Part shown: in pieces, positions 1 to 64,000 of the stretch | Layout of the letters: each line of letters starts with the position of its first letter | How positions within the stretch are numbered: the first letter of the stretch is position 1 | DNA from: Pseudomonadota bacterium | GTDB taxonomy: Bacteria; Pseudomonadota; Gammaproteobacteria; Pseudomonadales; Oceanobacteraceae | DNA: 64,000 nucleotides | NCBI GenBank assembly: GCA_030145845.1 | Contig: JAIXHJ010000008.1 | Location: 124,001-188,000 of the forward strand | Direction: 5' to 3' | Translations under genes and position numbers: made by a program | Notes under the pieces: generated by a model | What the model was told of the DNA's origin: nothing | What the model saw: the letters and a program-made list of their open reading frames with translations, nothing else | Databases searched by the model: none

Positions 1-100
1 GACAGAGACGCTGCAGGACTGGAGTAAGGCTGACCGTAAAAAGCTGGCGGCGCTGACCTCGCGCCTGACGCTTGATCTGATTGCCAGTATGCAGGACTGA
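1..100 (+). CDS. C-terminal end of a possible MarR-like regulator (partial)
   Basis: The frame starting at base 2 is open from the window edge to a TGA at 98-100 and gives 32 residues ending in IASMQD. The segment TLQDWSKADRKKLAALTSRL resembles the last helix of MarR-type regulators, where a Trp-Ser-x-x-Asp-Arg stretch leads into the dimerisation helix. It runs convergently towards the MFS exporter at 133-1343, and a regulator beside such an exporter would be a common arrangement. Only the tail is visible, so the family is a guess. Confidence 0.35.
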   Translation, partial: TETLQDWSKADRKKLAALTSRLTLDLIASMQD

Positions 101-132
101 TCAGGTATGCGCTTTTGCTGCTGATGGCATGA

Positions 133-1343
133 TCAGGCGGCTGCGTTTTTCAGTGTCTGCCCGGATGCAATTCTGCCGGTGGTCACATACAGCAGCAGTG
201 CCAGTGCCGTCATCGCCGCTCCGACAAAGCCGGTGGAACTCCAGCCAAAACCGGCCGCCACCGCCATGCCGCTCAGCCAGGGCCCCATGGCGTTGGCGAT
301 ATTAAAGACGGAAGCACTGGACGCGGCGGCCAGCGTCTGTGCATCGGCAGCAATATCCATCAGGTGGGTCTGCAGCGCCGGTGAAATCGACACCATGGTG
401 CCGACCAGAAAACAGCCCAGCAGCATACTGGGCAGGGTATAGGTCAGCAGCGGATAAATCAGCAGTGCGATGGTGCCCCACAACAGTAACAGCCCCAGTG
501 AACGGAACTGCAGACGGTCGAACAGCCAGCCGCCGAATATATTGCCGCTGATGCCTCCCAGCCCGAAGGCCGCCAGTGCTACCGGAATCCACGACGGATC
601 GGCTTTGGCCTGATTAATTAACGTTGGCGCCTGATAACTGAAGGCGCAGAACATACCGGCAAAGCCGACTGAACCAATAATCATCGACATCCAGATGGCC
701 GGATTACGCACCGCTTTCAGTTCATTGAGCGGGTTATTGCGCTGTTCATCCGGGTTGTGCGGCAGATAAATAAAAATCATCAGCATGGTAAAAACCGCCA
801 GCCCGGACACCAGTGCAAACGTCGTGCGCCAGCCCGCTTCCTGTCCCAGCCAGGTGGCCAGCGGACTGCCGAACAGCATGGCGCTGGAAATGCCCAGCAT
901 CACCCGGCTGACAGCTTTTGCCCGTCCGTCCGGTGGCACCAGCGAAGCGGCGACCAGAGACATCACGCCAAAATAGGCACCGTGCGGCATGCCGGATATA
1001 AAACGGCTTAACATCATGGCGCCATAATCCGCGGCCAGTGCGCTGACCGCATTACCGACGGCAAAAAAGCCATCAGTAACAACAGCAGATGGCGGCGCTG
1101 CAGACGGGCGCCGAGCACGGCCAGAATCGGTGCGCCGACCATCACGCCAAGGGAATAGGCGCTGATAAAATGGCCCACCTCAAATTCACTGACATTCAGC
1201 GTGGCTGACATTTCCGGCATCAGCCCCATCGGTGCGAATTCACAGATACCAATGGCAAAACTGCCCAGCGCCATGGAAAACTCAATCACCGAACGGGTGG
1301 CAAGGGATGGATAGCCGGTGGCAGGACCGGTGGTGACAGACAT
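133..1343 (-). pseudogene. MFS exporter (DHA1/AraJ-YdhP type), interrupted by one frameshift
   Basis: Two reading frames together make one MFS protein. 1014-1343 encodes the first transmembrane segments, with the family stretch GICEFAPMGLMPEMSA near residue 32, and 133-1017 encodes the rest from MMLSRFISGMPHGAYFGV to the end. The frames join if one base is added to the A6 run at 1063-1068 (T6 in the coding sense): the natural reading there is MAFFAVGNAVSALAADYGAM. The repaired protein would have about 403 residues, normal for a 12-helix DHA1 drug or sugar exporter. The break may be a real inactivating or phase-variable deletion or a homopolymer sequencing error. The start has a sensible upstream region. 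Substrate unknown. Confidence 0.8.
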
Positions 1344-1360
1344 GAAAAACTCCGTGACGG

Positions 1361-1378
1361 AACAGGCTCAAGCCTGTT
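1361..1378. promoter_or_regulatory. 8-bp perfect inverted repeat upstream of the MFS exporter
   Basis: AACAGGCT-CA-AGCCTGTT lies 18 to 35 bases upstream of the exporter start codon, where a repressor operator would sit. It could bind the regulator whose tail is seen at the window edge; this is inference from position only. The stem could also act as a short hairpin in the 5' leader. Confidence 0.35.
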
Positions 1379-1471
1379 TTATAACAAAGTCGTTGTCAGC
1401 GGGATTGTCAGCGGGCGCAGGAAAACTGGCGTTTTTGCGCACAGGGAAAGTGGCAGAAACGTTATCCGGGA

Positions 1472-1505
1472 AATGACCAGGCCCGGACTGTCGGGCCTGG
1501 TCATT
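1472..1505 (-). terminator. Strong hairpin downstream of the OmpA-like lipoprotein gene
   Basis: A 14-bp perfect stem (AATGACCAGGCCCG and its complement) closes a 6-base loop 12 bases after the stop codon of the 1518-2183 gene. Read on the minus strand it is followed by only three T residues, so it may terminate weakly or mainly protect the mRNA 3' end. Confidence 0.5.
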
Positions 1506-1517
1506 CAGGCAGAGGAG

Positions 1518-2183
1518 TTAACTTTCAGCCGGCACCAGGGTGATTTCAACCCGGCGGTTCTGAGCTTTATTGGCCGCGCTGGTATTGGCAACCAGCGGCT
1601 GGGTTTCACCGAAGCCGACCGGCTCCAGACGCACCTGATTCACGCCCTGACTTTTCAGATAACCGGATACCGAGCTGGCACGCTCTTCAGACAGAGCCTG
1701 ATTATACGCCGCAGCACCGTCGCTGTCGGTATGGCCGGCAACAACGACCAGCGTCTTGTCATATTCCTTCAGCACAATGGCAACCGAATCCAGCACTTCG
1801 TAGAAATCGCTGGCAATGGCTGCACGACCGGAACCGAAAGTAATGTTACCCGGCATAATCAGGTTCACATTATTGCCCACGCGCTCAACACTCACGCCAC
1901 TGCCACGCAGTTTTTTGCGTAGTTCGGCTTCCTGGGAATCCATGTAGTAACCGATACCGCCACCAATGGCACCACCACCGGCCGCCGCCGCCAGAATGCG
2001 CTTATTACGGGTGCCACTTTTTTCATCTTTATTGGCCAGATACGCTGCGACGGCACCGACACTGGCACCAATGCCTGCGCCAATGGCGGTATTGGATGTT
2101 TTCTCTTCACCGGTATAGGCATCAAAGGTGGTACAGCCGGTTGCCATGACAGAAATGGCCGCCGCCAATGCGATGTATTTCAT
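1518..2183 (-). CDS. yiaD: OmpA-family outer-membrane lipoprotein, YiaD-like
   Basis: The 221-residue product begins with a short lipoprotein signal ending in MATGC, so Cys-17 is the likely lipidated residue. Residues about 33-80 are Gly/Ala-rich (GAGIGASVGAVAAYLA, AAAAGGGAIGGGIGYY), the glycine-zipper segment typical of YiaD and related proteins. The C-terminal half is an OmpA-like peptidoglycan-binding domain: FGSGRAAI, AGHTDSDG, NQALSEERA, GFGETQPL, and NRRVEI near the end. It should sit in the outer membrane and bind peptidoglycan. CTGGAG lies five bases before the ATG. Monocistronic, with a strong hairpin just after the stop. Family assignment is firm; the symbol is by similarity to E. 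coli YiaD. Confidence 0.88.
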   Translation of the reverse strand: MKYIALAAAISVMATGCTTFDAYTGEEKTSNTAIGAGIGASVGAVAAYLANKDEKSGTRNKRILAAAAGGGAIGGGIGYYMDSQEAELRKKLRGSGVSVERVGNNVNLIMPGNITFGSGRAAIASDFYEVLDSVAIVLKEYDKTLVVVAGHTDSDGAAAYNQALSEERASSVSGYLKSQGVNQVRLEPVGFGETQPLVANTSAANKAQNRRVEITLVPAES

Positions 2184-2658
2184 GTTAACTCCAGGGTTTT
2201 ACATAGTTGCCCGGCATTCTGCCATGCTTGTGTGACAGAATCCGGAACCAGGTCTCTGCCTGATTATCTGAGCAGGGTTAGAGCATGCGGGTGGCGGTTA
2301 GTTTCGTCTGCGGGACCCAGGATGGACGGGTGGCGGTTGCATCTGCAGGGTGATTGCGAATCAACCCCGGCGCAGTTATGAAGTGAAAATGGAAAAATGT
2401 CCCATTTTCTTCGCTGGTGATACCGCCACCGCTCTGAAGAGGAGCAAGGCTGCGGATTCTTTCAGGTTTAATTTTTATAAACAGTCATGCTGTTGGGCAG
2501 GAGTGGCATCTTTAATACGACGACTGTTTACCATGTATCAAAAGTATTTTTCAGTGTTGATAAACGCGCAGGTCTTAACCGGCAACAGGATGTACCTTGG
2601 ATGATTATGATCAGGGGCAGCCTGAACGGACGGCGGATGCCGCCCGCTGATTCCGTTC
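2184..2658. other. 475-base intergenic stretch with no convincing gene
   Basis: This separates the yiaD-like gene from the oxidoreductase gene; both are read leftwards. A short plus-strand open frame at 2350-2604 has no recognisable protein character and no clear ribosome binding site. The part next to 2183 must hold the lipoprotein promoter. I see no RNA motif or repeat. Confidence 0.5.
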
Positions 2659-4980
2659 TCAGCCAACCTGCTTCACCCGGATTCCCACTTCTTCATTCTT
2701 AAGCTCCACCGCAATACTTTTCGATGTCGGCGTATGACTGAATTCCCCGAGGGATTCCAGCGGTACCAGCGGGTTGGTTTCCGGGTAGTAGGCAGCAACA
2801 TTACCGGCCGGGATTTCATAGGGAATCAGACGGAAACCACTGATTTCCCGGACGGTGTCGTCGTCCCACAGGGAACGGACAGTGACCGGCTGTTCCGGGT
2901 CCAGCCCCAGACGCTGAATATCGGCAGCGTTAATAAATACCACGCGGCGGTCACCGCTGATGCCGCGGTAGCGGTCGTTAAGGCTGTAGATACTGGTGTT
3001 GTACTGATCGTGGGAGCGCAGGGTCTGCATAATCAGGCTGCGTTCGCTCAGCTGTGATGCGGCTTTGTCCGGCAGAATGCTGTCGGGTAAGGCGTGGCTG
3101 TGAATCACGGTGCGCTGACCAGGGGTCTGCCAGCGCCGGTCACGGGCAGAATTGCCGAGATAAAAACCGCCGGGGCGGGCAATTTTTTCGTTAAAATTTT
3201 CAAAGCCGGGAATCACGGCTTCAATATGGTCACGGATGCGGTCGTAGTCGGTAATCAGTGCCTGCCAGTCGAGCGGGAAATTCCCCAGCGTGGCGCTGGC
3301 AATGCCGGCAATAATGGCTGGCTCCGATTTCATTTCTTCCGTTAATGGCTGCAGCACACCACCGGAGGCATGCACCATGCTGAATGAATCTTCCACGGTC
3401 ACCCGCTGTGGCCCGGCGGCCTGCAGATCAATATCGGTACGGCCGAAACAGGGCAGAATCAGCGCATTTTTACCGACAATCAGGTGCGAGCGGTTGAGTT
3501 TGGTGCTCACCTGAACCGTCAGTTCGCAATTGGCCAGTGCTGCTTCGGTGGCGGCGCTGTCGGGCGTGGCGGAAGCAAAATTACCCCCCATGCCGATAAA
3601 CACTTTCGCTGTGCCATCACGCATGGCGCGGATGGCTTCCACCACCGAATGACCGGGCTGGCGTGGCGGTTCAAAACCAAAATGCTGCTGCAGGCGGTCA
3701 AGGAAGGCCGCGGCGGGTTTCTCATTAATCCCCATGGTGCGGTCACCCTGCACATTACTGTGGCCGCGGACCGGACAGGCGCCGGCGCCGGGCTTGCCGA
3801 TATTGCCACGCAGAGCGAGCAGGTTGACGATTTCATGGATGGTGGCAACTGAGTGTTTATGCTGGGTAATACCCATCGCCCAGGTACAGATCACGCTGTC
3901 GGCGCTGGCATAAATGCGGGCAATATTTTCAATCTCAGCACGGCTGATGCCGGACTGGTTAACAATTCTGTCCCAGCCGGTGTTTTCTGCCAGTGCCAGG
4001 TATTCATCCATACCGCTGGTGTGGGCCCTGATAAAGTCGTGGTCAAAGACCGCACGCCCCTGCTGCTGCGCGTCTTTTTCCAGCTCAATCAGCACTTTGA
4101 CCACACCCCGTACCAGCGCCATATCGCCGCCGATATTGGGGCGGAAGTAACTGTCACTGATGGTCTTCGAACCATTGGTCAGCATTTCCAGCGGTTCCTG
4201 CGGGTCCTGGAAACGTTCCAGACCGCGTTCTTTCAGCGTATTGAAGGTGAGAACTTTAGCACCGTTCTCTTTTGCTTCCCGCAGCGTTGACAGCATGCGC
4301 GGGTGATTGGTGCCGGGATTCTGGCCGAAAACAAAAATGGCGTCAGCATGGTTGAAATCTTCCATTACCACGGTGCCTTTACCGATACCGATGCTGCTGA
4401 TCAGACCGTAACCACTGGCTTCGTGACACATGTTGGAACAGTCGGGGAAATTATTGGTACCGAAGGCGCGGCCGAATAACTGATATAAAAACGCAGCTTC
4501 GTTACTGGTGCGGCCGGAGGTATAAAATTCGGCTTCATCGGCAGATGACAGGTTTTTCAGGGTGTCACCGATCAGGCGGAAGGCTTCCTGCCAGCTGACC
4601 GGTTGGTAATGATCGGTGGTGCGGTTGTAACGCATTGGCTGTGTCAGCCGGCCCTGATATTCGAGGTAATAATCGTTCTGTTGTTTCAGCCAGCTGACCG
4701 GGTAACGGGCAAAAAAACCGGCGTCCACCTGCTTTTTGGTGGCTTCCCAGTTTACCGCTTTGGCGCCGTTTTCACAGAAACGGAAACGTGCCGGGTCCTG
4801 CTTATCGCCCCAGGCGCAGCCGGGGCAGTCGAAGCCATCCTGCTGATTGGTTTTCAGCAGGCTTTTAATGTTGTGGATGCGGTTTTCACTCTTCATCCAG
4901 AAACGGGCAGTGCTTTTTAATGCACCCCAGCCACCGGCGGGGCCTTCATAAGGCGTAAAAACGGATTTTTCTTTACTCAT
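2659..4980 (-). CDS. ydeP: Molybdopterin oxidoreductase of the FdhF/YdeP family
   Basis: 773 residues, the usual length of the YdeP branch of formate-dehydrogenase-like molybdoenzymes. The N-terminus carries CPGCAWGD (about residues 53-60) and a later CENGAKAVNWEA, the family's reduced cysteine pattern in place of the classic four-cysteine iron-sulfur motif. The active-site region reads FPDCSNMCHEASGYGL near residue 180. Further bis-MGD binding stretches include VFGQNPGTNHPRM and GMGGNFASATPD; the C-terminal domain reads RSHDQYNTS and so on. Soluble, no signal peptide. The fdhD gene directly upstream overlaps it by four bases, and FdhD is the sulfurtransferase that matures such enzymes. The physiological substrate of the family is not settled; acid resistance has been linked to E. 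coli YdeP. Confidence 0.85.
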   Translation of the reverse strand: MSKEKSVFTPYEGPAGGWGALKSTARFWMKSENRIHNIKSLLKTNQQDGFDCPGCAWGDKQDPARFRFCENGAKAVNWEATKKQVDAGFFARYPVSWLKQQNDYYLEYQGRLTQPMRYNRTTDHYQPVSWQEAFRLIGDTLKNLSSADEAEFYTSGRTSNEAAFLYQLFGRAFGTNNFPDCSNMCHEASGYGLISSIGIGKGTVVMEDFNHADAIFVFGQNPGTNHPRMLSTLREAKENGAKVLTFNTLKERGLERFQDPQEPLEMLTNGSKTISDSYFRPNIGGDMALVRGVVKVLIELEKDAQQQGRAVFDHDFIRAHTSGMDEYLALAENTGWDRIVNQSGISRAEIENIARIYASADSVICTWAMGITQHKHSVATIHEIVNLLALRGNIGKPGAGACPVRGHSNVQGDRTMGINEKPAAAFLDRLQQHFGFEPPRQPGHSVVEAIRAMRDGTAKVFIGMGGNFASATPDSAATEAALANCELTVQVSTKLNRSHLIVGKNALILPCFGRTDIDLQAAGPQRVTVEDSFSMVHASGGVLQPLTEEMKSEPAIIAGIASATLGNFPLDWQALITDYDRIRDHIEAVIPGFENFNEKIARPGGFYLGNSARDRRWQTPGQRTVIHSHALPDSILPDKAASQLSERSLIMQTLRSHDQYNTSIYSLNDRYRGISGDRRVVFINAADIQRLGLDPEQPVTVRSLWDDDTVREISGFRLIPYEIPAGNVAAYYPETNPLVPLESLGEFSHTPTSKSIAVELKNEEVGIRVKQVG

Positions 4981-5858
4981 AAACAGGTTGCCTTCTGGCC
5001 GGTTAAATCGTTATCGCCGGCACTGCAATAAATGCGGGCGCTGTCGCTGCGCGGAATATGAATCAGACCGACGCCGTAATGTCTGGCCAGCTCAACCGCC
5101 AGGGTGCTGGGCGAGGAAAGATGCAGCAGTTGTGGCAGGCCGCTGCGTGCTGCCTTGATGACCAGTTCGGTACTGCAGCGGCTGCTCATCAGTACGGCAC
5201 ACTGTGACAGGTCAATATTCTGCTGCAGCGCCGCCCCGATCACTTTATCCAGTGCGTTATGGCGGCCGATATCTTCACGGCACAGCAGTGGCTGTAACTC
5301 CGCGTCGAGCAATAAGGCCGCATGCACAGCGCCGGCCTGCTGGCCCAGCTGCTGAAAATCACGCAGACGGTCACGCAGGTGCTGCAGCGCCGGATAATCC
5401 GGGGGGCTGCCGCCGCTCAGTGGCGTAATATCCGGCAATACCTGCTGTAACGATTCGCTGCCACACAGTCCGCAACCGGAAGCGCCGCGGCGGGCACTGC
5501 GCTGCTGCTTCAGAAAGCGTTTGAAACACTCAGGCTGCAGCTGAATATCCGCCAGCAGATGGTGCAGTGGATGGCCGGATTCGCTGATGCTCAGCGAGCG
5601 GATGTCGGCGACCGAGCGGATCAGGTCTTCGCTGAGAGCAAAGCCGGTGACAAAGTCGCGGATATCCAGCGGCGATACCATCATGACCGCATGGGTGACA
5701 CCGTTACAGCTGATGGTCAGCGGGGTTTCTTCAATCAGCAGGGTGCTGTCTGCGCGGTGAGCGGCGGCAGAATAATAAGAACAGGCGGCCGTGCCTGCCG
5801 GAGCTGTGCCTGCGGCAGGCAGTGGGGCCACTGCATCGGTCGTCTGAATGTCCGGCAT
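4977..5858 (-). CDS. fdhD: FdhD, sulfurtransferase for formate dehydrogenase-type molybdoenzymes
   Basis: FdhD passes sulfur from the IscS cysteine desulfurase to the molybdenum cofactor before it is inserted into FdhF-type enzymes. The 293-residue product has the redox-active loop ASGCGLCGSES (CxxC near residues 128-131), the EETPLTI and DIRDFVTGFALSEDLI segments, REDIGRHNALDKVIG and SSRCSTELVIKAAR, all family hallmarks. The first 30 residues (Ala/Pro-rich) are poorly conserved. The ATGA overlap with the downstream oxidoreductase shows translational coupling. A LysR-type box lies about 160 bases upstream. Confidence 0.95.
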   Translation of the reverse strand: MPDIQTTDAVAPLPAAGTAPAGTAACSYYSAAAHRADSTLLIEETPLTISCNGVTHAVMMVSPLDIRDFVTGFALSEDLIRSVADIRSLSISESGHPLHHLLADIQLQPECFKRFLKQQRSARRGASGCGLCGSESLQQVLPDITPLSGGSPPDYPALQHLRDRLRDFQQLGQQAGAVHAALLLDAELQPLLCREDIGRHNALDKVIGAALQQNIDLSQCAVLMSSRCSTELVIKAARSGLPQLLHLSSPSTLAVELARHYGVGLIHIPRSDSARIYCSAGDNDLTGQKATCL

Positions 5859-6017
5859 GGCGAGGGTCTGCTGTGTGCTGAGTATCGGTCGGCTCTGCGG
5901 CCGTTAGTGGTTCCGCTGACGCTGACGGAGGCAGTGCCCTGCGGTCAGGGTGAACAGAACTTAACCAACAGGATAGGGCTGGCGCCCGGGGGCGTCCAAT
6001 TGCCAGTGGTGATGTTG

Positions 6018-6036
6018 TGATAGATGTGGTCGATCA
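6018..6036. promoter_or_regulatory. LysR-type box upstream of fdhD
   Basis: TGATAGAT-N6-GATCA, that is TGAT-N11-ATCA, the T-N11-A dyad of LysR-type regulators. The same words with the same spacing recur at 6969-6987 just upstream of the lysR gene next door. Placement between the lysR stop and the fdhD start fits control of fdhD and the oxidoreductase gene. Confidence 0.55.
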
Positions 6037-6047
6037 CTTTGTGGCGG

Positions 6048-6947
6048 TCAGTGCTCAGCAGCCAGACGCTGCATCAGCGCCTGTACCAGCGCGTTATTAC
6101 GGTACTGACTGTGCTGACATACCAGCGCCAGAGCCGGTTGTGGCAGGGCGTCTTCCATTGGCAGCAGCTGCAGCCCGGTGGTGTTAACGGCATAGGGCGC
6201 CGGCAGCGGGATCAGGGTGCAGCAGAGGCCATTGTTGGTGGCTTCCAGCAGGTGTTCGACCGAGTCCGATTCCAGCACCGGTGACAGCTCGGTGCCTTTC
6301 AGCCGGGCGCTGCGTTCCAGCCCCTGGCGGAAGCGCATGGATTCACTCAGCAGGCCCAGCGGCAGCTCTGCCAGTCCGGCCCAGCTCATCTGCTCCGCGT
6401 CGCCAGGCTGCAGGGTGGTGGCAGGAAAATACGCCGGGTGATAGAGCAGCCCGACCTGAGGGGAACCCAGCGGCCACACCTGATAGCCGGCCAGCTCAGC
6501 CTGCGCCAGATAGGTCAGACCGATATCCAGCTGGTTGGCTTCCAGACCGGCGATGATCTGCTGTGAACTCAGTGCATGCAGCTGCAGCCGTACCTGCGGC
6601 GACTGATTGCGCAGCTGTTGCAGGGCCGGCATCAGGGCCACATGGCTGAGTGGCACCATGCCGATACGCAGGGTACCGACCAGCTCGCCGTGCAGGCGCC
6701 GGGCCTCCGTTTTCATGCCTTCAAACGCAGCCACGGCCTGATGTGCCCAGCTCAGCAGGCGTTCCCCCTCAGCAGTAAAACCCTCAAAGCGCTGACGGCG
6801 CAGGATCAGGGTGACACCCAGTTCTTCCTCCAGATTCTTCAGCCGCATCGACAGCGTGGGCTGGGTGACATGGCAGGCTGCGGCGGCACGGCCGAAATGA
6901 CGCTGCTGATCAAGGGCACAGAGAAACTGCAGCTGACGGATATCCAT
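6048..6947 (-). CDS. LysR-type transcriptional regulator next to fdhD
   Basis: 299 residues. The winged helix-turn-helix is at residues 1-60 (RQLQFLCALDQQRHFGRAAAACHVTQPTLSMRLKNLEEELG), followed by a linker helix and a periplasmic-binding-like effector domain (LRIGMVPLSHVALMPAL, LDIGLTYL, VGLLYHPAY, ESDSVEHLLEATNNGLCCTLIP). It is read in the same direction as fdhD and the YdeP-like gene but is separated from them by 189 bases holding a LysR box identical in plan to one in its own promoter. That pattern suggests it controls the fdhD operon and itself, and perhaps the divergent pirin. The effector is unknown. Confidence 0.9.
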   Translation of the reverse strand: MDIRQLQFLCALDQQRHFGRAAAACHVTQPTLSMRLKNLEEELGVTLILRRQRFEGFTAEGERLLSWAHQAVAAFEGMKTEARRLHGELVGTLRIGMVPLSHVALMPALQQLRNQSPQVRLQLHALSSQQIIAGLEANQLDIGLTYLAQAELAGYQVWPLGSPQVGLLYHPAYFPATTLQPGDAEQMSWAGLAELPLGLLSESMRFRQGLERSARLKGTELSPVLESDSVEHLLEATNNGLCCTLIPLPAPYAVNTTGLQLLPMEDALPQPALALVCQHSQYRNNALVQALMQRLAAEH

Positions 6948-6964
6948 AGCGGGAGGCCTGATAA

Positions 6965-7024
6965 CGATTGATAGATAAACCTGATCAAAATTACCACAGG
7001 CGGACCTCTCTGTTCTATCAATCG
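6965..7024. promoter_or_regulatory. LysR box and 11-bp inverted repeat between lysR and pirin genes
   Basis: The divergent promoter region holds TGATAGAT-N6-GATCA at 6969-6987 (same as 6018-6036). In addition CGATTGATAGA at 6965-6975 is repeated exactly in inverted orientation at 7014-7024, 49 bases away centre to centre. The right-hand copy has only a degenerate second half. This looks like a regulator-binding region serving both directions. Confidence 0.5.
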
Positions 7025-7103
7025 GGCGGCTTTATCCATTTTCCGTCTGACCCGCAGTGGTAGGATGCGGACTGGCAGAGTGACAGCAGAGAGACCGTGG
7101 CCG

Positions 7104-7793
7104 ATGCGTATTGTGAACGAAGAACAGATGGATATTTCCGGCTTTGGTGGCGTGCGCGAGCGGGTGCTGCTGCTTGACCGCAACACTTTCAGTCAGCGGA
7201 TTCCGGATGAGTGTTGGGATGGCTTCGGACACTGCGTCTATCTGGCCAATGCCTGGTTCCTGCCCGGAGGCGAAACCGGCATGCATTATCACGACGGCAT
7301 GGACATCGTCAGTGTGATCCCGCGTGGCCGCATTCTGCATCAGGGCAACAGCGGCAACGGTGCCTGGGTGAGTGCCGGTCAGGTGCAGCTGCAGCGTGAT
7401 GGCCAGCAGGGAATCCGCCATAACGAGAGCAATCCGTCGGCGGCGGTGCAGCCGATGATGCAGGTGTGGATAAAACCCGATCCGCAGCCAGCGCAGGCGC
7501 AATATCACATTGTGGATGTGCAGCCGTCCGGCCTGACCTGTGTATACGGCGGTGAATTGTTCAAGGCGGCGATGCGGGTGGATATTCTGCAGCTGCAGCC
7601 AGGCGAAGAGGCCGCTTTCCGTGGCGATGATTATCTGTTGTTTCTGTATCAGGGCAGCGCTCAGGTGACGGAAGCCGGCAGTATGGCGCCACTGCGCCGT
7701 GGTGATCTGGCGCGGCTGGGGGCTTTTCATATCCGCGCGGAGCAGGCGTTGGGGCTGATGCTGCTGCAGAAAACACCGGCTGAGCCACAATAA
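7104..7793 (+). CDS. Pirin-family cupin protein (YhaK-like)
   Basis: From the ATG at 7104 the product has 229 residues, beginning MRIVNEEQMDISGFGGV; an in-frame ATG 39 bases upstream would add an atypical leader, so I prefer 7104, which has a purine-rich AGAGAGA stretch about ten bases before it. The N-terminal cupin carries GGETGMHYHDGMDIVSVIPRG with the metal-ligand histidines of pirins and later IRHNESNP. The C-terminal cupin (residues about 150-229) is the shorter, degenerate half. Some pirins act as quercetin dioxygenases or redox sensors. It is divergent from the LysR gene and shares its promoter region. Biological role unknown. Confidence 0.8.
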   Translation: MRIVNEEQMDISGFGGVRERVLLLDRNTFSQRIPDECWDGFGHCVYLANAWFLPGGETGMHYHDGMDIVSVIPRGRILHQGNSGNGAWVSAGQVQLQRDGQQGIRHNESNPSAAVQPMMQVWIKPDPQPAQAQYHIVDVQPSGLTCVYGGELFKAAMRVDILQLQPGEEAAFRGDDYLLFLYQGSAQVTEAGSMAPLRRGDLARLGAFHIRAEQALGLMLLQKTPAEPQ

Positions 7794-7897
7794 TCTGGCT
7801 GACATGCACCCGGTATTCCGCGCTTATCCATGCAAGACTGACATGCTTATAACAATAACTCAGCGAATAACCAGCCCATCCGGGCGCGGGAGATCTT

Positions 7898-8761
7898 ATG
7901 CAGGACTTCAGCAATAAAGTAGCCGCCATTACCGGTGCCGGCTCCGGTATCGGCCGTGCACTGGCCCTGAATCTGGCCGCCCGGGGCTGCCATCTGTCCC
8001 TCAGTGATATTAACCGTGACGGACTGGATGAAACGCAGGCCCTGCTGGCGCCTTATCCGGTGAAAGTGACCACCACTCCGCTGGATGTCTCCGACCGTGA
8101 TGCCGTGTTTGCCTGGGCCGAACAGACCGCAGCCGATCATGGCCGCGTGAATCTGGTGTTCAACAACGCCGGGGTGGCACTGTCGGGCACGGTGGGTTCA
8201 TTGAGTGTGGAAGATTATCAGTGGATTATGGATATTAATTTTAACGGCGTGCTGTACGGCACCAAGGCTTTTCTGCCGCTGCTGGAACAGGCCGGCGAAG
8301 GACATATCGTGAATATTTCCAGTATTTTCGGCCTTGCCTCGCAGCCGCTGATGAGCGGCTATAACGCCAGTAAATTCGCCGTACGCGGACTGACCGAATC
8401 CCTGCGCCAGGATCTGGAAATCAGTGGCTCCTGTGTCAGCTGCAGTTGTGTGCATCCGGGCGGTATCAAAACGAATATCGCCAAATCTGCCCGTATGGAC
8501 GCCAGCTCAGAGGAAATTACCGGGCAGAATAAAGAAGAATCCACCCGTGAATTTGAAAAGCTGTTTATTACCACGCCCGATAAAGCAGCAAAAACTATTC
8601 TCAATGGCGTCAGCAAAAACAGCCGGCGGATACTGATCGGTCCGGATGCGCGTATCTTCGATCTGATTGTGCGGGTATTTCCGGCGGCTTATCAGCGCCT
8701 GTTTACCCGTGCGGTACAGTGGAGTGCAAAAAAGTCTGCAGCGCGGGCGAAAAATGCCTGA
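7898..8761 (+). CDS. Short-chain dehydrogenase/reductase (classical SDR)
   Basis: 287 residues. The Rossmann nucleotide-binding motif TGAGSGIGRA is at residues 13-22, NNAGV at about 89-93, the catalytic serine in NISSIFG (about 140) and the Tyr-Lys pair in YNASKFAVRG (about 153-157). An aspartate after beta-strand 2 (LSDINRDG) suggests NAD(H) preference. The C-terminal 80 residues extend beyond the core and are basic (SAKKSAARAKNA), as in SDRs annotated as acetoin or oxidoreductase-like. It stands alone between the pirin and thioesterase genes. Substrate not predictable. Confidence 0.88.
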   Translation: MQDFSNKVAAITGAGSGIGRALALNLAARGCHLSLSDINRDGLDETQALLAPYPVKVTTTPLDVSDRDAVFAWAEQTAADHGRVNLVFNNAGVALSGTVGSLSVEDYQWIMDINFNGVLYGTKAFLPLLEQAGEGHIVNISSIFGLASQPLMSGYNASKFAVRGLTESLRQDLEISGSCVSCSCVHPGGIKTNIAKSARMDASSEEITGQNKEESTREFEKLFITTPDKAAKTILNGVSKNSRRILIGPDARIFDLIVRVFPAAYQRLFTRAVQWSAKKSAARAKNA

Positions 8762-8968
8762 TGGCTGCTCAGCCTCTGCTTTGTGATAACTGAACGGCTC
8801 TGTTGCCGGTGTCTTCCGCACTGCCGCTGGCAGGATAACGCAGATGAGCCGGAACGCCGGCAATTGCCGCTTATATTCTGGTATGGAACAGTCAGTACAC
8901 CAATTCTATACAGATAACATCCTGATTCTCTGTTAAAACCAGACCGACAAATATTATAAGAGGTTGTT

Positions 8969-9394
8969 ATGTCTATCTGGTTTGCTACTCCTGATATCGC
9001 TGATCTGAACCGGCAGATGGAAAATACCGCCTGCTCAAATCTGGGCATTGAAATTACCGCCGTGGGTGATGACTGGGTCAGGGGCACTATGCCGGCCGAT
9101 GAGCGCACTTTTCAGCCGGTGGGGCTGGTACACGGTGGCGCCAATGTGCTGCTGGCAGAAACCCTCGGCAGTATGGCAGCGAATCTGTGTCTGGATAATT
9201 CACAGGAATATGCGGTAGGCCAGGAAATCAATGCCAATCACCTGCGCGGGGTGCGTTCCGGCAGCGTCACCGGCATCGCTAAAATCGTGCACCGCGGCCG
9301 TACCTCGCAGGTGTGGGAAATCCGTATTTATAACAGCGAAGAAAAACTCAGCTGTATTTCCCGTCTGACCATGGCGGTTATTCCGGCACGCTGA
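8969..9394 (+). CDS. Hotdog-fold acyl-CoA thioesterase (PaaI/YdiI type)
   Basis: 141 residues, the size of single-domain hotdog thioesterases. QPVGLVHGGANVLLAETLGSMAA contains the HGG loop and the catalytic Glu (in LAETLGS, as in YdiI/MenI); QEINANHLRGVRSGSVTG and RGRTSQVWEIRI follow. It would hydrolyse acyl- or aroyl-CoA, possibly 1,4-dihydroxy-2-naphthoyl-CoA or phenylacetyl-type esters. AGAGGTTGTT gives a ribosome binding site before the ATG. Its 3' end overlaps the convergent M48 peptidase gene by 17 bases. Confidence 0.88.
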   Translation: MSIWFATPDIADLNRQMENTACSNLGIEITAVGDDWVRGTMPADERTFQPVGLVHGGANVLLAETLGSMAANLCLDNSQEYAVGQEINANHLRGVRSGSVTGIAKIVHRGRTSQVWEIRIYNSEEKLSCISRLTMAVIPAR

Positions 9395-10463
9395 AGTTCC
9401 GGGCGATGCGGATGCGTTCGCTGGTGTCCGGGTGTGTGCGCAGATAATCAAACAGGCCGGCGGCCCGTTTTTCTTCTGCGCTGCGCTCGCCACGGCACTC
9501 CTGCACTGCCGTTTCATGGCTGCTCTGTAACGCCAGCAGGGCATCGGCAAAATCGCTGCCGGGGCGCTGCAGGCGCTGCAAACTGAGCAATGCATAGTGG
9601 TCGGCTTCGTGTTCCATATCCCGTGAAAAGGCGCTCTGCATAAAGCTGGTACCCAGCCCCAGCACCATCTCCCCGGCACCTTCAATATCGCCGAACATCA
9701 TGGCAAACAGCATCGACATCGCGGTTGCCCGCGACAGGGTTTTGAGTCCGTGTTTATGTTCAACATGGCCAAGTTCATGCAGCAGAACGGCATCCAGCTG
9801 CTGCGGATGCCGGGCCATCAGCTGCACAATATCATCGGTCAGAATAATGGTGCCATCCGCCAGTGCCATGGCGTTGGCGCCGTAATTCCAGCGGCGGAAA
9901 TGCAGTGGGTAGTCGTCACTGTTTAACTGCAGCTGCGCCAGCAGCTGTTGCCAGCGCTGACGGATGGGTTGCTGCTGTTCGCCGGTCAGCGCCGAGGGTG
10001 TCATATAGGAGGCATCGAGCAGGGTCAGGCTCTGCTGTCCCAGCTCCTCACCGACACTGTCCGGCAGCCAGACCGCGGCGAGATCCGCCCCGGCGGGCAC
10101 CACCCGGGTGACCATCAGCCAGACAAACGCCGGTACCAGCAGCACAGCGGCAAACAGGGCGAGCCAGTGTTCTTCCAGCCAGGCCGGCAGGGTACGGCGG
10201 GCACTCATGCCGGGCCAGCGGAAACGGCTGTCGAGAGGAATAAAGCGCGAGCTGTCGGCGAATACCAGATCCACCGGCAGGCCGGGAATCACATCGCCAT
10301 AGCTGACTGCGGCGAAGGGTGTTTCCTGCAGCAGACTGCCGTCGTCTTCACTGTGAATCTGCACCATCCCCTGGGCGGAGATGGTGACAGAGGCTTTGTA
10401 TACCTGGGCGGAACGGGCGAGCTGCCAGATTCCTTTTACCGGGCCGCATGCGGTCATAGTCAT
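9378..10463 (-). CDS. M48-family zinc metallopeptidase, membrane-anchored
   Basis: 361 residues. The zinc motif HELGHVEHKHG lies near residue 229, with the third ligand likely the Glu in DMEHEADHYAL. One hydrophobic segment (WLALFAAVLLVPAFVWLMV, about 110-128) anchors it, with a beta-rich N-terminal domain before it. It is five bases downstream of the DUF898 gene; this pairing of a DUF898/YjgN membrane protein with an M48 peptidase recurs in proteobacteria, suggesting the two act together in the inner membrane. The target is unknown. Confidence 0.85.
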   Translation of the reverse strand: MTMTACGPVKGIWQLARSAQVYKASVTISAQGMVQIHSEDDGSLLQETPFAAVSYGDVIPGLPVDLVFADSSRFIPLDSRFRWPGMSARRTLPAWLEEHWLALFAAVLLVPAFVWLMVTRVVPAGADLAAVWLPDSVGEELGQQSLTLLDASYMTPSALTGEQQQPIRQRWQQLLAQLQLNSDDYPLHFRRWNYGANAMALADGTIILTDDIVQLMARHPQQLDAVLLHELGHVEHKHGLKTLSRATAMSMLFAMMFGDIEGAGEMVLGLGTSFMQSAFSRDMEHEADHYALLSLQRLQRPGSDFADALLALQSSHETAVQECRGERSAEEKRAAGLFDYLRTHPDTSERIRIARNFSVPE

Positions 10464-10468
10464 GGTTA

Positions 10469-11557
10469 TCAGGTCAGGGACAGATCCACATCAAACAGTC
10501 CGGCGGCTTCTTCACCGAAGGCGGAGTGCTGTTCGTCCACGGTATCTGTCAGTCGGTCAATGGCTGGCTCAAGGGTAACCTGAGTGGCGGCGGCAAGAAA
10601 ATGGTATTTACGGATACGGGTAACCGGAAATGCCAGTCCCAGGGTAATGATCAGCAGTAATGCATTGGACAGCATCAGCCAGGCAAAGGGCAGGATTTTC
10701 AGCGATGAATGAAATCGCATCAGACCCGGTATCTGCAGGCGGTTAAAAATATGATTGCGGATCATGCCCAGATAAATAGCCGCAATCAGATAAGAAAGAA
10801 TAAAAAAGGCAAACGGCAGTACGGCAATGACCGGACGCAGCTGTTGTGGGTCAAGGTGGGATGATACCGAGCCCGGGCTGACGGGGGTCAGGCCGGTGGC
10901 CAGACCAACGGCAATGACCGCAAAAAATGCGATCACAGCAATACAGACCAGTACGGCTTCGTAATATTCAATGGCTGAGCTGCGCAGGGCAAAGCGGTGG
11001 CCACCATAGCCGGCACTTTCGTAGAGGAATTTCTGCACGCGTTGCACGACCCAGGGCATGGCCAGCCCCAGAGTGAATACACCGATCAGTGGCAGTAGCA
11101 GAAAATGCCCGAGCACACTCAGATACGACGCCTGAAAAGAAAAACGGATATTGCGGTAGGCCGTATTGCGCAGCGTGAATTTCAGTCCCTGAATAATCAG
11201 CCAGGGCATGGCCAGCAGAAACAACAGGGTCATCACCGCGCTCAGGGTCGGATTCAGACCGGAAATAACGGCATAGGCAGCGAAGATCAGCAGTGCCAGC
11301 AGGCGGCCGCGCAGGATCTGCCCCGGCCTGGCCAGATACTGCAGACGGTAACCTTCCAGTTGGGTATGCCCATACAGATACTGATTATTCCGTACCTTAG
11401 CCCAGGCGCTGTAAATTCCCAGCGTAATAATGCTGAGCAGCATATTGACCAGCCAGAGGCGGAAATACTGCAGTTTGCCACCACTGAACTGAACCGCATG
11501 GGTGCGTTTGTGGCCGTGTGAAACAGAGAAAAGCGGGCTTGATCCTGGTGCCGTCAT
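10469..11557 (-). CDS. DUF898 (YjgN-like) integral membrane protein
   Basis: 362 residues with about eight membrane segments. Family landmarks: VQFSGGKLQYFRLWLVNMLL, ITLGIYSAWAKVRNNQYLYGHT, GYRLQYLARPGQILRGRLLAL, and the repeated TLGIY/TLGLA-type segments (FTLGLAMPWVVQRVQKFLY, ITLGLAFPVTRIRKYHFL), which suggest an internal duplication. It heads a two-gene operon with the M48 peptidase. No function is established for the family. Confidence 0.85.
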   Translation of the reverse strand: MTAPGSSPLFSVSHGHKRTHAVQFSGGKLQYFRLWLVNMLLSIITLGIYSAWAKVRNNQYLYGHTQLEGYRLQYLARPGQILRGRLLALLIFAAYAVISGLNPTLSAVMTLLFLLAMPWLIIQGLKFTLRNTAYRNIRFSFQASYLSVLGHFLLLPLIGVFTLGLAMPWVVQRVQKFLYESAGYGGHRFALRSSAIEYYEAVLVCIAVIAFFAVIAVGLATGLTPVSPGSVSSHLDPQQLRPVIAVLPFAFFILSYLIAAIYLGMIRNHIFNRLQIPGLMRFHSSLKILPFAWLMLSNALLLIITLGLAFPVTRIRKYHFLAAATQVTLEPAIDRLTDTVDEQHSAFGEEAAGLFDVDLSLT

Positions 11558-11790
11558 AATAACATCCTTGTTTGAGGCCTGTTGGTACGGATAAAACAGG
11601 GCCTGTCATTTAACATCCTGATGGCCTGACTCAGCAGCATCTTGCCGCGCAAGCGTGGCCGGTCGTTGATTCAGCTTGCTGAACCTTAATTCGCGGGCCT
11701 TGTTCAGCAGAAAAACCAGCCCGCAACAGAGTCTGTTCTGTCCGTATGAACAGGCTCCGGGACCGGGGTTTATAACCCAAAGCACCGCTG

Positions 11791-12630
11791 TCAGCAACCG
11801 CCGGGCTGCCAGTGAATGGCCTGACGGATCAGGTTGCCTTTGCACAGGTTGTTGCCGGTGACTCTGGCCATCCAGTCTTCCGGGCCGAGCAGTTTTTCTG
11901 TGATCTGCGTTGTGTCCAGCCCCTGCTGATGCAGGGTTGCCGCCTGACGGCAGAGGGCCTGCAGATTGTCATATTTTTCCTGCAGCGCGTTACGGCCGTC
12001 TTCGACGATGCCCCGGTGCGGGCAGAACAGAATGTCAAAATCCAGTGTCAGCAGACGGGCCAGACTGTCCATCAGCTGCTGCAGATTTTCGTCTTTGCGC
12101 AGGTATTTCAGCGATTTTGAAATATACATATCGCCGCTGAACAGATATTTCTGCCGCGGCAGATACAGGCAGGTCAGGTCTTTGGCATGTCCCGGTGTGT
12201 GTACCGGCAGCACCGGACTGCCGTCGGCCAGCGTCAGCTGATCGTGCAGCGGCGTGGTCTGTACCGGCCGTGGACTACCCCAGATCATTTTCTGCAGCAG
12301 CGGTGTGCGGTAGCCACTGGCCAGTTTTGCCTGCCCCAGCTGCGGCGCATGCGGCACGATACCACTCAGTGCCGCAATGCGTGCGGCATTACCGCTGTGG
12401 TCTTCGTGGTGGTGAGTAATCAGCAGCTGCCGCAGCGGTGTGTGTTGCCAGTCCTGTTGCAGCACGCGGCGCACATGCCGCCACTGATTGGACGGGCCGG
12501 TATCAATCACCGTGTCGCCGATACGGTAAATGATAAACGTGGTGTTGATCCCCAGGTTAAAGCGTCCCACGCGGGTGCCGAGAACCGTGTCTGTACCGCT
12601 GCCATAACGGTAGTGCCGGCGGATGGTCAT
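11791..12630 (-). CDS. Metallo-beta-lactamase-fold hydrolase
   Basis: 279 residues. The metal motif is ITHHHEDHSGNA (near residue 69), the MBL HxHxDH signature with Glu in place of the second x; further ligands are in VHTPGHAKDLTC and YLFSGDMYIS, and HRGIV near residue 206. The N-terminus VGRFNLGINTTFIIYRIGDTVIDTGPSNQW is the usual first strand pair. Glyoxalase II-like or lactonase-like activity is possible. The gene stands alone, with the DnaA-box region upstream. Confidence 0.85.
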   Translation of the reverse strand: MTIRRHYRYGSGTDTVLGTRVGRFNLGINTTFIIYRIGDTVIDTGPSNQWRHVRRVLQQDWQHTPLRQLLITHHHEDHSGNAARIAALSGIVPHAPQLGQAKLASGYRTPLLQKMIWGSPRPVQTTPLHDQLTLADGSPVLPVHTPGHAKDLTCLYLPRQKYLFSGDMYISKSLKYLRKDENLQQLMDSLARLLTLDFDILFCPHRGIVEDGRNALQEKYDNLQALCRQAATLHQQGLDTTQITEKLLGPEDWMARVTGNNLCKGNLIRQAIHWQPGGC

Positions 12631-12789
12631 AGGGTGCCCTGTTATTGTTACTGTAAGCGCTGCTGAGTATCGGGTTTGCTGAGCGGGTTGTGAATAGCTG
12701 CAAAGCTCAGATGTGATGGCAAATGTGCCGCGCTCTGTTGACTGCCCATCAGTCCGCAGAATATGGGCTATACAGGGGTTATCGTCAGA

Positions 12790-13106
12790 TTATCCACTTG
12801 GTTATCCACAGAATTGTCCGCTGTCGCAGAATTTTGTCCCCATTTCATACTCCTGTCTGATTTCCTGCCAGCAAAAATCTGGTACCTCCGGGCTTGCTTT
12901 CCGCAGACCTTTATGATCCCGGTGACACCCGGCTTACGGCCTGAAATATAAGGTTTTTTTCAAAAAATCTGCGGTGCACAAAAATTAATCGTTTTGTCCG
13001 GCGGGCCGTCGTTATGGCGCTGGCAGCAGTTCCTAATAGTTTGTCCACAAAATTATCCACAGCAACTGTGGGCAACATCAGGCTTGACAGAAAGAAGTTA
13101 TGCACA
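12790..13106 (+). other. Cluster of DnaA boxes with an AT-rich core
   Basis: Five same-strand DnaA-box-like 9-mers lie in 317 bases of gene-free DNA: TTATCCACT 12790-12798, TTATCCACA 12802-12810, TTGTCCACA 13041-13049, TTATCCACA 13053-13061 and TTATGCACA 13098-13106. Three match TTATNCACA exactly. Each of the first two pairs has the same 12-base start-to-start spacing with a 3-base spacer. A degenerate inverted copy TGTGGGCAA is at 13067-13075. Between them is an AT-rich segment (about 12940-13000). No dnaA, gyrB, mnmG or other oriC neighbour is present. It may be an origin remnant, a DnaA-titration (datA-like) or reactivation site, or a DnaA-regulated promoter. Confidence 0.55.
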
Positions 13107-13476
13107 AACTAACGCGGGGGTCTTGACGCTGCTGTAAAGCTTATGATCCGGCGGCAGACCGCGACAGTAATGGCGTGAATAAACAGGCGGAAGTGGCAAT
13201 GACAGGGGAAAGAAAAGAAACAGGCACAGCGGATGGGGCGCTGTGCCTGAATGGAGATTCTGAACTCAGTCTGACTTGCGTCAGTCCGGGAACAGCTCCA
13301 AGGACCGGGATGAAATCTGCAGCTGCCTGATCATACAGCCACAGAAACTCTGCACATCCCTGATGGGAGTGAGCCACCCTCATAGCTCACAGGATTCATA
13401 ATATGCCCCGACGGTTATTTTGTCTCTGCGACAGGATGTCGCACAAATCTGCGCAGCGCCTGCCGGGCATATAACG
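13107..13476. other. Gene-free stretch before the Pho box
   Basis: No open frame here looks coding. An 80-codon minus-strand frame (13141-13383) is low in protein character and contains a terminator hairpin inside it. A minus-strand transcript ending at that hairpin could be a small RNA of up to about 180 bases; this is a guess. Confidence 0.3.
13209..13249 (-). terminator. Intrinsic terminator-like hairpin with no upstream gene
   Basis: CAGGCACAGCG (13221-13231) pairs perfectly with CGCTGTGCCTG (13239-13249) around a 7-base loop. Read on the minus strand the stem is followed by TTTCTTTTCTTT (13220-13209), the form of a Rho-independent terminator. No protein gene is read towards it on that strand, so it could end a small RNA. 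Confidence 0.5.
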
Positions 13477-13498
13477 CTGTCATTATGCGGTCATAAAA
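13477..13498 (+). promoter_or_regulatory. Pho box upstream of phoD
   Basis: CTGTCATTATG followed directly by CGGTCATAAAA: two 11-base direct repeats with the PhoB consensus CTGTCAT-N4-CTGTCAT at one mismatch, followed by the usual A-rich tetrads. It is 110 bases upstream of the phosphatase start codon, so PhoB control under phosphate limitation is likely. A further isolated CTGTCAT is at 13554-13560. Confidence 0.65.
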
Positions 13499-13607
13499 GC
13501 GCAACCTTTCTGCCACTGCTCTGCAATCTAAGCTTAAGCAAACCGCAACCCGGCTGTCATCGCCGGCGCCTTAAATACCGGTCATTCAGACGTTGCCGGA
13601 AACGACC

Positions 13608-15320
13608 ATGCCTCTGACCCGCCGGAATTTTCTGCTGGATTCCACCAGAGCCGCCGCCACTCTGGCCGCCGGCGTCGCTGCTGCCCCCGGGGTCGCAGGC
13701 GCGGCAGACAGCCGTCTGTCACAACCGCGGCTCAGCAGCCGGCAGCATGGCAACAGTTACCCGTTTCAGCATGGTGTGGCCAGTGGTGATCCGCTGACCG
13801 ACCGGGTGATTCTCTGGACCCGCATTACCCCGCCCGCTGACCGTGAGCTGTACAGCATTCCCTATCAGTGGCGCGTCTGTCTCGACCCGCTGTTACGGCA
13901 GCCGCTGGCCAGTGGCAGTGGCGTGACCGGTATGCAGCGTGATTTCACCGTCAAAGTGGATGTCACCGGGCTGCAGCCGGGGCAGACCTATTACTATGCG
14001 TTTGAAGCTCTGGATCATATGTCGGCGGTGGGCCGCACCCGGACGCTGCCGCAGGGACGGGTTGATCATCTGCGCATTGCTTACACCTCCTGCTCCAATT
14101 ACGCCTGGGGCTGTTTCAACGTGTACCGTGAGCTGGCGCAGCGGCCGGATCTGGATGTGATTCTGCATCTGGGCGATTACATCTACGAATACGCCAATCT
14201 GGAACAGAGCCTGAGCACCGGGCGCCTGCATGTGCCGGCGCGGGAAACACTGACACTGGAGGATTACCGCCAGCGTCACGCCTGTTACAAGACGGATAAT
14301 GACCTGCAGGAAGTGCACCGTCAGCATCCTTTCATGGTGATCTGGGATGACCATGAGGTGGCCAACAATGCCTGGCTCGGTGGCGCCGGTAATCACACCG
14401 AAGGCGAAGAAGGACACTGGGATGACCGTCTCAGCGGCGCGGTACAGGCGTACATGGAGTGGATGCCGATCCGTGAGAACGAACGCGGCATTTACCGCAA
14501 TTTCCGTTTCGGTGATCTGCTGGATCTGAATCTGCTGGATACCCGGCTGGCCGGCCGCAACCGGCAGGCGGAAACGCTGGATGAACGCAACAGCACACAG
14601 CGCACCCTGCTGGGGTATGAGCAGGAAGGCTGGCTGGACGAAAAGCTGACGGCCGCGCAGCAGGAAGACATCTGCTGGAAACTGCTCGGTCAGCAGGTGA
14701 TGGTCGGTCAGCTGGGCACCAATGAAACGCCGTTCAATTACGACCAGTGGGACGGCTATCCGGCCGCCCGCCAGCGTCTGTTTGACAGTGTGCGCCGCGC
14801 CGGGGTGGATAACTTCGTCGTGCTCACCGGTGATATTCATTCCAGCTGGGCGATGACCCTGCACGATGACCCGTTTGCTGATGATCCGGGCAAAGCACTG
14901 GGGGTGGAGCTGGTAACGCCGGCGGTCTCCTCGCCGGGTATTGAAAACTACACCCAGGCCAGTCTGGCGGCGGGATCATTGCAACCTCTGCTGCCACATC
15001 TGAATTTTGTCGATTTTTATTACCGCGGTTATGTGCTGCTCGATATCACCCGTGAGCGTATGCAGGCGGAATGGTGGGTGGTGGATAATATTCAGTCGCA
15101 CCGTTATGTCAGTGAATGCCTGAAGGCGCTGGTGGTGCCGGCCGGCGAAGCCGCTTTGCAGCCGGCAGCCGCCCTGACAGCCGCGCGTGCCGCCGCCGCT
15201 CCGGCGCCCGACTTTTCCCCCAGTCTGGCCTGGCTGCGCGACTGGCGCCGTGATACCCCGGTGAGCCTGCCCGACGGAATGCTGGCCCAGAACGGCGTCG
15301 AGGCCGCTTCCTCACTGTAA
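13608..15320 (+). CDS. phoD: PhoD-family alkaline phosphatase/phosphodiesterase, Tat-exported
   Basis: From the ATG at 13608 the product has 570 residues; a TTG five codons upstream is possible but the ATG puts the Tat signal TRRNFLL at residues 4-10. Export by the Tat system is expected, with cleavage near GVAGAAD. After a beta-sandwich domain (HGVASGDPLTDRVILWTRI) come the metal centre segments TSCSNYAWG, LHLGDYIYEYA, VIWDDHEVANNAW and VLTGDIHSSWA, typical of the Fe/Ca-dependent PhoD family that releases phosphate from mono- and diesters. The tail is Ala-rich. A Pho box lies upstream. Periplasmic or extracellular. Confidence 0.93.
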   Translation: MPLTRRNFLLDSTRAAATLAAGVAAAPGVAGAADSRLSQPRLSSRQHGNSYPFQHGVASGDPLTDRVILWTRITPPADRELYSIPYQWRVCLDPLLRQPLASGSGVTGMQRDFTVKVDVTGLQPGQTYYYAFEALDHMSAVGRTRTLPQGRVDHLRIAYTSCSNYAWGCFNVYRELAQRPDLDVILHLGDYIYEYANLEQSLSTGRLHVPARETLTLEDYRQRHACYKTDNDLQEVHRQHPFMVIWDDHEVANNAWLGGAGNHTEGEEGHWDDRLSGAVQAYMEWMPIRENERGIYRNFRFGDLLDLNLLDTRLAGRNRQAETLDERNSTQRTLLGYEQEGWLDEKLTAAQQEDICWKLLGQQVMVGQLGTNETPFNYDQWDGYPAARQRLFDSVRRAGVDNFVVLTGDIHSSWAMTLHDDPFADDPGKALGVELVTPAVSSPGIENYTQASLAAGSLQPLLPHLNFVDFYYRGYVLLDITRERMQAEWWVVDNIQSHRYVSECLKALVVPAGEAALQPAAALTAARAAAAPAPDFSPSLAWLRDWRRDTPVSLPDGMLAQNGVEAASSL

Positions 15321-15438
15321 TCTGCGTTGATTTTTGCTACCGCTTTCACGCCCCCCGGTGGTGGTGGCAAAGCAGCGCTATTGGCAGCAGAAATTCATGT
15401 TAGACTCGGTTTTTCTGAAAAAACGGAACGACCGGGAA

Positions 15439-16377
15439 ATGGATTATTTACTGCAAAAACTGATTTCTGTTGAAGTCTTCGCCCTTATCTTCATTCTGAT
15501 TCTGCTGAAAAAAAGCATCATCTTTGTGCCGCAGAACCGCGCCTGGATGCTTGAACGTTTCGGCCGTTACCAGTCCACCAAGGAAGCCGGGCTGAATTTT
15601 ATTATTCCTTTTGTTGACCGTATTGCCGCCGACCGCAGCCTGAAAGAACAGGCAGTGGATGTACCCAGTCAGTCGGCCATTACCAAAGACAACATCACCC
15701 TGTCGGTGGACGGCGTGCTCTATTTCCGGGTGCTTGATCCGTACAAGGCCACGTACGGTGTCGATGATTATGTCTTCGCCGTTACCCAGCTGGCGCAGAC
15801 CACCATGCGTTCCGAGCTGGGGAAAATGGAGCTGGATAAAACCTTCGAAGAACGCAACCTGCTGAATACCAATATCGTCACCTCCATTAATGAGGCGTCC
15901 GAGCCGTGGGGGATTCAGGTGCTGCGTTACGAGATCAAGGATATTGTGCCGCCCAAATCCGTGATGGATGCGATGGAAGCGCAGATGAAAGCCGAGCGGG
16001 TAAAACGCGCGCAGATTCTGGAATCCGAAGGTGACCGGCAGTCGGCCATTAACGTGGCCGAAGGGCGCAAGCAGGCGCAGGTACTGGCGGCAGAAGCCGA
16101 TAAAGCTGAGCAGGTACTGAAAGCCGAAGGTGAAGCCAAGGCGATTCTGGCAGTGGCGGAAGCGAAAGCCGAAGCCCTGCGCAAAGTGGGTGAGGCCGCC
16201 AACACCGAAATTGGTCAGAAGGCGATTCAGCTGGAGCTGGCGACCAAAGCCATTGAAGCGAAACAGGCCATTGCCCGCGAATCGTCGGTGGTGCTGCTGC
16301 CGGATCAGGGCACCGACGCCAGCAGTGTGGTGGCGCAGTCGATGGCGATCATTAACTCTCTGAACAGTAAGGCATAA
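15439..16377 (+). CDS. qmcA: SPFH/band-7 membrane protein (QmcA/slipin type)
   Basis: I choose the ATG at 15439 (MDYLLQKLISVEVFALIFILI), giving 312 residues like E. coli QmcA (305); upstream in-frame starts add a leader unlike the family. One N-terminal membrane anchor (residues about 8-27) is followed by the band-7 domain (VPQNRAWMLERFGRYQSTKEAG, VDGVLYFRVLDPYKATYGV, NLLNTNIVTSINEA, WGIQVLRYEIKDI) and a long Ala/Glu/Lys coiled coil. It forms oligomeric microdomains, often partnered with NfeD. The NfeD gene follows after three bases, so the pair is an operon. Confidence 0.9.
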   Translation: MDYLLQKLISVEVFALIFILILLKKSIIFVPQNRAWMLERFGRYQSTKEAGLNFIIPFVDRIAADRSLKEQAVDVPSQSAITKDNITLSVDGVLYFRVLDPYKATYGVDDYVFAVTQLAQTTMRSELGKMELDKTFEERNLLNTNIVTSINEASEPWGIQVLRYEIKDIVPPKSVMDAMEAQMKAERVKRAQILESEGDRQSAINVAEGRKQAQVLAAEADKAEQVLKAEGEAKAILAVAEAKAEALRKVGEAANTEIGQKAIQLELATKAIEAKQAIARESSVVLLPDQGTDASSVVAQSMAIINSLNSKA

Positions 16378-16380
16378 AGC

Positions 16381-16845
16381 ATGGAGTTCCTGCAGCAGAA
16401 CCTGGCCGAAACCCTGATGGTGGCCGGCATTGCATCGCTGATTCTGGAGCTGGCGGTGCTGGGCCTGTCGACCTTTGTGTTCCTGTTTCTCGGTATTTCC
16501 CTGCTGCTGACCGGCCTCGCCATGATGGCCGGTCTGCTGCCGGACACAGGCACTGCGGCGCTGTGGAGTAATACCATCCTCACCGCCCTGCTGGCACTGG
16601 TGCTGTGGAAGCCGATGAAAGTGCTGCAGGGCAGGAAGCAGAGCGGCAATGTCGACAGTGATTTCGCCCGCAAAACCTTCATTCTGGAAGACGATGTGGA
16701 TGCCTCAGGCAACAGCCGCATGACCTATTCCGGCATTGCCTGGCAGCTGAAAAGCCAGGCGCCCATTGCCCGCGGTACGGCCGTGCGCATCAGTCGCATG
16801 GAAGTGGGGGTGATGTGGGTGGAACCGGATCAGGAATCGTCCTGA
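16381..16845 (+). CDS. ybbJ: NfeD-family (YbbJ-like) membrane protein
   Basis: 154 residues: three or four membrane segments in the first 85 residues (LAETLMVAGIASLILELAVL, LSTFVFLFLGISLLLTGLAM, LTALLALVLWKPM) and a C-terminal OB-fold soluble domain (MTYSGIAWQLKSQAPIARGT, VRISRMEVGVMWVEP). Directly behind the band-7 gene, its usual partner. A paralogue sits at 18068-18532. Confidence 0.88.
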   Translation: MEFLQQNLAETLMVAGIASLILELAVLGLSTFVFLFLGISLLLTGLAMMAGLLPDTGTAALWSNTILTALLALVLWKPMKVLQGRKQSGNVDSDFARKTFILEDDVDASGNSRMTYSGIAWQLKSQAPIARGTAVRISRMEVGVMWVEPDQESS

Positions 16846-16861
16846 TTCCCGCCTGACAGAG

Positions 16862-16877
16862 GCCTGCCGCGGCAGGC
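16862..16877. terminator. Short hairpin between convergent genes
   Basis: GCCTGCC-GC-GGCAGGC follows the NfeD stop by 17 bases and lies before the stop of the convergent hydrolase gene. The tail is only TTC, so termination strength is doubtful; it may serve both directions. Confidence 0.35.
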
Positions 16878-16901
16878 TTCTGCGCTGCGTAAGCCCGCGT
16901 A

Positions 16902-17810
16902 TCAGCCCGCCTGTTTATTGTCCGCACGCAGAAAATTCAGTGCATCCCGCGCACTCTGCTGCGGTATTTCTTCCATCGGCATGTGCCCGCAATCGTCGTA
17001 CATAATCACCTCTGCCCGGGGCAGGGCAGCGGCAAATTTTGCCGCATGCGCCGGCGGAATCCAGTGATCCTGCCGGCCCCACATGATCAGCACCGGTTGC
17101 TGTACAGCCTGCAGCAGCCGCTGATTGAAACCGCCACGGTTACGGATATAACGCAGCACGCGGGCGCCGGCCTGACGGTTACCGGGGCGCAGCCAGAGCT
17201 GATAGTAACGTTCCGCCGTTTCCTGACTGAGGCGCTGTGGCTGACCATAGGTGGAACGGATCAGGGCGCGGAATGCGGCCTTGGGCGGCACAATATGTGC
17301 GGCCAGCCAGCCGCCCAGCGGCAGCCCCATCGACAGCAGAGCGGCAGGTGGCACAAAGAAAAAACCGGCACTGTCGAGCAGAATGACTTTTTCCACTTTG
17401 TGGGCAAAACGGGCGGCGAATTCCCAGCTCATCCAGCCCCCGAGGGAATTGCCGGCAATGCTGCAGGAACGGATGCCGAGGGCATCGGTAAAATCGTTGA
17501 GAAAGTCACTGTAAAGGTAACGCCGCATGCCCTGCGGATGAGCGCCGGTAAGGCCGAAATTGGGGGCATCAATACTGATGACGCGGAACTGCTGACGCAG
17601 TATTTCCGTCCACTCATTCCAGGTATGCAGGGATGAAAAAATGCCGTGCAGCATAATAATAACCGGTGCCTGCGAATCGCCGGCATCGCGGTAATGCACC
17701 TGCATCCCCTGCAGCGACAGATAGCGTGATTCCGGGGTCTGCAGCCGCTCCTGCAGTGTTGCCAGTGACAGTGCACCCTGTTCCCCACGGAAATAATTCC
17801 ACCACGGCAT
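16902..17810 (-). CDS. Alpha/beta hydrolase
   Basis: 302 residues. Oxyanion loop LHGIFSSLHTW (near 55), nucleophile elbow AGNSLGGWMS with Ser at about 122, acid in MWGRQDHWIPP and histidine in YDDCGHMPMEE. The cap region (FFFVPPAALLSMGLPLGGWLAAHIVPP) is hydrophobic and may associate with membrane or bind a lipid-like substrate. It has a perfect 14-base palindrome in its promoter region. Epoxide hydrolase, lipase or C-C hydrolase activities are all possible. Confidence 0.87.
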   Translation of the reverse strand: MPWWNYFRGEQGALSLATLQERLQTPESRYLSLQGMQVHYRDAGDSQAPVIIMLHGIFSSLHTWNEWTEILRQQFRVISIDAPNFGLTGAHPQGMRRYLYSDFLNDFTDALGIRSCSIAGNSLGGWMSWEFAARFAHKVEKVILLDSAGFFFVPPAALLSMGLPLGGWLAAHIVPPKAAFRALIRSTYGQPQRLSQETAERYYQLWLRPGNRQAGARVLRYIRNRGGFNQRLLQAVQQPVLIMWGRQDHWIPPAHAAKFAAALPRAEVIMYDDCGHMPMEEIPQQSARDALNFLRADNKQAG

Positions 17811-17828
17811 GACATTCTCCTGTCGATT

Positions 17829-17842
17829 AATAAGTACTTATT
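17829..17842. promoter_or_regulatory. Perfect 14-base palindrome upstream of the hydrolase gene
   Basis: AATAAGTACTTATT lies 19-32 bases upstream of the hydrolase ATG (gene on the minus strand), overlapping the place of the core promoter. It has the look of a repressor operator, for instance for a TetR-type protein; no regulator gene is adjacent. Confidence 0.4.
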
Positions 17843-18067
17843 GTGCAGATTATTGACACGGCTGATAAGGGATCATTCCGCCAGATAAGGCGCTGTCATC
17901 TGACTGTGATGGCGGTCACATACTCCCGTAAATAACGGTTCAGAGTCTTTTCCTGCAGGTGTACAATTATCAGGGAAAGCATGGAACGCTTTTGCTGAGT
18001 ATCCTGAAAATAAAAATACGCCGGTCGACAGTAAGTTAACGGCGTTACCGGAAAATGAGGCTGCATT

Positions 18068-18532
18068 ATGGATATTTTATTGCACAAATTACCGGAAACT
18101 CTGATGATCTGTGGCATCGCTGCGATCGTGATCGAAGTGGCGGTACTCAGTTTCTCCACCTTTATTCTTTTCTTTTTCGGGGCGGCGCTGTTGCTGACCG
18201 GCCTGACCATCAATTTCGGCCTGCTGCCGGAAGACTTTATGACGGCACTGCTGAGCGTTGGCGGGCTGACGCCGCTGCTGGCGCTGATTCTCTGGCTGCC
18301 GCTGAAAAGCGTGCAGCATTCGCTGGCGCAGGACAGTCTCTACGGTGCCTGGCTGTGGCGTAAGTTTGTGCTGGAAAAAGATGTCGACAGCAGTGGTGAC
18401 AGCCATTACTCCAGTTCCGGTGTAAACTGGCGGCTTAAAAGTTATGAACCTCTCAATAAGGGAACGCTGGTGGAAGTCACCAAGGTGGACCATGACGTCC
18501 TCTGGGTGCGGCCGCTGATCCCGGGAGGCTGA
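18068..18532 (+). CDS. Second NfeD-family membrane protein without a band-7 partner
   Basis: 154 residues, the same length and plan as the 16381-16845 product, and clearly related to it along its length: LPETLMICGIAAIVIEVAVLS and LAETLMVAGIASLILELAVLG; LLLTGLTINFGLLP and LLLTGLAMMAGLLP; VDSSGDSHYSSSGVNWRLKS and VDASGNSRMTYSGIAWQLKS. There is no SPFH gene beside it. It precedes a YqaA-like gene by 22 bases and may be co-transcribed with it and the pseudouridine synthase gene. Confidence 0.88.
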   Translation: MDILLHKLPETLMICGIAAIVIEVAVLSFSTFILFFFGAALLLTGLTINFGLLPEDFMTALLSVGGLTPLLALILWLPLKSVQHSLAQDSLYGAWLWRKFVLEKDVDSSGDSHYSSSGVNWRLKSYEPLNKGTLVEVTKVDHDVLWVRPLIPGG

Positions 18533-18554
18533 TACTGGAGCCGCATTTTTCTGC

Positions 18555-19004
18555 ATGCCTGAACTGCTGACCGACAGTAGCCTGATGCCGTGGCTGTTAT
18601 CCTGGCCCGGCCTGTTCCTGACCGCCTTTCTTGCCGCCAGTCTGCTGCCGCTGGGTTCAGAGTGGCTGGTGGTGCTGATGCTGCAACAGCCGGAAGCTGA
18701 GCGGCTGCTGATCTGGCTGGTGGCCAGCAGTGGCAATGTGCTGGGCAGTGTACTCAATTACGGGCTGGGCTACTGGGCCGCCGGCTGGGTTGAGCAGCGT
18801 AACAGCGGAGTGCGCTGGCAGCGTGCCGGTCAGTGGTACCGTCGTTATGGTGTCTGGAGTCTGCTGCTGGCCTGGCTGCCGCTGATCGGTGACCCGCTGA
18901 CCCTGATTGCTGGTATTATGCGCTGCCGTTTTTCCCTGTTCCTGCTGCTGGTGGCGGCGGGTAAATCCGCCCGTTACGGGCTGCTGATTCTGGCGCTGAT
19001 ATGA
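18555..19004 (+). CDS. yqaA: YqaA-like small integral membrane protein (SNARE-associated/DedA-related)
   Basis: 149 residues with about four hydrophobic segments. FLAASLLPLGSEWLVVLML, GNVLGSVLNYGLGYW and AWLPLIGDPLTLIAGIMRC match the YqaA branch of DedA-related proteins, in which the GDPLT and Gly-Asn-x-x-Gly segments are re-entrant. Members of the wider family move lipids or affect membrane charge. The 3' end overlaps the next start by four bases. Confidence 0.82.
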   Translation: MPELLTDSSLMPWLLSWPGLFLTAFLAASLLPLGSEWLVVLMLQQPEAERLLIWLVASSGNVLGSVLNYGLGYWAAGWVEQRNSGVRWQRAGQWYRRYGVWSLLLAWLPLIGDPLTLIAGIMRCRFSLFLLLVAAGKSARYGLLILALI

Positions 19005-19966
19005 CCACACTCCCCGCTGAATACGGTTTCTGGCTGCAATGGACGCAGTTTGCCACGGCTGAACTGAGCACCGCCGTGACGGAAAATTACCATCACTGGA
19101 ACGCGGACGAACTGGCCGCCGCGCTGGCGCAGGGGCATATCCAGGTGAATGGCCGGCCAGCCACTGCTGAGACCCGGCTGATGCCGGCCGATAAGGTGAG
19201 TGTTTTTCTGCCGCAGCACCGTGAAGCCGCCACCGACAACGGCTGGAAACTGCTGTGGAAAAATCAGGAATTAATGGCGGTGCATAAACCGGCACCGTTA
19301 CCGGTATCGCGTACCACGCGGAACCTGTTCAATACCCTGATCAGTCTGGTCCGCCGCGACACTGAATATAAACAGGCCCATCTGCTGCACCGGCTGGATG
19401 CCGAAACCTCCGGCCTGATTCTGCTGGCCAATTACCCGCATGCGGATAAAAAGTGGAAAAAGCGGCTGGACCGTCTGCTGCAGCGTAAGGTGTATCACGC
19501 GCTGGTGTGGGGAGTGCCTGACTGGCAGACACAGGAATGCCGCTGCTTTCTGGCGGAAAAAACCGACAGTGCCGTACGCACGCAGATGCATGTGGTTGGC
19601 GAAGATGACAGTGGCTGCGTTAAAACGCCCAAGCTGGCAACAACCCACTTCCGCGTGCTGCAGCGCGGGGAGGGTTTTTCGCTGCTGGAATGTGAATTAT
19701 TCAGTGGCCGTAAGCATCAGATCCGCGCCCAGCTGGCACATCTGGGTCATGCCATTATCGGCGATAAAATTTACAGTCAGAACGGGCATTATTATCTGCA
19801 GCGTCTGCAGCGTGATTTAACCGCGGAAGATTATGCGCAGCTGGGCGCTGAGCATCATCTGCTGCATGCCTGCCGGCTGGAGCTGGATACCGGACGTGAA
19901 CAGATCAGTGTAACCGATGAATATTATCCGCCGGCCTGGCAGCCTTATCTGGCGGCGCTGTTATAG
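19001..19966 (+). CDS. RluA-family RNA pseudouridine synthase
   Basis: 321 residues. An N-terminal S4-like RNA-binding segment (AALAQGHIQVNGRPATAETRLMPADKVSVFLP) is followed by the catalytic domain: AVHKPAPLPVS, then HRLDAETSGLILLA with the catalytic Asp near residue 130, FSGRKHQIRAQLAHLGHAIIGDKIYSQ and HACRLEL. It isomerises uridine to pseudouridine in rRNA or tRNA; which site is not evident, since it does not look like a plain RluA, RluC or RluD. Overlaps yqaA by four bases; its end overlaps the convergent cyclase gene by six. Confidence 0.9.
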   Translation: MTTLPAEYGFWLQWTQFATAELSTAVTENYHHWNADELAAALAQGHIQVNGRPATAETRLMPADKVSVFLPQHREAATDNGWKLLWKNQELMAVHKPAPLPVSRTTRNLFNTLISLVRRDTEYKQAHLLHRLDAETSGLILLANYPHADKKWKKRLDRLLQRKVYHALVWGVPDWQTQECRCFLAEKTDSAVRTQMHVVGEDDSGCVKTPKLATTHFRVLQRGEGFSLLECELFSGRKHQIRAQLAHLGHAIIGDKIYSQNGHYYLQRLQRDLTAEDYAQLGAEHHLLHACRLELDTGREQISVTDEYYPPAWQPYLAALL

Positions 19967-21292
19967 TTTTTTACTGCGCTTATCCTGATACATATTCATA
20001 TCCGCCTTCATCATCAGACGTTCAATAATTCCGGGCGAGGCGGTGTCACTGCAGGCCCAGCCGCAACTGTAGGACAGCTGGTAGGGCTTATTTTTTCTCT
20101 GATTCTGCAGCGCTGCGTGTTCCTCCAGCCGCTGCAGAGCTTTGTGCGGATTTTCCTGAACACACAACACCACGAACTCGTCGCCACCGACACTGGCAAT
20201 GGTATCGGCTTCGCGGAAGCTGGCCTTCAGCAGTTTGCCGAAACTGCGGATCATGTCTGAGCCCGCTTCATGGCCGCTGGTGTCGTTTATGGTTTTCAGA
20301 CCATCGAGATCAAAATAAATGATGCACACCGAGGCCTGATGACGGATCGCCAGTTCGGTAATTTTCGCGGAAATCAGATGGAATCCCTTGAGGTTGTACA
20401 GCCCGGTCAGTTCATCGCTGGCCGAGCCTTTCTGGATTTCCAGTTCCAGCGTACGCAGTTTGAGGGCGAGGGAATAAATAGCCAGAAACATGGCCGAACA
20501 GATGATGGTCGCGGTGATGGCGGCGGCATAATGCATGGGAAGATCGTGGGCGACGAGTTCCACCCCGGTGAGCACGGCAAACACCGGAATTGCCAGTGTC
20601 AGCGGCAGCAGCAGACGGGCGGTATGGCCGGACAGGTCGTCTTTGATGAAGAAGCCCTGTAACTCCGGGTTGGCGGGGTGTGTCAGTACCGCGGCGGTCA
20701 GGCAGAACATGGTGAACAGGGTCTGGGGCGAGGTGCGCACCAGTTCGCTCTGCGCATACAGTTTTTCGGCACTGAACAGATAACCGGAGATCAGATAAAT
20801 ACACATCAGCAGCAGGGTAAAACTCAGCCCGGTGATCAGGAGGTTTCGCTGATGCAGACGCTGCAGGGTCAGTAATAACAGGCTGAACAGGGTAAAAAAC
20901 AGCGCTGTCTGCACCGACATCAGTGGTGGCAGGGCACTGTGATGATATTCGCCCGCGCTGGTGTGATTCAGGGTGCTGTGCGACAGCAGCGACAGCAGGG
21001 CAATGGCCAGACAGATCAGGCTGGCACTCAGGGCGAGCCTCCGCCCGGAACGGCTGCCGGCATTGAGCAGTATCAGTGCCAGTACCGACAGCAGACCACT
21101 GATGGCCGTGGAGATATGCATCAGTTTCCAGCCGGCCGGCAGCGTGCTGGCGGCATCCGGCAGCAGCCAGGCGAGCAGGATAATGGCGCAGGTAAACAGG
21201 GCAAAGCTGATGGCGGCTCTGTTGGCGATGTGGGTCAGGCCGGCCAGAGTGGTGTTGTCGCGGATAAGGAGGCTGTCCGGGGATTCATGCAT
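19961..21292 (-). CDS. Membrane diguanylate cyclase (GGDEF) with seven to eight N-terminal helices
   Basis: 443 residues. The first 260 contain about eight hydrophobic segments (for example FALFTCAIILLAWLLPDAA, LFFTLFSLLLLTLQRL, LLITGLSFTLLLMCIYLISG), a MASE-like sensor module. The GGDEF domain follows: DELTGLYNLKGFH, IIYFDLDGLKTINDTSGHEAG, and ASVGGDEFVVL. READ stands five residues before GGDEF, so the RxxD allosteric I-site is present and product inhibition is expected. It should synthesise c-di-GMP from two GTP at the inner membrane. Confidence 0.9.
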   Translation of the reverse strand: MHESPDSLLIRDNTTLAGLTHIANRAAISFALFTCAIILLAWLLPDAASTLPAGWKLMHISTAISGLLSVLALILLNAGSRSGRRLALSASLICLAIALLSLLSHSTLNHTSAGEYHHSALPPLMSVQTALFFTLFSLLLLTLQRLHQRNLLITGLSFTLLLMCIYLISGYLFSAEKLYAQSELVRTSPQTLFTMFCLTAAVLTHPANPELQGFFIKDDLSGHTARLLLPLTLAIPVFAVLTGVELVAHDLPMHYAAAITATIICSAMFLAIYSLALKLRTLELEIQKGSASDELTGLYNLKGFHLISAKITELAIRHQASVCIIYFDLDGLKTINDTSGHEAGSDMIRSFGKLLKASFREADTIASVGGDEFVVLCVQENPHKALQRLEEHAALQNQRKNKPYQLSYSCGWACSDTASPGIIERLMMKADMNMYQDKRSKKL

Positions 21293-21355
21293 AAGGGGTA
21301 TCTGCGGCGGTGATAACCCTAGGGTAGTTGATAAGTGCTGACTTAACAGAACCTG

Positions 21356-22021
21356 CTACAGGTTGTTAATGTCTTTGATAATAAAGTCGCGGCCCAGATA
21401 GGCGCCGGCATCAATGTAAATGCGGTTGCCCAGGCGCAGTTCATGGCCGGTGACGTTGTGGCCATAGATCAGCCAGTCGATGCCTGCGACGCGGTGGTCG
21501 TGGCGGTAGCGGAAGGCCTCCCGTGCCCAGATGGCACGTTCAGCATCGTGCCAGCTCATGTGGCTGAATTCCTGCCAGTGCGGGCGTGGATAATCGGCGT
21601 GGATAACGCCGATGCGCTCACCATGACGGTTTTCCAGTTCAATCCCCAGCGGCAGCTCACGGATGTGGCGGAACCATTCCGGCCACTGCTCACGGTAATC
21701 CAGTACCCACTCACCGCCATTGCTGAGGAATACCTCACGGTGTTCCGGGTGGTGTTCTTCCATGCCGCTGACAAACAGGTGTTCGTGATTTCCGATCACG
21801 GAAAAGAACCAGTCTTCATCCAGCAGGGCAAAGGCGTGGTGGGAATCGGGGCCGCGGTCGATCAGGTCGCCGACACAGATCAGCCGGTCGGCGTGATAAT
21901 CAAAGCCCAGGCTGTCCAGCTGGCGCTGCATGGCCTGCACGCAGCCATGGATATCGCCGATCACAAAATCACGGCCGGTGGTATTGAGTCCAAGTTTCAG
22001 CAGGCGGGGCTGGATATTCAT
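21356..22021 (-). CDS. PrpA/PrpB-like metallophosphoesterase
   Basis: 221 residues. The calcineurin-like motifs are all present: FVIGDIHGCVQAM (near 18), CVGDLIDRGPDS (near 48), IGNHEHLF (near 74), GVIHADYPRPHW and LIYGHNVTGHE. These match the bacterial serine/threonine protein phosphatases PrpA and PrpB, which need Mn2+; hydrolysis of dinucleoside polyphosphates is an alternative. Single gene. Confidence 0.88.
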   Translation of the reverse strand: MNIQPRLLKLGLNTTGRDFVIGDIHGCVQAMQRQLDSLGFDYHADRLICVGDLIDRGPDSHHAFALLDEDWFFSVIGNHEHLFVSGMEEHHPEHREVFLSNGGEWVLDYREQWPEWFRHIRELPLGIELENRHGERIGVIHADYPRPHWQEFSHMSWHDAERAIWAREAFRYRHDHRVAGIDWLIYGHNVTGHELRLGNRIYIDAGAYLGRDFIIKDINNL

Positions 22022-22116
22022 AAACGGGCTGGCGGCATACTGCAGATAATGACAGGCAGCGCTAAGGATACTCCGCTGCGCTGCCGGTGCAACCGGATAA
22101 CAACCCCGGCCGCGGC

Positions 22117-22413
22117 TTACAGACGGCCGAAATCCAGCAGCGGCTGCAGCCAGTAATGCACATCGTAGTGGGCAAAATTAGCGCGCAGTTTCTGCAGCAT
22201 CTGCTGGGCCTGATCCTGGGGCAGATGCAGGCCGATCATCATGCGCTTCTGCTTGCCCTGAATCTGTTCGGCCAGCGTCAGCTGATCGTTACGGTTGCTG
22301 TGTCCCCAGGCCAGCCAGGAGGAAAAACCGGGCAGGTTTTCCTCCAGCAGCCAGTCGGTAATGGCTTCTGCCTGGGCAGGGCGGGTGGACAGGGTCAGTA
22401 AAACTTCGCTCAT
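22117..22413 (-). CDS. DUF3240 protein of the metal-efflux operon
   Basis: 98 residues, with the ferredoxin-like pattern of DUF3240 (MSEVLLTLSTRPAQAEAITDWLL, RMMIGLHLPQDQAQQMLQKLR, VHYWLQPLLDFGRL). Its start codon overlaps the pump gene stop in TAATG. DUF3240 genes commonly close CzcA-type efflux operons; a PII-like metal-sensing or modulating role is a reasonable inference. Confidence 0.82.
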   Translation of the reverse strand: MSEVLLTLSTRPAQAEAITDWLLEENLPGFSSWLAWGHSNRNDQLTLAEQIQGKQKRMMIGLHLPQDQAQQMLQKLRANFAHYDVHYWLQPLLDFGRL

Positions 22414-25400
22414 TACGCACGCTCCAGAATAAACCGGCGATAAATCACAGGCAGTACATACAGGGTCAGCAGGGTGGAGGTGAACAGACCACCGATCACC
22501 ACCACGGCCAGAGGCTTCTGAATTTCACTGCCGGGGCCGGTGGCGAACAGCAGCGGTACCAGACCAACGGCACCGGTGGTGGCGGTCATCAGTACCGGCC
22601 GCAGACGGCGTACTGCACCGTGCAGAACCACATCCATTCCGTTAAAGCCGAGGTGGCGCAGGTGGCGGAAATGTTCCACCAGAACCACACCATTCATCAC
22701 CGCCACACCAAGCAGGGCAATAAAGCCCACGGATGCCGGTACCGATAAATATTCACCGCTGAGCCACAGGGCAATCACACCACCGATCATGGCGAACGGA
22801 ATATTGCACAGAATCAGCAGGGATTCGTTCAGCCGGCCAAAGGTGGTGAACAGCACCAGCAGCACCAGACCAATCGCCACCGGCACCATCAGGCCGAGGC
22901 GGGCGTTGGCACGTTGCTGGTTTTCAAATTCACCGCCCCAGGACAGCACGTAGCCGGCCGGCAGCTCAATTGTCTGCTGCACCAGTGCCTGTGCCTGGGC
23001 GACAAAGTCACTGAGCGCCACGCCACTGACGTTGACGTTGACGACAGCAAAACGCTGTCCCTGTTCGCGGCGGATCAGTACCGGACCCTCGCTTTCTCGG
23101 GCGCTGACCAGTGACGACAGCGGGATCGCCTGACCATCGGCGCTGCTGATGGTCAGTTCGTTGAGCAGCTGTTCGGCCTGCATCTGTGCCGGCTGGCGGA
23201 TAATCAGTGGTACCTGACGGTCGCTGAAAATAATATCGCCGCTGCCCAGTCCTTCCAGGTAACTGCGCATGGCCTGCTGCACATCTTCGACGTTAAGGCC
23301 GAAGCGGGCGATGCTGGCGTAATCAATATCCAGCTGCAGGTAATGCATACCATCGGCCTGCGACACCATCACTTCGGTGACGCCGTTCAGGGTTTTCATC
23401 TGCTCACCGATCTGGTCGGCCAGCTGTTGCAGCGCGGTCAGTTCGCTGCCGAAAATTTTAATGGCCACATCACCACGGGAACCGGAAATCATTTCCGACA
23501 CACGCATATCAATCGGCTGGGTAAAGCCGTAATTCACACCGGGGAAGGCCTCCATCGCCTGACGGATGGTTTCTTTAATGGCTTCTTTATTCTCTGCCTG
23601 CCATTCATCACGTGGTTTCAGCTGCAGGAACATATCGGTTTCGTTCAGGCCCATCGGGTCCATGCCCAGATCGTCCGAACCGGTGCGGGCAACGATACGT
23701 TCAATATCCGGGCTGGCGGCGAGCAGGGCTGTTTCCACTTTCTGATCGATATCGATGGACGCTTCGAGACTGATGGTCGGTGTTTTTTCCAGCTGGACAA
23801 TCAGGTCGCCTTCATCCATTTCCGGCATAAAAGCTTTACCGGTCTGCAGAAAGGCAAGTACTGCCAGTACCAGCGCGATGGCAACGCCCGCGAGCAGCGG
23901 TTTCGGATTGTGCAGCGTGGCCTGCAGACTACGGCTGTAATAATTCTGCAGGGCTGTAATCCAGCGCGGTGTGGACACTTTTTTCTCGTTGATCAGCAGT
24001 GAGCTGAGCACCGGGATCAGCGTCAGTGACACCAGCAGCGAACTGGCCATGGCAAACATAATGGTCATCGCCACCGGCGCAAACAGTTTACCTTCCAGCC
24101 CCTGCAGCGTTACCAGTGGCGAGAAGACCAGCAGAATAATCAGGGTGCCGGAAATAATGGGTACCATGACTTCTTTAATGGCGCGGAAAATCACGTGCAT
24201 GCGCGGCAGGGAACGCGACGACTGCTGCAATTGCGTGACGGTGTTTTCCACCACGACGACAGAGCCATCGACCAGCATACCAATGGCAATGGCCAGACCG
24301 CCCAGACTCATCAGGTTGGCGCTCATGCCGAAATAATTCATGACAATAAAGGTCATCAGTGCGGACATCGGCAGGTTCACGGCAACCACCAGTGCGGTGC
24401 GCACGTTACCGATAAACAGGCCGAGCATAATGATCACCAGTGCCACGGCAATCCACAGCGCTTCGGCCACGGTGCTGACGGCCCGGTCAATCAGATGACT
24501 GCGGTCGTAAAAGGTATTAATGGTCAGGCCCTGCGGCAGACCGGGACGCAGTTGATCGAGGGCATCATTGACGCCGGCAATCACTTTACGGGCGTTGGCA
24601 TTTTTTAATGCCACCACCAGGGCTTCCACGGTTTCGCCTTTGCCACTGTCGGTGACGGCACCGTAACGGGTCATGGAAGACAGTGACACCGCGGCAACAT
24701 CGGCCAGCCGTACCGGGCTGCCGTCGTACCAGTGCACGATACGGTTTTTCAGGTCGTCCATGGTCTGAATGCGGCCACCGCTGGTGACAATCATGGATTC
24801 TTCACCGCTGTTAATGCGGCCGGCACCATCGTTACGGTTATTGCTGGCGAGAAAATTCTGCAGATCCGTCATGGTCATGCCGACGCGGGCCATGGCCTGG
24901 GTATCCGGGGATACCTGATAGGCTTCGACCCGTCCGCCGAGCGCATTGATGTCGGCAACACCGGGAACCGTACGCAGCAGCGGCCGGATCTGCCAGTCGA
25001 GAATGCGGCGTTTTTCTTCCAGCGACTGCGGACCATCCAGGGTCATCATCAGCAGTTCCCCCAGCGGGGTACTCATGGCGGCGATACCACCACTGATGCC
25101 CTGCGGCAGATCCGGCCAGATGGCGGCCAGGCGTTCGGACACCTGCTGACGGGCCCAGTAAATATCGGTGCCGTCGGTGAAATTCACGGTAATATCCGTG
25201 ATGCCGTATTTTACCACCGAGCGCAGAATACTCTGGTTGGGAATCCCCAGCAGTTCCACCTCGATTTTACGCGTTACGCGGGTTTCCAGTTCCTGTGGCG
25301 CCAGCCCCGGCGCCTTGATAATAATTTTTACCTGAGTCGGGGAGATTTCCGGATAGGCATCAATACGCAGATTCTGAACAACATTCAGACCGGCGAGAAA

Positions 25401-25469
25401 AATACCGATGCTGGCCACCACAATCAGAATGCGTTGGCGCAGAACCCCCTGCAGAAAAGACGCGAGCAT
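22413..25469 (-). CDS. czcA: Heavy-metal RND efflux pump, CzcA/CusA family
   Basis: 1018 residues, 12 membrane helices expected with two large periplasmic loops. N-terminus IGIFLAGLNVVQNLRIDAYPEISPTQVKI and VTRKIEVELLGIPN are HME-RND landmarks. Helix 4 reads AIGMLVDGSVVVVEN: the second Asp and the Glu of the proton relay are present, but the first Asp that precedes them by six residues in CzcA-type zinc/cobalt pumps is Ala here. The metal is therefore uncertain; copper/silver or nickel-type pumps share the Ala. The start ATG follows the adaptor stop directly (TAAATG). Forms a tripartite system with the two genes upstream. Confidence 0.92.
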   Translation of the reverse strand: MLASFLQGVLRQRILIVVASIGIFLAGLNVVQNLRIDAYPEISPTQVKIIIKAPGLAPQELETRVTRKIEVELLGIPNQSILRSVVKYGITDITVNFTDGTDIYWARQQVSERLAAIWPDLPQGISGGIAAMSTPLGELLMMTLDGPQSLEEKRRILDWQIRPLLRTVPGVADINALGGRVEAYQVSPDTQAMARVGMTMTDLQNFLASNNRNDGAGRINSGEESMIVTSGGRIQTMDDLKNRIVHWYDGSPVRLADVAAVSLSSMTRYGAVTDSGKGETVEALVVALKNANARKVIAGVNDALDQLRPGLPQGLTINTFYDRSHLIDRAVSTVAEALWIAVALVIIMLGLFIGNVRTALVVAVNLPMSALMTFIVMNYFGMSANLMSLGGLAIAIGMLVDGSVVVVENTVTQLQQSSRSLPRMHVIFRAIKEVMVPIISGTLIILLVFSPLVTLQGLEGKLFAPVAMTIMFAMASSLLVSLTLIPVLSSLLINEKKVSTPRWITALQNYYSRSLQATLHNPKPLLAGVAIALVLAVLAFLQTGKAFMPEMDEGDLIVQLEKTPTISLEASIDIDQKVETALLAASPDIERIVARTGSDDLGMDPMGLNETDMFLQLKPRDEWQAENKEAIKETIRQAMEAFPGVNYGFTQPIDMRVSEMISGSRGDVAIKIFGSELTALQQLADQIGEQMKTLNGVTEVMVSQADGMHYLQLDIDYASIARFGLNVEDVQQAMRSYLEGLGSGDIIFSDRQVPLIIRQPAQMQAEQLLNELTISSADGQAIPLSSLVSARESEGPVLIRREQGQRFAVVNVNVSGVALSDFVAQAQALVQQTIELPAGYVLSWGGEFENQQRANARLGLMVPVAIGLVLLVLFTTFGRLNESLLILCNIPFAMIGGVIALWLSGEYLSVPASVGFIALLGVAVMNGVVLVEHFRHLRHLGFNGMDVVLHGAVRRLRPVLMTATTGAVGLVPLLFATGPGSEIQKPLAVVVIGGLFTSTLLTLYVLPVIYRRFILERA

Positions 25470-26546
25470 TTATTCTTCCTCCCCGCTTTGCCACAGGGAT
25501 TTCAGCGTGGCGGTACCACTGATGGCAATTTCCGCCCCGCGCAGGGTTTCATCCTGCAGCAGCAGTTCGTGGCTGCCGGCAATAAAACGCTGCAGCTTTA
25601 CCGCATTCACACCGTCGGCGGTGCGCACAAAGACCCAGGAGGCTGAGTCGCTGCGCACCCGGCCGGACGGTGGTACAGCCCAGCCATTCGCGGCGGAGGG
25701 AATCTGTGCCTGCAGCATGCTGCCGGGTTGCAGACCGTCGGCGGTTAACCACAGGGTCTGCTGATGAGCGGCATTTTCGCTGCCGCTGATGCTTTCTGCG
25801 CGTGCCTGAATGCGTTCGCCACTGCGGCTGTCAGTCACCAGCACGCTGTCGCCTTTTTGCAGGGCGGTGCTTAACGCCGCCGGCAGCATGACTTTCAGCC
25901 GCAGTTCAGTCTGCGGCCAGAAAACGGCCAGGGGTTCGCCGGCGGCAAAATGATCGCCGGGCTGACGCAGGATGTTCTGCAGCCAGCCGTCAGCGGCGGC
26001 TGAGAAACGGAATTCCGCCGACTGGTTATTCTGCCAGCTGGCCGGCAGGTGCATCAGCAGCTGTTCATTCAGCTGCAGCTGATCGCGCATGGCCTGACAG
26101 CGCAGACTCTGTTCCTGCAGGTCGAGACGGGAGGTGAGGCCGCTTTTGCTGCGTTCTCGCATGTCGCTCAGACGCTGATCACACAGCCGGCTTTCCTGCT
26201 GCTGGCGGCGGCTGGTCTGAAAAAAGCTCAGCGCGTCGTGGCTGTGCAGATCTGCCAGCGCGGCACCACTGGCAAGTTCCGCTCCGGCTTCGCTCTGCCA
26301 GGCTTCAACGCGCCCTTCAAATGGCAGGCTGATCACCTGCGCGCGGCTGTGCGGTACCGTGGCCAGTGCCGGCAGGCTGGTCAGCGTAATGTTGCGTCGC
26401 TGGCTGTCGTCCAGGGTGATAAAACGGATGTCCAGCGCTTTGATCTGGCTGTCGCTCAGCGGCAGTTCGGCGGCATTGATCTGACTGCCGGCCAGCGCCA
26501 TGAAGCTGAGTGCAGAAAAGAACGTGAATGGCTTGCGGAGTTTCAT
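25470..26546 (-). CDS. czcB: RND periplasmic adaptor (membrane fusion protein)
   Basis: The start chosen is the ATG at 26546, in an ATGA overlap with the outer-membrane factor stop, which gives a proper signal peptide (MKLRKPFTFFSALSFMALA, cleavage near INAAE) and 358 residues. Landmarks: PFEGRVEAWQSEAGAELASGAAL (lipoyl-like half), a helical hairpin (RRQQQESRLCDQRLSDMRER), ADGWLQNILRQPGDHFAAGEPL (second lipoyl half) and GWAVPPSGRVRSDSASWVFV. No Met- or His-rich metal site is visible, so it gives no hint of the metal. Confidence 0.88.
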   Translation of the reverse strand: MKLRKPFTFFSALSFMALAGSQINAAELPLSDSQIKALDIRFITLDDSQRRNITLTSLPALATVPHSRAQVISLPFEGRVEAWQSEAGAELASGAALADLHSHDALSFFQTSRRQQQESRLCDQRLSDMRERSKSGLTSRLDLQEQSLRCQAMRDQLQLNEQLLMHLPASWQNNQSAEFRFSAAADGWLQNILRQPGDHFAAGEPLAVFWPQTELRLKVMLPAALSTALQKGDSVLVTDSRSGERIQARAESISGSENAAHQQTLWLTADGLQPGSMLQAQIPSAANGWAVPPSGRVRSDSASWVFVRTADGVNAVKLQRFIAGSHELLLQDETLRGAEIAISGTATLKSLWQSGEEE

Positions 26547-27742
26547 AACGTCTGGCCCTGTAACTGATTCCATTGACTGATGGTGCGGTAATACTGAATG
26601 CGTGCTTCGTCGGCCTGCTGTTGCAGCTGCCAGATGCTGTTCTGGATCTGCAGCCACTGAAAACCGGGCAGGGTGCCGCGCTGGTAGGCACGGTACTGAC
26701 CGTCGTACTGGGCCTGGGCTTCACGGCTCAGGGCCTGCAGTTCCTGCCAGCGCTGCTGCAGCTGAGGTAAGGTGTTGCGCAGGGATGCCTGCTGACGTTC
26801 CAGCTGCTGGCGGGTGCGCACGCTGGCGGCGTAATCGTCGCTTAACCGGCGTACCGCTTCCCGCCGGGCGCTGTAGCTGCTGTGGCCGAAATCCACGCTG
26901 ATGCCGAGCTGCATCACATCGGCGGCGGGCTGTGCGTCCAGCGCTGCGGTGTGTTTCATGCCCACACTGAGACGCGGATTAAAGCGGCTGTTTTCGTTGC
27001 TGCGGAAACCGGCGTCGGCCTGTTGCTGACGGGCTTCCAGTGTCTGCAGCAGTGGGTGCTGCTGCAGTGGCTGTTCGCTGATCTGAGCAAACTGCCAGTG
27101 CTGCGGTAATTCCGTCAGGCCGGTCAGCTGTTGCCATTGCTGTTGCAGCAGTGACTGTTGCTGTGTGTCCTGCAGCAGCTGATTTTTAATGCTCTGCAGC
27201 TGTTCCTGCACCGCCAGGCGGTCGGCGGCGGGGCGCTCGCCCTGTTTGATTAACAGCGATAACCACGACAGCTGCTGCTGCATCGCCTGCAGGCGCTGCT
27301 GGTTGCGCTGCAGGCTCAGCTGGTTGGCGCGGAAATCCCACCACCAGGTCTGCAGTTCACCGGCCAGTTGCCAGCGCAGCAGACGCTGGCGGGCATCGCT
27401 TTCGGCACCGGCCGCCTGACGGTAATCACGCTGGCTGCTGATCAGCGCCGGACGGGCCAGCGGCAGTTCGACAGCGGCCTGCCATTCGGCGGCGCTGCTA
27501 CTGGCGCTGTCCTGCTGCTGATAATCCAGCGCGGCGGACGGAGCGCCGGCCAGCCATACCGGCGAGGCATCAGCGCTGATGCGGGTTTCATCACGCAGGA
27601 ATTTCTGCTCCGGCAGATTCTGCCAGGCAGCGTTCAGTGCGTCGTTGAAGGCGGGTGGTGCAGCCCAGACCTGCAGGGGCAGGCATAGCAGCAGCAGGCG
27701 GCTGCTGAACGACCGCCAGGGCCGGTAGAAAACAGCGTGCAT
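26543..27742 (-). CDS. czcC: Outer-membrane efflux protein (TolC/CzcC family)
   Basis: 399 residues with signal peptide (SSRLLLLCLPLQVWAAPP). Two repeated long helical regions rich in Gln and Leu, such as the stretch around residues 130-200 and 310-395, are typical of outer-membrane factors. First gene of the four-gene efflux operon. No regulator (two-component or MerR type) is adjacent; upstream is the noncoding hairpin block. Confidence 0.88.
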   Translation of the reverse strand: MHAVFYRPWRSFSSRLLLLCLPLQVWAAPPAFNDALNAAWQNLPEQKFLRDETRISADASPVWLAGAPSAALDYQQQDSASSSAAEWQAAVELPLARPALISSQRDYRQAAGAESDARQRLLRWQLAGELQTWWWDFRANQLSLQRNQQRLQAMQQQLSWLSLLIKQGERPAADRLAVQEQLQSIKNQLLQDTQQQSLLQQQWQQLTGLTELPQHWQFAQISEQPLQQHPLLQTLEARQQQADAGFRSNENSRFNPRLSVGMKHTAALDAQPAADVMQLGISVDFGHSSYSARREAVRRLSDDYAASVRTRQQLERQQASLRNTLPQLQQRWQELQALSREAQAQYDGQYRAYQRGTLPGFQWLQIQNSIWQLQQQADEARIQYYRTISQWNQLQGQTL

Positions 27743-27879
27743 AATGGTTCTCCAGAAATGTCTGGCTGAACTTTAGCGGCACTAGCTTAAATGAAACTGA
27801 AAACAGCGGGGGCGGGTGTCAGGCAGTGTAAGAGATGGGAATAATTATTTTCGCGGAAAAGAATCGGAATAATTCTTAT

Positions 27880-28669
27880 AAAAAACAGGGCCGGCAGGCC
27901 ATTGCTATCCCAAAAATTTTTATTTATACGTTTGTGAAAAATCCCAGGCCCCTTGTCCTCATCGAGGGGCCTTACCCCTCTCGCCAGACGGGCGCAATCC
28001 TGACCGCCATGGATGGCTGAAATGCCTGTTTTGCAGGAGCAAAAACAGGCCCGCTCCGCGCTGTCTGGCTCGTTTATCCTTGAAATCTTGATATTTCCTG
28101 ACCAGGTGACCCATCGTGAGACTACGGGCATCCATGCTCTTCGCCCTGCGGGCCAGCCTGTGGCTGTTCAATTTTGATCCCATCAAAATTGTCCATGGCC
28201 GGGGTCACTTGCCCGGGTCCCTGCGGGCAGGTCGGAAATATCGTCGCTTTCTGCGGCGCGCCCAGAGGCGCTGTTTTACCGCAGCCTCACCGCCTGTTTA
28301 TCCGATTCACAACCAGGTTGAATGTCATGTCGCTGACCAGCATTCAGCGAAAGACTGGTATTGAAAAGCGGCGTCAAGGTTGCCACTTCTTCGCCTCTGG
28401 GAGCGCCGGAATGAATGATGATTTTTCCGGCCCGCCGGGCATGGATGCCCGGCGAGCGCGCAGCGACAGGGATGTCGCATGGGCGCGTGGCCAGGAAAAA
28501 TCGAGAGAATGAGGGTCACGCTCCAGAAAGCGAAAAGCTGGGGTCCGCCCGCCGGCAAGGGGATAAGTTCCCCTGCGAGGCATTGGGCGTTGCGGATGTA
28601 AACGTCGTCTGCAGAAACAGATTTCGTTAAAGCTGTGGGTCAGCAGTGGGCCGGCAGGCCCTGTTTTTT
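27880..28669. repeat. Noncoding hairpin-rich block bounded by 13-bp inverted repeats
   Basis: No coding frame is credible across 27743-28677. AAAAAACAGGGCC at 27880-27892 recurs inverted at 28657-28669. Inside are many hairpins with GGA in a tiny loop: CATGGATG at 28008-28015 and 28440-28447 (the latter in a 9-bp GCCGGGCAT stem), CAGGGATG at 28467-28474 (GCGACA stem), and on the other strand CATGGATG at 28129-28136, CAGGGACC at 28216-28223 and a 10-bp stem around GGG at 28169-28191. The style resembles dispersed intergenic repeats of marine gammaproteobacteria. Several loops fit the CsrA/RsmA word CANGGANG, so a regulatory RNA is another reading. Confidence 0.6.
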
Positions 28670-28670
28670 T
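28648..28670 (+). terminator. Rho-independent terminator-like hairpin at the right end of the block
   Basis: GGGCC-GGCA-GGCCC followed by TGTTTTTTT on the plus strand. The nearest genes on both sides are on the minus strand, so it would end a plus-strand noncoding transcript from within 27.9-28.6 kb. The mirror copy at 27880-27900 is a weaker (4-bp stem) minus-strand equivalent. Confidence 0.55.
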
Positions 28671-28677
28671 CCGGTAT

Positions 28678-29580
28678 TTATTCCGCCGGATGGTTCTGGT
28701 GCCAGTGACGGGCGATGTCCGCACGGCGGCAGACCCAGACATCATCATGTTGCTGAATATAATCGAGGAAACGTTTCAGCGCTGCTGCCCGGGCCGGGCG
28801 GCCAACCAGACGGCAGTGCAGACCCACACTCATCATTTTCGGGGTGCTGGCACCTTCTTCATACAGAACGTCAAAGTTGTCTTTCAGGTAAGTGAAAAAC
28901 TGCTCGCCGCTGTTAAAACCCTGCGCTGAAGCAAAGCGCATATCGTTGGCATCCAGCGTGTACGGCACCACCAGGTGCGGTTTGTCGCCGCTCAGATCCC
29001 ATTTCGGCAGGTCATCGCTGTAGTCGTCGGCGTCATACAGGAAACCGCCTTCTTCAATGACCAGATCACGGGTGTTCATGCTGTTACGGCCGGTGTACCA
29101 GCCGTCCGGGCGTGAGCCGGTGACGCGGGTGTGAAGATCAATGGCGCGCTGCATATGTTCGCGCTCAACATTTTTCGGTACGTACTGATAGTCGATCCAG
29201 CGCAGGCCGTGGGAGGCAATTTCCCAGTCGGCTTTCAGCATGGCTTCGACCACGGCCAGGTTACGCTCCAGTGCCATCGCCACACCGAATACCGTGACCG
29301 GCATATTGCGCTCGGTGAACAGGCGGTACAGGCGCCAGAAACCGGCGCGGCCGCCGTATTCGTACATGGATTCGATATTCATATGACGCTGGCCGAGCAG
29401 AGGCTGGGCGCCGACAACTTCAGACAGGAATGCCTCAGACGCGGGGTCACCGTGGAGGATGCAGTTTTCACCGCCTTCTTCGTAGTTAATGACGAACTGT
29501 ACGGCAACGCGGGCTTTGTTGGGCCACTGAACAACCGGCGGATGTTCACCATAGCCGGTAAAGTCTCTTGGATAGGTCAT
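28678..29580 (-). CDS. puuE: Allantoinase PuuE (polysaccharide-deacetylase-like)
   Basis: 300 residues, matching PuuE in length and motifs: YPRDFTGYGEHPP at the start, FVINYEEGGENCILHGDP, SMYEYGGRAGFWRLYRLF, EIASHGLRWIDYQ, GWYTGRNSMNTRDLV and MSVGLHCRLVGRPAR. PuuE opens allantoin to allantoate without a metal cofactor, unlike DAL-type allantoinases. No other uric-acid or allantoin gene is in view, so the pathway partners must lie elsewhere or the enzyme has a different substrate. Confidence 0.9.
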   Translation of the reverse strand: MTYPRDFTGYGEHPPVVQWPNKARVAVQFVINYEEGGENCILHGDPASEAFLSEVVGAQPLLGQRHMNIESMYEYGGRAGFWRLYRLFTERNMPVTVFGVAMALERNLAVVEAMLKADWEIASHGLRWIDYQYVPKNVEREHMQRAIDLHTRVTGSRPDGWYTGRNSMNTRDLVIEEGGFLYDADDYSDDLPKWDLSGDKPHLVVPYTLDANDMRFASAQGFNSGEQFFTYLKDNFDVLYEEGASTPKMMSVGLHCRLVGRPARAAALKRFLDYIQQHDDVWVCRRADIARHWHQNHPAE

Positions 29581-29848
29581 ATAGGTTTCCTGTTTCTGAA
29601 CAGATACAACAGTAAAGGGTCATCAGGCCGGAACGGCGGCTTTCAGAATAAAAGCTGACTGACTGGTCAGGTAAGTGTAGCGCGTTGTTGCTCACAGTGG
29701 GAGAGGGCAGCGCAAAATGTAAGCATCGTCCACCGGCATCATGGGCCAGGGCGTGGCATAAGTGAAGTATAAGAGTCATATTCACTGTCTATGCTGGAGG
29801 CGCGTAAGATATACGCATCCCGGGCAATCACAGCAGGAGGAAAGGACT

Positions 29849-30574
29849 ATGCTGCCGGCAACCTATAACACCACCACGACTCTTAACCATGGTCTGCGTC
29901 TGAACGGAAGTGCAGGCTATCAGATCAGCGACGGACGTATTCTCATCAGCCTGGATGGCATCGCCAGCGACTGTGCACAGGATAACCTCAGCGGTACCCT
30001 GCGTATTGAACTGTGGGCGCTGACGCAACCCTATCAGGGCGGGGACTTCAGCGGTATTGCACTGGCCGGTACTCAGATTGGTGAACTGTATGGCCAGCAC
30101 TGGCTGCCGGACTGCCGTTATGACCTGCTGTTTGATCAGCCACCATCCGGTGAATGGCATCTGTGCCTGATGCTGCGTGAATGGGATGGCGGGGCGTTTG
30201 TCACCCGTGACTTTATTAACTTTGATCACACCTATCAGGTTGAACCTGTGGTGATGGCCGGGGTTGACGCCGAGGAAGAGCAGCCGGTCAGCGAAGCGGC
30301 GCCGGTGGTGGTCAGCATTGACAGCCGTCGCCGTACCGTCGAGCAGAAAGAGCCGGCGGCACTGAAAAAAGCAGGGAAAGAAAAAACCACCCTGGCGGCG
30401 GTGTCGGTCAATCATGCCAGTGAAAAAGAGCTGGCAGCGATCAAAGGTGTATCGCGCAAACTGGCGGCCACGATGGTTGCCGGCCGGCCATACGAATCAC
30501 TGGATGACCTGATCCGGCTGAAAGGTTTCGGTAAAAAATCACTCGAAAAAGTGCGTTCTGCACTGATGCTGTAA
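29849..30574 (+). CDS. Protein with C-terminal helix-hairpin-helix domain, unknown function
   Basis: The start at 29849 follows GGAGGAAAGG and gives 241 residues. Residues 1-145 form an unrecognised beta-rich domain (GYQISDGRILISLDGIA, LRIELWALTQPYQGGDFSGIALA, RYDLLFDQPPSGEWHLCLML). A charged linker (about 145-185) leads to a ComEA-like helix-hairpin-helix pair: VNHASEKELAAIKGVSRKLA and SLDDLIRLKGFGKKSLEKVR, a non-specific DNA- or protein-binding unit. No signal peptide. It may link an unknown binding domain to nucleic acid. A strong hairpin follows the stop. Confidence 0.75.
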   Translation: MLPATYNTTTTLNHGLRLNGSAGYQISDGRILISLDGIASDCAQDNLSGTLRIELWALTQPYQGGDFSGIALAGTQIGELYGQHWLPDCRYDLLFDQPPSGEWHLCLMLREWDGGAFVTRDFINFDHTYQVEPVVMAGVDAEEEQPVSEAAPVVVSIDSRRRTVEQKEPAALKKAGKEKTTLAAVSVNHASEKELAAIKGVSRKLAATMVAGRPYESLDDLIRLKGFGKKSLEKVRSALML

Positions 30575-30581
30575 CAGTACG

Positions 30582-30607
30582 GGCAGGCTCTGTGTTCAGA
30601 GCCTGCC
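30582..30607 (+). terminator. Hairpin after the HhH gene
   Basis: An 11-bp perfect stem (GGCAGGCTCTG / CAGAGCCTGCC) with loop TGTT begins eight bases after the stop. There is no T-run after it, so it may be Rho-assisted or a 3'-end protecting stem. Confidence 0.5.
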
Positions 30608-30697
30608 GTCAGTATGGCCTGACCTTACCTGTACGTCCGTTGCTGCCGGGGTATAGCCTGAATCCTGGTTGATGGAGCATTCAACAGGGAGGTCTCT

Positions 30698-32368
30698 ATG
30701 AAACAACTGTTCCCCACTCTGGCCATGACCCTGGCCGCTGGCTGTTGCCAGCTCCCCTACGATGAATCACTCAGTGATGATATTTCTGCCGCAGAAGGCG
30801 CAGCGACGCGCTCCTCTGCTTATCCCGGCCATTTCATTGCCTGCCGCGCAGACAGTCAGGATGTGGCAGAACGTCAGCGGGTGGATAATATTATCCGCGC
30901 CATCCGTGAAGCCCGGCAAAACAATGATGTCGATGTGGTGCTTTATTTTCATGGTGGTCTGAGTTCACAGAAATACATGACGGAGAAACTCGGCAAAAAT
31001 CTGCTGGAAAAGGTGTTTCTGACCACTGCAGTAGAGAAAAAACTCTATCCGGTATTTGTGAATTACGATGCCGGTGTGCTGGATGACCTGTTCAAACAAC
31101 AGCAAAGCCTGCCGCAGGACCTGCCGGCGTTTGCTGCTCTGACCGATACCCTCGCTGCGGCACTGAACAGCCGTCAATCGCTGAGCAGTGATGCCTATCC
31201 GTTAACCACGGATAAAACCTCAGCCGGCGCTCTGCAGATTATTTACCGCGCGTCGGGTGCAAAGCAGGCATGGTTGGCGCCATTTCAGCAGGGGCCGGAC
31301 GAAGCACAGGTCCGTTATCTGTTATCTCTGCTGGAAGCTGAGACACTGCCGGCAGAATTTGCACCGCCGGCAGAAAAGACAGTGGCAGGATCAGCGCTGG
31401 ACGATATTGCTCTGGCTATGCAGAAGGTGGTGGCTGACGAACAGCAGCGTAAAGGCAATCAGGAAGCGCTGGATATCGGCAACCTGTTTCCACTGACGGA
31501 AGCCCGGCTGCGTGCTCTGCGGGTGCTGGCAAGGCTGGCACTGCGTAACGATCATGGCCTGGTCGCGACACTGCAGGAAGAACTGCTTGATTATGTGGAC
31601 AGCGGCATTGTCAGCGCCGCAGGCGAGTGGCTGCCGCTGGTCAGCGGCAAGGCTGAAAACGGCCTGGGGAAATATCACTGGGATAAAGTGAAGCGCCATG
31701 CCCGGCAGTGTTTTATGCCCGGCAGTAACGGCCGCTACCTAGTGGAAGAACTGCAGAGACTGAAACAGCAGAGCGGCATGCATATTCATACTCTGTCCCA
31801 TTCTGCCGGCTCGTTACCGGTTGCCGAATTGATCCGCTACCTGGGACAACAGCAGGCCGGACATCTGGATCAGGTGGTCATGCTGGTTCCGGCGGTGAAT
31901 CAACAGGTCTTTGCCGAACTGGTTATTCCTAACCGGGATGTATTTTCCGGCATGACGGTGTATGCCCTGACGGAAAAAGCAGAAAAGCAGGATCAGGTGG
32001 GGCACAGCGTTCTGTATTCCGCCTCTCTTCTGTATGCTGTTTCAGCACTGGCAGAGCGTGGACATTATATGGATAAAATGCTGCTGATTGATCAGCATAT
32101 GGATCCGGCCCGTGCACCTTACCGCTCCGGAAAATACCTCTGTGCGGCCTGTGAAAAACCGGAAATGGTGTGGGATTTCTTTGCCGGAGATACACCACAG
32201 GCGGAATTTATTACCTACCCGTTTGCCGGTGGCGGAACACCGTCCGGTGCGGCCAGCCATGAAAATACCAAGTATCCCTGGATCAGTGGGGATCTGGCTC
32301 AGCAGATCTTCTCTGTGTTTGGTGTGGCGGGCGCCGGCACACTGGTTTTCTCCCCGCCTGAGCAGTAA
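30698..32368 (+). CDS. Predicted lipoprotein with an alpha/beta-hydrolase-like core
   Basis: 556 residues. The N-terminus MKQLFPTLAMTLAAGCCQL is a lipoprotein signal with Cys-16 as the likely lipid site. VVLYFHGGLSSQKYM (near 87) resembles an oxyanion loop, and HTLSHSAGSLPVAELIRYLG (near 365) a nucleophile elbow with Ser; LLIDQHMDPARAPYR could hold the acid. The insertion of about 200 residues between the first two motifs is large. I do not recognise the family. The gene is monocistronic, followed by the convergent secreted lipase. Envelope hydrolase is the best guess. Confidence 0.7.
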   Translation: MKQLFPTLAMTLAAGCCQLPYDESLSDDISAAEGAATRSSAYPGHFIACRADSQDVAERQRVDNIIRAIREARQNNDVDVVLYFHGGLSSQKYMTEKLGKNLLEKVFLTTAVEKKLYPVFVNYDAGVLDDLFKQQQSLPQDLPAFAALTDTLAAALNSRQSLSSDAYPLTTDKTSAGALQIIYRASGAKQAWLAPFQQGPDEAQVRYLLSLLEAETLPAEFAPPAEKTVAGSALDDIALAMQKVVADEQQRKGNQEALDIGNLFPLTEARLRALRVLARLALRNDHGLVATLQEELLDYVDSGIVSAAGEWLPLVSGKAENGLGKYHWDKVKRHARQCFMPGSNGRYLVEELQRLKQQSGMHIHTLSHSAGSLPVAELIRYLGQQQAGHLDQVVMLVPAVNQQVFAELVIPNRDVFSGMTVYALTEKAEKQDQVGHSVLYSASLLYAVSALAERGHYMDKMLLIDQHMDPARAPYRSGKYLCAACEKPEMVWDFFAGDTPQAEFITYPFAGGGTPSGAASHENTKYPWISGDLAQQIFSVFGVAGAGTLVFSPPEQ

Positions 32369-32432
32369 TGGCGCGAGTATGGTGAACCGTCACCGGGCCG
32401 GAGCAGCACAGTGACGGAACATTATTTCTGCG

Positions 32433-33497
32433 TCAGTTTACGGCATTAAATAATACTTCCGACATGCTGTAGTCTTCCGACCCGGCCACTGTGTACCAGG
32501 TGCTTTTCCACAGCCACCAACCGGATGTACTGGTTTCCGTATCCAGACTGACGCTGACGCCCACATCCAGATCCGCATTCACATAACTCAGGGTCACGCC
32601 GGTCTGATGATCAATGGCACCACTGTGGTGTGTGTCATCGCCCATCAGTACCGGATAATAGTTGTACCACAGCGCATCCGGGCCATCGGTACTGGTCTGT
32701 TTGCCGTTCAGTTTGCGGTAGCTGACGCAACTGTCGATGCCGTCGCTGCTGCTGGCGCCACAGGCGGAGTGCAGCGCCACCACACCGTCATCAGTGCCGG
32801 GCAGGAAGGGGCCGGTCAGGCCCAGATATTGGCTGCCACCACCGACAAAACGCAGATGCGGTACGGCACCCGGTGCGGTGGCGGTCTGACGGGCAACGGC
32901 CGGACGCAGATCGCTCAGTACGCCCAGATTCTGCGGCGTGATTTCAAACCCCAGCCAGGCATTGAGGGCGGCGTGCGCCGCGGCCGTCAGCAGGTTGCTG
33001 TTGCCGGCCACATCCAGTGCCAGACTGGCCAGTTCCGAGCCGCCACCGGCGCCGGCAAAATCAAATACGGCAAGAATATTGAGCGGCTCATAGCCGGCCG
33101 CTGAGGTCCAGATATCCTGCTGGTCGAGTACATAGCGCGCCACCAGATCGCCGGTGGAGTGGGTCACCAGTACGCAGCCGTTGTCGCAGAAACCACTCCG
33201 GGCCCAGCCGATGACTTTATCGTAAGCACGCTGGGCGGTATCCGCATCGAGCCGGCTTCTGGAACTCCAGTCGAGCCGGTCGTCACCGTACTGTCCCCAG
33301 AATTCTGACCAGCCGGCTTCACCTTCGCTGATAATTTCCTGCGCGGTAACGGTTTCACGCATTAACTGCGCCGGTTTCAGACCGTGAATCAGAATGACAT
33401 TCTTCCCTGCCATCTGGGCCTGCACACTGAGACTGAACAGTGCGGCAGACAGCAGAAACAGAGCCGTGATTAACGCCTTTATTTTTATTGTTAACAT
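32433..33497 (-). CDS. Secreted lipase/esterase-like alpha/beta hydrolase
   Basis: 354 residues with a Sec signal peptide (ITALFLLSAALFSLSVQAQ). KNVILIHGLKP is the oxyanion loop and VLVTHSTGDLVARYVL (near 137) the nucleophile elbow, with Thr-His-Ser-Thr-Gly in place of GxSxG. GTDDGVV (near 262) may hold the acid and HHSGAIDHQTG the histidine. Cysteine pairs (CDNGC, CGASSSDGIDSC) suggest disulfides outside the cytoplasm. It lies 14 bases downstream of a membrane-anchored protein gene read in the same direction, an arrangement like lipase/foldase operons. Confidence 0.78.
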   Translation of the reverse strand: MLTIKIKALITALFLLSAALFSLSVQAQMAGKNVILIHGLKPAQLMRETVTAQEIISEGEAGWSEFWGQYGDDRLDWSSRSRLDADTAQRAYDKVIGWARSGFCDNGCVLVTHSTGDLVARYVLDQQDIWTSAAGYEPLNILAVFDFAGAGGGSELASLALDVAGNSNLLTAAAHAALNAWLGFEITPQNLGVLSDLRPAVARQTATAPGAVPHLRFVGGGSQYLGLTGPFLPGTDDGVVALHSACGASSSDGIDSCVSYRKLNGKQTSTDGPDALWYNYYPVLMGDDTHHSGAIDHQTGVTLSYVNADLDVGVSVSLDTETSTSGWWLWKSTWYTVAGSEDYSMSEVLFNAVN

Positions 33498-33511
33498 ACA
33501 TCCTCTCCTTG

Positions 33512-34612
33512 TTAGCGGGTGCCGGACAGGGCTTCGGCCTGACCCAGCGATTGCAGAAATTGCAGGCGTTGTGCGGCCTGCGCATCCTGATAAGGGGAAG
33601 CGGAAAAATGTGTCGGATTAATCTGTTTAATGCGGAAAAAATCCTGCCGGCTGCTGCCCCAGCCCAGACCGTCGTTGTCTGCCGGTTTTGCCGGAATACG
33701 GCGCAGACGGAAATTGCCCAGCCACAGATCCTGTGTCGCCGGCAGTTGTGTCAGCAGTGCGCCGTAAACCCTCAGTTCAAGGGTGCCGGACTGGCTGATG
33801 CGGGCTGTGCCCTGCAGATAGGCGAGCGGTTTTTTATCTTCGTAGTGCAGTGAGGCGGCGAGTTTGTAATAACCGGGTTGTGCCTGTTCCAGTTCAACCG
33901 GAATAACCAGTTCGTTGTTATCGCGGTAAGGTTTTCCCAGCGCAGTAATCTCTGCCACGGATGTGAACAGACGCAGGGGTGCGCTCTGTTGCAGTTGCTC
34001 GCCATCGGTCAGGATCAGGGTGGCGGTCAGGTTCAGTTCCTCGGGCCAGTCCTCTGCTGCGCGGACGCTGACATCCCAGCGCTGCTGGCCATCACTGACG
34101 GTTGCCTGTGCGGGCAGAGTCTGCAGTGGCTGATTATGCGTATCACTCAGCGTCAGCGACAGCCGCGCCACCTGCGTGAACAGATTATGGTCACCGTACA
34201 GCATCACCTGAGCATGAATGGTGTCACCGGGACGGTAGCGGTAAGCGTTGAGGCTGACGGTCATCCGTCCGGGCAGACCGAAACTGTTCAGGTCCCGGCG
34301 GCTGACTGCGCCGGCATTGGGCTGCAGTAATTCTGTCTGAGCGGCAGACAGCGGGGTGGAATAGGGCGGATAAGCCGCCGCTTGTTCGTAAGCCAGTGCC
34401 ACCTGAGTGATGGCCTGTTGCATGGCAGCGGGCGGGGAGGGCTTTGCGGCCGGAACAGCCGCGGGCAGTGCGGTGACAGCCGCTGCGGGGTGGTTGCGGT
34501 CAGGGGTGGCAGGCGCCACGGACGTGCTGATCAGGGTCTGTGGTGGTTCCCTGTGTATCACCAGTATCAGGGCGGCGGTTACGGCAGCCGCGGCCAGCAT
34601 CCATCGCTTCAT
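33512..34612 (-). CDS. Membrane-anchored protein of unknown family, co-transcribed with the lipase
   Basis: 366 residues. One N-terminal membrane anchor (MLAAAAVTAALILVI, residues 4-18), a Pro/Ala-rich linker (about 30-65), then a periplasmic part with beta-sandwich character: MTVSLNAYRYRPGDTIHAQV reads like an MG2/Ig-type domain, followed by a second beta region (LVIPVELEQAQPGYYKLAAS). It lacks the RxxFDY motif of known lipase-specific foldases but shares their layout of anchor, flexible linker and large periplasmic domain, and sits directly upstream of the lipase. A chaperone or surface partner is inference. Confidence 0.65.
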   Translation of the reverse strand: MKRWMLAAAAVTAALILVIHREPPQTLISTSVAPATPDRNHPAAAVTALPAAVPAAKPSPPAAMQQAITQVALAYEQAAAYPPYSTPLSAAQTELLQPNAGAVSRRDLNSFGLPGRMTVSLNAYRYRPGDTIHAQVMLYGDHNLFTQVARLSLTLSDTHNQPLQTLPAQATVSDGQQRWDVSVRAAEDWPEELNLTATLILTDGEQLQQSAPLRLFTSVAEITALGKPYRDNNELVIPVELEQAQPGYYKLAASLHYEDKKPLAYLQGTARISQSGTLELRVYGALLTQLPATQDLWLGNFRLRRIPAKPADNDGLGWGSSRQDFFRIKQINPTHFSASPYQDAQAAQRLQFLQSLGQAEALSGTR

Positions 34613-34902
34613 TGTTATCCGGCCTGTGTTGTTATTATTTTGGCTGGAACGTTAGTTCAGCCGGCGGCGGAAAAACAATCTTTTTAAATCCGTGCCAGAT
34701 TCTGTCTGACAGGTGCATTCCGGACACGGATTGGCCTGTTTTATTGCCGATTATTGTTACTGCAGTGCTATTGTCCGCTGTGCTGCCGGACTGCTGAAAA
34801 ACGGGACATAATTGTCCTGTGTGGTCATGTGCGGCAGAAATATTCTGTAACAGTCTGAAATAAAAGTTGACGTAAATTCTGAGGACAGATTGTGCCAGCT
34901 GC

Positions 34903-35880
34903 TCAGGGCAGCTGGTGGCGGGAGTGGGCGCTGCTGAAATCCAGCTGCGGGCCGGCAGGAATGATCCCGGTGGGATTGATGTTCTTATGGCTGAAGTAAT
35001 AGTGGCGCTTGATATGTTCCATATTCACGGTCTCAGCAATGCCCGGATACTGATACAGATCGCGCACAAAACCTGACAGCGCGGGGTAGTCGGCGATGCG
35101 TTTTAAATTGCATTTGAAGTGGCCGACGTAGACGGCATCAAAGCGGATCAGCGTGGTAAACAGGCGCCAGTCCGCTTCTGTCAGGTGACTGGTGCCGTTG
35201 TCATCGGTGACCAGCCAGCGCTGCGCTGTTAACCGCTGCTCCAGCCAGTCGAGGGTGGTAAACAGTTGGTCAAATGCCTGCTGATATTTTTCCTGGCTGG
35301 TGGCGAAACCGGCTTTATACACACCATTATTCACGCTGTGATAAACGCGCTCATTGATGGCATCAATCTGCTGCTGCAGTGCTGGCGGATAAAAATCCAG
35401 CGCGTTACCGGTGAGGCCGTTAAACGCTGAATTAAACATGCGGATAATTTCTGAGGATTCGTTGCTGACGATGCTGGCGGTCTGTTTATCCCACAGCACC
35501 GGTACGGTCACACGGCCGCTGTAGGTGGCGTCATGACGGGTATAAATCTGATGCAGGTATTGCGACTGATACAGGGCATCGCCACTGCTGCCGTTGCCAC
35601 TGTCAAAGGTCCAGCCCTGCTCCAGCATATCGGTGGCGACCACGGAGACGCTGATATGCGCGCTGAGATTTTTCAGTTCGCGGAAAATCAGGGTGCGGTG
35701 CGCCCACGGGCAGGCGAGCGAAACATACAGATGATAGCGGCCGCTGTCGGCGGCAAAGCCCGTGCTTCCATCGGCGCTGATCCAGTTTCTCAGTCTGGCA
35801 TCTTCGCGCTCAAAGGCGCCGCCGCAGGCGGCGGTGTCGTACCACTGATCGTGCCATTGGCCTTTTACCAGTAAGCCCAT
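34903..35880 (-). CDS. yqjG: Glutathionyl-hydroquinone reductase (YqjG/Xi-class GST)
   Basis: 325 residues, family length. The redox cysteine is in SLACPWAHRTLIFR (near residue 57), the Xi-class CPWA motif. VPVLWDKQTASIVSNESSEIIRMFN, YKAGFATSQEKYQQA, LTEADWRLFTTLIRFDAVY and HIKRHYYFSHKNINPTGIIP are further signatures. It reduces glutathionyl-hydroquinones with glutathione, in quinone detoxification. Single gene. Confidence 0.94.
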   Translation of the reverse strand: MGLLVKGQWHDQWYDTAACGGAFEREDARLRNWISADGSTGFAADSGRYHLYVSLACPWAHRTLIFRELKNLSAHISVSVVATDMLEQGWTFDSGNGSSGDALYQSQYLHQIYTRHDATYSGRVTVPVLWDKQTASIVSNESSEIIRMFNSAFNGLTGNALDFYPPALQQQIDAINERVYHSVNNGVYKAGFATSQEKYQQAFDQLFTTLDWLEQRLTAQRWLVTDDNGTSHLTEADWRLFTTLIRFDAVYVGHFKCNLKRIADYPALSGFVRDLYQYPGIAETVNMEHIKRHYYFSHKNINPTGIIPAGPQLDFSSAHSRHQLP

Positions 35881-35991
35881 GTTGCCTCCCGTTTCTGATG
35901 AATCAGTGCGGAGGTTAACAGCTGGGCGGTGGACAAAAAGCGCAAAATCCCGAACCGGGGATTCGGTTTTTACGAAAGATCGGCGTCCGGC

Positions 35992-37296
35992 TTACAGCAG
36001 TAGCCACAGCGAGACGAAGCCGCTGAGCAGGGAGACTATGATCGGCAGGGCAACGCGTATGCCCAGCGCTGTACGGCCGATGACCATGCTCAGTGCGGCT
36101 TTGAACAGGCTGTTGACGGTGGCGGCAATCAGAATACCGGTGGCGGCCACATTCAGATTCAGCGTGCCGGCATCCGACATACGCGACAGCGACAGGGTAA
36201 CGGCATCAATGTCGGTAATCCCGGAGACCGCGGTCAGCAGGTAAATACCGGCGTCGCCGAGCCATTCCCGCAGCCATTCTGCCAGTATCAGAATCAGCAC
36301 CAGCATGCCGCCAAGTACCAGCGCGGACTGCAGTTCCAGTGGGTTGCGCGCCAGTGCCGGCTGGCTGATGGCTGCTTTTTCGTGGCGCCGGCTGATCAGG
36401 AAAGCGGGCAGATACAGGGTCAGTGTCATCAGCGCGACCGGCAACACCAGCAGCTGCACCAGCTGCGGGCTGATCAGCAGACAGTAGAGCAGAATACGCG
36501 GAAACATGGTGCCACAGGCGATCAGAATTCCGGTGGCGAGTAAGGGGACATTCGCCGGTGAGGTGCGGGCCAGGCGGGAAAAATGCAGCGTCAGTGCGGT
36601 GGAGGAACTGAGTCCGGCAAACAGACTGGTAAACAGTACGCCTTTGCGTGGTCCGGCGATACGCACGGAAAAATAGCCGGTAAAGGATACTGAGGCGATC
36701 AGCACCACCATCCACCAGATTTCATAAGGGTTGAGGGCGCCGCCGGGACCAAGACCTTCGTCCGGCAGCAGCGGCAGCATCACCACAGAAATCAGCAGCA
36801 GCTTCAGCGCCGCATCCAGCTCATGCTCCTGCAGTTTGCGCAGGGCGGTGTGAATTTCGTTTTTGTTATCCAGAATGATGGTGGTGATCACCGCGGCCAT
36901 GGCGGCGATGACAAGCTCCCCGGCGGTGGTCATGGCACCGAAGGAGAAGGTCAGCAGCAGGCCGATAATGCCGGTGATGCTGACATTGTGCGTCTGCTGC
37001 GCCTGCACCCGGTAGCCGGTGATGGCAATGGCGGCGATCACCAGCAGCATGGCCGGTAAAAACCAGAAGGTCAGCTTGGTTGCCAGCAGGGTGGCAATGG
37101 CGCCGCTGAGTGAGGTCAGGGTGTAGGTACGGATACCGGCCACGCGGGCACCGGCTTCCTGCTGCCGTGACACCCAGCCGCGCTGCAGGCCGATCAGCGC
37201 GCCCAGCAGCAGGGCGATCAGCAGCTGAAACGCGGTTTCTGTCTGGCCATTCATCAGGTGTGATAAATCGCTGGCGGCTTTGATTGATTCGTCCAT
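35992..37296 (-). CDS. MgtC/SapB-DUF4010 integral membrane protein
   Basis: 434 residues and about 12 to 13 membrane helices. The first 150 residues are an MgtC/SapB domain (LLIALLLGALIGLQRGW, GIRTYTLTSLSGAIATLLAT); the rest is DUF4010 (GLSSSTALTLHFSRLART, TAVSGITDIDAVTLSLSRM, AATGILIAATVNSLFKAAL). This two-domain form is common in proteobacteria. Function is unknown; a link to magnesium or envelope stress is by family name only. Confidence 0.88.
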   Translation of the reverse strand: MDESIKAASDLSHLMNGQTETAFQLLIALLLGALIGLQRGWVSRQQEAGARVAGIRTYTLTSLSGAIATLLATKLTFWFLPAMLLVIAAIAITGYRVQAQQTHNVSITGIIGLLLTFSFGAMTTAGELVIAAMAAVITTIILDNKNEIHTALRKLQEHELDAALKLLLISVVMLPLLPDEGLGPGGALNPYEIWWMVVLIASVSFTGYFSVRIAGPRKGVLFTSLFAGLSSSTALTLHFSRLARTSPANVPLLATGILIACGTMFPRILLYCLLISPQLVQLLVLPVALMTLTLYLPAFLISRRHEKAAISQPALARNPLELQSALVLGGMLVLILILAEWLREWLGDAGIYLLTAVSGITDIDAVTLSLSRMSDAGTLNLNVAATGILIAATVNSLFKAALSMVIGRTALGIRVALPIIVSLLSGFVSLWLLL

Positions 37297-37310
37297 TTCC
37301 GGGCCTGTGA

Positions 37311-38816
37311 TCAGGTGCCGCAGAAGGTTCTCAATACCTGTTCCTGCGGCAATGGCGGAGTCTGATAGGCACTGAATTCCGCCGCGTCGTCGTAAGGGTT
37401 TGCCAGCGCTGATAATAAACGCTCAAACACCGAGAAGTCGCCTGTTTCCGCCGCGGCGATGGCTTCAGCAACGCGGTGATTGCGCGGAATCACCGCCGGG
37501 TTCACCGACTTCATCCGCTGTGTCGCCGCCTGCGGGCTGCTTTCCCGGGCTGCCAGCGCCGCCTGCCAGTCATCCAGCCAGTGATGCAGATCTTCTTCCA
37601 GCCGGGCGGAGCGGTGCACGTCGGGTAATTCAAACAGGGCAAATACCTCATGGCGGTCGCTGTCGTTGCTGGTGACAGCGCACAGGCGGCGGAAAAACAG
37701 GGTGAAATCGAGACCGGCCTGATCCAGCAGTGCCAGCAGCTGTTCCGCTCTTTCCTGGTCCCCCTCCTGCACCTGTGACAGACCGAGCTTGTGATTCATG
37801 CCCTGCTGCCAGGCCTGCTGTTGCCATTGGGCATAATCCTGCAGCACCGCGGTGGCCTGTTCCACCGCCTGCTTTTCTGTGCCGGGAAACAGCGACAGCA
37901 GGGTTTCCGCCAGCCGCGCCAGATTCCACTGACCGATGGCCGGCTGGTTCTGATAGGCGTAGCGGCCGTTGCGGTCGATGGCGCTGTAGACCGTCTGCGG
38001 GTGATAGGCGTCGATAAAGGCACAGGGGCCGTAATCAATGGTTTCACCGCTGATGGTCATATTGTCGGTATTCATCACGCCGTGGATAAAGCCGGTGTTC
38101 ATCCAGCGGGCAATCAGCTCTGCCTGGCGCTGACAGATGGCCCTGAACAGCTGCAGATAGCGGTCGTCGCGCTGGCGGTCGATGGCCGGGTAATGACGCT
38201 CCAGCACATGGTCGGCCAGCGTCCGCAGGGCGTCGGCATCACGGCGCAGGGCGAAATACTGGAAGGTACCGACACGGATGTGGCTGGATGCCACGCGGGT
38301 AAAGACGGCGCCGGGTTCCAGCTGTTCCCGGACCACGCGCTCACCGCTGCTCACCACTGCCAGCGCCCGGGTGGTGGGGATGCCGAGGGCGTGCATGGCT
38401 TCGCACATAATGTACTCCCGCAGCGCCGGGCCCAGTGGGCAGCGGCCGTCTCCCATGCGCGAAAATGGCGTGGTGCCGGCGCCCTTGAGCTGAATGTCCC
38501 ACAGGCGGCCACGGCCGTCGGCGACATCGCCGAGCAGGATGGCGCGGCCATCGCCCAGCTGCGGATTGAGGTGGCCGAACTGATGGCCACTGTAAGCCAT
38601 GGCCAGCGGCTCGGCATTGTCCGGTACGCGGTTACCGCTGAATACCTCGGCCAGCGTCTGCTCATCCACGCCGTCGGTGCTGATGCCCAGCTCAGTCGCC
38701 AGCGCCTGATTGAAGCGGATCAGCACGGGCTTTTTCACCGCCGTCGGCAGTACCCGGGCAAAAAAGGTATCCGGCAGTGAGGCATAGGCGTTACGGAAAG
38801 GAATATGCAGTGACAT
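37311..38816 (-). CDS. selO: SelO (YdiU), pseudokinase-fold protein AMPylase
   Basis: The start at 38816 (MSLHIPFRNAYASLPDTFFARVLP) gives 501 residues as in other bacterial SelO; upstream in-frame codons are not family-like. MAYSGHQFGHLNPQLGDGRAILLGDV, LQLKGAGTTPFSRMGDGR-type segments, RTHIRVGTF-like sequence (ASSHIRVGTFQYFA), FIHGVMNTDNMTISGETIDYGPCAFID and the C-terminal Cys in TFCGT (Sec in animals) are conserved. SelO transfers AMP from ATP to Ser/Thr/Tyr of redox-related proteins. The first 55 bases upstream separate it from the divergent asparaginase gene. Confidence 0.94.
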   Translation of the reverse strand: MSLHIPFRNAYASLPDTFFARVLPTAVKKPVLIRFNQALATELGISTDGVDEQTLAEVFSGNRVPDNAEPLAMAYSGHQFGHLNPQLGDGRAILLGDVADGRGRLWDIQLKGAGTTPFSRMGDGRCPLGPALREYIMCEAMHALGIPTTRALAVVSSGERVVREQLEPGAVFTRVASSHIRVGTFQYFALRRDADALRTLADHVLERHYPAIDRQRDDRYLQLFRAICQRQAELIARWMNTGFIHGVMNTDNMTISGETIDYGPCAFIDAYHPQTVYSAIDRNGRYAYQNQPAIGQWNLARLAETLLSLFPGTEKQAVEQATAVLQDYAQWQQQAWQQGMNHKLGLSQVQEGDQERAEQLLALLDQAGLDFTLFFRRLCAVTSNDSDRHEVFALFELPDVHRSARLEEDLHHWLDDWQAALAARESSPQAATQRMKSVNPAVIPRNHRVAEAIAAAETGDFSVFERLLSALANPYDDAAEFSAYQTPPLPQEQVLRTFCGT

Positions 38817-38933
38817 GACAGCCGGGATCTCAGGGTTGCGGACAGAACCGGCAGGATAGAACTGTGCCGGGTGGTGAGTCCAGCCGGTGTCTGTTTTATG
38901 ATGGCAGCCGACACAGCTTGCAGTGAAACCGTC

Positions 38934-39971
38934 ATGCCCACGCGTAAACACATTTATATCGTCTACACCGGCGGCACCATTGGTATGGTGCCGACCAGCC
39001 GCGGTCTGCAGCCACAGGCCGGCTGGCTGGAACAGAAGCTGCGTTCGCTGCCGGAGTTTACCCGCGCGGAGATGCCGGAGTTCACCCTGCACGAATATCA
39101 GCCGCTGTTGGACTCGTCGGATATGTCACCACAGCACTGGGGGCAGATTGCAGCGGATATTCTCGCCAATTACAGCCGCTACGATGGTTTTGTGGTGCTG
39201 CATGGCACCGACACCATGGCTTACACCGCTTCGGCGCTGTCGTTTATGCTGGCCGATCTGGGCAAGCCGGTGATCGTGACCGGTGCCCAGATTCCGCTGG
39301 GTGAGCTGCGTTCCGACGGCCACGATAATCTGCTTAATGCGCTGTATGTGGCGGCTTACCATCCCTGTGCCGAAGTCGGCCTGCTGTTCCATCACCGTCT
39401 GCTGCGCGGCAACCGCAGTACCAAGGTGAACAGCCGTGGTTTCAACGCCTTTGCCTCACCGGCCTGCGATCCTCTGCTGACACTGGGCATTGATGTGCAG
39501 CGCCGTTGTCCGCCATGGCAGGCGCTGCACAGCCGTACGCCGGAGTGGCAGCCGCTGCAGCCACAGCGGGTGGCGGTACTGACCCTGTATCCGGGCATGG
39601 ATTTCCGCCTGCTGCAGACGCTGCTGGAACAGCCGCTGGATGGACTGATTGTGCAGACGTTCGGTGCCGGTAATGGCCCGCAGCAGCCACAGTTGCTGGA
39701 TGCGCTGGCGGCGGCGACTGAACGCGGCACGGTGATCGTTAATCACAGCCAGTGCCAGCAGGGTGGCGTCAGTATGGGGGCTTACGCCGGCAGTCATGCG
39801 CTGGCGCAGGCGGGGCTGGTCGCCGCCGCCGATATGACGCTGGAAGCCACGCTGACCAAGCTGCATGTCCTGCTCAGCCGGTCCGGCGACCGGACGCAGG
39901 TGATCACTGCGGCCCGGCGACTGCTGCCACGGGCTCTGTGTGGTGAACTGACGGAGGCCGGCGATGAATGA
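38934..39971 (+). CDS. ansA: Type I L-asparaginase (cytoplasmic)
   Basis: The ATG at 38934 (MPTRKHIYIVYTGGTIGMVP) gives 345 residues, close to E. coli AnsA; upstream in-frame ATGs at 38871, 38898 and 38901 would add non-family leader. Catalytic Thr in YTGGTIGM (residue about 14) and Thr/Asp in VVLHGTDTMAYTASAL (about 90), Lys in the C-domain-adjacent stretch. It converts asparagine to aspartate and ammonia. The 3' end overlaps the next gene by eight bases. Confidence 0.92.
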   Translation: MPTRKHIYIVYTGGTIGMVPTSRGLQPQAGWLEQKLRSLPEFTRAEMPEFTLHEYQPLLDSSDMSPQHWGQIAADILANYSRYDGFVVLHGTDTMAYTASALSFMLADLGKPVIVTGAQIPLGELRSDGHDNLLNALYVAAYHPCAEVGLLFHHRLLRGNRSTKVNSRGFNAFASPACDPLLTLGIDVQRRCPPWQALHSRTPEWQPLQPQRVAVLTLYPGMDFRLLQTLLEQPLDGLIVQTFGAGNGPQQPQLLDALAAATERGTVIVNHSQCQQGGVSMGAYAGSHALAQAGLVAAADMTLEATLTKLHVLLSRSGDRTQVITAARRLLPRALCGELTEAGDE

Positions 39972-40323
39972 TCTGCTGCCGCTGGCGCAGGCGTTACACT
40001 GCGCGGCCGGTTTCGATGCTCAGGTGGCGGCGCTGCAGCAGCTGGGGCTGGAGGAAGCCGAGGCGGAACGCTGGGCAGAACTGATGCCGCTGGCGTTTGC
40101 CCGGGCGGCCTACCGCTTTCAGTTCAGCGGCCCTTACCCGCAGGATAAACAGCGTGATCTGCAGGGGTGGCCCCCCTACAGCGAAGATGCCATCTATCAG
40201 CAGGCCATGCGCTGGGCCTGTGACTGTGGCGCCATGGACAGGCTGGCGCCGGACGTGTTCAATCAGATCGTCCGCCTGAGTCCGGAGTGCGACTATATCC
40301 GCAGCCGCGCCGGCTTTGCCTGA
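39964..40323 (+). CDS. Small conserved-looking protein of unknown function, coupled to ansA
   Basis: 119 residues, acidic and Trp/Cys-containing, mostly helical (LEEAEAERWAELMPLAFARAAYRF, DAIYQQAMRWACDCGAMDRLAP). No membrane segment or signal peptide. I do not recognise the family. The overlap with ansA (GGAGGCCGGCGATGAATG, ribosome site inside ansA) argues that it is expressed and translated with it. Confidence 0.65.
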   Translation: MNDLLPLAQALHCAAGFDAQVAALQQLGLEEAEAERWAELMPLAFARAAYRFQFSGPYPQDKQRDLQGWPPYSEDAIYQQAMRWACDCGAMDRLAPDVFNQIVRLSPECDYIRSRAGFA

Positions 40324-40326
40324 GCG

Positions 40327-41325
40327 TCAGTGCTGCTGCAGTTGCTGCAGTAATTCCAGCGCCCGGATGCGTTTCCGGCGGTCATAAATATCATTGGTAA
40401 ACATCAGCTCATCGACCGGCATCTGCTGCACCAGCGCGTTGAGTTTCGAGGCCACACTGGCCGGTCCGCCACTGACTGACAGGGCGAGAAAATCCTGCAC
40501 CTGAGCCCTGCTGTAGTCACTCCAGATACCGTCCATGGACGCCACCGGTGGTGGCAGATACAGCGGCTTACCCTGCAGCAACGCCAGCACCCGCTGTTGC
40601 GAGCTGGTTTCCAGATAACGGGCTTCGTCATCGCTGTCGGCCAGAATGAGTGGCAGGCAGAGCATGGCATAAGGTTGCTGCAGATGTTCTGACGGCCGGA
40701 ACTGATGGCGGTACAGACTCAGCGCCTCGCGCGCCAGACGCGGGGCAAAGTGACCGGCAAAGGCATAGGGCAGACCACGCTGCGCCGCCAGCTGGGCACT
40801 GAACAGGCTGGAGCCGAGCAGCCAGACAGCCACCTGGCTGTGACGGCCGGGATAGGCCCGGATCTGACCGGCCGGATCACCTTCCCCCAGCAGCTGCTGT
40901 AACTCGGCCACTTCCTGCGGGAACTGCTCGGCATGCAGATCACTGCGGCGCAGTGCCCGGCTGGTTATGGCATCCGTGCCCGGCGCGCGCCCGAGACCGA
41001 GGTCAATCCGCCCCGGATACAGGCTGTCGAGGGTGCCGAACTGTTCGGCGATCACCAGCGGCGGATGATTCGGCAGCATGATGCCGCCGGAGCCGACCCG
41101 TATCTGTTGCGTGTGCGCTGCGACCTGACCGATCAGCACCGCGGTGGCGCTGCTGGCGATGCCTTCCATATTGTGATGTTCGGCCAGCCAGAAACGGCGG
41201 CAGCCCAGCCGGTCAGCCGCACGGGCATAATCCAGCATGGCCTGCAGGGTGGCGCTGACGGAAAAGCCCTGTGGCACCGAGGCCAGTTCCAGCAGGGAGA
41301 ATGGAATATCGTGCAGTGGTTTCAT
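40327..41325 (-). CDS. Luciferase-like flavin monooxygenase (LLM class, YhbW-like)
   Basis: 332 residues. [16 protein letters not shown] at the start, [72 protein letters not shown] and [24 protein letters not shown] are landmarks of the single-component FMN-dependent LLM group represented by E. coli YhbW. Reduced flavin would come from a separate reductase. Stop codon lies four bases from the stop of the convergent small gene. Confidence 0.9.
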
Positions 41326-41424
41326 GCGCAGTCCGCTTCAGTGTCAGACCGACAGGCTGCCACAGTCATGGCGGAAATACAGGCCCCGGCGGGGAAAGGT
41401 TTGTTGCATAAAACAGACAGGCAC

Positions 41425-41447
41425 AAAAAAGCCCCGCACAGCGGGGC
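41425..41447 (-). terminator. Rho-independent terminator of the aldehyde dehydrogenase gene
   Basis: Stem GCCCCGC / GCGGGGC with a 3-base loop (41431-41447); read on the minus strand it is followed by TTTTTT (41430-41425). It lies 126 bases after the dehydrogenase stop, before the LLM gene. Confidence 0.8.
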
Positions 41448-41572
41448 AAAGGGTGCCATCAGGCGAGCCCCGACGAAAAACGCTCAGGTGACGGCAGTGA
41501 CGGCTGCTGGCCTGTGGATATCGTCGCGATGCCGGCGGGAAAAGCCAGCGGGCAGCGTTTCCCGCCGCCGCA

Positions 41573-43093
41573 TCAGAAGAAGCCGAGCGGATCGGTGCTG
41601 TAGCTGACCAGCAGGTTTTTGGTCTGCTGATAATGATCGAGCATCATTTTGTGTGTCTCGCGGCCGACGCCGGACTTCTTGTAACCACCGAAGGCAGCAT
41701 GTGCCGGATAGGCGTGGTAGCAGTTGGTCCACACACGGCCGGCCTGAATGCCGCGGCCCATACGGTAGGCACGGTTCATATCGCGCGACCAGACGCCGGC
41801 ACCGAGACCGAATTCGGTATCGTTGGCAATGGCCAGCGCTTCTTCCTCATCTTTGAATGTGGTGACAGCGACCACCGGACCGAAGATTTCTTCCTGAAAA
41901 ACGCGCATGTCGTTATTGCCTTTCAGCAGCGTCGGCTGAATGTAATAGCCGCTGCTCAGGTCACCGGCAAGGGATTCGGCACCGCCGCCGGTCAGGACTT
42001 CAGCGCCTTCCTGACGGCCGATTTCCAGATAGCCCATGATTTTGTCGAACTGCTCCTGCGATGCCTGGGCACCGACCATGGTTTCGGTATCGAGCGGGTT
42101 ACCACGTTTGATCTGACCGACACGCTCGATCACTTTCGCCATAAAGTCATCGTACATGCTTTCCTGAATCAGCAGACGGCTGGGACAGGTACAGACTTCA
42201 CCCTGGTTGAAGAATGCCAGTACCGTGCCTTCCACGGCCTTACTGAGAAAACTGTCTTCATGGTTCATCACGTCGGCGAAATAAATGTTCGGTGATTTAC
42301 CGCCCAGCTCAACCGTCGACGGAATAATATTTTCCGCGGCACATTTCATAATGTGTGCCCCCACCGGGGTGGAACCGGTAAAGGCAATTTTGGCGATACG
42401 GGTTGAGGTGGCCAGCGCCTGACCGGCTTCGGCACCAACGCCGTTAACAATGTTCAGTACCCCGGCCGGCAGCAGATCGCCGATCAGCTCCGCCAGCACC
42501 AGAATGGATACCGGTGTCTGTTCGGCGGGCTTCAGCACAATGCAGTTACCGGCTGCCAGTGCCGGTGCCAGTTTCCAGGCGGCCATCAGCAGCGGGAAGT
42601 TCCACGGAATAATCTGACCGACCACGCCCAGCGGTTCGTGAAAATGATAAGCCACCGTCGTTTCATCAATTTCACCGATGGTGCCTTCCTGCGCGCGGAT
42701 GCAGCCGGCGAAATAACGGAAATGATCGGCGGACAGCGGCACGTCAGCAGCGAGGGTTTCACGCACGGCTTTACCGTTGTCCCAGGTTTCGGCAACCGCC
42801 AGGGTTTCCAGATTGGCATCAATACGGTCAGCAATTTTTAACAGAATATTGGAACGTTCGGTAACCGACATTCTGCCCCAGGCATCTTTCGCCGCGTGGG
42901 CAGCATCCAGTGCCAGTTCAATATCGGCACCGTCGGAACGCGGCACCTGGCAGAACACCTGACCGTTGACCGGACTGATGTTATCCATGTAGCGGCCGTT
43001 GACGGGTTTGACCCAGTCACCGCCGATGTAGTTCTGATACTGTTCTTTGAAGGTGACGACAGAACCTGTCTGCCCGGGATTGGCATAAATCAT
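41573..43093 (-). CDS. exaC: NAD-dependent aldehyde dehydrogenase (ExaC/AcoD type)
   Basis: Start at 43093 ([21 protein letters not shown]), preceded by AAGGAGAA, gives 506 residues, the exact length of ExaC-type acetaldehyde dehydrogenases; the frame extends further upstream without family similarity. [61 protein letters not shown] (catalytic Cys near 303) and [13 protein letters not shown] are present. It oxidises short aldehydes to acids, as in ethanol or acetoin use. The divergent AraC gene is its likely regulator. Confidence 0.92.
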
Positions 43094-43188
43094 GGAAATT
43101 CTCCTTGTTATTGTTTCGTCGGCAGGGCTCAGCAGGCCGCCGGGGTTGTGCAGGATCAGGCTATGTGATCTGATAAATGTCTGCTTGC

Positions 43189-43218
43189 CTGAGCGTCTGT
43201 ATGACTTTGCTGAGCGTC
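43189..43218. promoter_or_regulatory. Direct repeats, likely AraC-type operator
   Basis: CTGAGCGTC occurs at 43189-43197 and again at 43210-43218, exactly 21 bases apart (two helical turns), in the divergent region between the dehydrogenase and AraC genes. Two half-sites at this spacing on one face of the helix are the usual target of AraC-family activators. Confidence 0.6.
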
Positions 43219-43321
43219 CCGTTGCCCTGGTGCAGTCCGGAACGCCCGGAACCTTTTCCAGGCAAATAAAAACAATAAGGAAAACAAACAGATACTGCTG
43301 TCTGACAGCTCCGGAGGTGTT

Positions 43322-44263
43322 ATGCCGCACAACGCGTTGGCCGGTCAGGCCGCTTTTAACCGGCGTCAGATGATGGCCGGATCCGGTCCCCGGCAAATGG
43401 TGGAAAACCGCACCATCTTTGCAAGCCACGGCGCTGAACTGTCCATTTACGATACCTTTGCCAGTGCAGAAAAAGTCCGTCTGGAGGCCGAAGAAGTGCT
43501 GTACTGCGGCATGATCAGCGGCAAAAAAATCCTGCACGGAAAACAGCACTTTAATTCCGAATTCCTGCCGCACGAATCTTTTGTGATGGCACCGGGTGAA
43601 CGGGTGGATATTGATTTCCCCGAAGCCACACTGAATGATCCGACCAGCTGTCTGACGCTGGGCATCAGCCGTGAACGGCTGCGTCAGGTCTGTGATCAGC
43701 TCAATCAGAAAAACCCGTTACCGCAGGAGCTGGGTGAGTGGAGCCCGCAGCATGATCATGTGCTGCATGTGTTTCATACCGAAGCCACACAGCAGTTACT
43801 CGTACGTATTGTTGACAGCTTTATGAGCAATGATACGGACCGTGATCTGGTGCTGAATCTGGGCGTGACCGAATTATTGACCCGTATGCTGCGTCAGCAG
43901 GGGCGCAATTTCCTGCTGCACTGTGCGCGCAATGATCCGACCCTGAATGGTCTGACCGAAGTGGTGCGTTATATTGATGAGCATCTGGCGGAAGCCATTG
44001 ATGTTGAACGGCTGTGTAAAATTGCCTGCATGTCACGCAGCAAATTTTATCAGCAGTTCCGGCATGTAATGGGCACCGGGCCGATGGAGTATCTGCAACA
44101 ACGGCGGCTGGAACGGGCGCGGGAACTGATTGCCGGCGGACGGGGGATTACCGAAGTCTGCTACGAAGTGGGTTACGTCAGCCCCAGTCATTTTACCCGC
44201 CGCTTTCATCAGCAGTATGGGGTGTCTCCGCGGGATTATATGCTGCAGCATCAGCGCAGCTGA
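43322..44263 (+). CDS. AraC-family transcriptional regulator, probable activator of exaC
   Basis: 313 residues. The N-terminal 200 residues form an effector/oligomerisation domain of the AraC_N kind ([30 protein letters not shown]). Two helix-turn-helix units fill the C-terminus: [42 protein letters not shown] and [32 protein letters not shown]. Divergent from exaC with direct repeats between them. The inducer is likely an alcohol or aldehyde, by analogy with other AraC/aldehyde dehydrogenase pairs; inference. Confidence 0.88.
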
Positions 44264-44301
44264 TGCCATGGCAGTGTGTCAGCAGACGCACTGCCATAAG
44301 G

Positions 44302-44417
44302 TTTACCCGGCGGCGAATTCCGCCACATACTTTTACCCGGCGGCGAATACCGCCACATACTTTTACCCGGCGGCGAATACCGCCACTCACTTTTACCCGG
44401 TGGCGAATTCCGCCACC
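44302..44417. repeat. Four tandem 30-bp units at the 3' ends of convergent genes
   Basis: TTTACCCGGCGGCGAAT(T/A)CCGCC recurs with an exact 30-base period starting near 44302, 44332, 44362 and 44392; the linker varies (ACATAC, ACTCAC, ACCACG). Each unit holds a small hairpin GGCGG-CGAAT(A/T)-CCGCC. The last unit overlaps the final codons of the minus-strand hydrolase gene (VVAEFATG and TAA), so the array appears to be a tandem amplification of that gene's 3' end into the spacer. Possible bidirectional transcript end. Confidence 0.85.
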
Positions 44418-45202
44418 ACGCGATTAAACTTTTCCGGATTTTCCCAGAACAGCATATGACCGCAGTTATCAAAAAACTCGGTTCTGGCCCCGGCAATCTG
44501 TTCGCCGACCCAGGCGCTGCCCTGCCACGGAAAAACCTGACTCTCCCGGGCGACACAGACCAGTGTCGGCACCCGGATATGCGGAATAAAATCCCGCCAG
44601 TCGAGATTGGTGTGGTCGCGCATAATGTCGATTTTTACCTGCGCCGGGCATTTCATAATTTCATCCGCCAGGAATTTTACTTCATCAGCATCAGGTTCGC
44701 GGTGCAGACAGCCATGCACGGTACCTTCGGCATTGGCGCGTTCTTCATACTGCAGGCTGGCACACAGGCGCAGGAACGATTCAACGTCATAACAGCCCAG
44801 CTGTCCCCATTTCCAGTCCGGAGCAAAATACTGTGCCGGCGACTGGTCGACACTGACCAGTTTACGGATACGGTGCGTACCGAACAGCTCCATATAACTC
44901 CACAGCACCGAGGCACCCATTGACCAGCCAATGGCGGTGACATCATCGGCGTCAAGATGATCCAGCAGCTCGCGGATATCCATGGCATAGCGGGCGATAC
45001 GATGGCCGTGGCCGGGGTCTTCAGAATCACCATGACCGCGCAGGTCAACGGCGATCACAGTAAACTGTTCGGACAGTGGTCCGATATTTTTATCAAAAAA
45101 ATGCAGGCTGCAGCTCCAGCCGGGCACCATTAATAATGGCTGGCCGGAGCCGGTTTTCTGATAGTGCAGGCGGACGTTATCGCTGGTGGTATAAAAAGGC
45201 AT
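44393..45202 (-). CDS. Alpha/beta hydrolase (haloperoxidase/esterase-like)
   Basis: 269 residues. VPGWSCSLHFFDKN is the oxyanion region, VDLRGHGDSEDPGHGHR, then AIGWSMGASVLWSYMELFG with nucleophile Ser near residue 97; acid probably in CVARESQVFPW-adjacent sequence and histidine in FFDNCGHMLFWENPEKF. Similar to non-heme chloroperoxidase/esterase families. Its last eight codons are part of the 30-bp repeat array. Substrate unknown; it sits near an aldehyde dehydrogenase and AraC regulator but on its own. Confidence 0.86.
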   Translation of the reverse strand: MPFYTTSDNVRLHYQKTGSGQPLLMVPGWSCSLHFFDKNIGPLSEQFTVIAVDLRGHGDSEDPGHGHRIARYAMDIRELLDHLDADDVTAIGWSMGASVLWSYMELFGTHRIRKLVSVDQSPAQYFAPDWKWGQLGCYDVESFLRLCASLQYEERANAEGTVHGCLHREPDADEVKFLADEIMKCPAQVKIDIMRDHTNLDWRDFIPHIRVPTLVCVARESQVFPWQGSAWVGEQIAGARTEFFDNCGHMLFWENPEKFNRVVAEFATG

Positions 45203-45430
45203 GACAGATTCTCCGGTGCAGGAACGGATTTACTATATCAGTGTCTGACCGGCAGGGATTGACACAGGCCGGTAAATGTCCGGCGCTGGCGTAAGGTGTC
45301 TTCTGCTGATGCCGGTCAAAGGCTTTTATTGACATAAAAATTACTTATTCACCCGACGCCCTGTGTTTAAATTCCGCGCATGATACGAAGCGGTTCTGTT
45401 GTCCTTTCCGGCTGGCGTCTGGTGTCAGGT

Positions 45431-46072
45431 ATGAAAACAATACGTAATATTCTGGTGATTTATCTGCTGTTGTCGGGGCTGGTTTTTATTGTCGCGACAG
45501 GGCTGATCGCCTATGACATCCGGCATGGAATGCACGAGAAAGAACAGACATTCAGCCTGCTCGCACAGCGTCTGTATCAGCAGTTCGATATTGTCCGGCA
45601 GCAGGCTGAGCGCGGCATACTGAGCGGCGATGAGGCAAAACAACTGGCCATGCGCAGTATCGCGCCACTGACCGGAGCTGATATCCGGGTGGACGTATAC
45701 AGTGCGCAGGGGCAGCTGATCGGGTCTTCAGCGGCGGCCGGGCAAGCGGACAGGCGGCAGCCGGTCCACTGGCGCGGGCAATATCCTGCCTGGGGCTGGC
45801 AGCTGCATCTGCAGAGTGCGCCCGCAACAGGCTATGGCACGGACGGTTATGTGGCATTTTTCAGCGGGGTGGTCCTGGTGAATTTTCTGCTGACGCTGCT
45901 GCTGTTTTATCTGCTCCGGGCGGCACGTGCACACGACAAACCCGCTGTTGCGCCAGGCACGCAGGGTAATGACATCCGGCAATTACTGACGGCAGAAGAG
46001 CTGGATTATCTGCACCGGCTGAACCGCAGTGCGGAGGATGACAGACACGCGGTCAGTCTTCAGAAATGCTGA
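45431..46072 (+). CDS. Two-helix membrane protein with a periplasmic Cache-like loop, unknown
   Basis: The start at 45431 (MKTIRNILVIYLLLSGLVFIVATG) gives 213 residues; an ATG at 45380 is also possible. Helices are at about 6-26 and 147-170 (FFSGVVLVNFLLTLLLFYLL), flanking a 115-residue periplasmic region with helix-then-strand pattern (GMHEKEQTFSLLAQRLYQQFD, ADIRVDVYSAQGQLIGSSAA) as in single-Cache sensor domains. The cytoplasmic tail is only about 40 residues with no HAMP, kinase or GGDEF domain. The 3' end overlaps thiL by 13 bases. Confidence 0.6.
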   Translation: MKTIRNILVIYLLLSGLVFIVATGLIAYDIRHGMHEKEQTFSLLAQRLYQQFDIVRQQAERGILSGDEAKQLAMRSIAPLTGADIRVDVYSAQGQLIGSSAAAGQADRRQPVHWRGQYPAWGWQLHLQSAPATGYGTDGYVAFFSGVVLVNFLLTLLLFYLLRAARAHDKPAVAPGTQGNDIRQLLTAEELDYLHRLNRSAEDDRHAVSLQKC

Positions 46073-47019
46073 TAACCGGCGTGCGCCGGAATGGCTACCG
46101 GGCCGTTGGCAGAATGGACGGCAACCCTGTGTTTGCCCTCAGTTGACGGCTGCACCACACCAACTTTTCTGAGCGCCGGGAAGCGGTGCTGTAATTGCTG
46201 CAGGTATGGCCGCTGTGCCGCCGGAGCCGTGAACAGCAGCTGGTAATCATCACCGCCGGTGATACAGGTCAGCCACGGCTTGCCAGGGAAACCAGCGGCC
46301 GCCGGAATATCCTCAGCGCAGAGCATCAGGCTGACGCCGGATGCGCGGGCGATATGGCCGGCGTCCTGCAGCAGGCCATCGGAAATATCCAGACAGGCCG
46401 TGGCGATACCGCGCAGGGCGATACCCAGTTGCAGTTGCGGGCGGGGGAAATAATAAGCCTGTGCCGGGCCGCTTGCGGATGCCGGCTGCTGCAGAACGGA
46501 CGGCAGGGCCAGCGCAGAGGCACCGATGACCCCGGATACCCAGATATCATCGCCCACCCGGGCCGCATCACGGCGCAGAGCCTGGCCGTGTGGTACGCAA
46601 CCCTGCACCTGTATGCTGATAATCAGCGCCGGTCCTGAGGTGGTGTCGCCACCAAGCAGGGCAATGTTCATTTCGCCGGCAGCGGCGCGCAGGCCCTGAG
46701 TGAAATCCGCCAGCCAGTGGCGGTCGTTATCCGGCAGGGTCAGCGCCAGATGAAAGCCCTGCGGTTCCGCGCCCATAGCCGCCAGATCGGATACCGCACA
46801 ACGCAGCGCGCGCTGGGCAATCAGGTGAGCCGGTGCCGTGGCGGGAAAATGAATACCGGCGACCTGAGTGTCGATACTCTGGGCCAGTTCACAGCCGTCA
46901 GGCAGGGTAATCAGGGAGGCATCATCACCGACACCCAGAAGGATGCCGGCGTTGTGTGGGAAGCCGTGGGAAAAATGCTCCCGGATTAAGGCAAATTCGC
47001 CCGGGTGATGATCATCCAT
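46060..47019 (-). CDS. thiL: Thiamine-monophosphate kinase ThiL
   Basis: 319 residues. It phosphorylates thiamine monophosphate to the active diphosphate. GEFALIREHF, LLGVGDDASLITLPDGCELAQSIDTQVAGIHF, VSDLAAMGAEPQGFHLALTLP, GGDTTSGPALIISIQVQG, CLDISDGLLQDAGHIARAS and ITGGDDYQLLFTAP are the ATP/Mg and substrate segments. Last gene of the nrdR-rib-nusB-thiL run, 20 bases after nusB. The pgpA gene that often follows is absent; a convergent membrane protein gene is there instead. Confidence 0.95.
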   Translation of the reverse strand: MDDHHPGEFALIREHFSHGFPHNAGILLGVGDDASLITLPDGCELAQSIDTQVAGIHFPATAPAHLIAQRALRCAVSDLAAMGAEPQGFHLALTLPDNDRHWLADFTQGLRAAAGEMNIALLGGDTTSGPALIISIQVQGCVPHGQALRRDAARVGDDIWVSGVIGASALALPSVLQQPASASGPAQAYYFPRPQLQLGIALRGIATACLDISDGLLQDAGHIARASGVSLMLCAEDIPAAAGFPGKPWLTCITGGDDYQLLFTAPAAQRPYLQQLQHRFPALRKVGVVQPSTEGKHRVAVHSANGPVAIPAHAGYQHF

Positions 47020-47039
47020 GCCAGCTTCCCCGTACTGTG

Positions 47040-47501
47040 TCAGCCGCGTGGACCGCGGATTTCGACACTGCGTTCGCGTTGTGCCAGTTTATCCAGAACA
47101 CCATTGATAAACTTGTGGCCGTCGGTCGCACCGAAGGTTTTGGCCAGCTCCACCGCTTCGTTGATCACGACTTTGTACGGTACATCAATGCGACGCACCA
47201 TTTCGAAAGCACCGAGGCGCAGGATCGCCAGTTCCACCGGGGTCATTTCATCCATACGACGGTCAAGCAGCGGCGAAATTTTATCGTCCAGCATGACTTT
47301 TTCGCGTGGCACGCCGTGCAGGATTTCATGGAAATATTCCATATCGACATTGTTCATGTCGTTGTCAGAGCGGAATTCAGCCTCAATCTGAGACAGATCC
47401 GCTCCCGCCAGTTGCCACTGATAAAGAGCCTGTACCGCAAAGCGGCGGGCTTTGCGGCGGGCGGCAGGACTGGCTTTCTGGTTGCCGGAAGCACGTGACA
47501 T
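47040..47501 (-). CDS. nusB: Transcription antitermination factor NusB
   Basis: 153 residues, with the usual basic N-terminus ([20 protein letters not shown]) and helical core ([61 protein letters not shown]). NusB with NusE/S10 binds boxA in rRNA leaders. Four bases after ribH, its classical neighbour. Confidence 0.96.
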
Positions 47502-47505
47502 GCGG

Positions 47506-47982
47506 TCAGGCCTCCATGGCTTTCAGCAGGGCAACCATTTCGAAGGCTGACATGGCAGCTTCTTCACCTTTGTTACCGGCTTTGGTACCGGAACGTTCGA
47601 TGGCCTGTTCGATGGTATCAACGGTCAGCACACCGAAGGAAACAGGAACACCGGCGTCCAGAGAAACCGACGCCAGACCTTTTACACATTCGCCGGCCAC
47701 GTATTCAAAGTGTGGGGTACCACCGCGGATAACGGCACCGAGTGCGATCACGGCGTCGTATTTTTTGCTCTCAGCGGCTTTTTTCACCACCAGTGGAATT
47801 TCAAAAGCACCCGGGGCACGGATAATGGTGATGTTGTCATCGCTGACGCCGTGACGGGCCAGGGAATCCACTGCGCCTTCCAGCAGGCTTTCAACAACAA
47901 AGGCATTCCAGCGACCGACGACGATGGCGTATTTGCCGTCGTTCGGCGTCAGATTTCCTTCAATGGTTTCAATCTGTTTCAT
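47506..47982 (-). CDS. ribH: 6,7-dimethyl-8-ribityllumazine synthase
   Basis: 158 residues. RibH joins 3,4-dihydroxybutanone phosphate and the pyrimidine made by RibD into lumazine. [65 protein letters not shown] (catalytic His in HFEYV), [32 protein letters not shown] are conserved. Sits between ribBA and nusB in the operon. Confidence 0.96.
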
Positions 47983-48004
47983 GGTCAGTTTCCTGAATAA
48001 ACAA

Positions 48005-49120
48005 TTATTCGTTAAAAGGCAGATATTCGGTAATTTCCAGATCGAAGCCGGAAATACCGCTGTATTTCATTTCAGAGCTGAGCAGGCGCATTTTCTTCAC
48101 GCCCAGCTCGCGCAGAATCTGTGAACCGGTACCAATGGTCAGGAAGGCACCGGAACTGTCTTTATTCGGGCTGCGTACCGGACGGGCACGGCCGAAATAA
48201 TCATTCAGCGCGTCTTCCACACATTCCGCCTGACCGGCGGACAGCAGCACCAGCACACCTTGGCCGGCGGCGGCAATGCGTTGCAGTGCTGCGCCGGTCG
48301 ACCAGCTGTCAGTTGCCGGTTTGCGCAGACCGAGTACGTCGCGCAGCATGTTGTTGGACTGCACCCGCACCAGAACCGGGTCATCGGCGCGGATGTCACC
48401 CAGGGTCAGTGCCAGATGGGTTTCATTCTGGATGCTGTCGCGGAATACACGCAGCATAAAGTCGCCGTATTCTGTGCTGACGGTTTCTTCTTCAACCAGT
48501 TCCACCGTTTTTTCGTGCGCCATGCGGTAATGAATCAGGTCGGCAATGGTGCCCACCTTGATGTCGTGTTTTTCCGCAAATTTTTCCAGATCCGGGCGCC
48601 GTGCCATGGTGCCGTCGGCGTTCATCACCTCGACGATGGCCGCGGCCGGAATCAGACCGGCGAGACGCGCCAGATCACAGCCGGCTTCGGTGTGACCGGC
48701 CCGGCTGAGAACGCCACCCGGGCGGGCGCGCAGCGGGAAAATATGACCCGGCTGGACGATGTCTTCCGGTTTGCCCATCGGATTAACCGCCGCGAGAATG
48801 GTTTTTGCCCGGTCAGCAGCGGAAATCCCGGTGGTGACCCCCTCTGCCGCTTCAATGGAAACGGTAAACGGCGTGGAGAATTTTGCTCCGTTGCCGGCGA
48901 CCATGGCCGGCAGGCCGAGATAATCGCAACGTTCGCCGGTCAGCGTCAGGCAGATCAGTCCGCGCGCTTCGGTGGCCATGAAATTGATGATTTCCGGCGT
49001 TACTTTTTCCGCGGCGACGATAATGTCACCTTCGTTTTCGCGGTCTTCATCATCCATCAGGATGACCATTTTACCGTCGCGGATATCGGCAATAATGTCT
49101 TCGATATTGTTCAGTGCCAT
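48005..49120 (-). CDS. ribBA: 3,4-dihydroxy-2-butanone-4-phosphate synthase fused to a degenerate GTP cyclohydrolase II domain (RibBX)
   Basis: 371 residues. Residues 1-200 are complete Rib[84 protein letters not shown]. The C-terminal half has the RibA outline ([47 protein letters not shown]) but lacks the zinc cysteines (C-x10-C-x-C) and the GTP-binding core, so cyclohydrolase activity is not expected. Such RibBX proteins are known in Shewanella, Pseudomonas and relatives; a separate ribA must be elsewhere. Confidence 0.92.
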
Positions 49121-49130
49121 ACAGCTTTGC

Positions 49131-49796
49131 CTATTTCCAGAATCCGTTTTGCATCAGTAATGCCTGACTGATGTTACCGGAAGAGTGCGTTTGTCCGTCA
49201 CTGTTCTCCGGCCGCAGCAGCTGTTCCAGATAGCGGGCGATAACGTCCACTTCCAGATGAACTTCCGAGCCTGTGGTCAGAGTATTCAGTGTGGTTTCCT
49301 GTGCCGTATGCGGCACGATATTCAGTTCAAAACCGTCAGCGCTGAGGGCGTTGGCAGTCAGGCTGACACCGTCAACGGTAATGGAACCTTTGGCGGCGAT
49401 GTATTTTTTCAGCGCCGCCGGCGGAGCAATGGTCAGGCGCACAGAGCGGGCATCCGCGCTGCATTTTTTCACCACGCCGACACCGTCCACATGACCGGTG
49501 ACAATATGGCCGCCCATGCGGGTGGACGGCGTCATGGCTTTTTCCAGATTGACCGCCGTTCCGCTGCGCCAGCTGCCGATGCGGGTATGCGCCAGCGACT
49601 CACGCGAGACATCGGCGATAAAACCGTCGCCGGGTAAACCGGTGACGGTCAGACAGACACCGCCGGTGGCGATGCTGTCACCCAGACGCACATCGGTCAG
49701 GTCGAGTGCCCCGGTGCGGATATGCAGTGTCAGGTCGCCCTGTGTATTCTTGACTGAAGCGACCGAGCCGATGGCTTCAATGATTCCGGTAAACAC
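49131..49796 (-). CDS. ribE: Riboflavin synthase alpha subunit
   Basis: 221 residues, with the internal duplication of the enzyme: [41 protein letters not shown] in the first barrel and [48 protein letters not shown] in the second. It dismutates two lumazines to riboflavin and the RibH substrate. Overlaps the ribD end by 20 bases. Called ribC in E. coli. Confidence 0.95.
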
Positions 49797-50913
49797 CAGC
49801 GTTCTCCGTATCCGGGGTCAGTGTCAGGCGCAGATCGCCGCCAACCTGGCGTACGTCCTGCCAGTGCCAGCGGATCTGTTCGTTCATGTTATCCAGCCCT
49901 AAGGATAGCAGCGGGCGGGCATTACTCCCCAGCAGCGTTGGGGCGCAGTACAGCACCAGCTCGTTGACCAGCCCGGTGCGGATAAAAGCGCCGCCCAGCC
50001 GCGCGCCGCTTTCGATCAGGACTTCGTTGCTGCCCAGTCCGCCCAGGTGGTGCAGCAGGGCGCTCAGGTCCACGTTACCGTCAGCGTTTGCCGGGCTTTG
50101 CCAGATACTGAGACTGCCCAGTGCCGGGTCGCGCTCAACTTTTACCGCTGCGGCGTCGGTGACGGCGAGCAGGATATCACCGGCCTGTGAGAATATCGTT
50201 TCGCTGCCACGCAGCCGTTGCTGTCCGTCAATGATGACGCGTAAAGGCTGCCGCCACAGGCGTGCTTCCTGTTCAATGCCGGTTTCTGCCGGACGCACGG
50301 TCATCGACGGGTTGTCGAGCAGCACTGAGTCGGTGCCGGTAATGATGGCACAGCTGCGTGCCCGCAGCCGCTGTACATCGGCACGCGCGTGGGGGCCGGT
50401 AATCCACTGACTCTCACCACTGGCCATGGCGGTGCGGCCGTCCAGGCTCTGTGCCAGCTTGATGCGGGTGTAGGGCAGCCCGGTCTGCATGCGCTGCATA
50501 AAGCCCTGGTTGACCTCAATGGCCTGGGCTTCCAGACAGGGGGTGATGACCTCGACACCGGCATCGCGCAGCATCTGATAACCGCGTCCGGCAACCAGCG
50601 GGTTCGGGTCGGCGCAGGCACCGACCACCCGGGCGACGCCGGCCTTGATCAGGCCTTCGGCACAGGGCGGCGTGCGGCCGTAATGGCTGCAGGGTTCGAG
50701 TGTCACGTAAGCGGTGGCGCCGCGTGCCTGTTCGCCGGCCATGCGCATGGCGTGGACCTCGGCGTGTGGTTCACCGGCTTTCTGGTGCCAGCCTTCGCCG
50801 ACGATGGCGCCGTCTTTGACGATCACGCAGCCGACCCGCGGATTGGGGCTGGTGGAATACAGTCCCAGCCGGGCCAGTTGCAGTGCCCGTGCCATCCAGA
50901 CTTCGTGGCTCAT
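49777..50913 (-). CDS. ribD: Bifunctional riboflavin deaminase/reductase RibD
   Basis: 378 residues. The deaminase half has the zinc site [10 protein letters not shown] and [21 protein letters not shown]; the reductase half has [46 protein letters not shown] and [21 protein letters not shown]. It performs two early steps of the pathway. ATGA overlap with nrdR. Confidence 0.95.
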
Positions 50914-51392
50914 GCTTCTTCCTCCGGCCGGATCAGCGGCAGTGGCGCCGACAGGCGTTCGATTTCAGCACGGAATTCGTCCAGATCCTGGAAACTGCGG
51001 TAGACGGAGGCAAAGCGCACATAGGCTACCTGATCGAGCTGGCGCAGTTCGGCCATTACGCACTCACCCAGCATCCGGCTGGGCACTTCACGTTCGCCAC
51101 AGGCGCGCAGTTGCTGTTTGATACGTACCAGAGCAGCTTCAACGTCTTCGACACTGACCGGGCGTTTCTCCAGCGCGCGCTGGATACCGGCATGCAGTTT
51201 GTCTTCGTTGAAGGGTTCGCGGGTGCCGTCGCTTTTGATGACGCGGGGCATCACCAGTTCGGCGGTTTCGAAGGTGGTAAAGCGTTCTCCACAGCTGATG
51301 CATTCCCGGCGACGACGGATCTGTTCGCCATCTGCCACCAGACGTGAATCGATAACCTTGGTTTCGGGATGGGCGCAGAAAGGGCAATGCAT
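50910..51392 (-). CDS. nrdR: Transcriptional repressor NrdR
   Basis: 160 residues. The zinc ribbon [17 protein letters not shown] and [13 protein letters not shown] gives two CxxC pairs; an ATP-cone follows ([29 protein letters not shown]). NrdR represses ribonucleotide reductase genes when dATP is bound. First gene of the riboflavin operon, as in many gammaproteobacteria. Confidence 0.96.
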
Positions 51393-51496
51393 AACTGGTA
51401 AAGAGCGGCTCGATGAATGAGAGCGCGGATTTTAAGGGATTTGGCGGGCCAGCGCCAGCACAGAGCGTGCCGGCGCGCTGTTTAAGCGGCTGTTTT

Positions 51497-52402
51497 TCAG
51501 GCCCGTTGCGGGTTCTTGATCTGATCGGCCAGCATGCCGCCGGGGCCGAGCATTTTTTCGCGCCAGTCATCCAGCAGCTGTACGGTATCGTGGTCGTTGG
51601 GGTGAAAGCCCGGCCGGAAAAAATCCAGATACTGTGGCAGCAGTTTCGGGAACAGGCCTTTCGGCCCCCACAGGTACCAGAACCCTTTCAGGTTACCGCG
51701 GAAATCAGTCAGCTTGCGGTCAGCCGCGAGCAGGCGGAGATGACCACTGCCGACCACGGCGAAGAAGAATAGGGTGACAATCAGCATGGTGATCACGCGG
51801 TGGAAGTAGCCGCCACCGATCAGGCGGTAAACGTCGTAGGCGACGATTTTGTGCTCATTTTCTTCCAGCGCATGCCACATCCACAGCTTGAGCGCTTCAG
51901 GGTCCTGGATGTTGGCCTGATGGCTGGGGTCGCGCAGCAGCTGTTCGGCCAGGATGGCGGTGTAATGCTCCAGCGCCACGGTGACCGCCAGCTGGCTTTT
52001 CTTCGGTACAAAGCGGCGCGTCAGACGCAGCAGTACGCCCAGTTCCTTATCCAGTTTGTTGGCCGGCAGGCCGTGTTTTTCTGCCAGCTCGTTAAAGGCG
52101 GTGTGTTCCTTACTGTGCATGGCTTCCTGACCGATAAAGCCGGACACCTGAGCCTTCAGCAGCGGATCGGTGATCTGTTTGCGGTAGTTGCGCACCGAGT
52201 CGACAAAAAAGGTTTCGCCTTCCGGAAACAGCGCTGACAGTGTGGTCCAGAAGGTGGTCAGGAACGGGCTGTTACGGTACCAGTAGCGGCTGGTGTCATC
52301 GGCGAATTCAAAATCCATCCGCCGTGGCGGGATATTGGCTTTTGCACCGGCAGTCTGGCGGCTTGCGGATGGGGTGGCAGTCTCTGCCTGAGTCGTGGTC
52401 AT
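51497..52402 (-). CDS. Predicted metal-dependent hydrolase (PF10118 family)
   Basis: 301 residues. After a 30-residue disordered leader, FEFADDTSRYWYRNSPFLTTFWTTLSALFPEGETFFVDSVR, GQEAMHSKEHTAFNEL and ALEENEHKIVAYDVYRL carry conserved Glu/His pairs that look like a ferritin-like di-metal site. One hydrophobic segment (ITMLIVTLFFFAVVGSG). Members are annotated as metal-dependent hydrolases without a proven reaction. It stands between glyA and nrdR but has no obvious tie to either. Confidence 0.82.
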   Translation of the reverse strand: MTTTQAETATPSASRQTAGAKANIPPRRMDFEFADDTSRYWYRNSPFLTTFWTTLSALFPEGETFFVDSVRNYRKQITDPLLKAQVSGFIGQEAMHSKEHTAFNELAEKHGLPANKLDKELGVLLRLTRRFVPKKSQLAVTVALEHYTAILAEQLLRDPSHQANIQDPEALKLWMWHALEENEHKIVAYDVYRLIGGGYFHRVITMLIVTLFFFAVVGSGHLRLLAADRKLTDFRGNLKGFWYLWGPKGLFPKLLPQYLDFFRPGFHPNDHDTVQLLDDWREKMLGPGGMLADQIKNPQRA

Positions 52403-52659
52403 CGCAGCATCCTCTGAGTCGTTATTGTTATGCCTGTGAAACTATTTAAACGGCATCAGACGGTGGGTACGAGGTAACAGACGGACAATTTTTGTTGTCC
52501 GGTGTGGATGCAGCGGGCAGGAATAGGGGGGCGTCTGCAGCGCCTGCGGCGCTGTGCCGCTGCTGACAGGTGCAATCCGGCAGTGACAGGAGGAAAAACA
52601 GGCAAATCTGACCGGTTATGCCCGGCCGGGGAAAATTCAGCCGGGGTGATATTCTGCCA

Positions 52660-53001
52660 TCAGGCTTCGGTCAGGCAGTTCAGTGGGGCCATCAGGTTCT
52701 GCAGACGTTCGACCAGTGTCAGGCGTTCCGCCTGATAATCTTCAATCCGGCCCCACTGGCTGAACTGACCGAGGCTGAAGCCATCGCTCATGTCGTTGTA
52801 ATAGATGCAGTGGCGGCTGAAGGCGGCAATGACCCAGAAGCCGCAGACTTCGTCCCCCCAGGGGTGCTGCTGCCAGAGTTCGGGTTTGGGCAGACGGATC
52901 ATGCGCCAGATGGCCGCGGATGAGGCGTCGAGGTGGCTTTCTGCTTCGCTGAGCATATCCAGCAGACTGGATTCTGTGATCGGGGACCAGTTGGCGTTCA
53001 T
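52660..53001 (-). CDS. Hypothetical protein, 113 residues
   Basis: A Trp-rich soluble protein (MNANWSPITESSLLDMLSEAESHLDAS; WQQHPWGDEVCGFWVIAAF) ending NLMAPLNCLTEA. No signal or motif that I recognise. A GAGGGAGCC stretch before the ATG serves as ribosome binding site. Codon use is like that of neighbours, so it is probably a real gene; function unknown. Confidence 0.65.
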   Translation of the reverse strand: MNANWSPITESSLLDMLSEAESHLDASSAAIWRMIRLPKPELWQQHPWGDEVCGFWVIAAFSRHCIYYNDMSDGFSLGQFSQWGRIEDYQAERLTLVERLQNLMAPLNCLTEA

Positions 53002-53126
53002 AGCGGCTCCCTCGGTGATATGCCGGTTTTCGGGGCGGATTGTGCCGTCATCCTATGAACAGCAGATGACGGAATGATGACAGTGAGCGGATTGTCAGGG
53101 AGATTGTCAGCCGGGCCCGGAAACAG

Positions 53127-53163
53127 AAACGCCCGGCGCAGCGTTAAGCCGGGCCGGGCGTTT
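53127..53163 (-). terminator. Terminator of glyA
   Basis: AAACGCCCGGC (53127-53137) pairs with GCCGGGCGTTT (53153-53163) 16 bases after the glyA stop. On the minus strand the stem ends in TTT and is followed by CTGTTTCC. Strong 11-bp stem. Confidence 0.7.
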
Positions 53164-53178
53164 CTCAGCAGCAGCGGC

Positions 53179-54441
53179 TTATTTATAAACCGGGAACTGC
53201 TCACACAGGGCGATTACTTTGGCTTTCACCTCAGCTTCCACCTGTTCAGATGTACCGTTTTCCAGACCTTCGAACACATCGCAGATCCAGTTCGCCAGCT
53301 GCACACACTGCTCTTCGCCGAAACCACGGCTGGTGACAGCAGGGCTGCCGACGCGGATGCCGGAGGTCACGAACGGTGAACGAGGGTCGTTCGGTACAGA
53401 GTTTTTGTTCACCGTAATGTTGGCGCGGCCCAGTGCGGCGTCAGCATCTTTACCTGAGTATTCCTTGCCGATCAGATCCACCAGGAACAGGTGATCGTCG
53501 GTACCGCCGGACACGATGTTGATGCCGCGGCTGATGAAGGTTTCGGCCATGGCGCGGGCGTTTTTCAGCACCTGAGCCTGATACTCTTTGTATTCCGGCG
53601 TCATGGCTTCCTTGAAGCACACGGCTTTGGCGGCGATGACGTGCATCAGCGGGCCACCCTGGGATTCCGGGAATACCGCGAAGTTGAGCTTTTTGTTCAG
53701 CTCTTCATCTTCTTTGGCGAGAATCAGGCCACCGCGCGGGCCGCGCAGGGTTTTGTGGGTGGTGGTGGTAACCACATCGGCGATACCAACCGGCGACGGA
53801 TACTGACCGGCAGCGATCAGACCGGCCACGTGGGCCATATCGACAAACAGGTACGCGCCCACTTCGTCGGCGATGGTGCGGAAACGCTGCCAGTCAACCA
53901 CACGGCTGTAAGCAGAGAAACCGGCCACGATCATTTTCGGCTTGTGTTCTTTGGCCAGACGTTCCACTTCTTCGTAGTCGATTTCGCCGGTTTCCGGGTT
54001 CAGACCGTACTGTACCGCGTTGTAGATGCGGCCGGAGAATGACACGGAGGCACCGTGAGTCAGGTGGCCGCCGTGGGCCAGGCTCATACCCAGAATGGTG
54101 TCGCCCGGCTGACACAGGGCGAAGTAAACCGCTGCGTTGGCCTGGGAACCTGAGTGTGGCTGTACGTTGGCATAACCGGCGCCGAACAGTTCTTTGGCGC
54201 GGTCGATGGCCAGCTGTTCGATCACGTCCACGTGTTCACAGCCGCCGTAGTAACGTTTGCCCGGATAACCTTCAGCGTATTTGTTGGTCAGCTGTGAGCC
54301 CTGAGCTTCCATCACGCGCGGGCTGGTGTAGTTTTCGGAAGCGATCAGCTCGATATGATGCTCCTGACGGGCATCTTCGGCTTTCATCGCGGACCACAGT
54401 TCTGGGTCAAAATCCGCTATGTTCATATCACGGCTAAACAT
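53179..54441 (-). CDS. glyA: Serine hydroxymethyltransferase GlyA
   Basis: 420 residues from [19 protein letters not shown]. It makes glycine and 5,10-methylene-THF from serine. [68 protein letters not shown] and [16 protein letters not shown] (PLP lysine) are all intact. A promoter-like sequence and long leader precede it. Confidence 0.97.
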
Positions 54442-54496
54442 CAGGGCATCCTCTCACAAGGGGGTATTATCCGGGGTTAAAATCTGGAAGGCGGGC

Positions 54497-54525
54497 ATTC
54501 TAGCGCAAACTGCGCCTGCTGGCAC
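54497..54525 (-). promoter_or_regulatory. Sigma-70-like promoter of glyA
   Basis: On the minus strand GTGCCA (54525-54520) and TAGAAT (54502-54497) are 17 bases apart, about 56-84 bases upstream of the glyA ATG. The -10 matches five of six and the -35 four of six consensus positions. Confidence 0.5.
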
Positions 54526-54589
54526 TTGAGAAGGCATCAATTTCGCCTTGAATTTGTCTCAATCCGGCCGGTGGAATATGACCACCTGG

Positions 54590-57500
54590 TCAGCTATTGA
54601 TGGCCGGCAGCAGTTCATCCTGCGGCACCGGACGGCTGAACAGATAGCCCTGTACTTCTTCGCAGCGTGCGGAAATAAGGAAGTCCAGCTGGGCCTGGGT
54701 TTCCACCCCTTCGGCAATCACCCCCATCCCCAGGTTATGGGCCATGGCGATGATGGTGCGGGTGATCTGGGCATCGTCGGCATTATGCGGCAGGTTCTGG
54801 ATAAAGCTGCGGTCGATTTTGAGCGTATCCACCGGGAACTGTTTCAGGTAATTGAGCGATGAATAGCCGGTACCGAAATCATCAATGGCGGTGCGCACAC
54901 CGATGGCGCGCAGGCGGGTGAGGGCATCCAGTGTGTGTTCAATGTCGTCGATGAGAATACTTTCCGTCAGTTCCAGTTCCAGCTGGTCAGGGCGGATACC
55001 GGCTTTGGCGATGGCATTTTTGACGATGTCGATAAAATCATCCTGACGGAACTGACGTGCGGATACGTTGACAGCAATGCGCTGCAGGCTGACACCGGCA
55101 CGGTGCCAGTGGGCAAACTGCTGACAGGCCTGTTCCAGTACCCATTGCCCGATCGGGGTAATCAGACCGGTGTCTTCAATAATCGGAATAAAAATACCCG
55201 GCGGGATCAGCCCGCGGCGGGGGTGATTCCAGCGCAGCAGGCCTTCGGCGGCCACGGCTTTGCCGGAACCGGCCTGAAACTGCGGCTGGTAATACAGTTC
55301 CAGCTCGTCCCGCGCCAGTGCGTGGCGCAGATCATTTTCCATTTCCAGCAGCTCGACCGCTTTTTCATTCATTTTATGATCAAAGAACTGCACGTTGTCG
55401 CGGCCGAGGCTCTTGGCGTGGTACATGGCCATGTCCGAGTTCTTCAGCAGTTCAATTACGCTGCCGCCGTCATACGGGTAAATGGATATACCGATACTGG
55501 CGCTGACGAAGACTTCCCGCTGGCCAAGAATATAAGGCCGGCTGACCGTGTGCAGAATACGCTCGGCCACTTTTACCGCGGTATCGGCGGCTTTGTTGCT
55601 GTCTTTGCTGCCGGCCAGCGCCACGGTAAATTCGTCACCCCCCATACGGCAGACCATGTCGTCTTTTTTGGTGCATTGCTGCAGCCGCTGGGCAACTTCT
55701 TTCAGTACCTGATCGCCGGCCGGATGGCCCATGGAATCATTGATGGGTTTGAAGCGGTCGAGGTCGATGAACAGCAGGGCAACGGCTTCGTTTTTCTGTG
55801 CTGCTGCCCTCAGCATCTGATCCAGCCGTTCATGCATCTGACTGCGGTTGGGCAGGCCGGTGAGCGGATCGAAATAGGCCAGTTTGTGGATGCGTTCTTC
55901 AATCACCTTACGCTCGGTGATGTCGGACATAATGATGATCAGACTCTGGACTTCGTATTTATCGTCGCGGATGGCACTGACCCCGGCCCAGCCGGTGCGG
56001 ATTTCGCCATTATTGCGCTGATAAAAAATCTCTCCCTGCCAGTAACCGTCGACCACCAGAGCTTCGCCGATTTCTTCATAAAAGGTGATGTCGTGGCGTT
56101 CGGATGAAATCAGGAAGTCCGGGGTGCGCCCGATGACTTCCTCACTGCGGTAACCGGTGATATTGCAGAACGACTGATTGACGTTGGCAATATTCATGGT
56201 GTTGTCGGTGATCAGAATGGCTTCGTTGCTGTTGGCGAATACTTCGGCCGCCAGTTTCAGTTCGCGTTCGATGTGCCGCGCTTCGCCCACATCGCGGCAG
56301 ATGCCGAGCATGCCCTGCAGTTCATTGTGATCATTCCATAACGGGGTGGCCTGCAGTTCGAGCAGCACTTCGGTGCCGTCTTTGCGGGTGGCGTACAGGT
56401 CTTTGCGGATGCGGGTTTTGCCGCGCCGGTCACGGCCCGGCGACTGGATGGCGGAACGGATCTCACGCTGCATACTGCGGGATAATTCGCGGATATCGCG
56501 TTTGCTGAAAATTGCGCCGACACCTTCGTGCAGCAGCTCATCCGGTTTATAACCCAGCAGCGGTTCGACCGAGGTACTGACGAAATCAAAATTAAGGTGA
56601 ATATCCGTGGCCCAGATGACGTCGCTGATGTTTTCCGCCAGCAGCCGGTAGCGGCGTTCGGATTCGACGATCTGTTCCTGTTTTTCGATGTCATCGGTGA
56701 CGTCGCGGCCGCTGCCGATGTAGCGGTTAACCAGACCGTTTTCATCGGTGCTGAACGGGGTGTCGATAAATTTGATAATGCGGATATCGCCATTGTAACC
56801 GCGGAAACGGATAATGCTCTCGTTGGTCTCGCCCATGGCGGTTTCACGGTTTTTCTGCAGCGCGCGGCGGATGCTTTCGCGTTCGGTTTCCAGGCTCAGC
56901 GCTGCCCACGGACCTCTTGGTGCCTGATCCGGCGGGAAGCCCAGAATTTCGGTAATGGTACGGTTGTAGAAAATGACGTTGGTGTTGAGGTTATCGTCAA
57001 TTTCCATCACGTACACCACATCCGGCAGCGAGGCGGTGACTTTGGACCAGAAGGCTTCGCGCTCTTTCACTTCCTCTGCCGCCAGCTTGCGTTCGGTGAC
57101 GTCCAGCAGGGTCATCAGGGCCTGTCCGGGGGCACCGGTGCGCAGACTGAGGTTGACCCAGAACCAGCGCTGTTCGTCCTGAAATGTGTGCAGCGGCAGT
57201 TCAAATTCGGTGGTGGACAGATCCATGCTGATGGCACGGTACAGCGCCTTACGGATTTCTTCGCGGCCGGGACCGAGCAGCTGCTGATAATCCTGCAGCA
57301 GCTGCTGGCGGTCGGTGGCGCGGGCCATGCGTACGGCAGCGTCATTGACATTGATCAGCTGCACCTCGCCATCGGTATCTGTGTAGCGGGAAATATCCAG
57401 CAGGCAGTGAGCCACACCGGCTTCCTCAAACAGGGCTTTATAGCGTTCACGGCTTTCTTCCACTGCCTGGCCGGCGTATACCGAGTCGGTGATATCGCGC

Positions 57501-58744
57501 AGCAGCCAGACGATGCCGGTAATGCGCCGCCCTTCGTACAGCGGGTTATAAATCTGTTCCAGTACCCTTTTTTCATCGCCGATACAGATGTCCAGCCGGC
57601 GTCCGCTGTCCTGCAGCATATCCAGTTCGTCAGCGCTCAGGCCGCGGTTCCACAGTGCCTGATCATCCGGCCACAGTTCACTCAGGCGGGCACCGATAAA
57701 GCGCCGCGCACCGCGCTCAATCAGCAGGGCGGCACCTTTCGGATTGACGTAATCGATCACGCCCAGCGGATCGGTGGAGATCAGGGCATCGTCAATGGAC
57801 ATCAGCACCCGGTCAGCCCGCTGCTCGGTCTGACGGCGGATATTTTCCAGTTGCCGGGCATGTACCTCCTGCCGGCGCAGGAACAGCAGCAGTACCGCCG
57901 ACAGCAGGGCAAAGGTAATGAGGACGATGAGAGGATTCTGCAGCCGCTGCAGCAGACCCGGGCGCGGGCTGTTGTCCACCGGCAGGGCAATCACGTCCCA
58001 GTGGGTCAGCGGAATATTGGTGCGGTACAGTACCTGAGCCGCTTCGGCAGCCGTCAGCGGAGGCTGGCTGGCGGAGTCGGCATAGTAGAATTCACGCATG
58101 CTGATGCTGTTGTCGCGGGTATCGAGCAACAGCATTTCAAAGCCGGGAAAGCGGCCGTTGTAGATGATCTGTGACAGTTTGCTGTAGGAGCGGCGGGTGA
58201 CAAACAGGTATTCCTGCCCGCTGGCGGCGGTGAACCGGCTGTAGAAATAGAAGCCGCCTTTGCCACCGTAGCGCAGGGTAAAGGTGCCCTGCTCGCCGCC
58301 CTGTTGCAGAATATTGTCACCGATATCGCTGGCTTCACGGCTGTGCAGGGCCGGCCCGAGCTGCAGTATGATGTCGCCGCTGCTGTTGAGCAGTACGCTG
58401 CCGGTAATATTGAAGATGGACTGTTTGAGGGTCTGCCACAGGCGGTTATGGTCGGCTTCTGTACCGTTGGCGGCGGCTTGCAGCAGATCACTGTGGCCAC
58501 TGGTGAACATGCGGTTGGCGCTGAAGGCAGCCTGCGCCAGCAGGCCGGATTGCTGGGCGTAGTTATCCAGCGTCAGCCGTACCTCATTCATCAGCAGTTC
58601 CTGATCCTGCCGGTACTGGTTCCAGGTGTTATAGCCGAGCACCAGCGCCAGAAAGAGGAAACTGAGGACAAATAACGGAATGTTCAGCAGGCCGGTACGC
58701 AGAGCTTTGCCCTGCTGATCCTGTGAGAACAGGCGAAACAGCAT
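54590..58744 (-). CDS. Large membrane PAS-GGDEF-EAL c-di-GMP signalling protein
   Basis: 1384 residues. A membrane helix (LNIPLFVLSFLFLALVLGY, about 20-38), a periplasmic sensor of about 235 residues, a second helix (LIVLITFALLSAVLLLFL), then roughly five PAS units between about 310 and 945 (starting near DRVLMSIDDALIS, RYKALFEEAGVAH, FWSKVTASLPDVV, RYRLLAENISDVI and VFANSNEAILITD). GGDEF (CRMGGDEFTV) and a C-terminal EAL domain follow with EGLLRW, LELTES, DDFGTGYSSL, KIDRSFI, AEGVET and QGYLF all present, so phosphodiesterase activity is likely. KKDD replaces the RxxD I-site. Adjacent to glyA but not functionally tied. Confidence 0.92.
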   Translation of the reverse strand: MLFRLFSQDQQGKALRTGLLNIPLFVLSFLFLALVLGYNTWNQYRQDQELLMNEVRLTLDNYAQQSGLLAQAAFSANRMFTSGHSDLLQAAANGTEADHNRLWQTLKQSIFNITGSVLLNSSGDIILQLGPALHSREASDIGDNILQQGGEQGTFTLRYGGKGGFYFYSRFTAASGQEYLFVTRRSYSKLSQIIYNGRFPGFEMLLLDTRDNSISMREFYYADSASQPPLTAAEAAQVLYRTNIPLTHWDVIALPVDNSPRPGLLQRLQNPLIVLITFALLSAVLLLFLRRQEVHARQLENIRRQTEQRADRVLMSIDDALISTDPLGVIDYVNPKGAALLIERGARRFIGARLSELWPDDQALWNRGLSADELDMLQDSGRRLDICIGDEKRVLEQIYNPLYEGRRITGIVWLLRDITDSVYAGQAVEESRERYKALFEEAGVAHCLLDISRYTDTDGEVQLINVNDAAVRMARATDRQQLLQDYQQLLGPGREEIRKALYRAISMDLSTTEFELPLHTFQDEQRWFWVNLSLRTGAPGQALMTLLDVTERKLAAEEVKEREAFWSKVTASLPDVVYVMEIDDNLNTNVIFYNRTITEILGFPPDQAPRGPWAALSLETERESIRRALQKNRETAMGETNESIIRFRGYNGDIRIIKFIDTPFSTDENGLVNRYIGSGRDVTDDIEKQEQIVESERRYRLLAENISDVIWATDIHLNFDFVSTSVEPLLGYKPDELLHEGVGAIFSKRDIRELSRSMQREIRSAIQSPGRDRRGKTRIRKDLYATRKDGTEVLLELQATPLWNDHNELQGMLGICRDVGEARHIERELKLAAEVFANSNEAILITDNTMNIANVNQSFCNITGYRSEEVIGRTPDFLISSERHDITFYEEIGEALVVDGYWQGEIFYQRNNGEIRTGWAGVSAIRDDKYEVQSLIIIMSDITERKVIEERIHKLAYFDPLTGLPNRSQMHERLDQMLRAAAQKNEAVALLFIDLDRFKPINDSMGHPAGDQVLKEVAQRLQQCTKKDDMVCRMGGDEFTVALAGSKDSNKAADTAVKVAERILHTVSRPYILGQREVFVSASIGISIYPYDGGSVIELLKNSDMAMYHAKSLGRDNVQFFDHKMNEKAVELLEMENDLRHALARDELELYYQPQFQAGSGKAVAAEGLLRWNHPRRGLIPPGIFIPIIEDTGLITPIGQWVLEQACQQFAHWHRAGVSLQRIAVNVSARQFRQDDFIDIVKNAIAKAGIRPDQLELELTESILIDDIEHTLDALTRLRAIGVRTAIDDFGTGYSSLNYLKQFPVDTLKIDRSFIQNLPHNADDAQITRTIIAMAHNLGMGVIAEGVETQAQLDFLISARCEEVQGYLFSRPVPQDELLPAINS

Positions 58745-58920
58745 GTCCGGATAACCACTCCCAGAATTAACACTACCGGTGCAGTATAGCTGCCCAGCCT
58801 GTCAGGGAAACTGCTTATCAGGCAAAGCGGCGCGTATGACGGTAAATCAGCGGGCATTGAGTTGCCATCCGCTCCTGTTTTCAGTAGCTTTGCCGGCAAT
58901 TGTTATGAGGGTTTTTTAAC

Positions 58921-60582
58921 ATGGCACAATACGTTTACACGATGAATCGCCTGGGCAAGATTGTTCCGCCCAAACGGCAGATTCTGCGCGATATTTCACT
59001 GTCTTTCTTTCCCGGCGCCAAAATTGGCGTGCTGGGTCTGAACGGTTCCGGTAAATCCACGCTGCTGAAAATCATGGCGGGTCTGGATAACGACATCATC
59101 GGTGAAGCGCGCCCGCAGCCGGATCTGAAAATCGGTTACCTGCCACAGGAGCCGGAGCTGGACCTCAATAAAGACGTAAAAGGCAACGTAGAGGATGGTC
59201 TGTCAGAAATCGTCGAAGCCAAAGCCGCGCTGGATGCGGTTTACGCTGCTTACGCCGAGCCGGATGCCGACTTCGACGCGCTGGCGAAGAAGCAGGGCCA
59301 GCTGGAAGCCTTAATCGAAACCGCTGGTGGCCATGACATGGAGCGGCAGATGGAAATCGCCGCCGATGCGCTGCGTCTGCCGCCGTGGGATGCGGATGTG
59401 AGCAAGCTGTCCGGTGGTGAGCGCCGCCGGGTGGCGCTGTGCCGTCTGCTGATGTCCAAGCCGGACATGTTGCTGCTCGACGAACCGACCAACCACCTGG
59501 ATGCGGAATCCGTCGGCTGGCTGGAAAAATTCCTTGAGGAATATCCGGGCACCGTGGTGGCCATTACCCACGACCGTTACTTCCTCGATAACTGTGCTGA
59601 GTGGATTCTGGAACTCGACCGTGGCCACGGCATTCCGTACCAGGGCAACTACACCACCTGGCTTGAGGCAAAAGAAAAACGCTTAGAGCAGGAACAGAAA
59701 GAAGAAGATGCCCACGCCAAAGCCATCAAGCATGAGCTGGAATGGGTGCGTAAAGGTGCCAAGGGCCGTCAGTCCAAATCCAAAGCCCGTTTAGCCCGCT
59801 TCGAGGAAATGAACTCGCGCGAGTTCCAGACCCGTAACGAAACCAACGAAATCTACATTCCGCCGGGTCCGCGTCTGGGCGATAAGGTCATCGAATTTCA
59901 CAACGTCAGCAAATCCTTTGGTGACCGCGTGCTGATTGATGACCTCAGTTTCACTATGCCGCCGGGTGCCATCGTCGGCATTATCGGTGGTAACGGTGCC
60001 GGTAAATCCACCCTGTTCCGCATGATCGCCGGTCAGGAAAAACCGGATTCCGGTGAAGTGGTGGTGGGTGACACGGTGAAGCTGGCGTTTGTTGAACAGC
60101 TGCGCGATGAGCTGGACGACAAGAAAACCGTGTGGGAAGCCGTATCTGACGGCATGGATATGATCAATATCAACGGCAAAGACTATCCGAGCCGCTCTTA
60201 CATCGGCCGCTTTAACTTTAAAGGCGGCGATCAGCAGAAGCGGGTGGGTGAATTGTCCGGTGGTGAGCGTGGCCGCCTGCAGCTGGCCTATACCCTGAAG
60301 CAGGGCGCGAACGTGCTGCTGCTGGACGAACCGTCCAACGACCTCGACGTGGAAACCCTGCGGGCACTGGAAGAAGCCATCGATGCCTTCCCGGGTGCCG
60401 TGATGGTGGTGTCCCACGACCGCTGGTTCCTCGACCGTATTGCCACCCATATTCTGGCCTACGAAGGCGACTCCAAAGTCACCTTCTTTGAAGGCAACTA
60501 CACCGAATATGAAGAAGACCGGAAGAAACGCCTGGGTGCCGACGCTGCACCTAAACGTATGAAGTACAAGCGTCTGGCCTGA
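58921..60582 (+). CDS. ettA: Energy-dependent translational throttle EttA (ABC-F ATPase)
   Basis: 553 residues with two ABC modules: GLNGSGKSTLLKI with LSGGERRRVALCRLL and LLLDEPTNHLD, then GGNGAGKSTLFRMI with LSGGERGRLQLAYTL and LLLDEPSNDLDVETL. The linker (KEKRLEQEQKEEDAHAKAIKHELEWVRKGAKGRQSKSKAR) is the P-site interacting motif region. EttA binds the ribosomal E site and gates the first peptide bond according to ADP/ATP. A hairpin follows the stop. Confidence 0.96.
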   Translation: MAQYVYTMNRLGKIVPPKRQILRDISLSFFPGAKIGVLGLNGSGKSTLLKIMAGLDNDIIGEARPQPDLKIGYLPQEPELDLNKDVKGNVEDGLSEIVEAKAALDAVYAAYAEPDADFDALAKKQGQLEALIETAGGHDMERQMEIAADALRLPPWDADVSKLSGGERRRVALCRLLMSKPDMLLLDEPTNHLDAESVGWLEKFLEEYPGTVVAITHDRYFLDNCAEWILELDRGHGIPYQGNYTTWLEAKEKRLEQEQKEEDAHAKAIKHELEWVRKGAKGRQSKSKARLARFEEMNSREFQTRNETNEIYIPPGPRLGDKVIEFHNVSKSFGDRVLIDDLSFTMPPGAIVGIIGGNGAGKSTLFRMIAGQEKPDSGEVVVGDTVKLAFVEQLRDELDDKKTVWEAVSDGMDMININGKDYPSRSYIGRFNFKGGDQQKRVGELSGGERGRLQLAYTLKQGANVLLLDEPSNDLDVETLRALEEAIDAFPGAVMVVSHDRWFLDRIATHILAYEGDSKVTFFEGNYTEYEEDRKKRLGADAAPKRMKYKRLA

Positions 60583-60602
60583 GCCGCCGGCGCTTTCTGC
60601 AC

Positions 60603-60624
60603 GGGGATACCGTCCGGTATCCCC
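60603..60624 (+). terminator. Hairpin downstream of ettA
   Basis: GGGGATACC-GTCC-GGTATCCCC, a 9-bp perfect stem 20 bases after the stop, followed by CCTCTGTC. The weak T content makes it a probable but not certain terminator. Confidence 0.55.
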
Positions 60625-60729
60625 CTCTGTCACAAACGTCAGCTGTAACCGTTTGCGTTATCAGTAATTCCTACTAAACCTTATAAAGTCTGGGGATCAT
60701 GGGCTCCTCAGGATTCTGCGAGGTAAGTC

Positions 60730-61095
60730 ATGGATCAGCGACAGTTTAAACGGGTGCATTTTCTGCAACGGGTGCAGGTGGAAACCGGCGGCGAGGTGCT
60801 GGAAACCCATTGTCTGGATATCAGTCTGAGGGGCATTCTGCTGGTACGTCCGGTGGATGTGAACTGGAAGCTGGAGCAGCAGCTCAATGTTCTGCTGCAG
60901 CTGTCCGAAACTGAACAGATCAGCATGCAGTGCTCACTGGTGCATATTGATGAGGATGTGGTTGGTTGCGCCTGTGACTCCCTGGATCTCGACAGCATGA
61001 CATCGCTGCGCCGCCTGCTGGAACTGAATCTGGCCAACCCCGAAGCCATTCACCGTGAACTGGGTGAATTAATCCGTTCCAATGATGCCGGATAA
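60730..61095 (+). CDS. Small PilZ-domain protein, probable c-di-GMP receptor
   Basis: 121 residues. RQFKRVHFLQRVQV gives an Arg-rich N-terminus with an R-x3/4-R pattern close to the PilZ RxxxR, and LDISLRGILL matches the (D/N)xSxxG element. Single-domain PilZ proteins relay c-di-GMP to partners in motility or secretion. Two c-di-GMP-metabolising genes lie elsewhere in the window (54.6 kb and 20 kb). Confidence 0.82.
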   Translation: MDQRQFKRVHFLQRVQVETGGEVLETHCLDISLRGILLVRPVDVNWKLEQQLNVLLQLSETEQISMQCSLVHIDEDVVGCACDSLDLDSMTSLRRLLELNLANPEAIHRELGELIRSNDAG

Positions 61096-61170
61096 GCCGG
61101 CAGCACAGACAGCCACCCTGTTTTTAAGGTAAATTAGCGGCCCTGATTTCTATTCCGCCAGGGCCGTTTC

Positions 61171-61839
61171 ATGTTTGTTCCCGTTATCGAAGGCGAAGCC
61201 TTTGCCCATCCCGTCGGCAAAATTGTCTGTGTCGGACGTAACTACGCCGAGCACGCCAAAGAGCTGAATAATCCGGTGCCGTCAGCGCCGATTCTGTTTA
61301 TCAAACCCGCGGATGCTGCCGTGGCGCTGGCGCCTTCTTTTGCCATTCCGGCTGATCAGGGTTCCGTGCATCACGAGCTGGAGATTGCGGTGCTGATCGG
61401 CAGCCGGCTCAGAGCGGCTGATGAACATGAGGTCGCTGCGGCCATTGCCGGTGTGGGACTGGGGCTGGATCTGACGCTGCGTGATGTGCAGGCCAGGCTG
61501 AAAGAAAAAGGCCATCCGTGGGAAGTGGCCAAAGCCTTTGATGGTGCCTGTCCGCTGACTGAATTTCTGCGCGCTGACAAGGTCGCGGACTGGCAGGCTA
61601 TCGCTCTGCAGCTGACGCGTAACGGTGACCGGCAGCAGCAGGGTAACAGTGGCGATATGCTGTTTCCGGTGCTGCCGCTGATTGCCCATATGAGCCGTAT
61701 TTTTACCCTCAATCCGGGGGATGTGATTATGACCGGCACCCCGGCCGGTGTCGGCCCGCTGCAATCCGGCGATGAACTGTCACTGCAGCTGACTGTGACC
61801 GCTGGTGCGCAGCTGAGCAGCCATACCCGGGTGGAATGA
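61171..61839 (+). CDS. Fumarylacetoacetate hydrolase family protein
   Basis: 222 residues, the short FAH form like E. coli YcgM. GKIVCVGRNYAEHAKELNN, LFIKPADAAVAL, VHHELEIAVLIG (metal Glu ligands), AIAGVGLGLDLTLRDVQARLKEKGHPWEVAKAFDGACP and GDVIMTGTPAGVGPLQSGD are conserved. Members hydrolyse acylpyruvates or decarboxylate oxaloacetate. Four bases before moeA, so likely co-transcribed. Confidence 0.92.
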   Translation: MFVPVIEGEAFAHPVGKIVCVGRNYAEHAKELNNPVPSAPILFIKPADAAVALAPSFAIPADQGSVHHELEIAVLIGSRLRAADEHEVAAAIAGVGLGLDLTLRDVQARLKEKGHPWEVAKAFDGACPLTEFLRADKVADWQAIALQLTRNGDRQQQGNSGDMLFPVLPLIAHMSRIFTLNPGDVIMTGTPAGVGPLQSGDELSLQLTVTAGAQLSSHTRVE

Positions 61840-61843
61840 TTTT

Positions 61844-63079
61844 ATGATTACCTGCGACAGCCCCGGCCTGGCACCACTGGATCAGGCACTGGAAACCCTG
61901 CTGGACATGGTACAGCCACTGGCCGGTGAAGAAGCGGTAACCCTGGCACAGGCCTGCGGCCGGGTGCTCAGTCAGGATGTGCTGAGCAGCATGGACGTGC
62001 CGCCGGCGGATAACTCGGCGATGGATGGTTACGCGATCTGCGGCGCCGATCTGCAGCACAGCGACACGTTGAAACTGGCCGGACGCAGTATGGCCGGCCA
62101 TCCGTTCAGCGGACAACTGCAGCCCGGTGAGTGCATCCGCATTATGACCGGTGCACTGCTGCCGGCCGGTGCCGATACGGTGGTGATGCAGGAAAATGTC
62201 GATGTGGTGGCTGACGCCCTGATCCGTTTTCCGCACCCGGTCAGCACTGGTGACAACGTCCGCCGTCGTGGTGAGGATATTGCGGCCGGCAGCCGGCTGT
62301 TCAGCGCCGGCCGTCGTCTGCGCGCTGCCGATGTGGGCCTGCTGGCAAGCATCGGCATTGCACAGGTGATGGTGAAACCGCGCCTCCGCGTGGCATTGCT
62401 GGCCACCGGTGATGAGCTGGTGGAGCCGGGCACAACACTGGCGCCCGGACAGATCTATCAGAGTAACAGCTACACCGTGGCACCGGTGCTGGCACGTTTC
62501 GGCTGCGAGGTGGTGAATCTGGGCATTGTTGCAGATACCGCAGCGGCGCTGCGCAGCGCCTTTGAACAGGCGGATCGAGAGGCCGATGTGGTCATGACCA
62601 CAGGGGGTGTGTCAGTGGGGGAAGCGGATTACACCCGTGATGTGCTGGAATCCCTCGGCCGGATCGACTTCTGGCGGCTGGCAATCAAACCGGGTAAACC
62701 CTTCGCCTGCGGCCGGCTGGCATCCAGTCTGTTTCTTGGCCTGCCAGGCAATCCGGTGTCGGCGCTGGTAACGCTGCATCAGCTGGCACTGCCGATGCTG
62801 CGCCGTCTGAGCGGCGAAACGCTGCAGCCACCACAGCGCCTGCCGGCAGTGGTGACCGAAGCGTTACGTAAACGGCCGGGGCGGACCGATTTCCAGCGCG
62901 GTATCTGGTCGCTGACCGGGGACGGCCGGGTGGTGGTACGGCCCACCGGCGGCCAGAGTTCCGGCGTGCTGAGCTCGCTCAGTCAGGCCAACTGCTACAT
63001 CGTACTGGAGCAGATGCGTGGTGCGGTCGGGGCCGGTGAAAGCGTTACCATCGAACCCTTTGACGGCCTGTTACTCTGA
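61844..63079 (+). CDS. moeA: Molybdopterin molybdenumtransferase MoeA
   Basis: 411 residues. It inserts molybdate into adenylylated molybdopterin. PPADNSAMDGYAI, GECIRIMTGALLPAGADTVVMQE, VALLATGDELVEPG, IYQSNSYTVAPVL, TTGGVSVGEADYTRDVLE, IKPGKPFACG and GLPGNPVSALV are all present. It would support the molybdoenzyme at 2.7-5.0 kb. The 3' end overlaps the convergent TetR gene by nine bases; moaA-E and mogA are not in the window. Confidence 0.95.
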   Translation: MITCDSPGLAPLDQALETLLDMVQPLAGEEAVTLAQACGRVLSQDVLSSMDVPPADNSAMDGYAICGADLQHSDTLKLAGRSMAGHPFSGQLQPGECIRIMTGALLPAGADTVVMQENVDVVADALIRFPHPVSTGDNVRRRGEDIAAGSRLFSAGRRLRAADVGLLASIGIAQVMVKPRLRVALLATGDELVEPGTTLAPGQIYQSNSYTVAPVLARFGCEVVNLGIVADTAAALRSAFEQADREADVVMTTGGVSVGEADYTRDVLESLGRIDFWRLAIKPGKPFACGRLASSLFLGLPGNPVSALVTLHQLALPMLRRLSGETLQPPQRLPAVVTEALRKRPGRTDFQRGIWSLTGDGRVVVRPTGGQSSGVLSSLSQANCYIVLEQMRGAVGAGESVTIEPFDGLLL

Positions 63080-63628
63080 ATCTTCCGGCGCCTTGAGCAG
63101 GGTGGCAGAGATATCCTGCAGCATGTCCTGCCATTCATCATCATCAATGGCCATCAACCCCAGGCTGCGCAGCAGGAAGGCGCCTTCTGAGGCCAGAAAC
63201 GCCAGCCGGGCGCGGCGGTGAGAGGCCTGGCTGAGATCCAGTCCGGCAATGATATCGCGGTACCACTGGCGGCTGGCGGCCAGCTGTTTGGGGTTTTCCA
63301 GCAGGGCGGTCATCAGACTGGCGGCACGGGCATTGGCGCTGTCGTCGGCCTGACGGGTGGTTTCGACATGGCCGGCAACCTTCCCCAGCGCTGACGGATT
63401 GGTGCCGGCAATGGACAGATAGAGCGCATTGTACTGCTGATCCCAACGGTCAAAGATGGCATCCAGCAGCGCTTCCTTGTTGCGGAAACTGTACTGCACT
63501 CCGCCTTTGGTAATACCCGCCGCCCGCGCCAGGGCATCAATGGTTAGGGCTTTGGCGCCCTGTTCGCCGACGATCTTTTCCGCTTCATCCAGCAGAACAT
63601 TGCGGTCAATTGTTTTGCGTCTGCCCAT
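63071..63628 (-). CDS. TetR-family repressor, likely controlling the divergent MFS gene
   Basis: 185 residues. The helix-turn-helix is at about 9-50 (NVLLDEAEKIVGEQGAKALTIDALARAAGITKGGVQYSFRNKEALLDAIF). The C-terminal ligand domain is helical. It is divergent from a DHA2-type MFS pump with a perfect palindrome in the shared promoter, the same layout as smvR/smvA; orthology to SmvR is suggested, not shown. Confidence 0.9.
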   Translation of the reverse strand: MGRRKTIDRNVLLDEAEKIVGEQGAKALTIDALARAAGITKGGVQYSFRNKEALLDAIFDRWDQQYNALYLSIAGTNPSALGKVAGHVETTRQADDSANARAASLMTALLENPKQLAASRQWYRDIIAGLDLSQASHRRARLAFLASEGAFLLRSLGLMAIDDDEWQDMLQDISATLLKAPEDSE

Positions 63629-63643
63629 ACTTCTCTCTTTTAA

Positions 63644-63663
63644 ATAAATACGTATGTATTTAT
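63644..63663. promoter_or_regulatory. TetR-type operator palindrome
   Basis: ATAAATAC-GTAT-GTATTTAT, an 8-bp perfect inverted repeat with a 4-bp spacer, 16 bases upstream of the TetR start and about 84 bases upstream of the MFS start. Right position for autorepression and for control of the pump. Confidence 0.65.
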
Positions 63664-63746
63664 ATTGTGGCCTGTTCAGTGTGAGGATTATAAGTCCCGT
63701 CCGGGGCAGAGTTCGACAGGGCGGTGAAAACCGCAGGACAAAGCGT

Positions 63747-64000
63747 ATGTTATTTGCAGGACGCTGGCTGATTCTGGCGATTGTCTCCAGCGCGTTATTA
63801 CTGATTGTGGTCGATATGACCGTGCTCTACACCGCCTTACCGGCGCTGACCCGCGACCTGCAGGCCAGTGCCGGTGAGAAGCTGTGGATTATCAATGCTT
63901 ACCAGCTGGTGGCTGCGGGGCTGCTGTTGCCGATGGGGATTCTCGGCGACCGTTACAGTCACCGCCGGCTGTTTGTGCTGGGGTTACTGGTGTTCGGCTG
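63747..64000 (+). CDS. MFS drug efflux pump, DHA2 type (partial, 5' end only)
   Basis: The first 84 residues (MLFAGRWLILAIVSSALLLIVVD and onwards) include the DHA2 motif D1-like stretch IVVDMTVLYTALPALTRDL, WIINAYQLVAAGLLLPMGILGDRYSHRRLFVLG, typical of 14-helix pumps such as QacA and SmvA. It continues beyond the window. The upstream TetR gene and palindrome suggest regulated quaternary-amine or dye efflux. Confidence 0.88.
   Translation, partial: MLFAGRWLILAIVSSALLLIVVDMTVLYTALPALTRDLQASAGEKLWIINAYQLVAAGLLLPMGILGDRYSHRRLFVLGLLVFG

Follow-up and report, generated by a model that had tools for sequence, protein, structure and literature searches.

An intergenic cluster of DnaA boxes at positions 12790-13106 of the window (the whole stretch of 64,000 nucleotides analysed here, G000:C8:124001-188000, from a genome of 4.08 Mb in 24 contigs) is, with a probability of roughly 0.7, a DnaA-reactivating site of the DARS type, made up of a tandem pair of units, the right one being intact. 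The case draws on the geometry of the boxes, their conservation in relatives, their independence from neighbouring genes, their distance from the origin, a Fis-type site at a fixed distance and a family of similar units throughout the class. In the accessible parts of the papers, DARS elements are described as a core of boxes I-III, with box I opposite to boxes II and III and with equal spacing in DARS1 and DARS2 (PMC5742627), and the head-to-head boxes I and II are called characteristic of these sites and essential for them (PMC10380432).

A box scan of the window places exact copies of TTATNCACA on the plus strand at 12802, 13053 and 13098, and boxes with a single mismatch on the same strand at 12790 (TTATCCACT) and 13041 (TTGTCCACA). 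The pairs 12790/12802 and 13041/13053 have the same start spacing of 12 bases and the same spacer of 3 bases, and an A/T-rich stretch (about 12940-12995) lies between them. The five boxes, their strand and the two spacings are exactly as claimed in an earlier reading made from the sequence alone. We simulated 60 first-order Markov sequences of 64 kb and counted boxes with up to one mismatch, on one strand, in 317 bases. The maximum was 1 box in 7 runs, 2 in 47, 3 in 5 and 4 in 1, and none of the 60 reached the 5 found on the plus strand of the real window, whose minus strand gives a best count of 3. Over the whole window there are 61 boxes at up to one mismatch versus 32.6 expected, and genome-wide the exact TTATNCACA occurs 168 times versus 36 for the pattern read backwards. 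Since single boxes are common genome-wide, it is their arrangement, rather than the individual boxes, that is special. The tandem-pair pattern TTATCCACNNNNTTATCCACA, allowing up to 2 mismatches, is found 10 times in the genome and never in the reversed control, and its only exact match is 12790-12810. The earlier remark that no comparable cluster was noticed elsewhere in the window needs a small correction, as a further 12-base tandem pair of weaker boxes (TTATACACA CCA TTATTCACG) starts at 35315 and 35327 (35315-35335). This second pair sits within a minus-strand ORF (34903-35880). A repeat search detected a single family of direct repeats, formed by the boxes, and nothing inverted. A reading as an RNA gene was dropped, since an Rfam scan of the window gave no match above the gathering score.

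The right unit (13041-13075) consists of box III (TTGTCCACA, 13041-13049, plus strand), box II (TTATCCACA, 13053-13061, plus strand) and an inverted box I (13067-13075, minus strand; TGTGGGCAA, i.e. TTGCCCACA), which was overlooked in the earlier reading, is the defining feature of the element and stands head-to-head with box II across a spacer of 5 bp. Its spacers of 3 and 5 are those of DARS1 and DARS2, and boxes III, II and I have 1, 0 and 2 mismatches to TTWTNCACA. The left unit has box III (TTATCCACT, 12790-12798, plus strand; aligned in 10 genomes) and box II (TTATCCACA, 12802-12810, plus strand; identical in all 10 aligned genomes) but lacks the full DARS core, box I being lost in the source genome, where its place (12816-12824, minus strand) holds the decayed GTCCGCTGT. 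According to the ten-sequence alignment this box I is also decayed in G001, G005 and G007, and is of the TGTGGA type in G002, G003, G004, G006, G008 and G013. The left half is therefore best taken as a second, partly decayed unit, the two 12-base pairs being the III-II pairs of two tandem units. Between the units lie the motif TTTTGTCCCCA (12832-12842; TTTGTCCCCA in 8 of the 10 aligned genomes and in a second copy of the element, e2), a weak IHF-like 13-mer with 2 mismatches (12934-12946, minus strand; at -119 of the right-unit box II), a conserved A/T block seen in the alignment (CCTGAAATATAAGGTTTTTTTCAAAAAATC, 12940-12969) and a Fis-type 15-mer (GCACAAAAATTAATC, 12976-12990) starting 77 bp before the right-unit box II. 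No exact IHF consensus was found within 12741-13120. The element ends in an extra DnaA box (TTATGCACA, 13098-13106, plus strand), identical in 10 of 10 genomes and preceded by a TTGACA (13084-13089) that is equally invariant.

The core of E. coli DARS1, TAATACACA-TGG-TTATCCACA-GGAAT-AGTGGATAA, has spacings equal to those of the right unit. For DARS2, the available part of PMC4585315 gives the primers of a deletion that replaces boxes I-III; between the primer arms are exactly 35 bp, TTCTTCACA-ACT-CTATCCACA-GAAAA-GGTGAATAA, again III-3-II-5-I, and we located this core at L102:1136-1170. We built a profile of 139 positions from 10 + 3 sequences (R1), which scores DARS1 at 21.4 bits (E 5e-5, with a 29-nt length difference) and the DARS2 region weakly, at 12.5 bits (E 0.03). 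DARS1 (bioD-uvrB) resembles the element in its III-3-II-5-I core, in being intergenic and away from oriC, and in a GTTAAAAAATA block upstream, as read by eye; it differs in having one unit instead of two, an upstream block 29 nt further out than in R1 and no Fis consensus within 250 bp upstream. DARS2 (rppH-mutH region) shares the III-3-II-5-I core and has consensus matches for both Fis and IHF beyond box III. Its nearest IHF-like 13-mers (1 mismatch) stand at -83 and -99, with a third at -336, and its Fis match is at -137. The element has the swapped order, with Fis at -77 and an IHF-like site farther from the core, at -119 in the window and near -110 class-wide, and the tandem double units are a further difference from DARS2. 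In E. coli, DARS2 needs both IHF and Fis, and their positions matter, as stated in the available portion of PMC4245941. The earlier proposal of a datA- or DARS-like control site is thus supported in its second form, by head-to-head boxes I and II 5 bp apart with a tandem box III 3 bp away. Against it, in the window, are the absent left box I, the two mismatches of the right box I and the weak IHF-like site with its two mismatches. The modest R1 scores of the E. coli sites, and a Fis consensus that is missing upstream of DARS1 and differently placed in DARS2, count against it as well.

A datA-like site or plain titration sink, whose boxes would hold DnaA or promote ATP hydrolysis and so delay initiation, is the rival that fares best, and we consider it unlikely. 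It would suit a multi-box locus that three complete genomes place 0.30-0.57 Mb from dnaA, a distance similar to that of E. coli datA, as well as the extra conserved TTATGCACA and the tandem pairs; moreover, R1 scores the datA region at 14 bits, which is weak but above its score for DARS2. Clusters of DnaA boxes outside oriC that repress initiation are also described for B. subtilis and Streptomyces in the accessible part of PMC5742627. Like the element, datA and these clusters consist of DnaA boxes outside oriC in non-coding DNA, but a conserved head-to-head I/II pair, characteristic of DARS in the available text of PMC10380432, is not among the features described for them in the portions consulted, and their effect on initiation is the opposite. 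In datA, DnaA boxes lie on both sides of a single IHF site and ATP hydrolysis is stimulated; the window element has no exact IHF consensus, and exact spacings with a fixed upstream 15-mer would be unnecessary for a mere sink.

The DARS-type reading is also favoured by the behaviour of the locus in relatives. A blastn search with 12560-13640 against 55 genomes (54 relatives and the source genome) gave matches in 8 of 8 same-genus genomes and in one further genus (G013). The match covers part of the box region in G002, G003, G004, G005, G006, G008 and G013; in G001 and G007 it covers the flank only, and a box scan of their loci recovers the boxes. In the ten-genome alignment left box II and the last box are 297 bp apart in 7 genomes, 296 in the window and 295 and 306 in the others, and all ten share the A/T block, TTGACA, left box II TTATCCACA and the terminal TTATGCACA. 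The boxes are therefore conserved in orthologous intergenic regions, a point on which the sequence-only reading had staked its proposal. That reading had also named the neighbours correctly, as Pfam gives a metallo-beta-lactamase superfamily gene (11791-12630, minus strand) and a PhoD-like phosphatase gene (13593-15320, plus strand); both are outside the element, which is located between ORFs and is non-coding. Other genes stand between the element and the metallo-beta-lactamase gene or phoD in G002, G003, G005, G006 and G008, and nothing related to any window protein is encoded in the 20 kb surrounding the copy in G013. Since the element sequence stays constant while the flanking genes change, it would seem to be conserved for its own sake. 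A strong R1 match (89-100 bits) was found in 4 of 33 named loci around phoD (of 34; L157 omitted), all four in records corresponding to same-genus genomes.

Two further features were seen between the element and phoD. A second conserved non-coding block (13355-13453; GCCACCCTCATAGCTCAC ... TGCGACAGGATGTCGCA), aligned in 8 genomes including the source genome, shows two inverted repeats by eye, one of them with a GGA loop; it is kilobases away from phoD in several relatives and is possibly a small RNA or a regulator site. A strong terminator-like hairpin on the minus strand (13221-13249, 11 pairs, CAGGCACAGCG), upstream of phoD, falls within an 80-aa minus-strand ORF, with no evident gene ending there.

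The changing neighbourhood bears directly on whether the boxes could form a DnaA-regulated promoter of an adjacent gene, to which the TTGACA at 13084 beside TTATGCACA would belong. The invariance of this hexamer in 10 of 10 genomes suits such a promoter, and DnaA is known as a transcription regulator (PMC8203912, in its available part). We find the idea very improbable and dropped it, since the element persists next to different genes in different genomes; in addition, a simple promoter scan calls no site in 12780-13110, and members of the same family adjoin unrelated genes elsewhere in the source genome.

For the position of the locus relative to the origin, we used the complete genome of a relative (G003); this genome of 4.068 Mb carries dnaA at 1 kb and the element at 3.513 Mb, about 0.56 Mb apart. 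GC skew was sampled in 20 stretches of it; all 10 between 20 kb and 1.84 Mb are positive and all 10 between 2.02 and 3.84 Mb negative, so that the skew flips across dnaA and near 1.9-2.0 Mb, while the element locus (3.51 Mb) lies between negative samples. The comparison of skew and dnaA that had been proposed for this locus thus puts the switch at dnaA, away from the orthologous locus. Further, none of 17 dnaA loci gives an R1 match at E<=1; 10 of these loci extend upstream of the gene, and the remaining 7 have it at the record start. The source genome's own rpmH-dnaA region has its own DnaA boxes. An active, ectopic or relic (ancestral) replication origin, in favour of which the boxes adjoin an A/T-rich stretch, is accordingly the least credible of the readings, the element having neither the GC-skew switch nor the dnaA neighbourhood of an oriC, no R1 counterpart at the 17 dnaA loci and several related copies per genome, and oriC identity was dropped on account of the GC skew in G003. 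The location suits the DARS-type reading, being non-coding and between oriC and terminus, without a skew flip. In three complete genomes of the same family (G003, G004 and G018) the element is at 0.21-0.29 of the replichore, 0.30-0.57 Mb from dnaA, which is closer to the origin than the two E. coli DARS sites are and speaks against that reading.

The source genome holds further members of the family. The second copy, at G000:C13:93.1-93.7 kb, has the common A/T block and a TTACCCACAGAATCTGTGG core, and R1 at E<=1 gives 9 matches in all: both halves of element 1, both halves of element 2, three further loci on C2 and two matches to the A/T block only. As to their surroundings, the units at C13:93.3 and 93.6 kb (L096) lie between thioredoxin-fold (dsbC-like) and pseudouridine-synthase genes, by Pfam; with genes named by eye, the unit at C2:425.3 kb (L099) lies between Na/Pi-cotransporter-like and pfkB-kinase-like genes, and those at C2:344.6 kb (L098) and C2:315.2 kb (L097) are beside an argS-like and an ilvD-like gene. 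R1 also has matches in all 44 family genomes (E<=0.05) and in 231 of 244 of the order (E<=0.01), both counts including the source and other training genomes, in 187 of 229 genomes of Gammaproteobacteria (E<=0.01, source genome included) and in 26 of 26 complete genomes (E<=0.02); at E<=0.01, 13 of the 244 order genomes and 42 of the 229 class genomes gave none. The reversed profile matched in 4 of 229 class genomes, all at E>0.005, and once, at E 0.001, in 35 loci, and evenly spaced stretches of G003, 400 kb in total, gave no match to R1 itself at E<=10. Similar box density at many unrelated loci had been named as an outcome that would speak against a dedicated site. This outcome was seen in part, but the loci from the tandem-pair and profile searches belong to the same family. 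A separate observation concerns the complete genome G071, where two distant loci (L278 and L279) have the same core together with the same upstream stretch, and a third (L283) is related; the unit there may sit in a dispersed repeat.

We tallied chromosomal positions in the 26 complete genomes from the 56 best of the listed R1 matches (E up to 1.4e-6), which correspond to 49 loci, taking the size of 24 of the 26 genomes to the nearest 0.1 Mb. Forty of the 49 loci are oriented with the fork (binomial p 9e-6, a value that is too small as related genomes are not independent). Their median replichore position is 0.57, with one locus in the first tenth, and the distribution is not uniform (KS p 8e-4, again too small owing to kinship among the loci).

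The anatomy of the unit was analysed in 109 matches at E<=0.001 from 90 chosen loci, a non-random sample, from which 18 rows of training loci were removed to leave 91, several of them from related genomes. In these 91 non-training units, boxes III, II and I differ from TTWTNCACA by at most 1 mismatch in 66, 91 and 79 cases, respectively, and the class consensus is AAAATAnnGATTTTTT..TGGTTAAAAAATGAnCAATTTG..TTATCCACAnAGTTATCCACAGATTCTGTGGATAA. Fis sites were scored with a degenerate consensus that we take to be GNNYRNNWNNYRNNC. The Fis consensus is a 15-mer in the available part of PMC4245941. It was matched 68-86 bp before box II in 62 of the 91, as a consensus match only, with 46 matches at 78 and 13 at 77 (59 in total), compared to 0-2 in equal windows alongside and to a mean of 2.6 and a maximum of 9 in the shuffle control, but R1 was trained on the upstream motif, so matches found with it are biased towards a Fis-type motif. 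We therefore also used a core-only set, 26 hand-picked loci (25 from the R1 lists plus the source genome's e5) in which R1 aligned to the core only; it leaves out L293, a core-only match, and L294-L297, which are single-box stretches. Here the Fis consensus is at 77 or 78 in 15 of 26 versus 0.9 expected, and 11 are without it at that place. These 15 represent about five lineages and are not independent: 8 are from the genus of the source genome and orthologue-like, 3 from G071, 2 from one genus (G223 and G243) and 2 are single. In all 15 the centre is T-rich instead of A-rich, the motif being inverted, as read by eye. Since the motif at -78 keeps its place when turned round, it suits a symmetric protein such as Fis.

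IHF was considered for the same motif and dropped, as e1 and e2 have no exact IHF consensus and the G/C-ended 15-mer persists with its A/T tract inverted, as a dyad site such as that of Fis would. A site resembling that of IHF does occur further out. With the 13-mer consensus presumed to be WATCARNNNNTTR, a site with up to 1 mismatch is found on the minus strand 108-112 before box II in 63 of the 91 units, 25 of them perfect (shuffle control: mean 2.2, maximum 9), and the TTR half of this 13-mer falls outside R1. It is seen in 4 of 18 training units and 3 of 26 core-only units. The window's own site is thus less well matched, and at -119 instead of about -110, than the site found class-wide.

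By extension from E. coli DARS1 and DARS2, we would expect DnaA binding, ADP release and control by Fis and IHF at the element. ADP-DnaA left after replication would bind boxes III, II and I; the head-to-head pair of DnaA molecules on II and I would be forced into contact through their AAA+ domains and release ADP; and apo-DnaA would then depart and take up ATP, so that the ATP-DnaA level rises before oriC next initiates. Fis, bound as a dimer to the 15-mer that starts 77 bp upstream, and IHF further upstream could bend the DNA and gate the reaction. The source genome has a second, Hda-sized Bac_DnaA match, so that a reactivation route would make sense there. In G004, a 258-aa frame at C1:1572151-1572594 (L057) matches Bac_DnaA strongly, its 75.6 bits being well above the scores of the Hda-sized matches in the other genomes.

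DARS-like sequences in many Proteobacteria are said to have been reported by Fujimitsu in 2009. Sequences similar to DARS1 and DARS2 in many proteobacterial species are mentioned, with its reference 91, in the accessible part of PMC10380432, that of PMC4245941 calls the DARS2 core specific to gammaproteobacteria related to E. coli, and the sites studied, in the literature consulted in part, are those of E. coli and close relatives. Since DARS-like sequences have already been reported in many proteobacteria, cores elsewhere are not new. The partial texts hold no description that we could find of a tandem double unit, a fixed Fis-type site at -77/-78 or class-wide counts, and titles and abstract starts gave nothing on DARS in Pseudomonas or other non-enterics, a scope that excludes most subscription papers and is no proof of absence. 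We therefore regard the element as a known kind of site whose architecture and breadth are new.

At about even odds, we propose that the ancestral DARS of Gammaproteobacteria was a III-II-I core with a Fis dyad site at -77/-78, in either orientation, often with an IHF site some 30 bp beyond it, that each genome has this unit at several loci (five here), in some cases doubled in tandem and for the most part following the direction of the fork, and that E. coli DARS1 and DARS2 are derived, rearranged forms. With a unit that can be searched for, and that has Fis and IHF at fixed positions in most of the sampled families, one could test the ancestry of DnaA reactivation by chromosomal loci, the reason why genomes hold more than one copy at particular distances from the origin, and the way in which Fis might link initiation to growth phase in non-enterics, the R1 loci being deletable sites in tractable non-enteric hosts.
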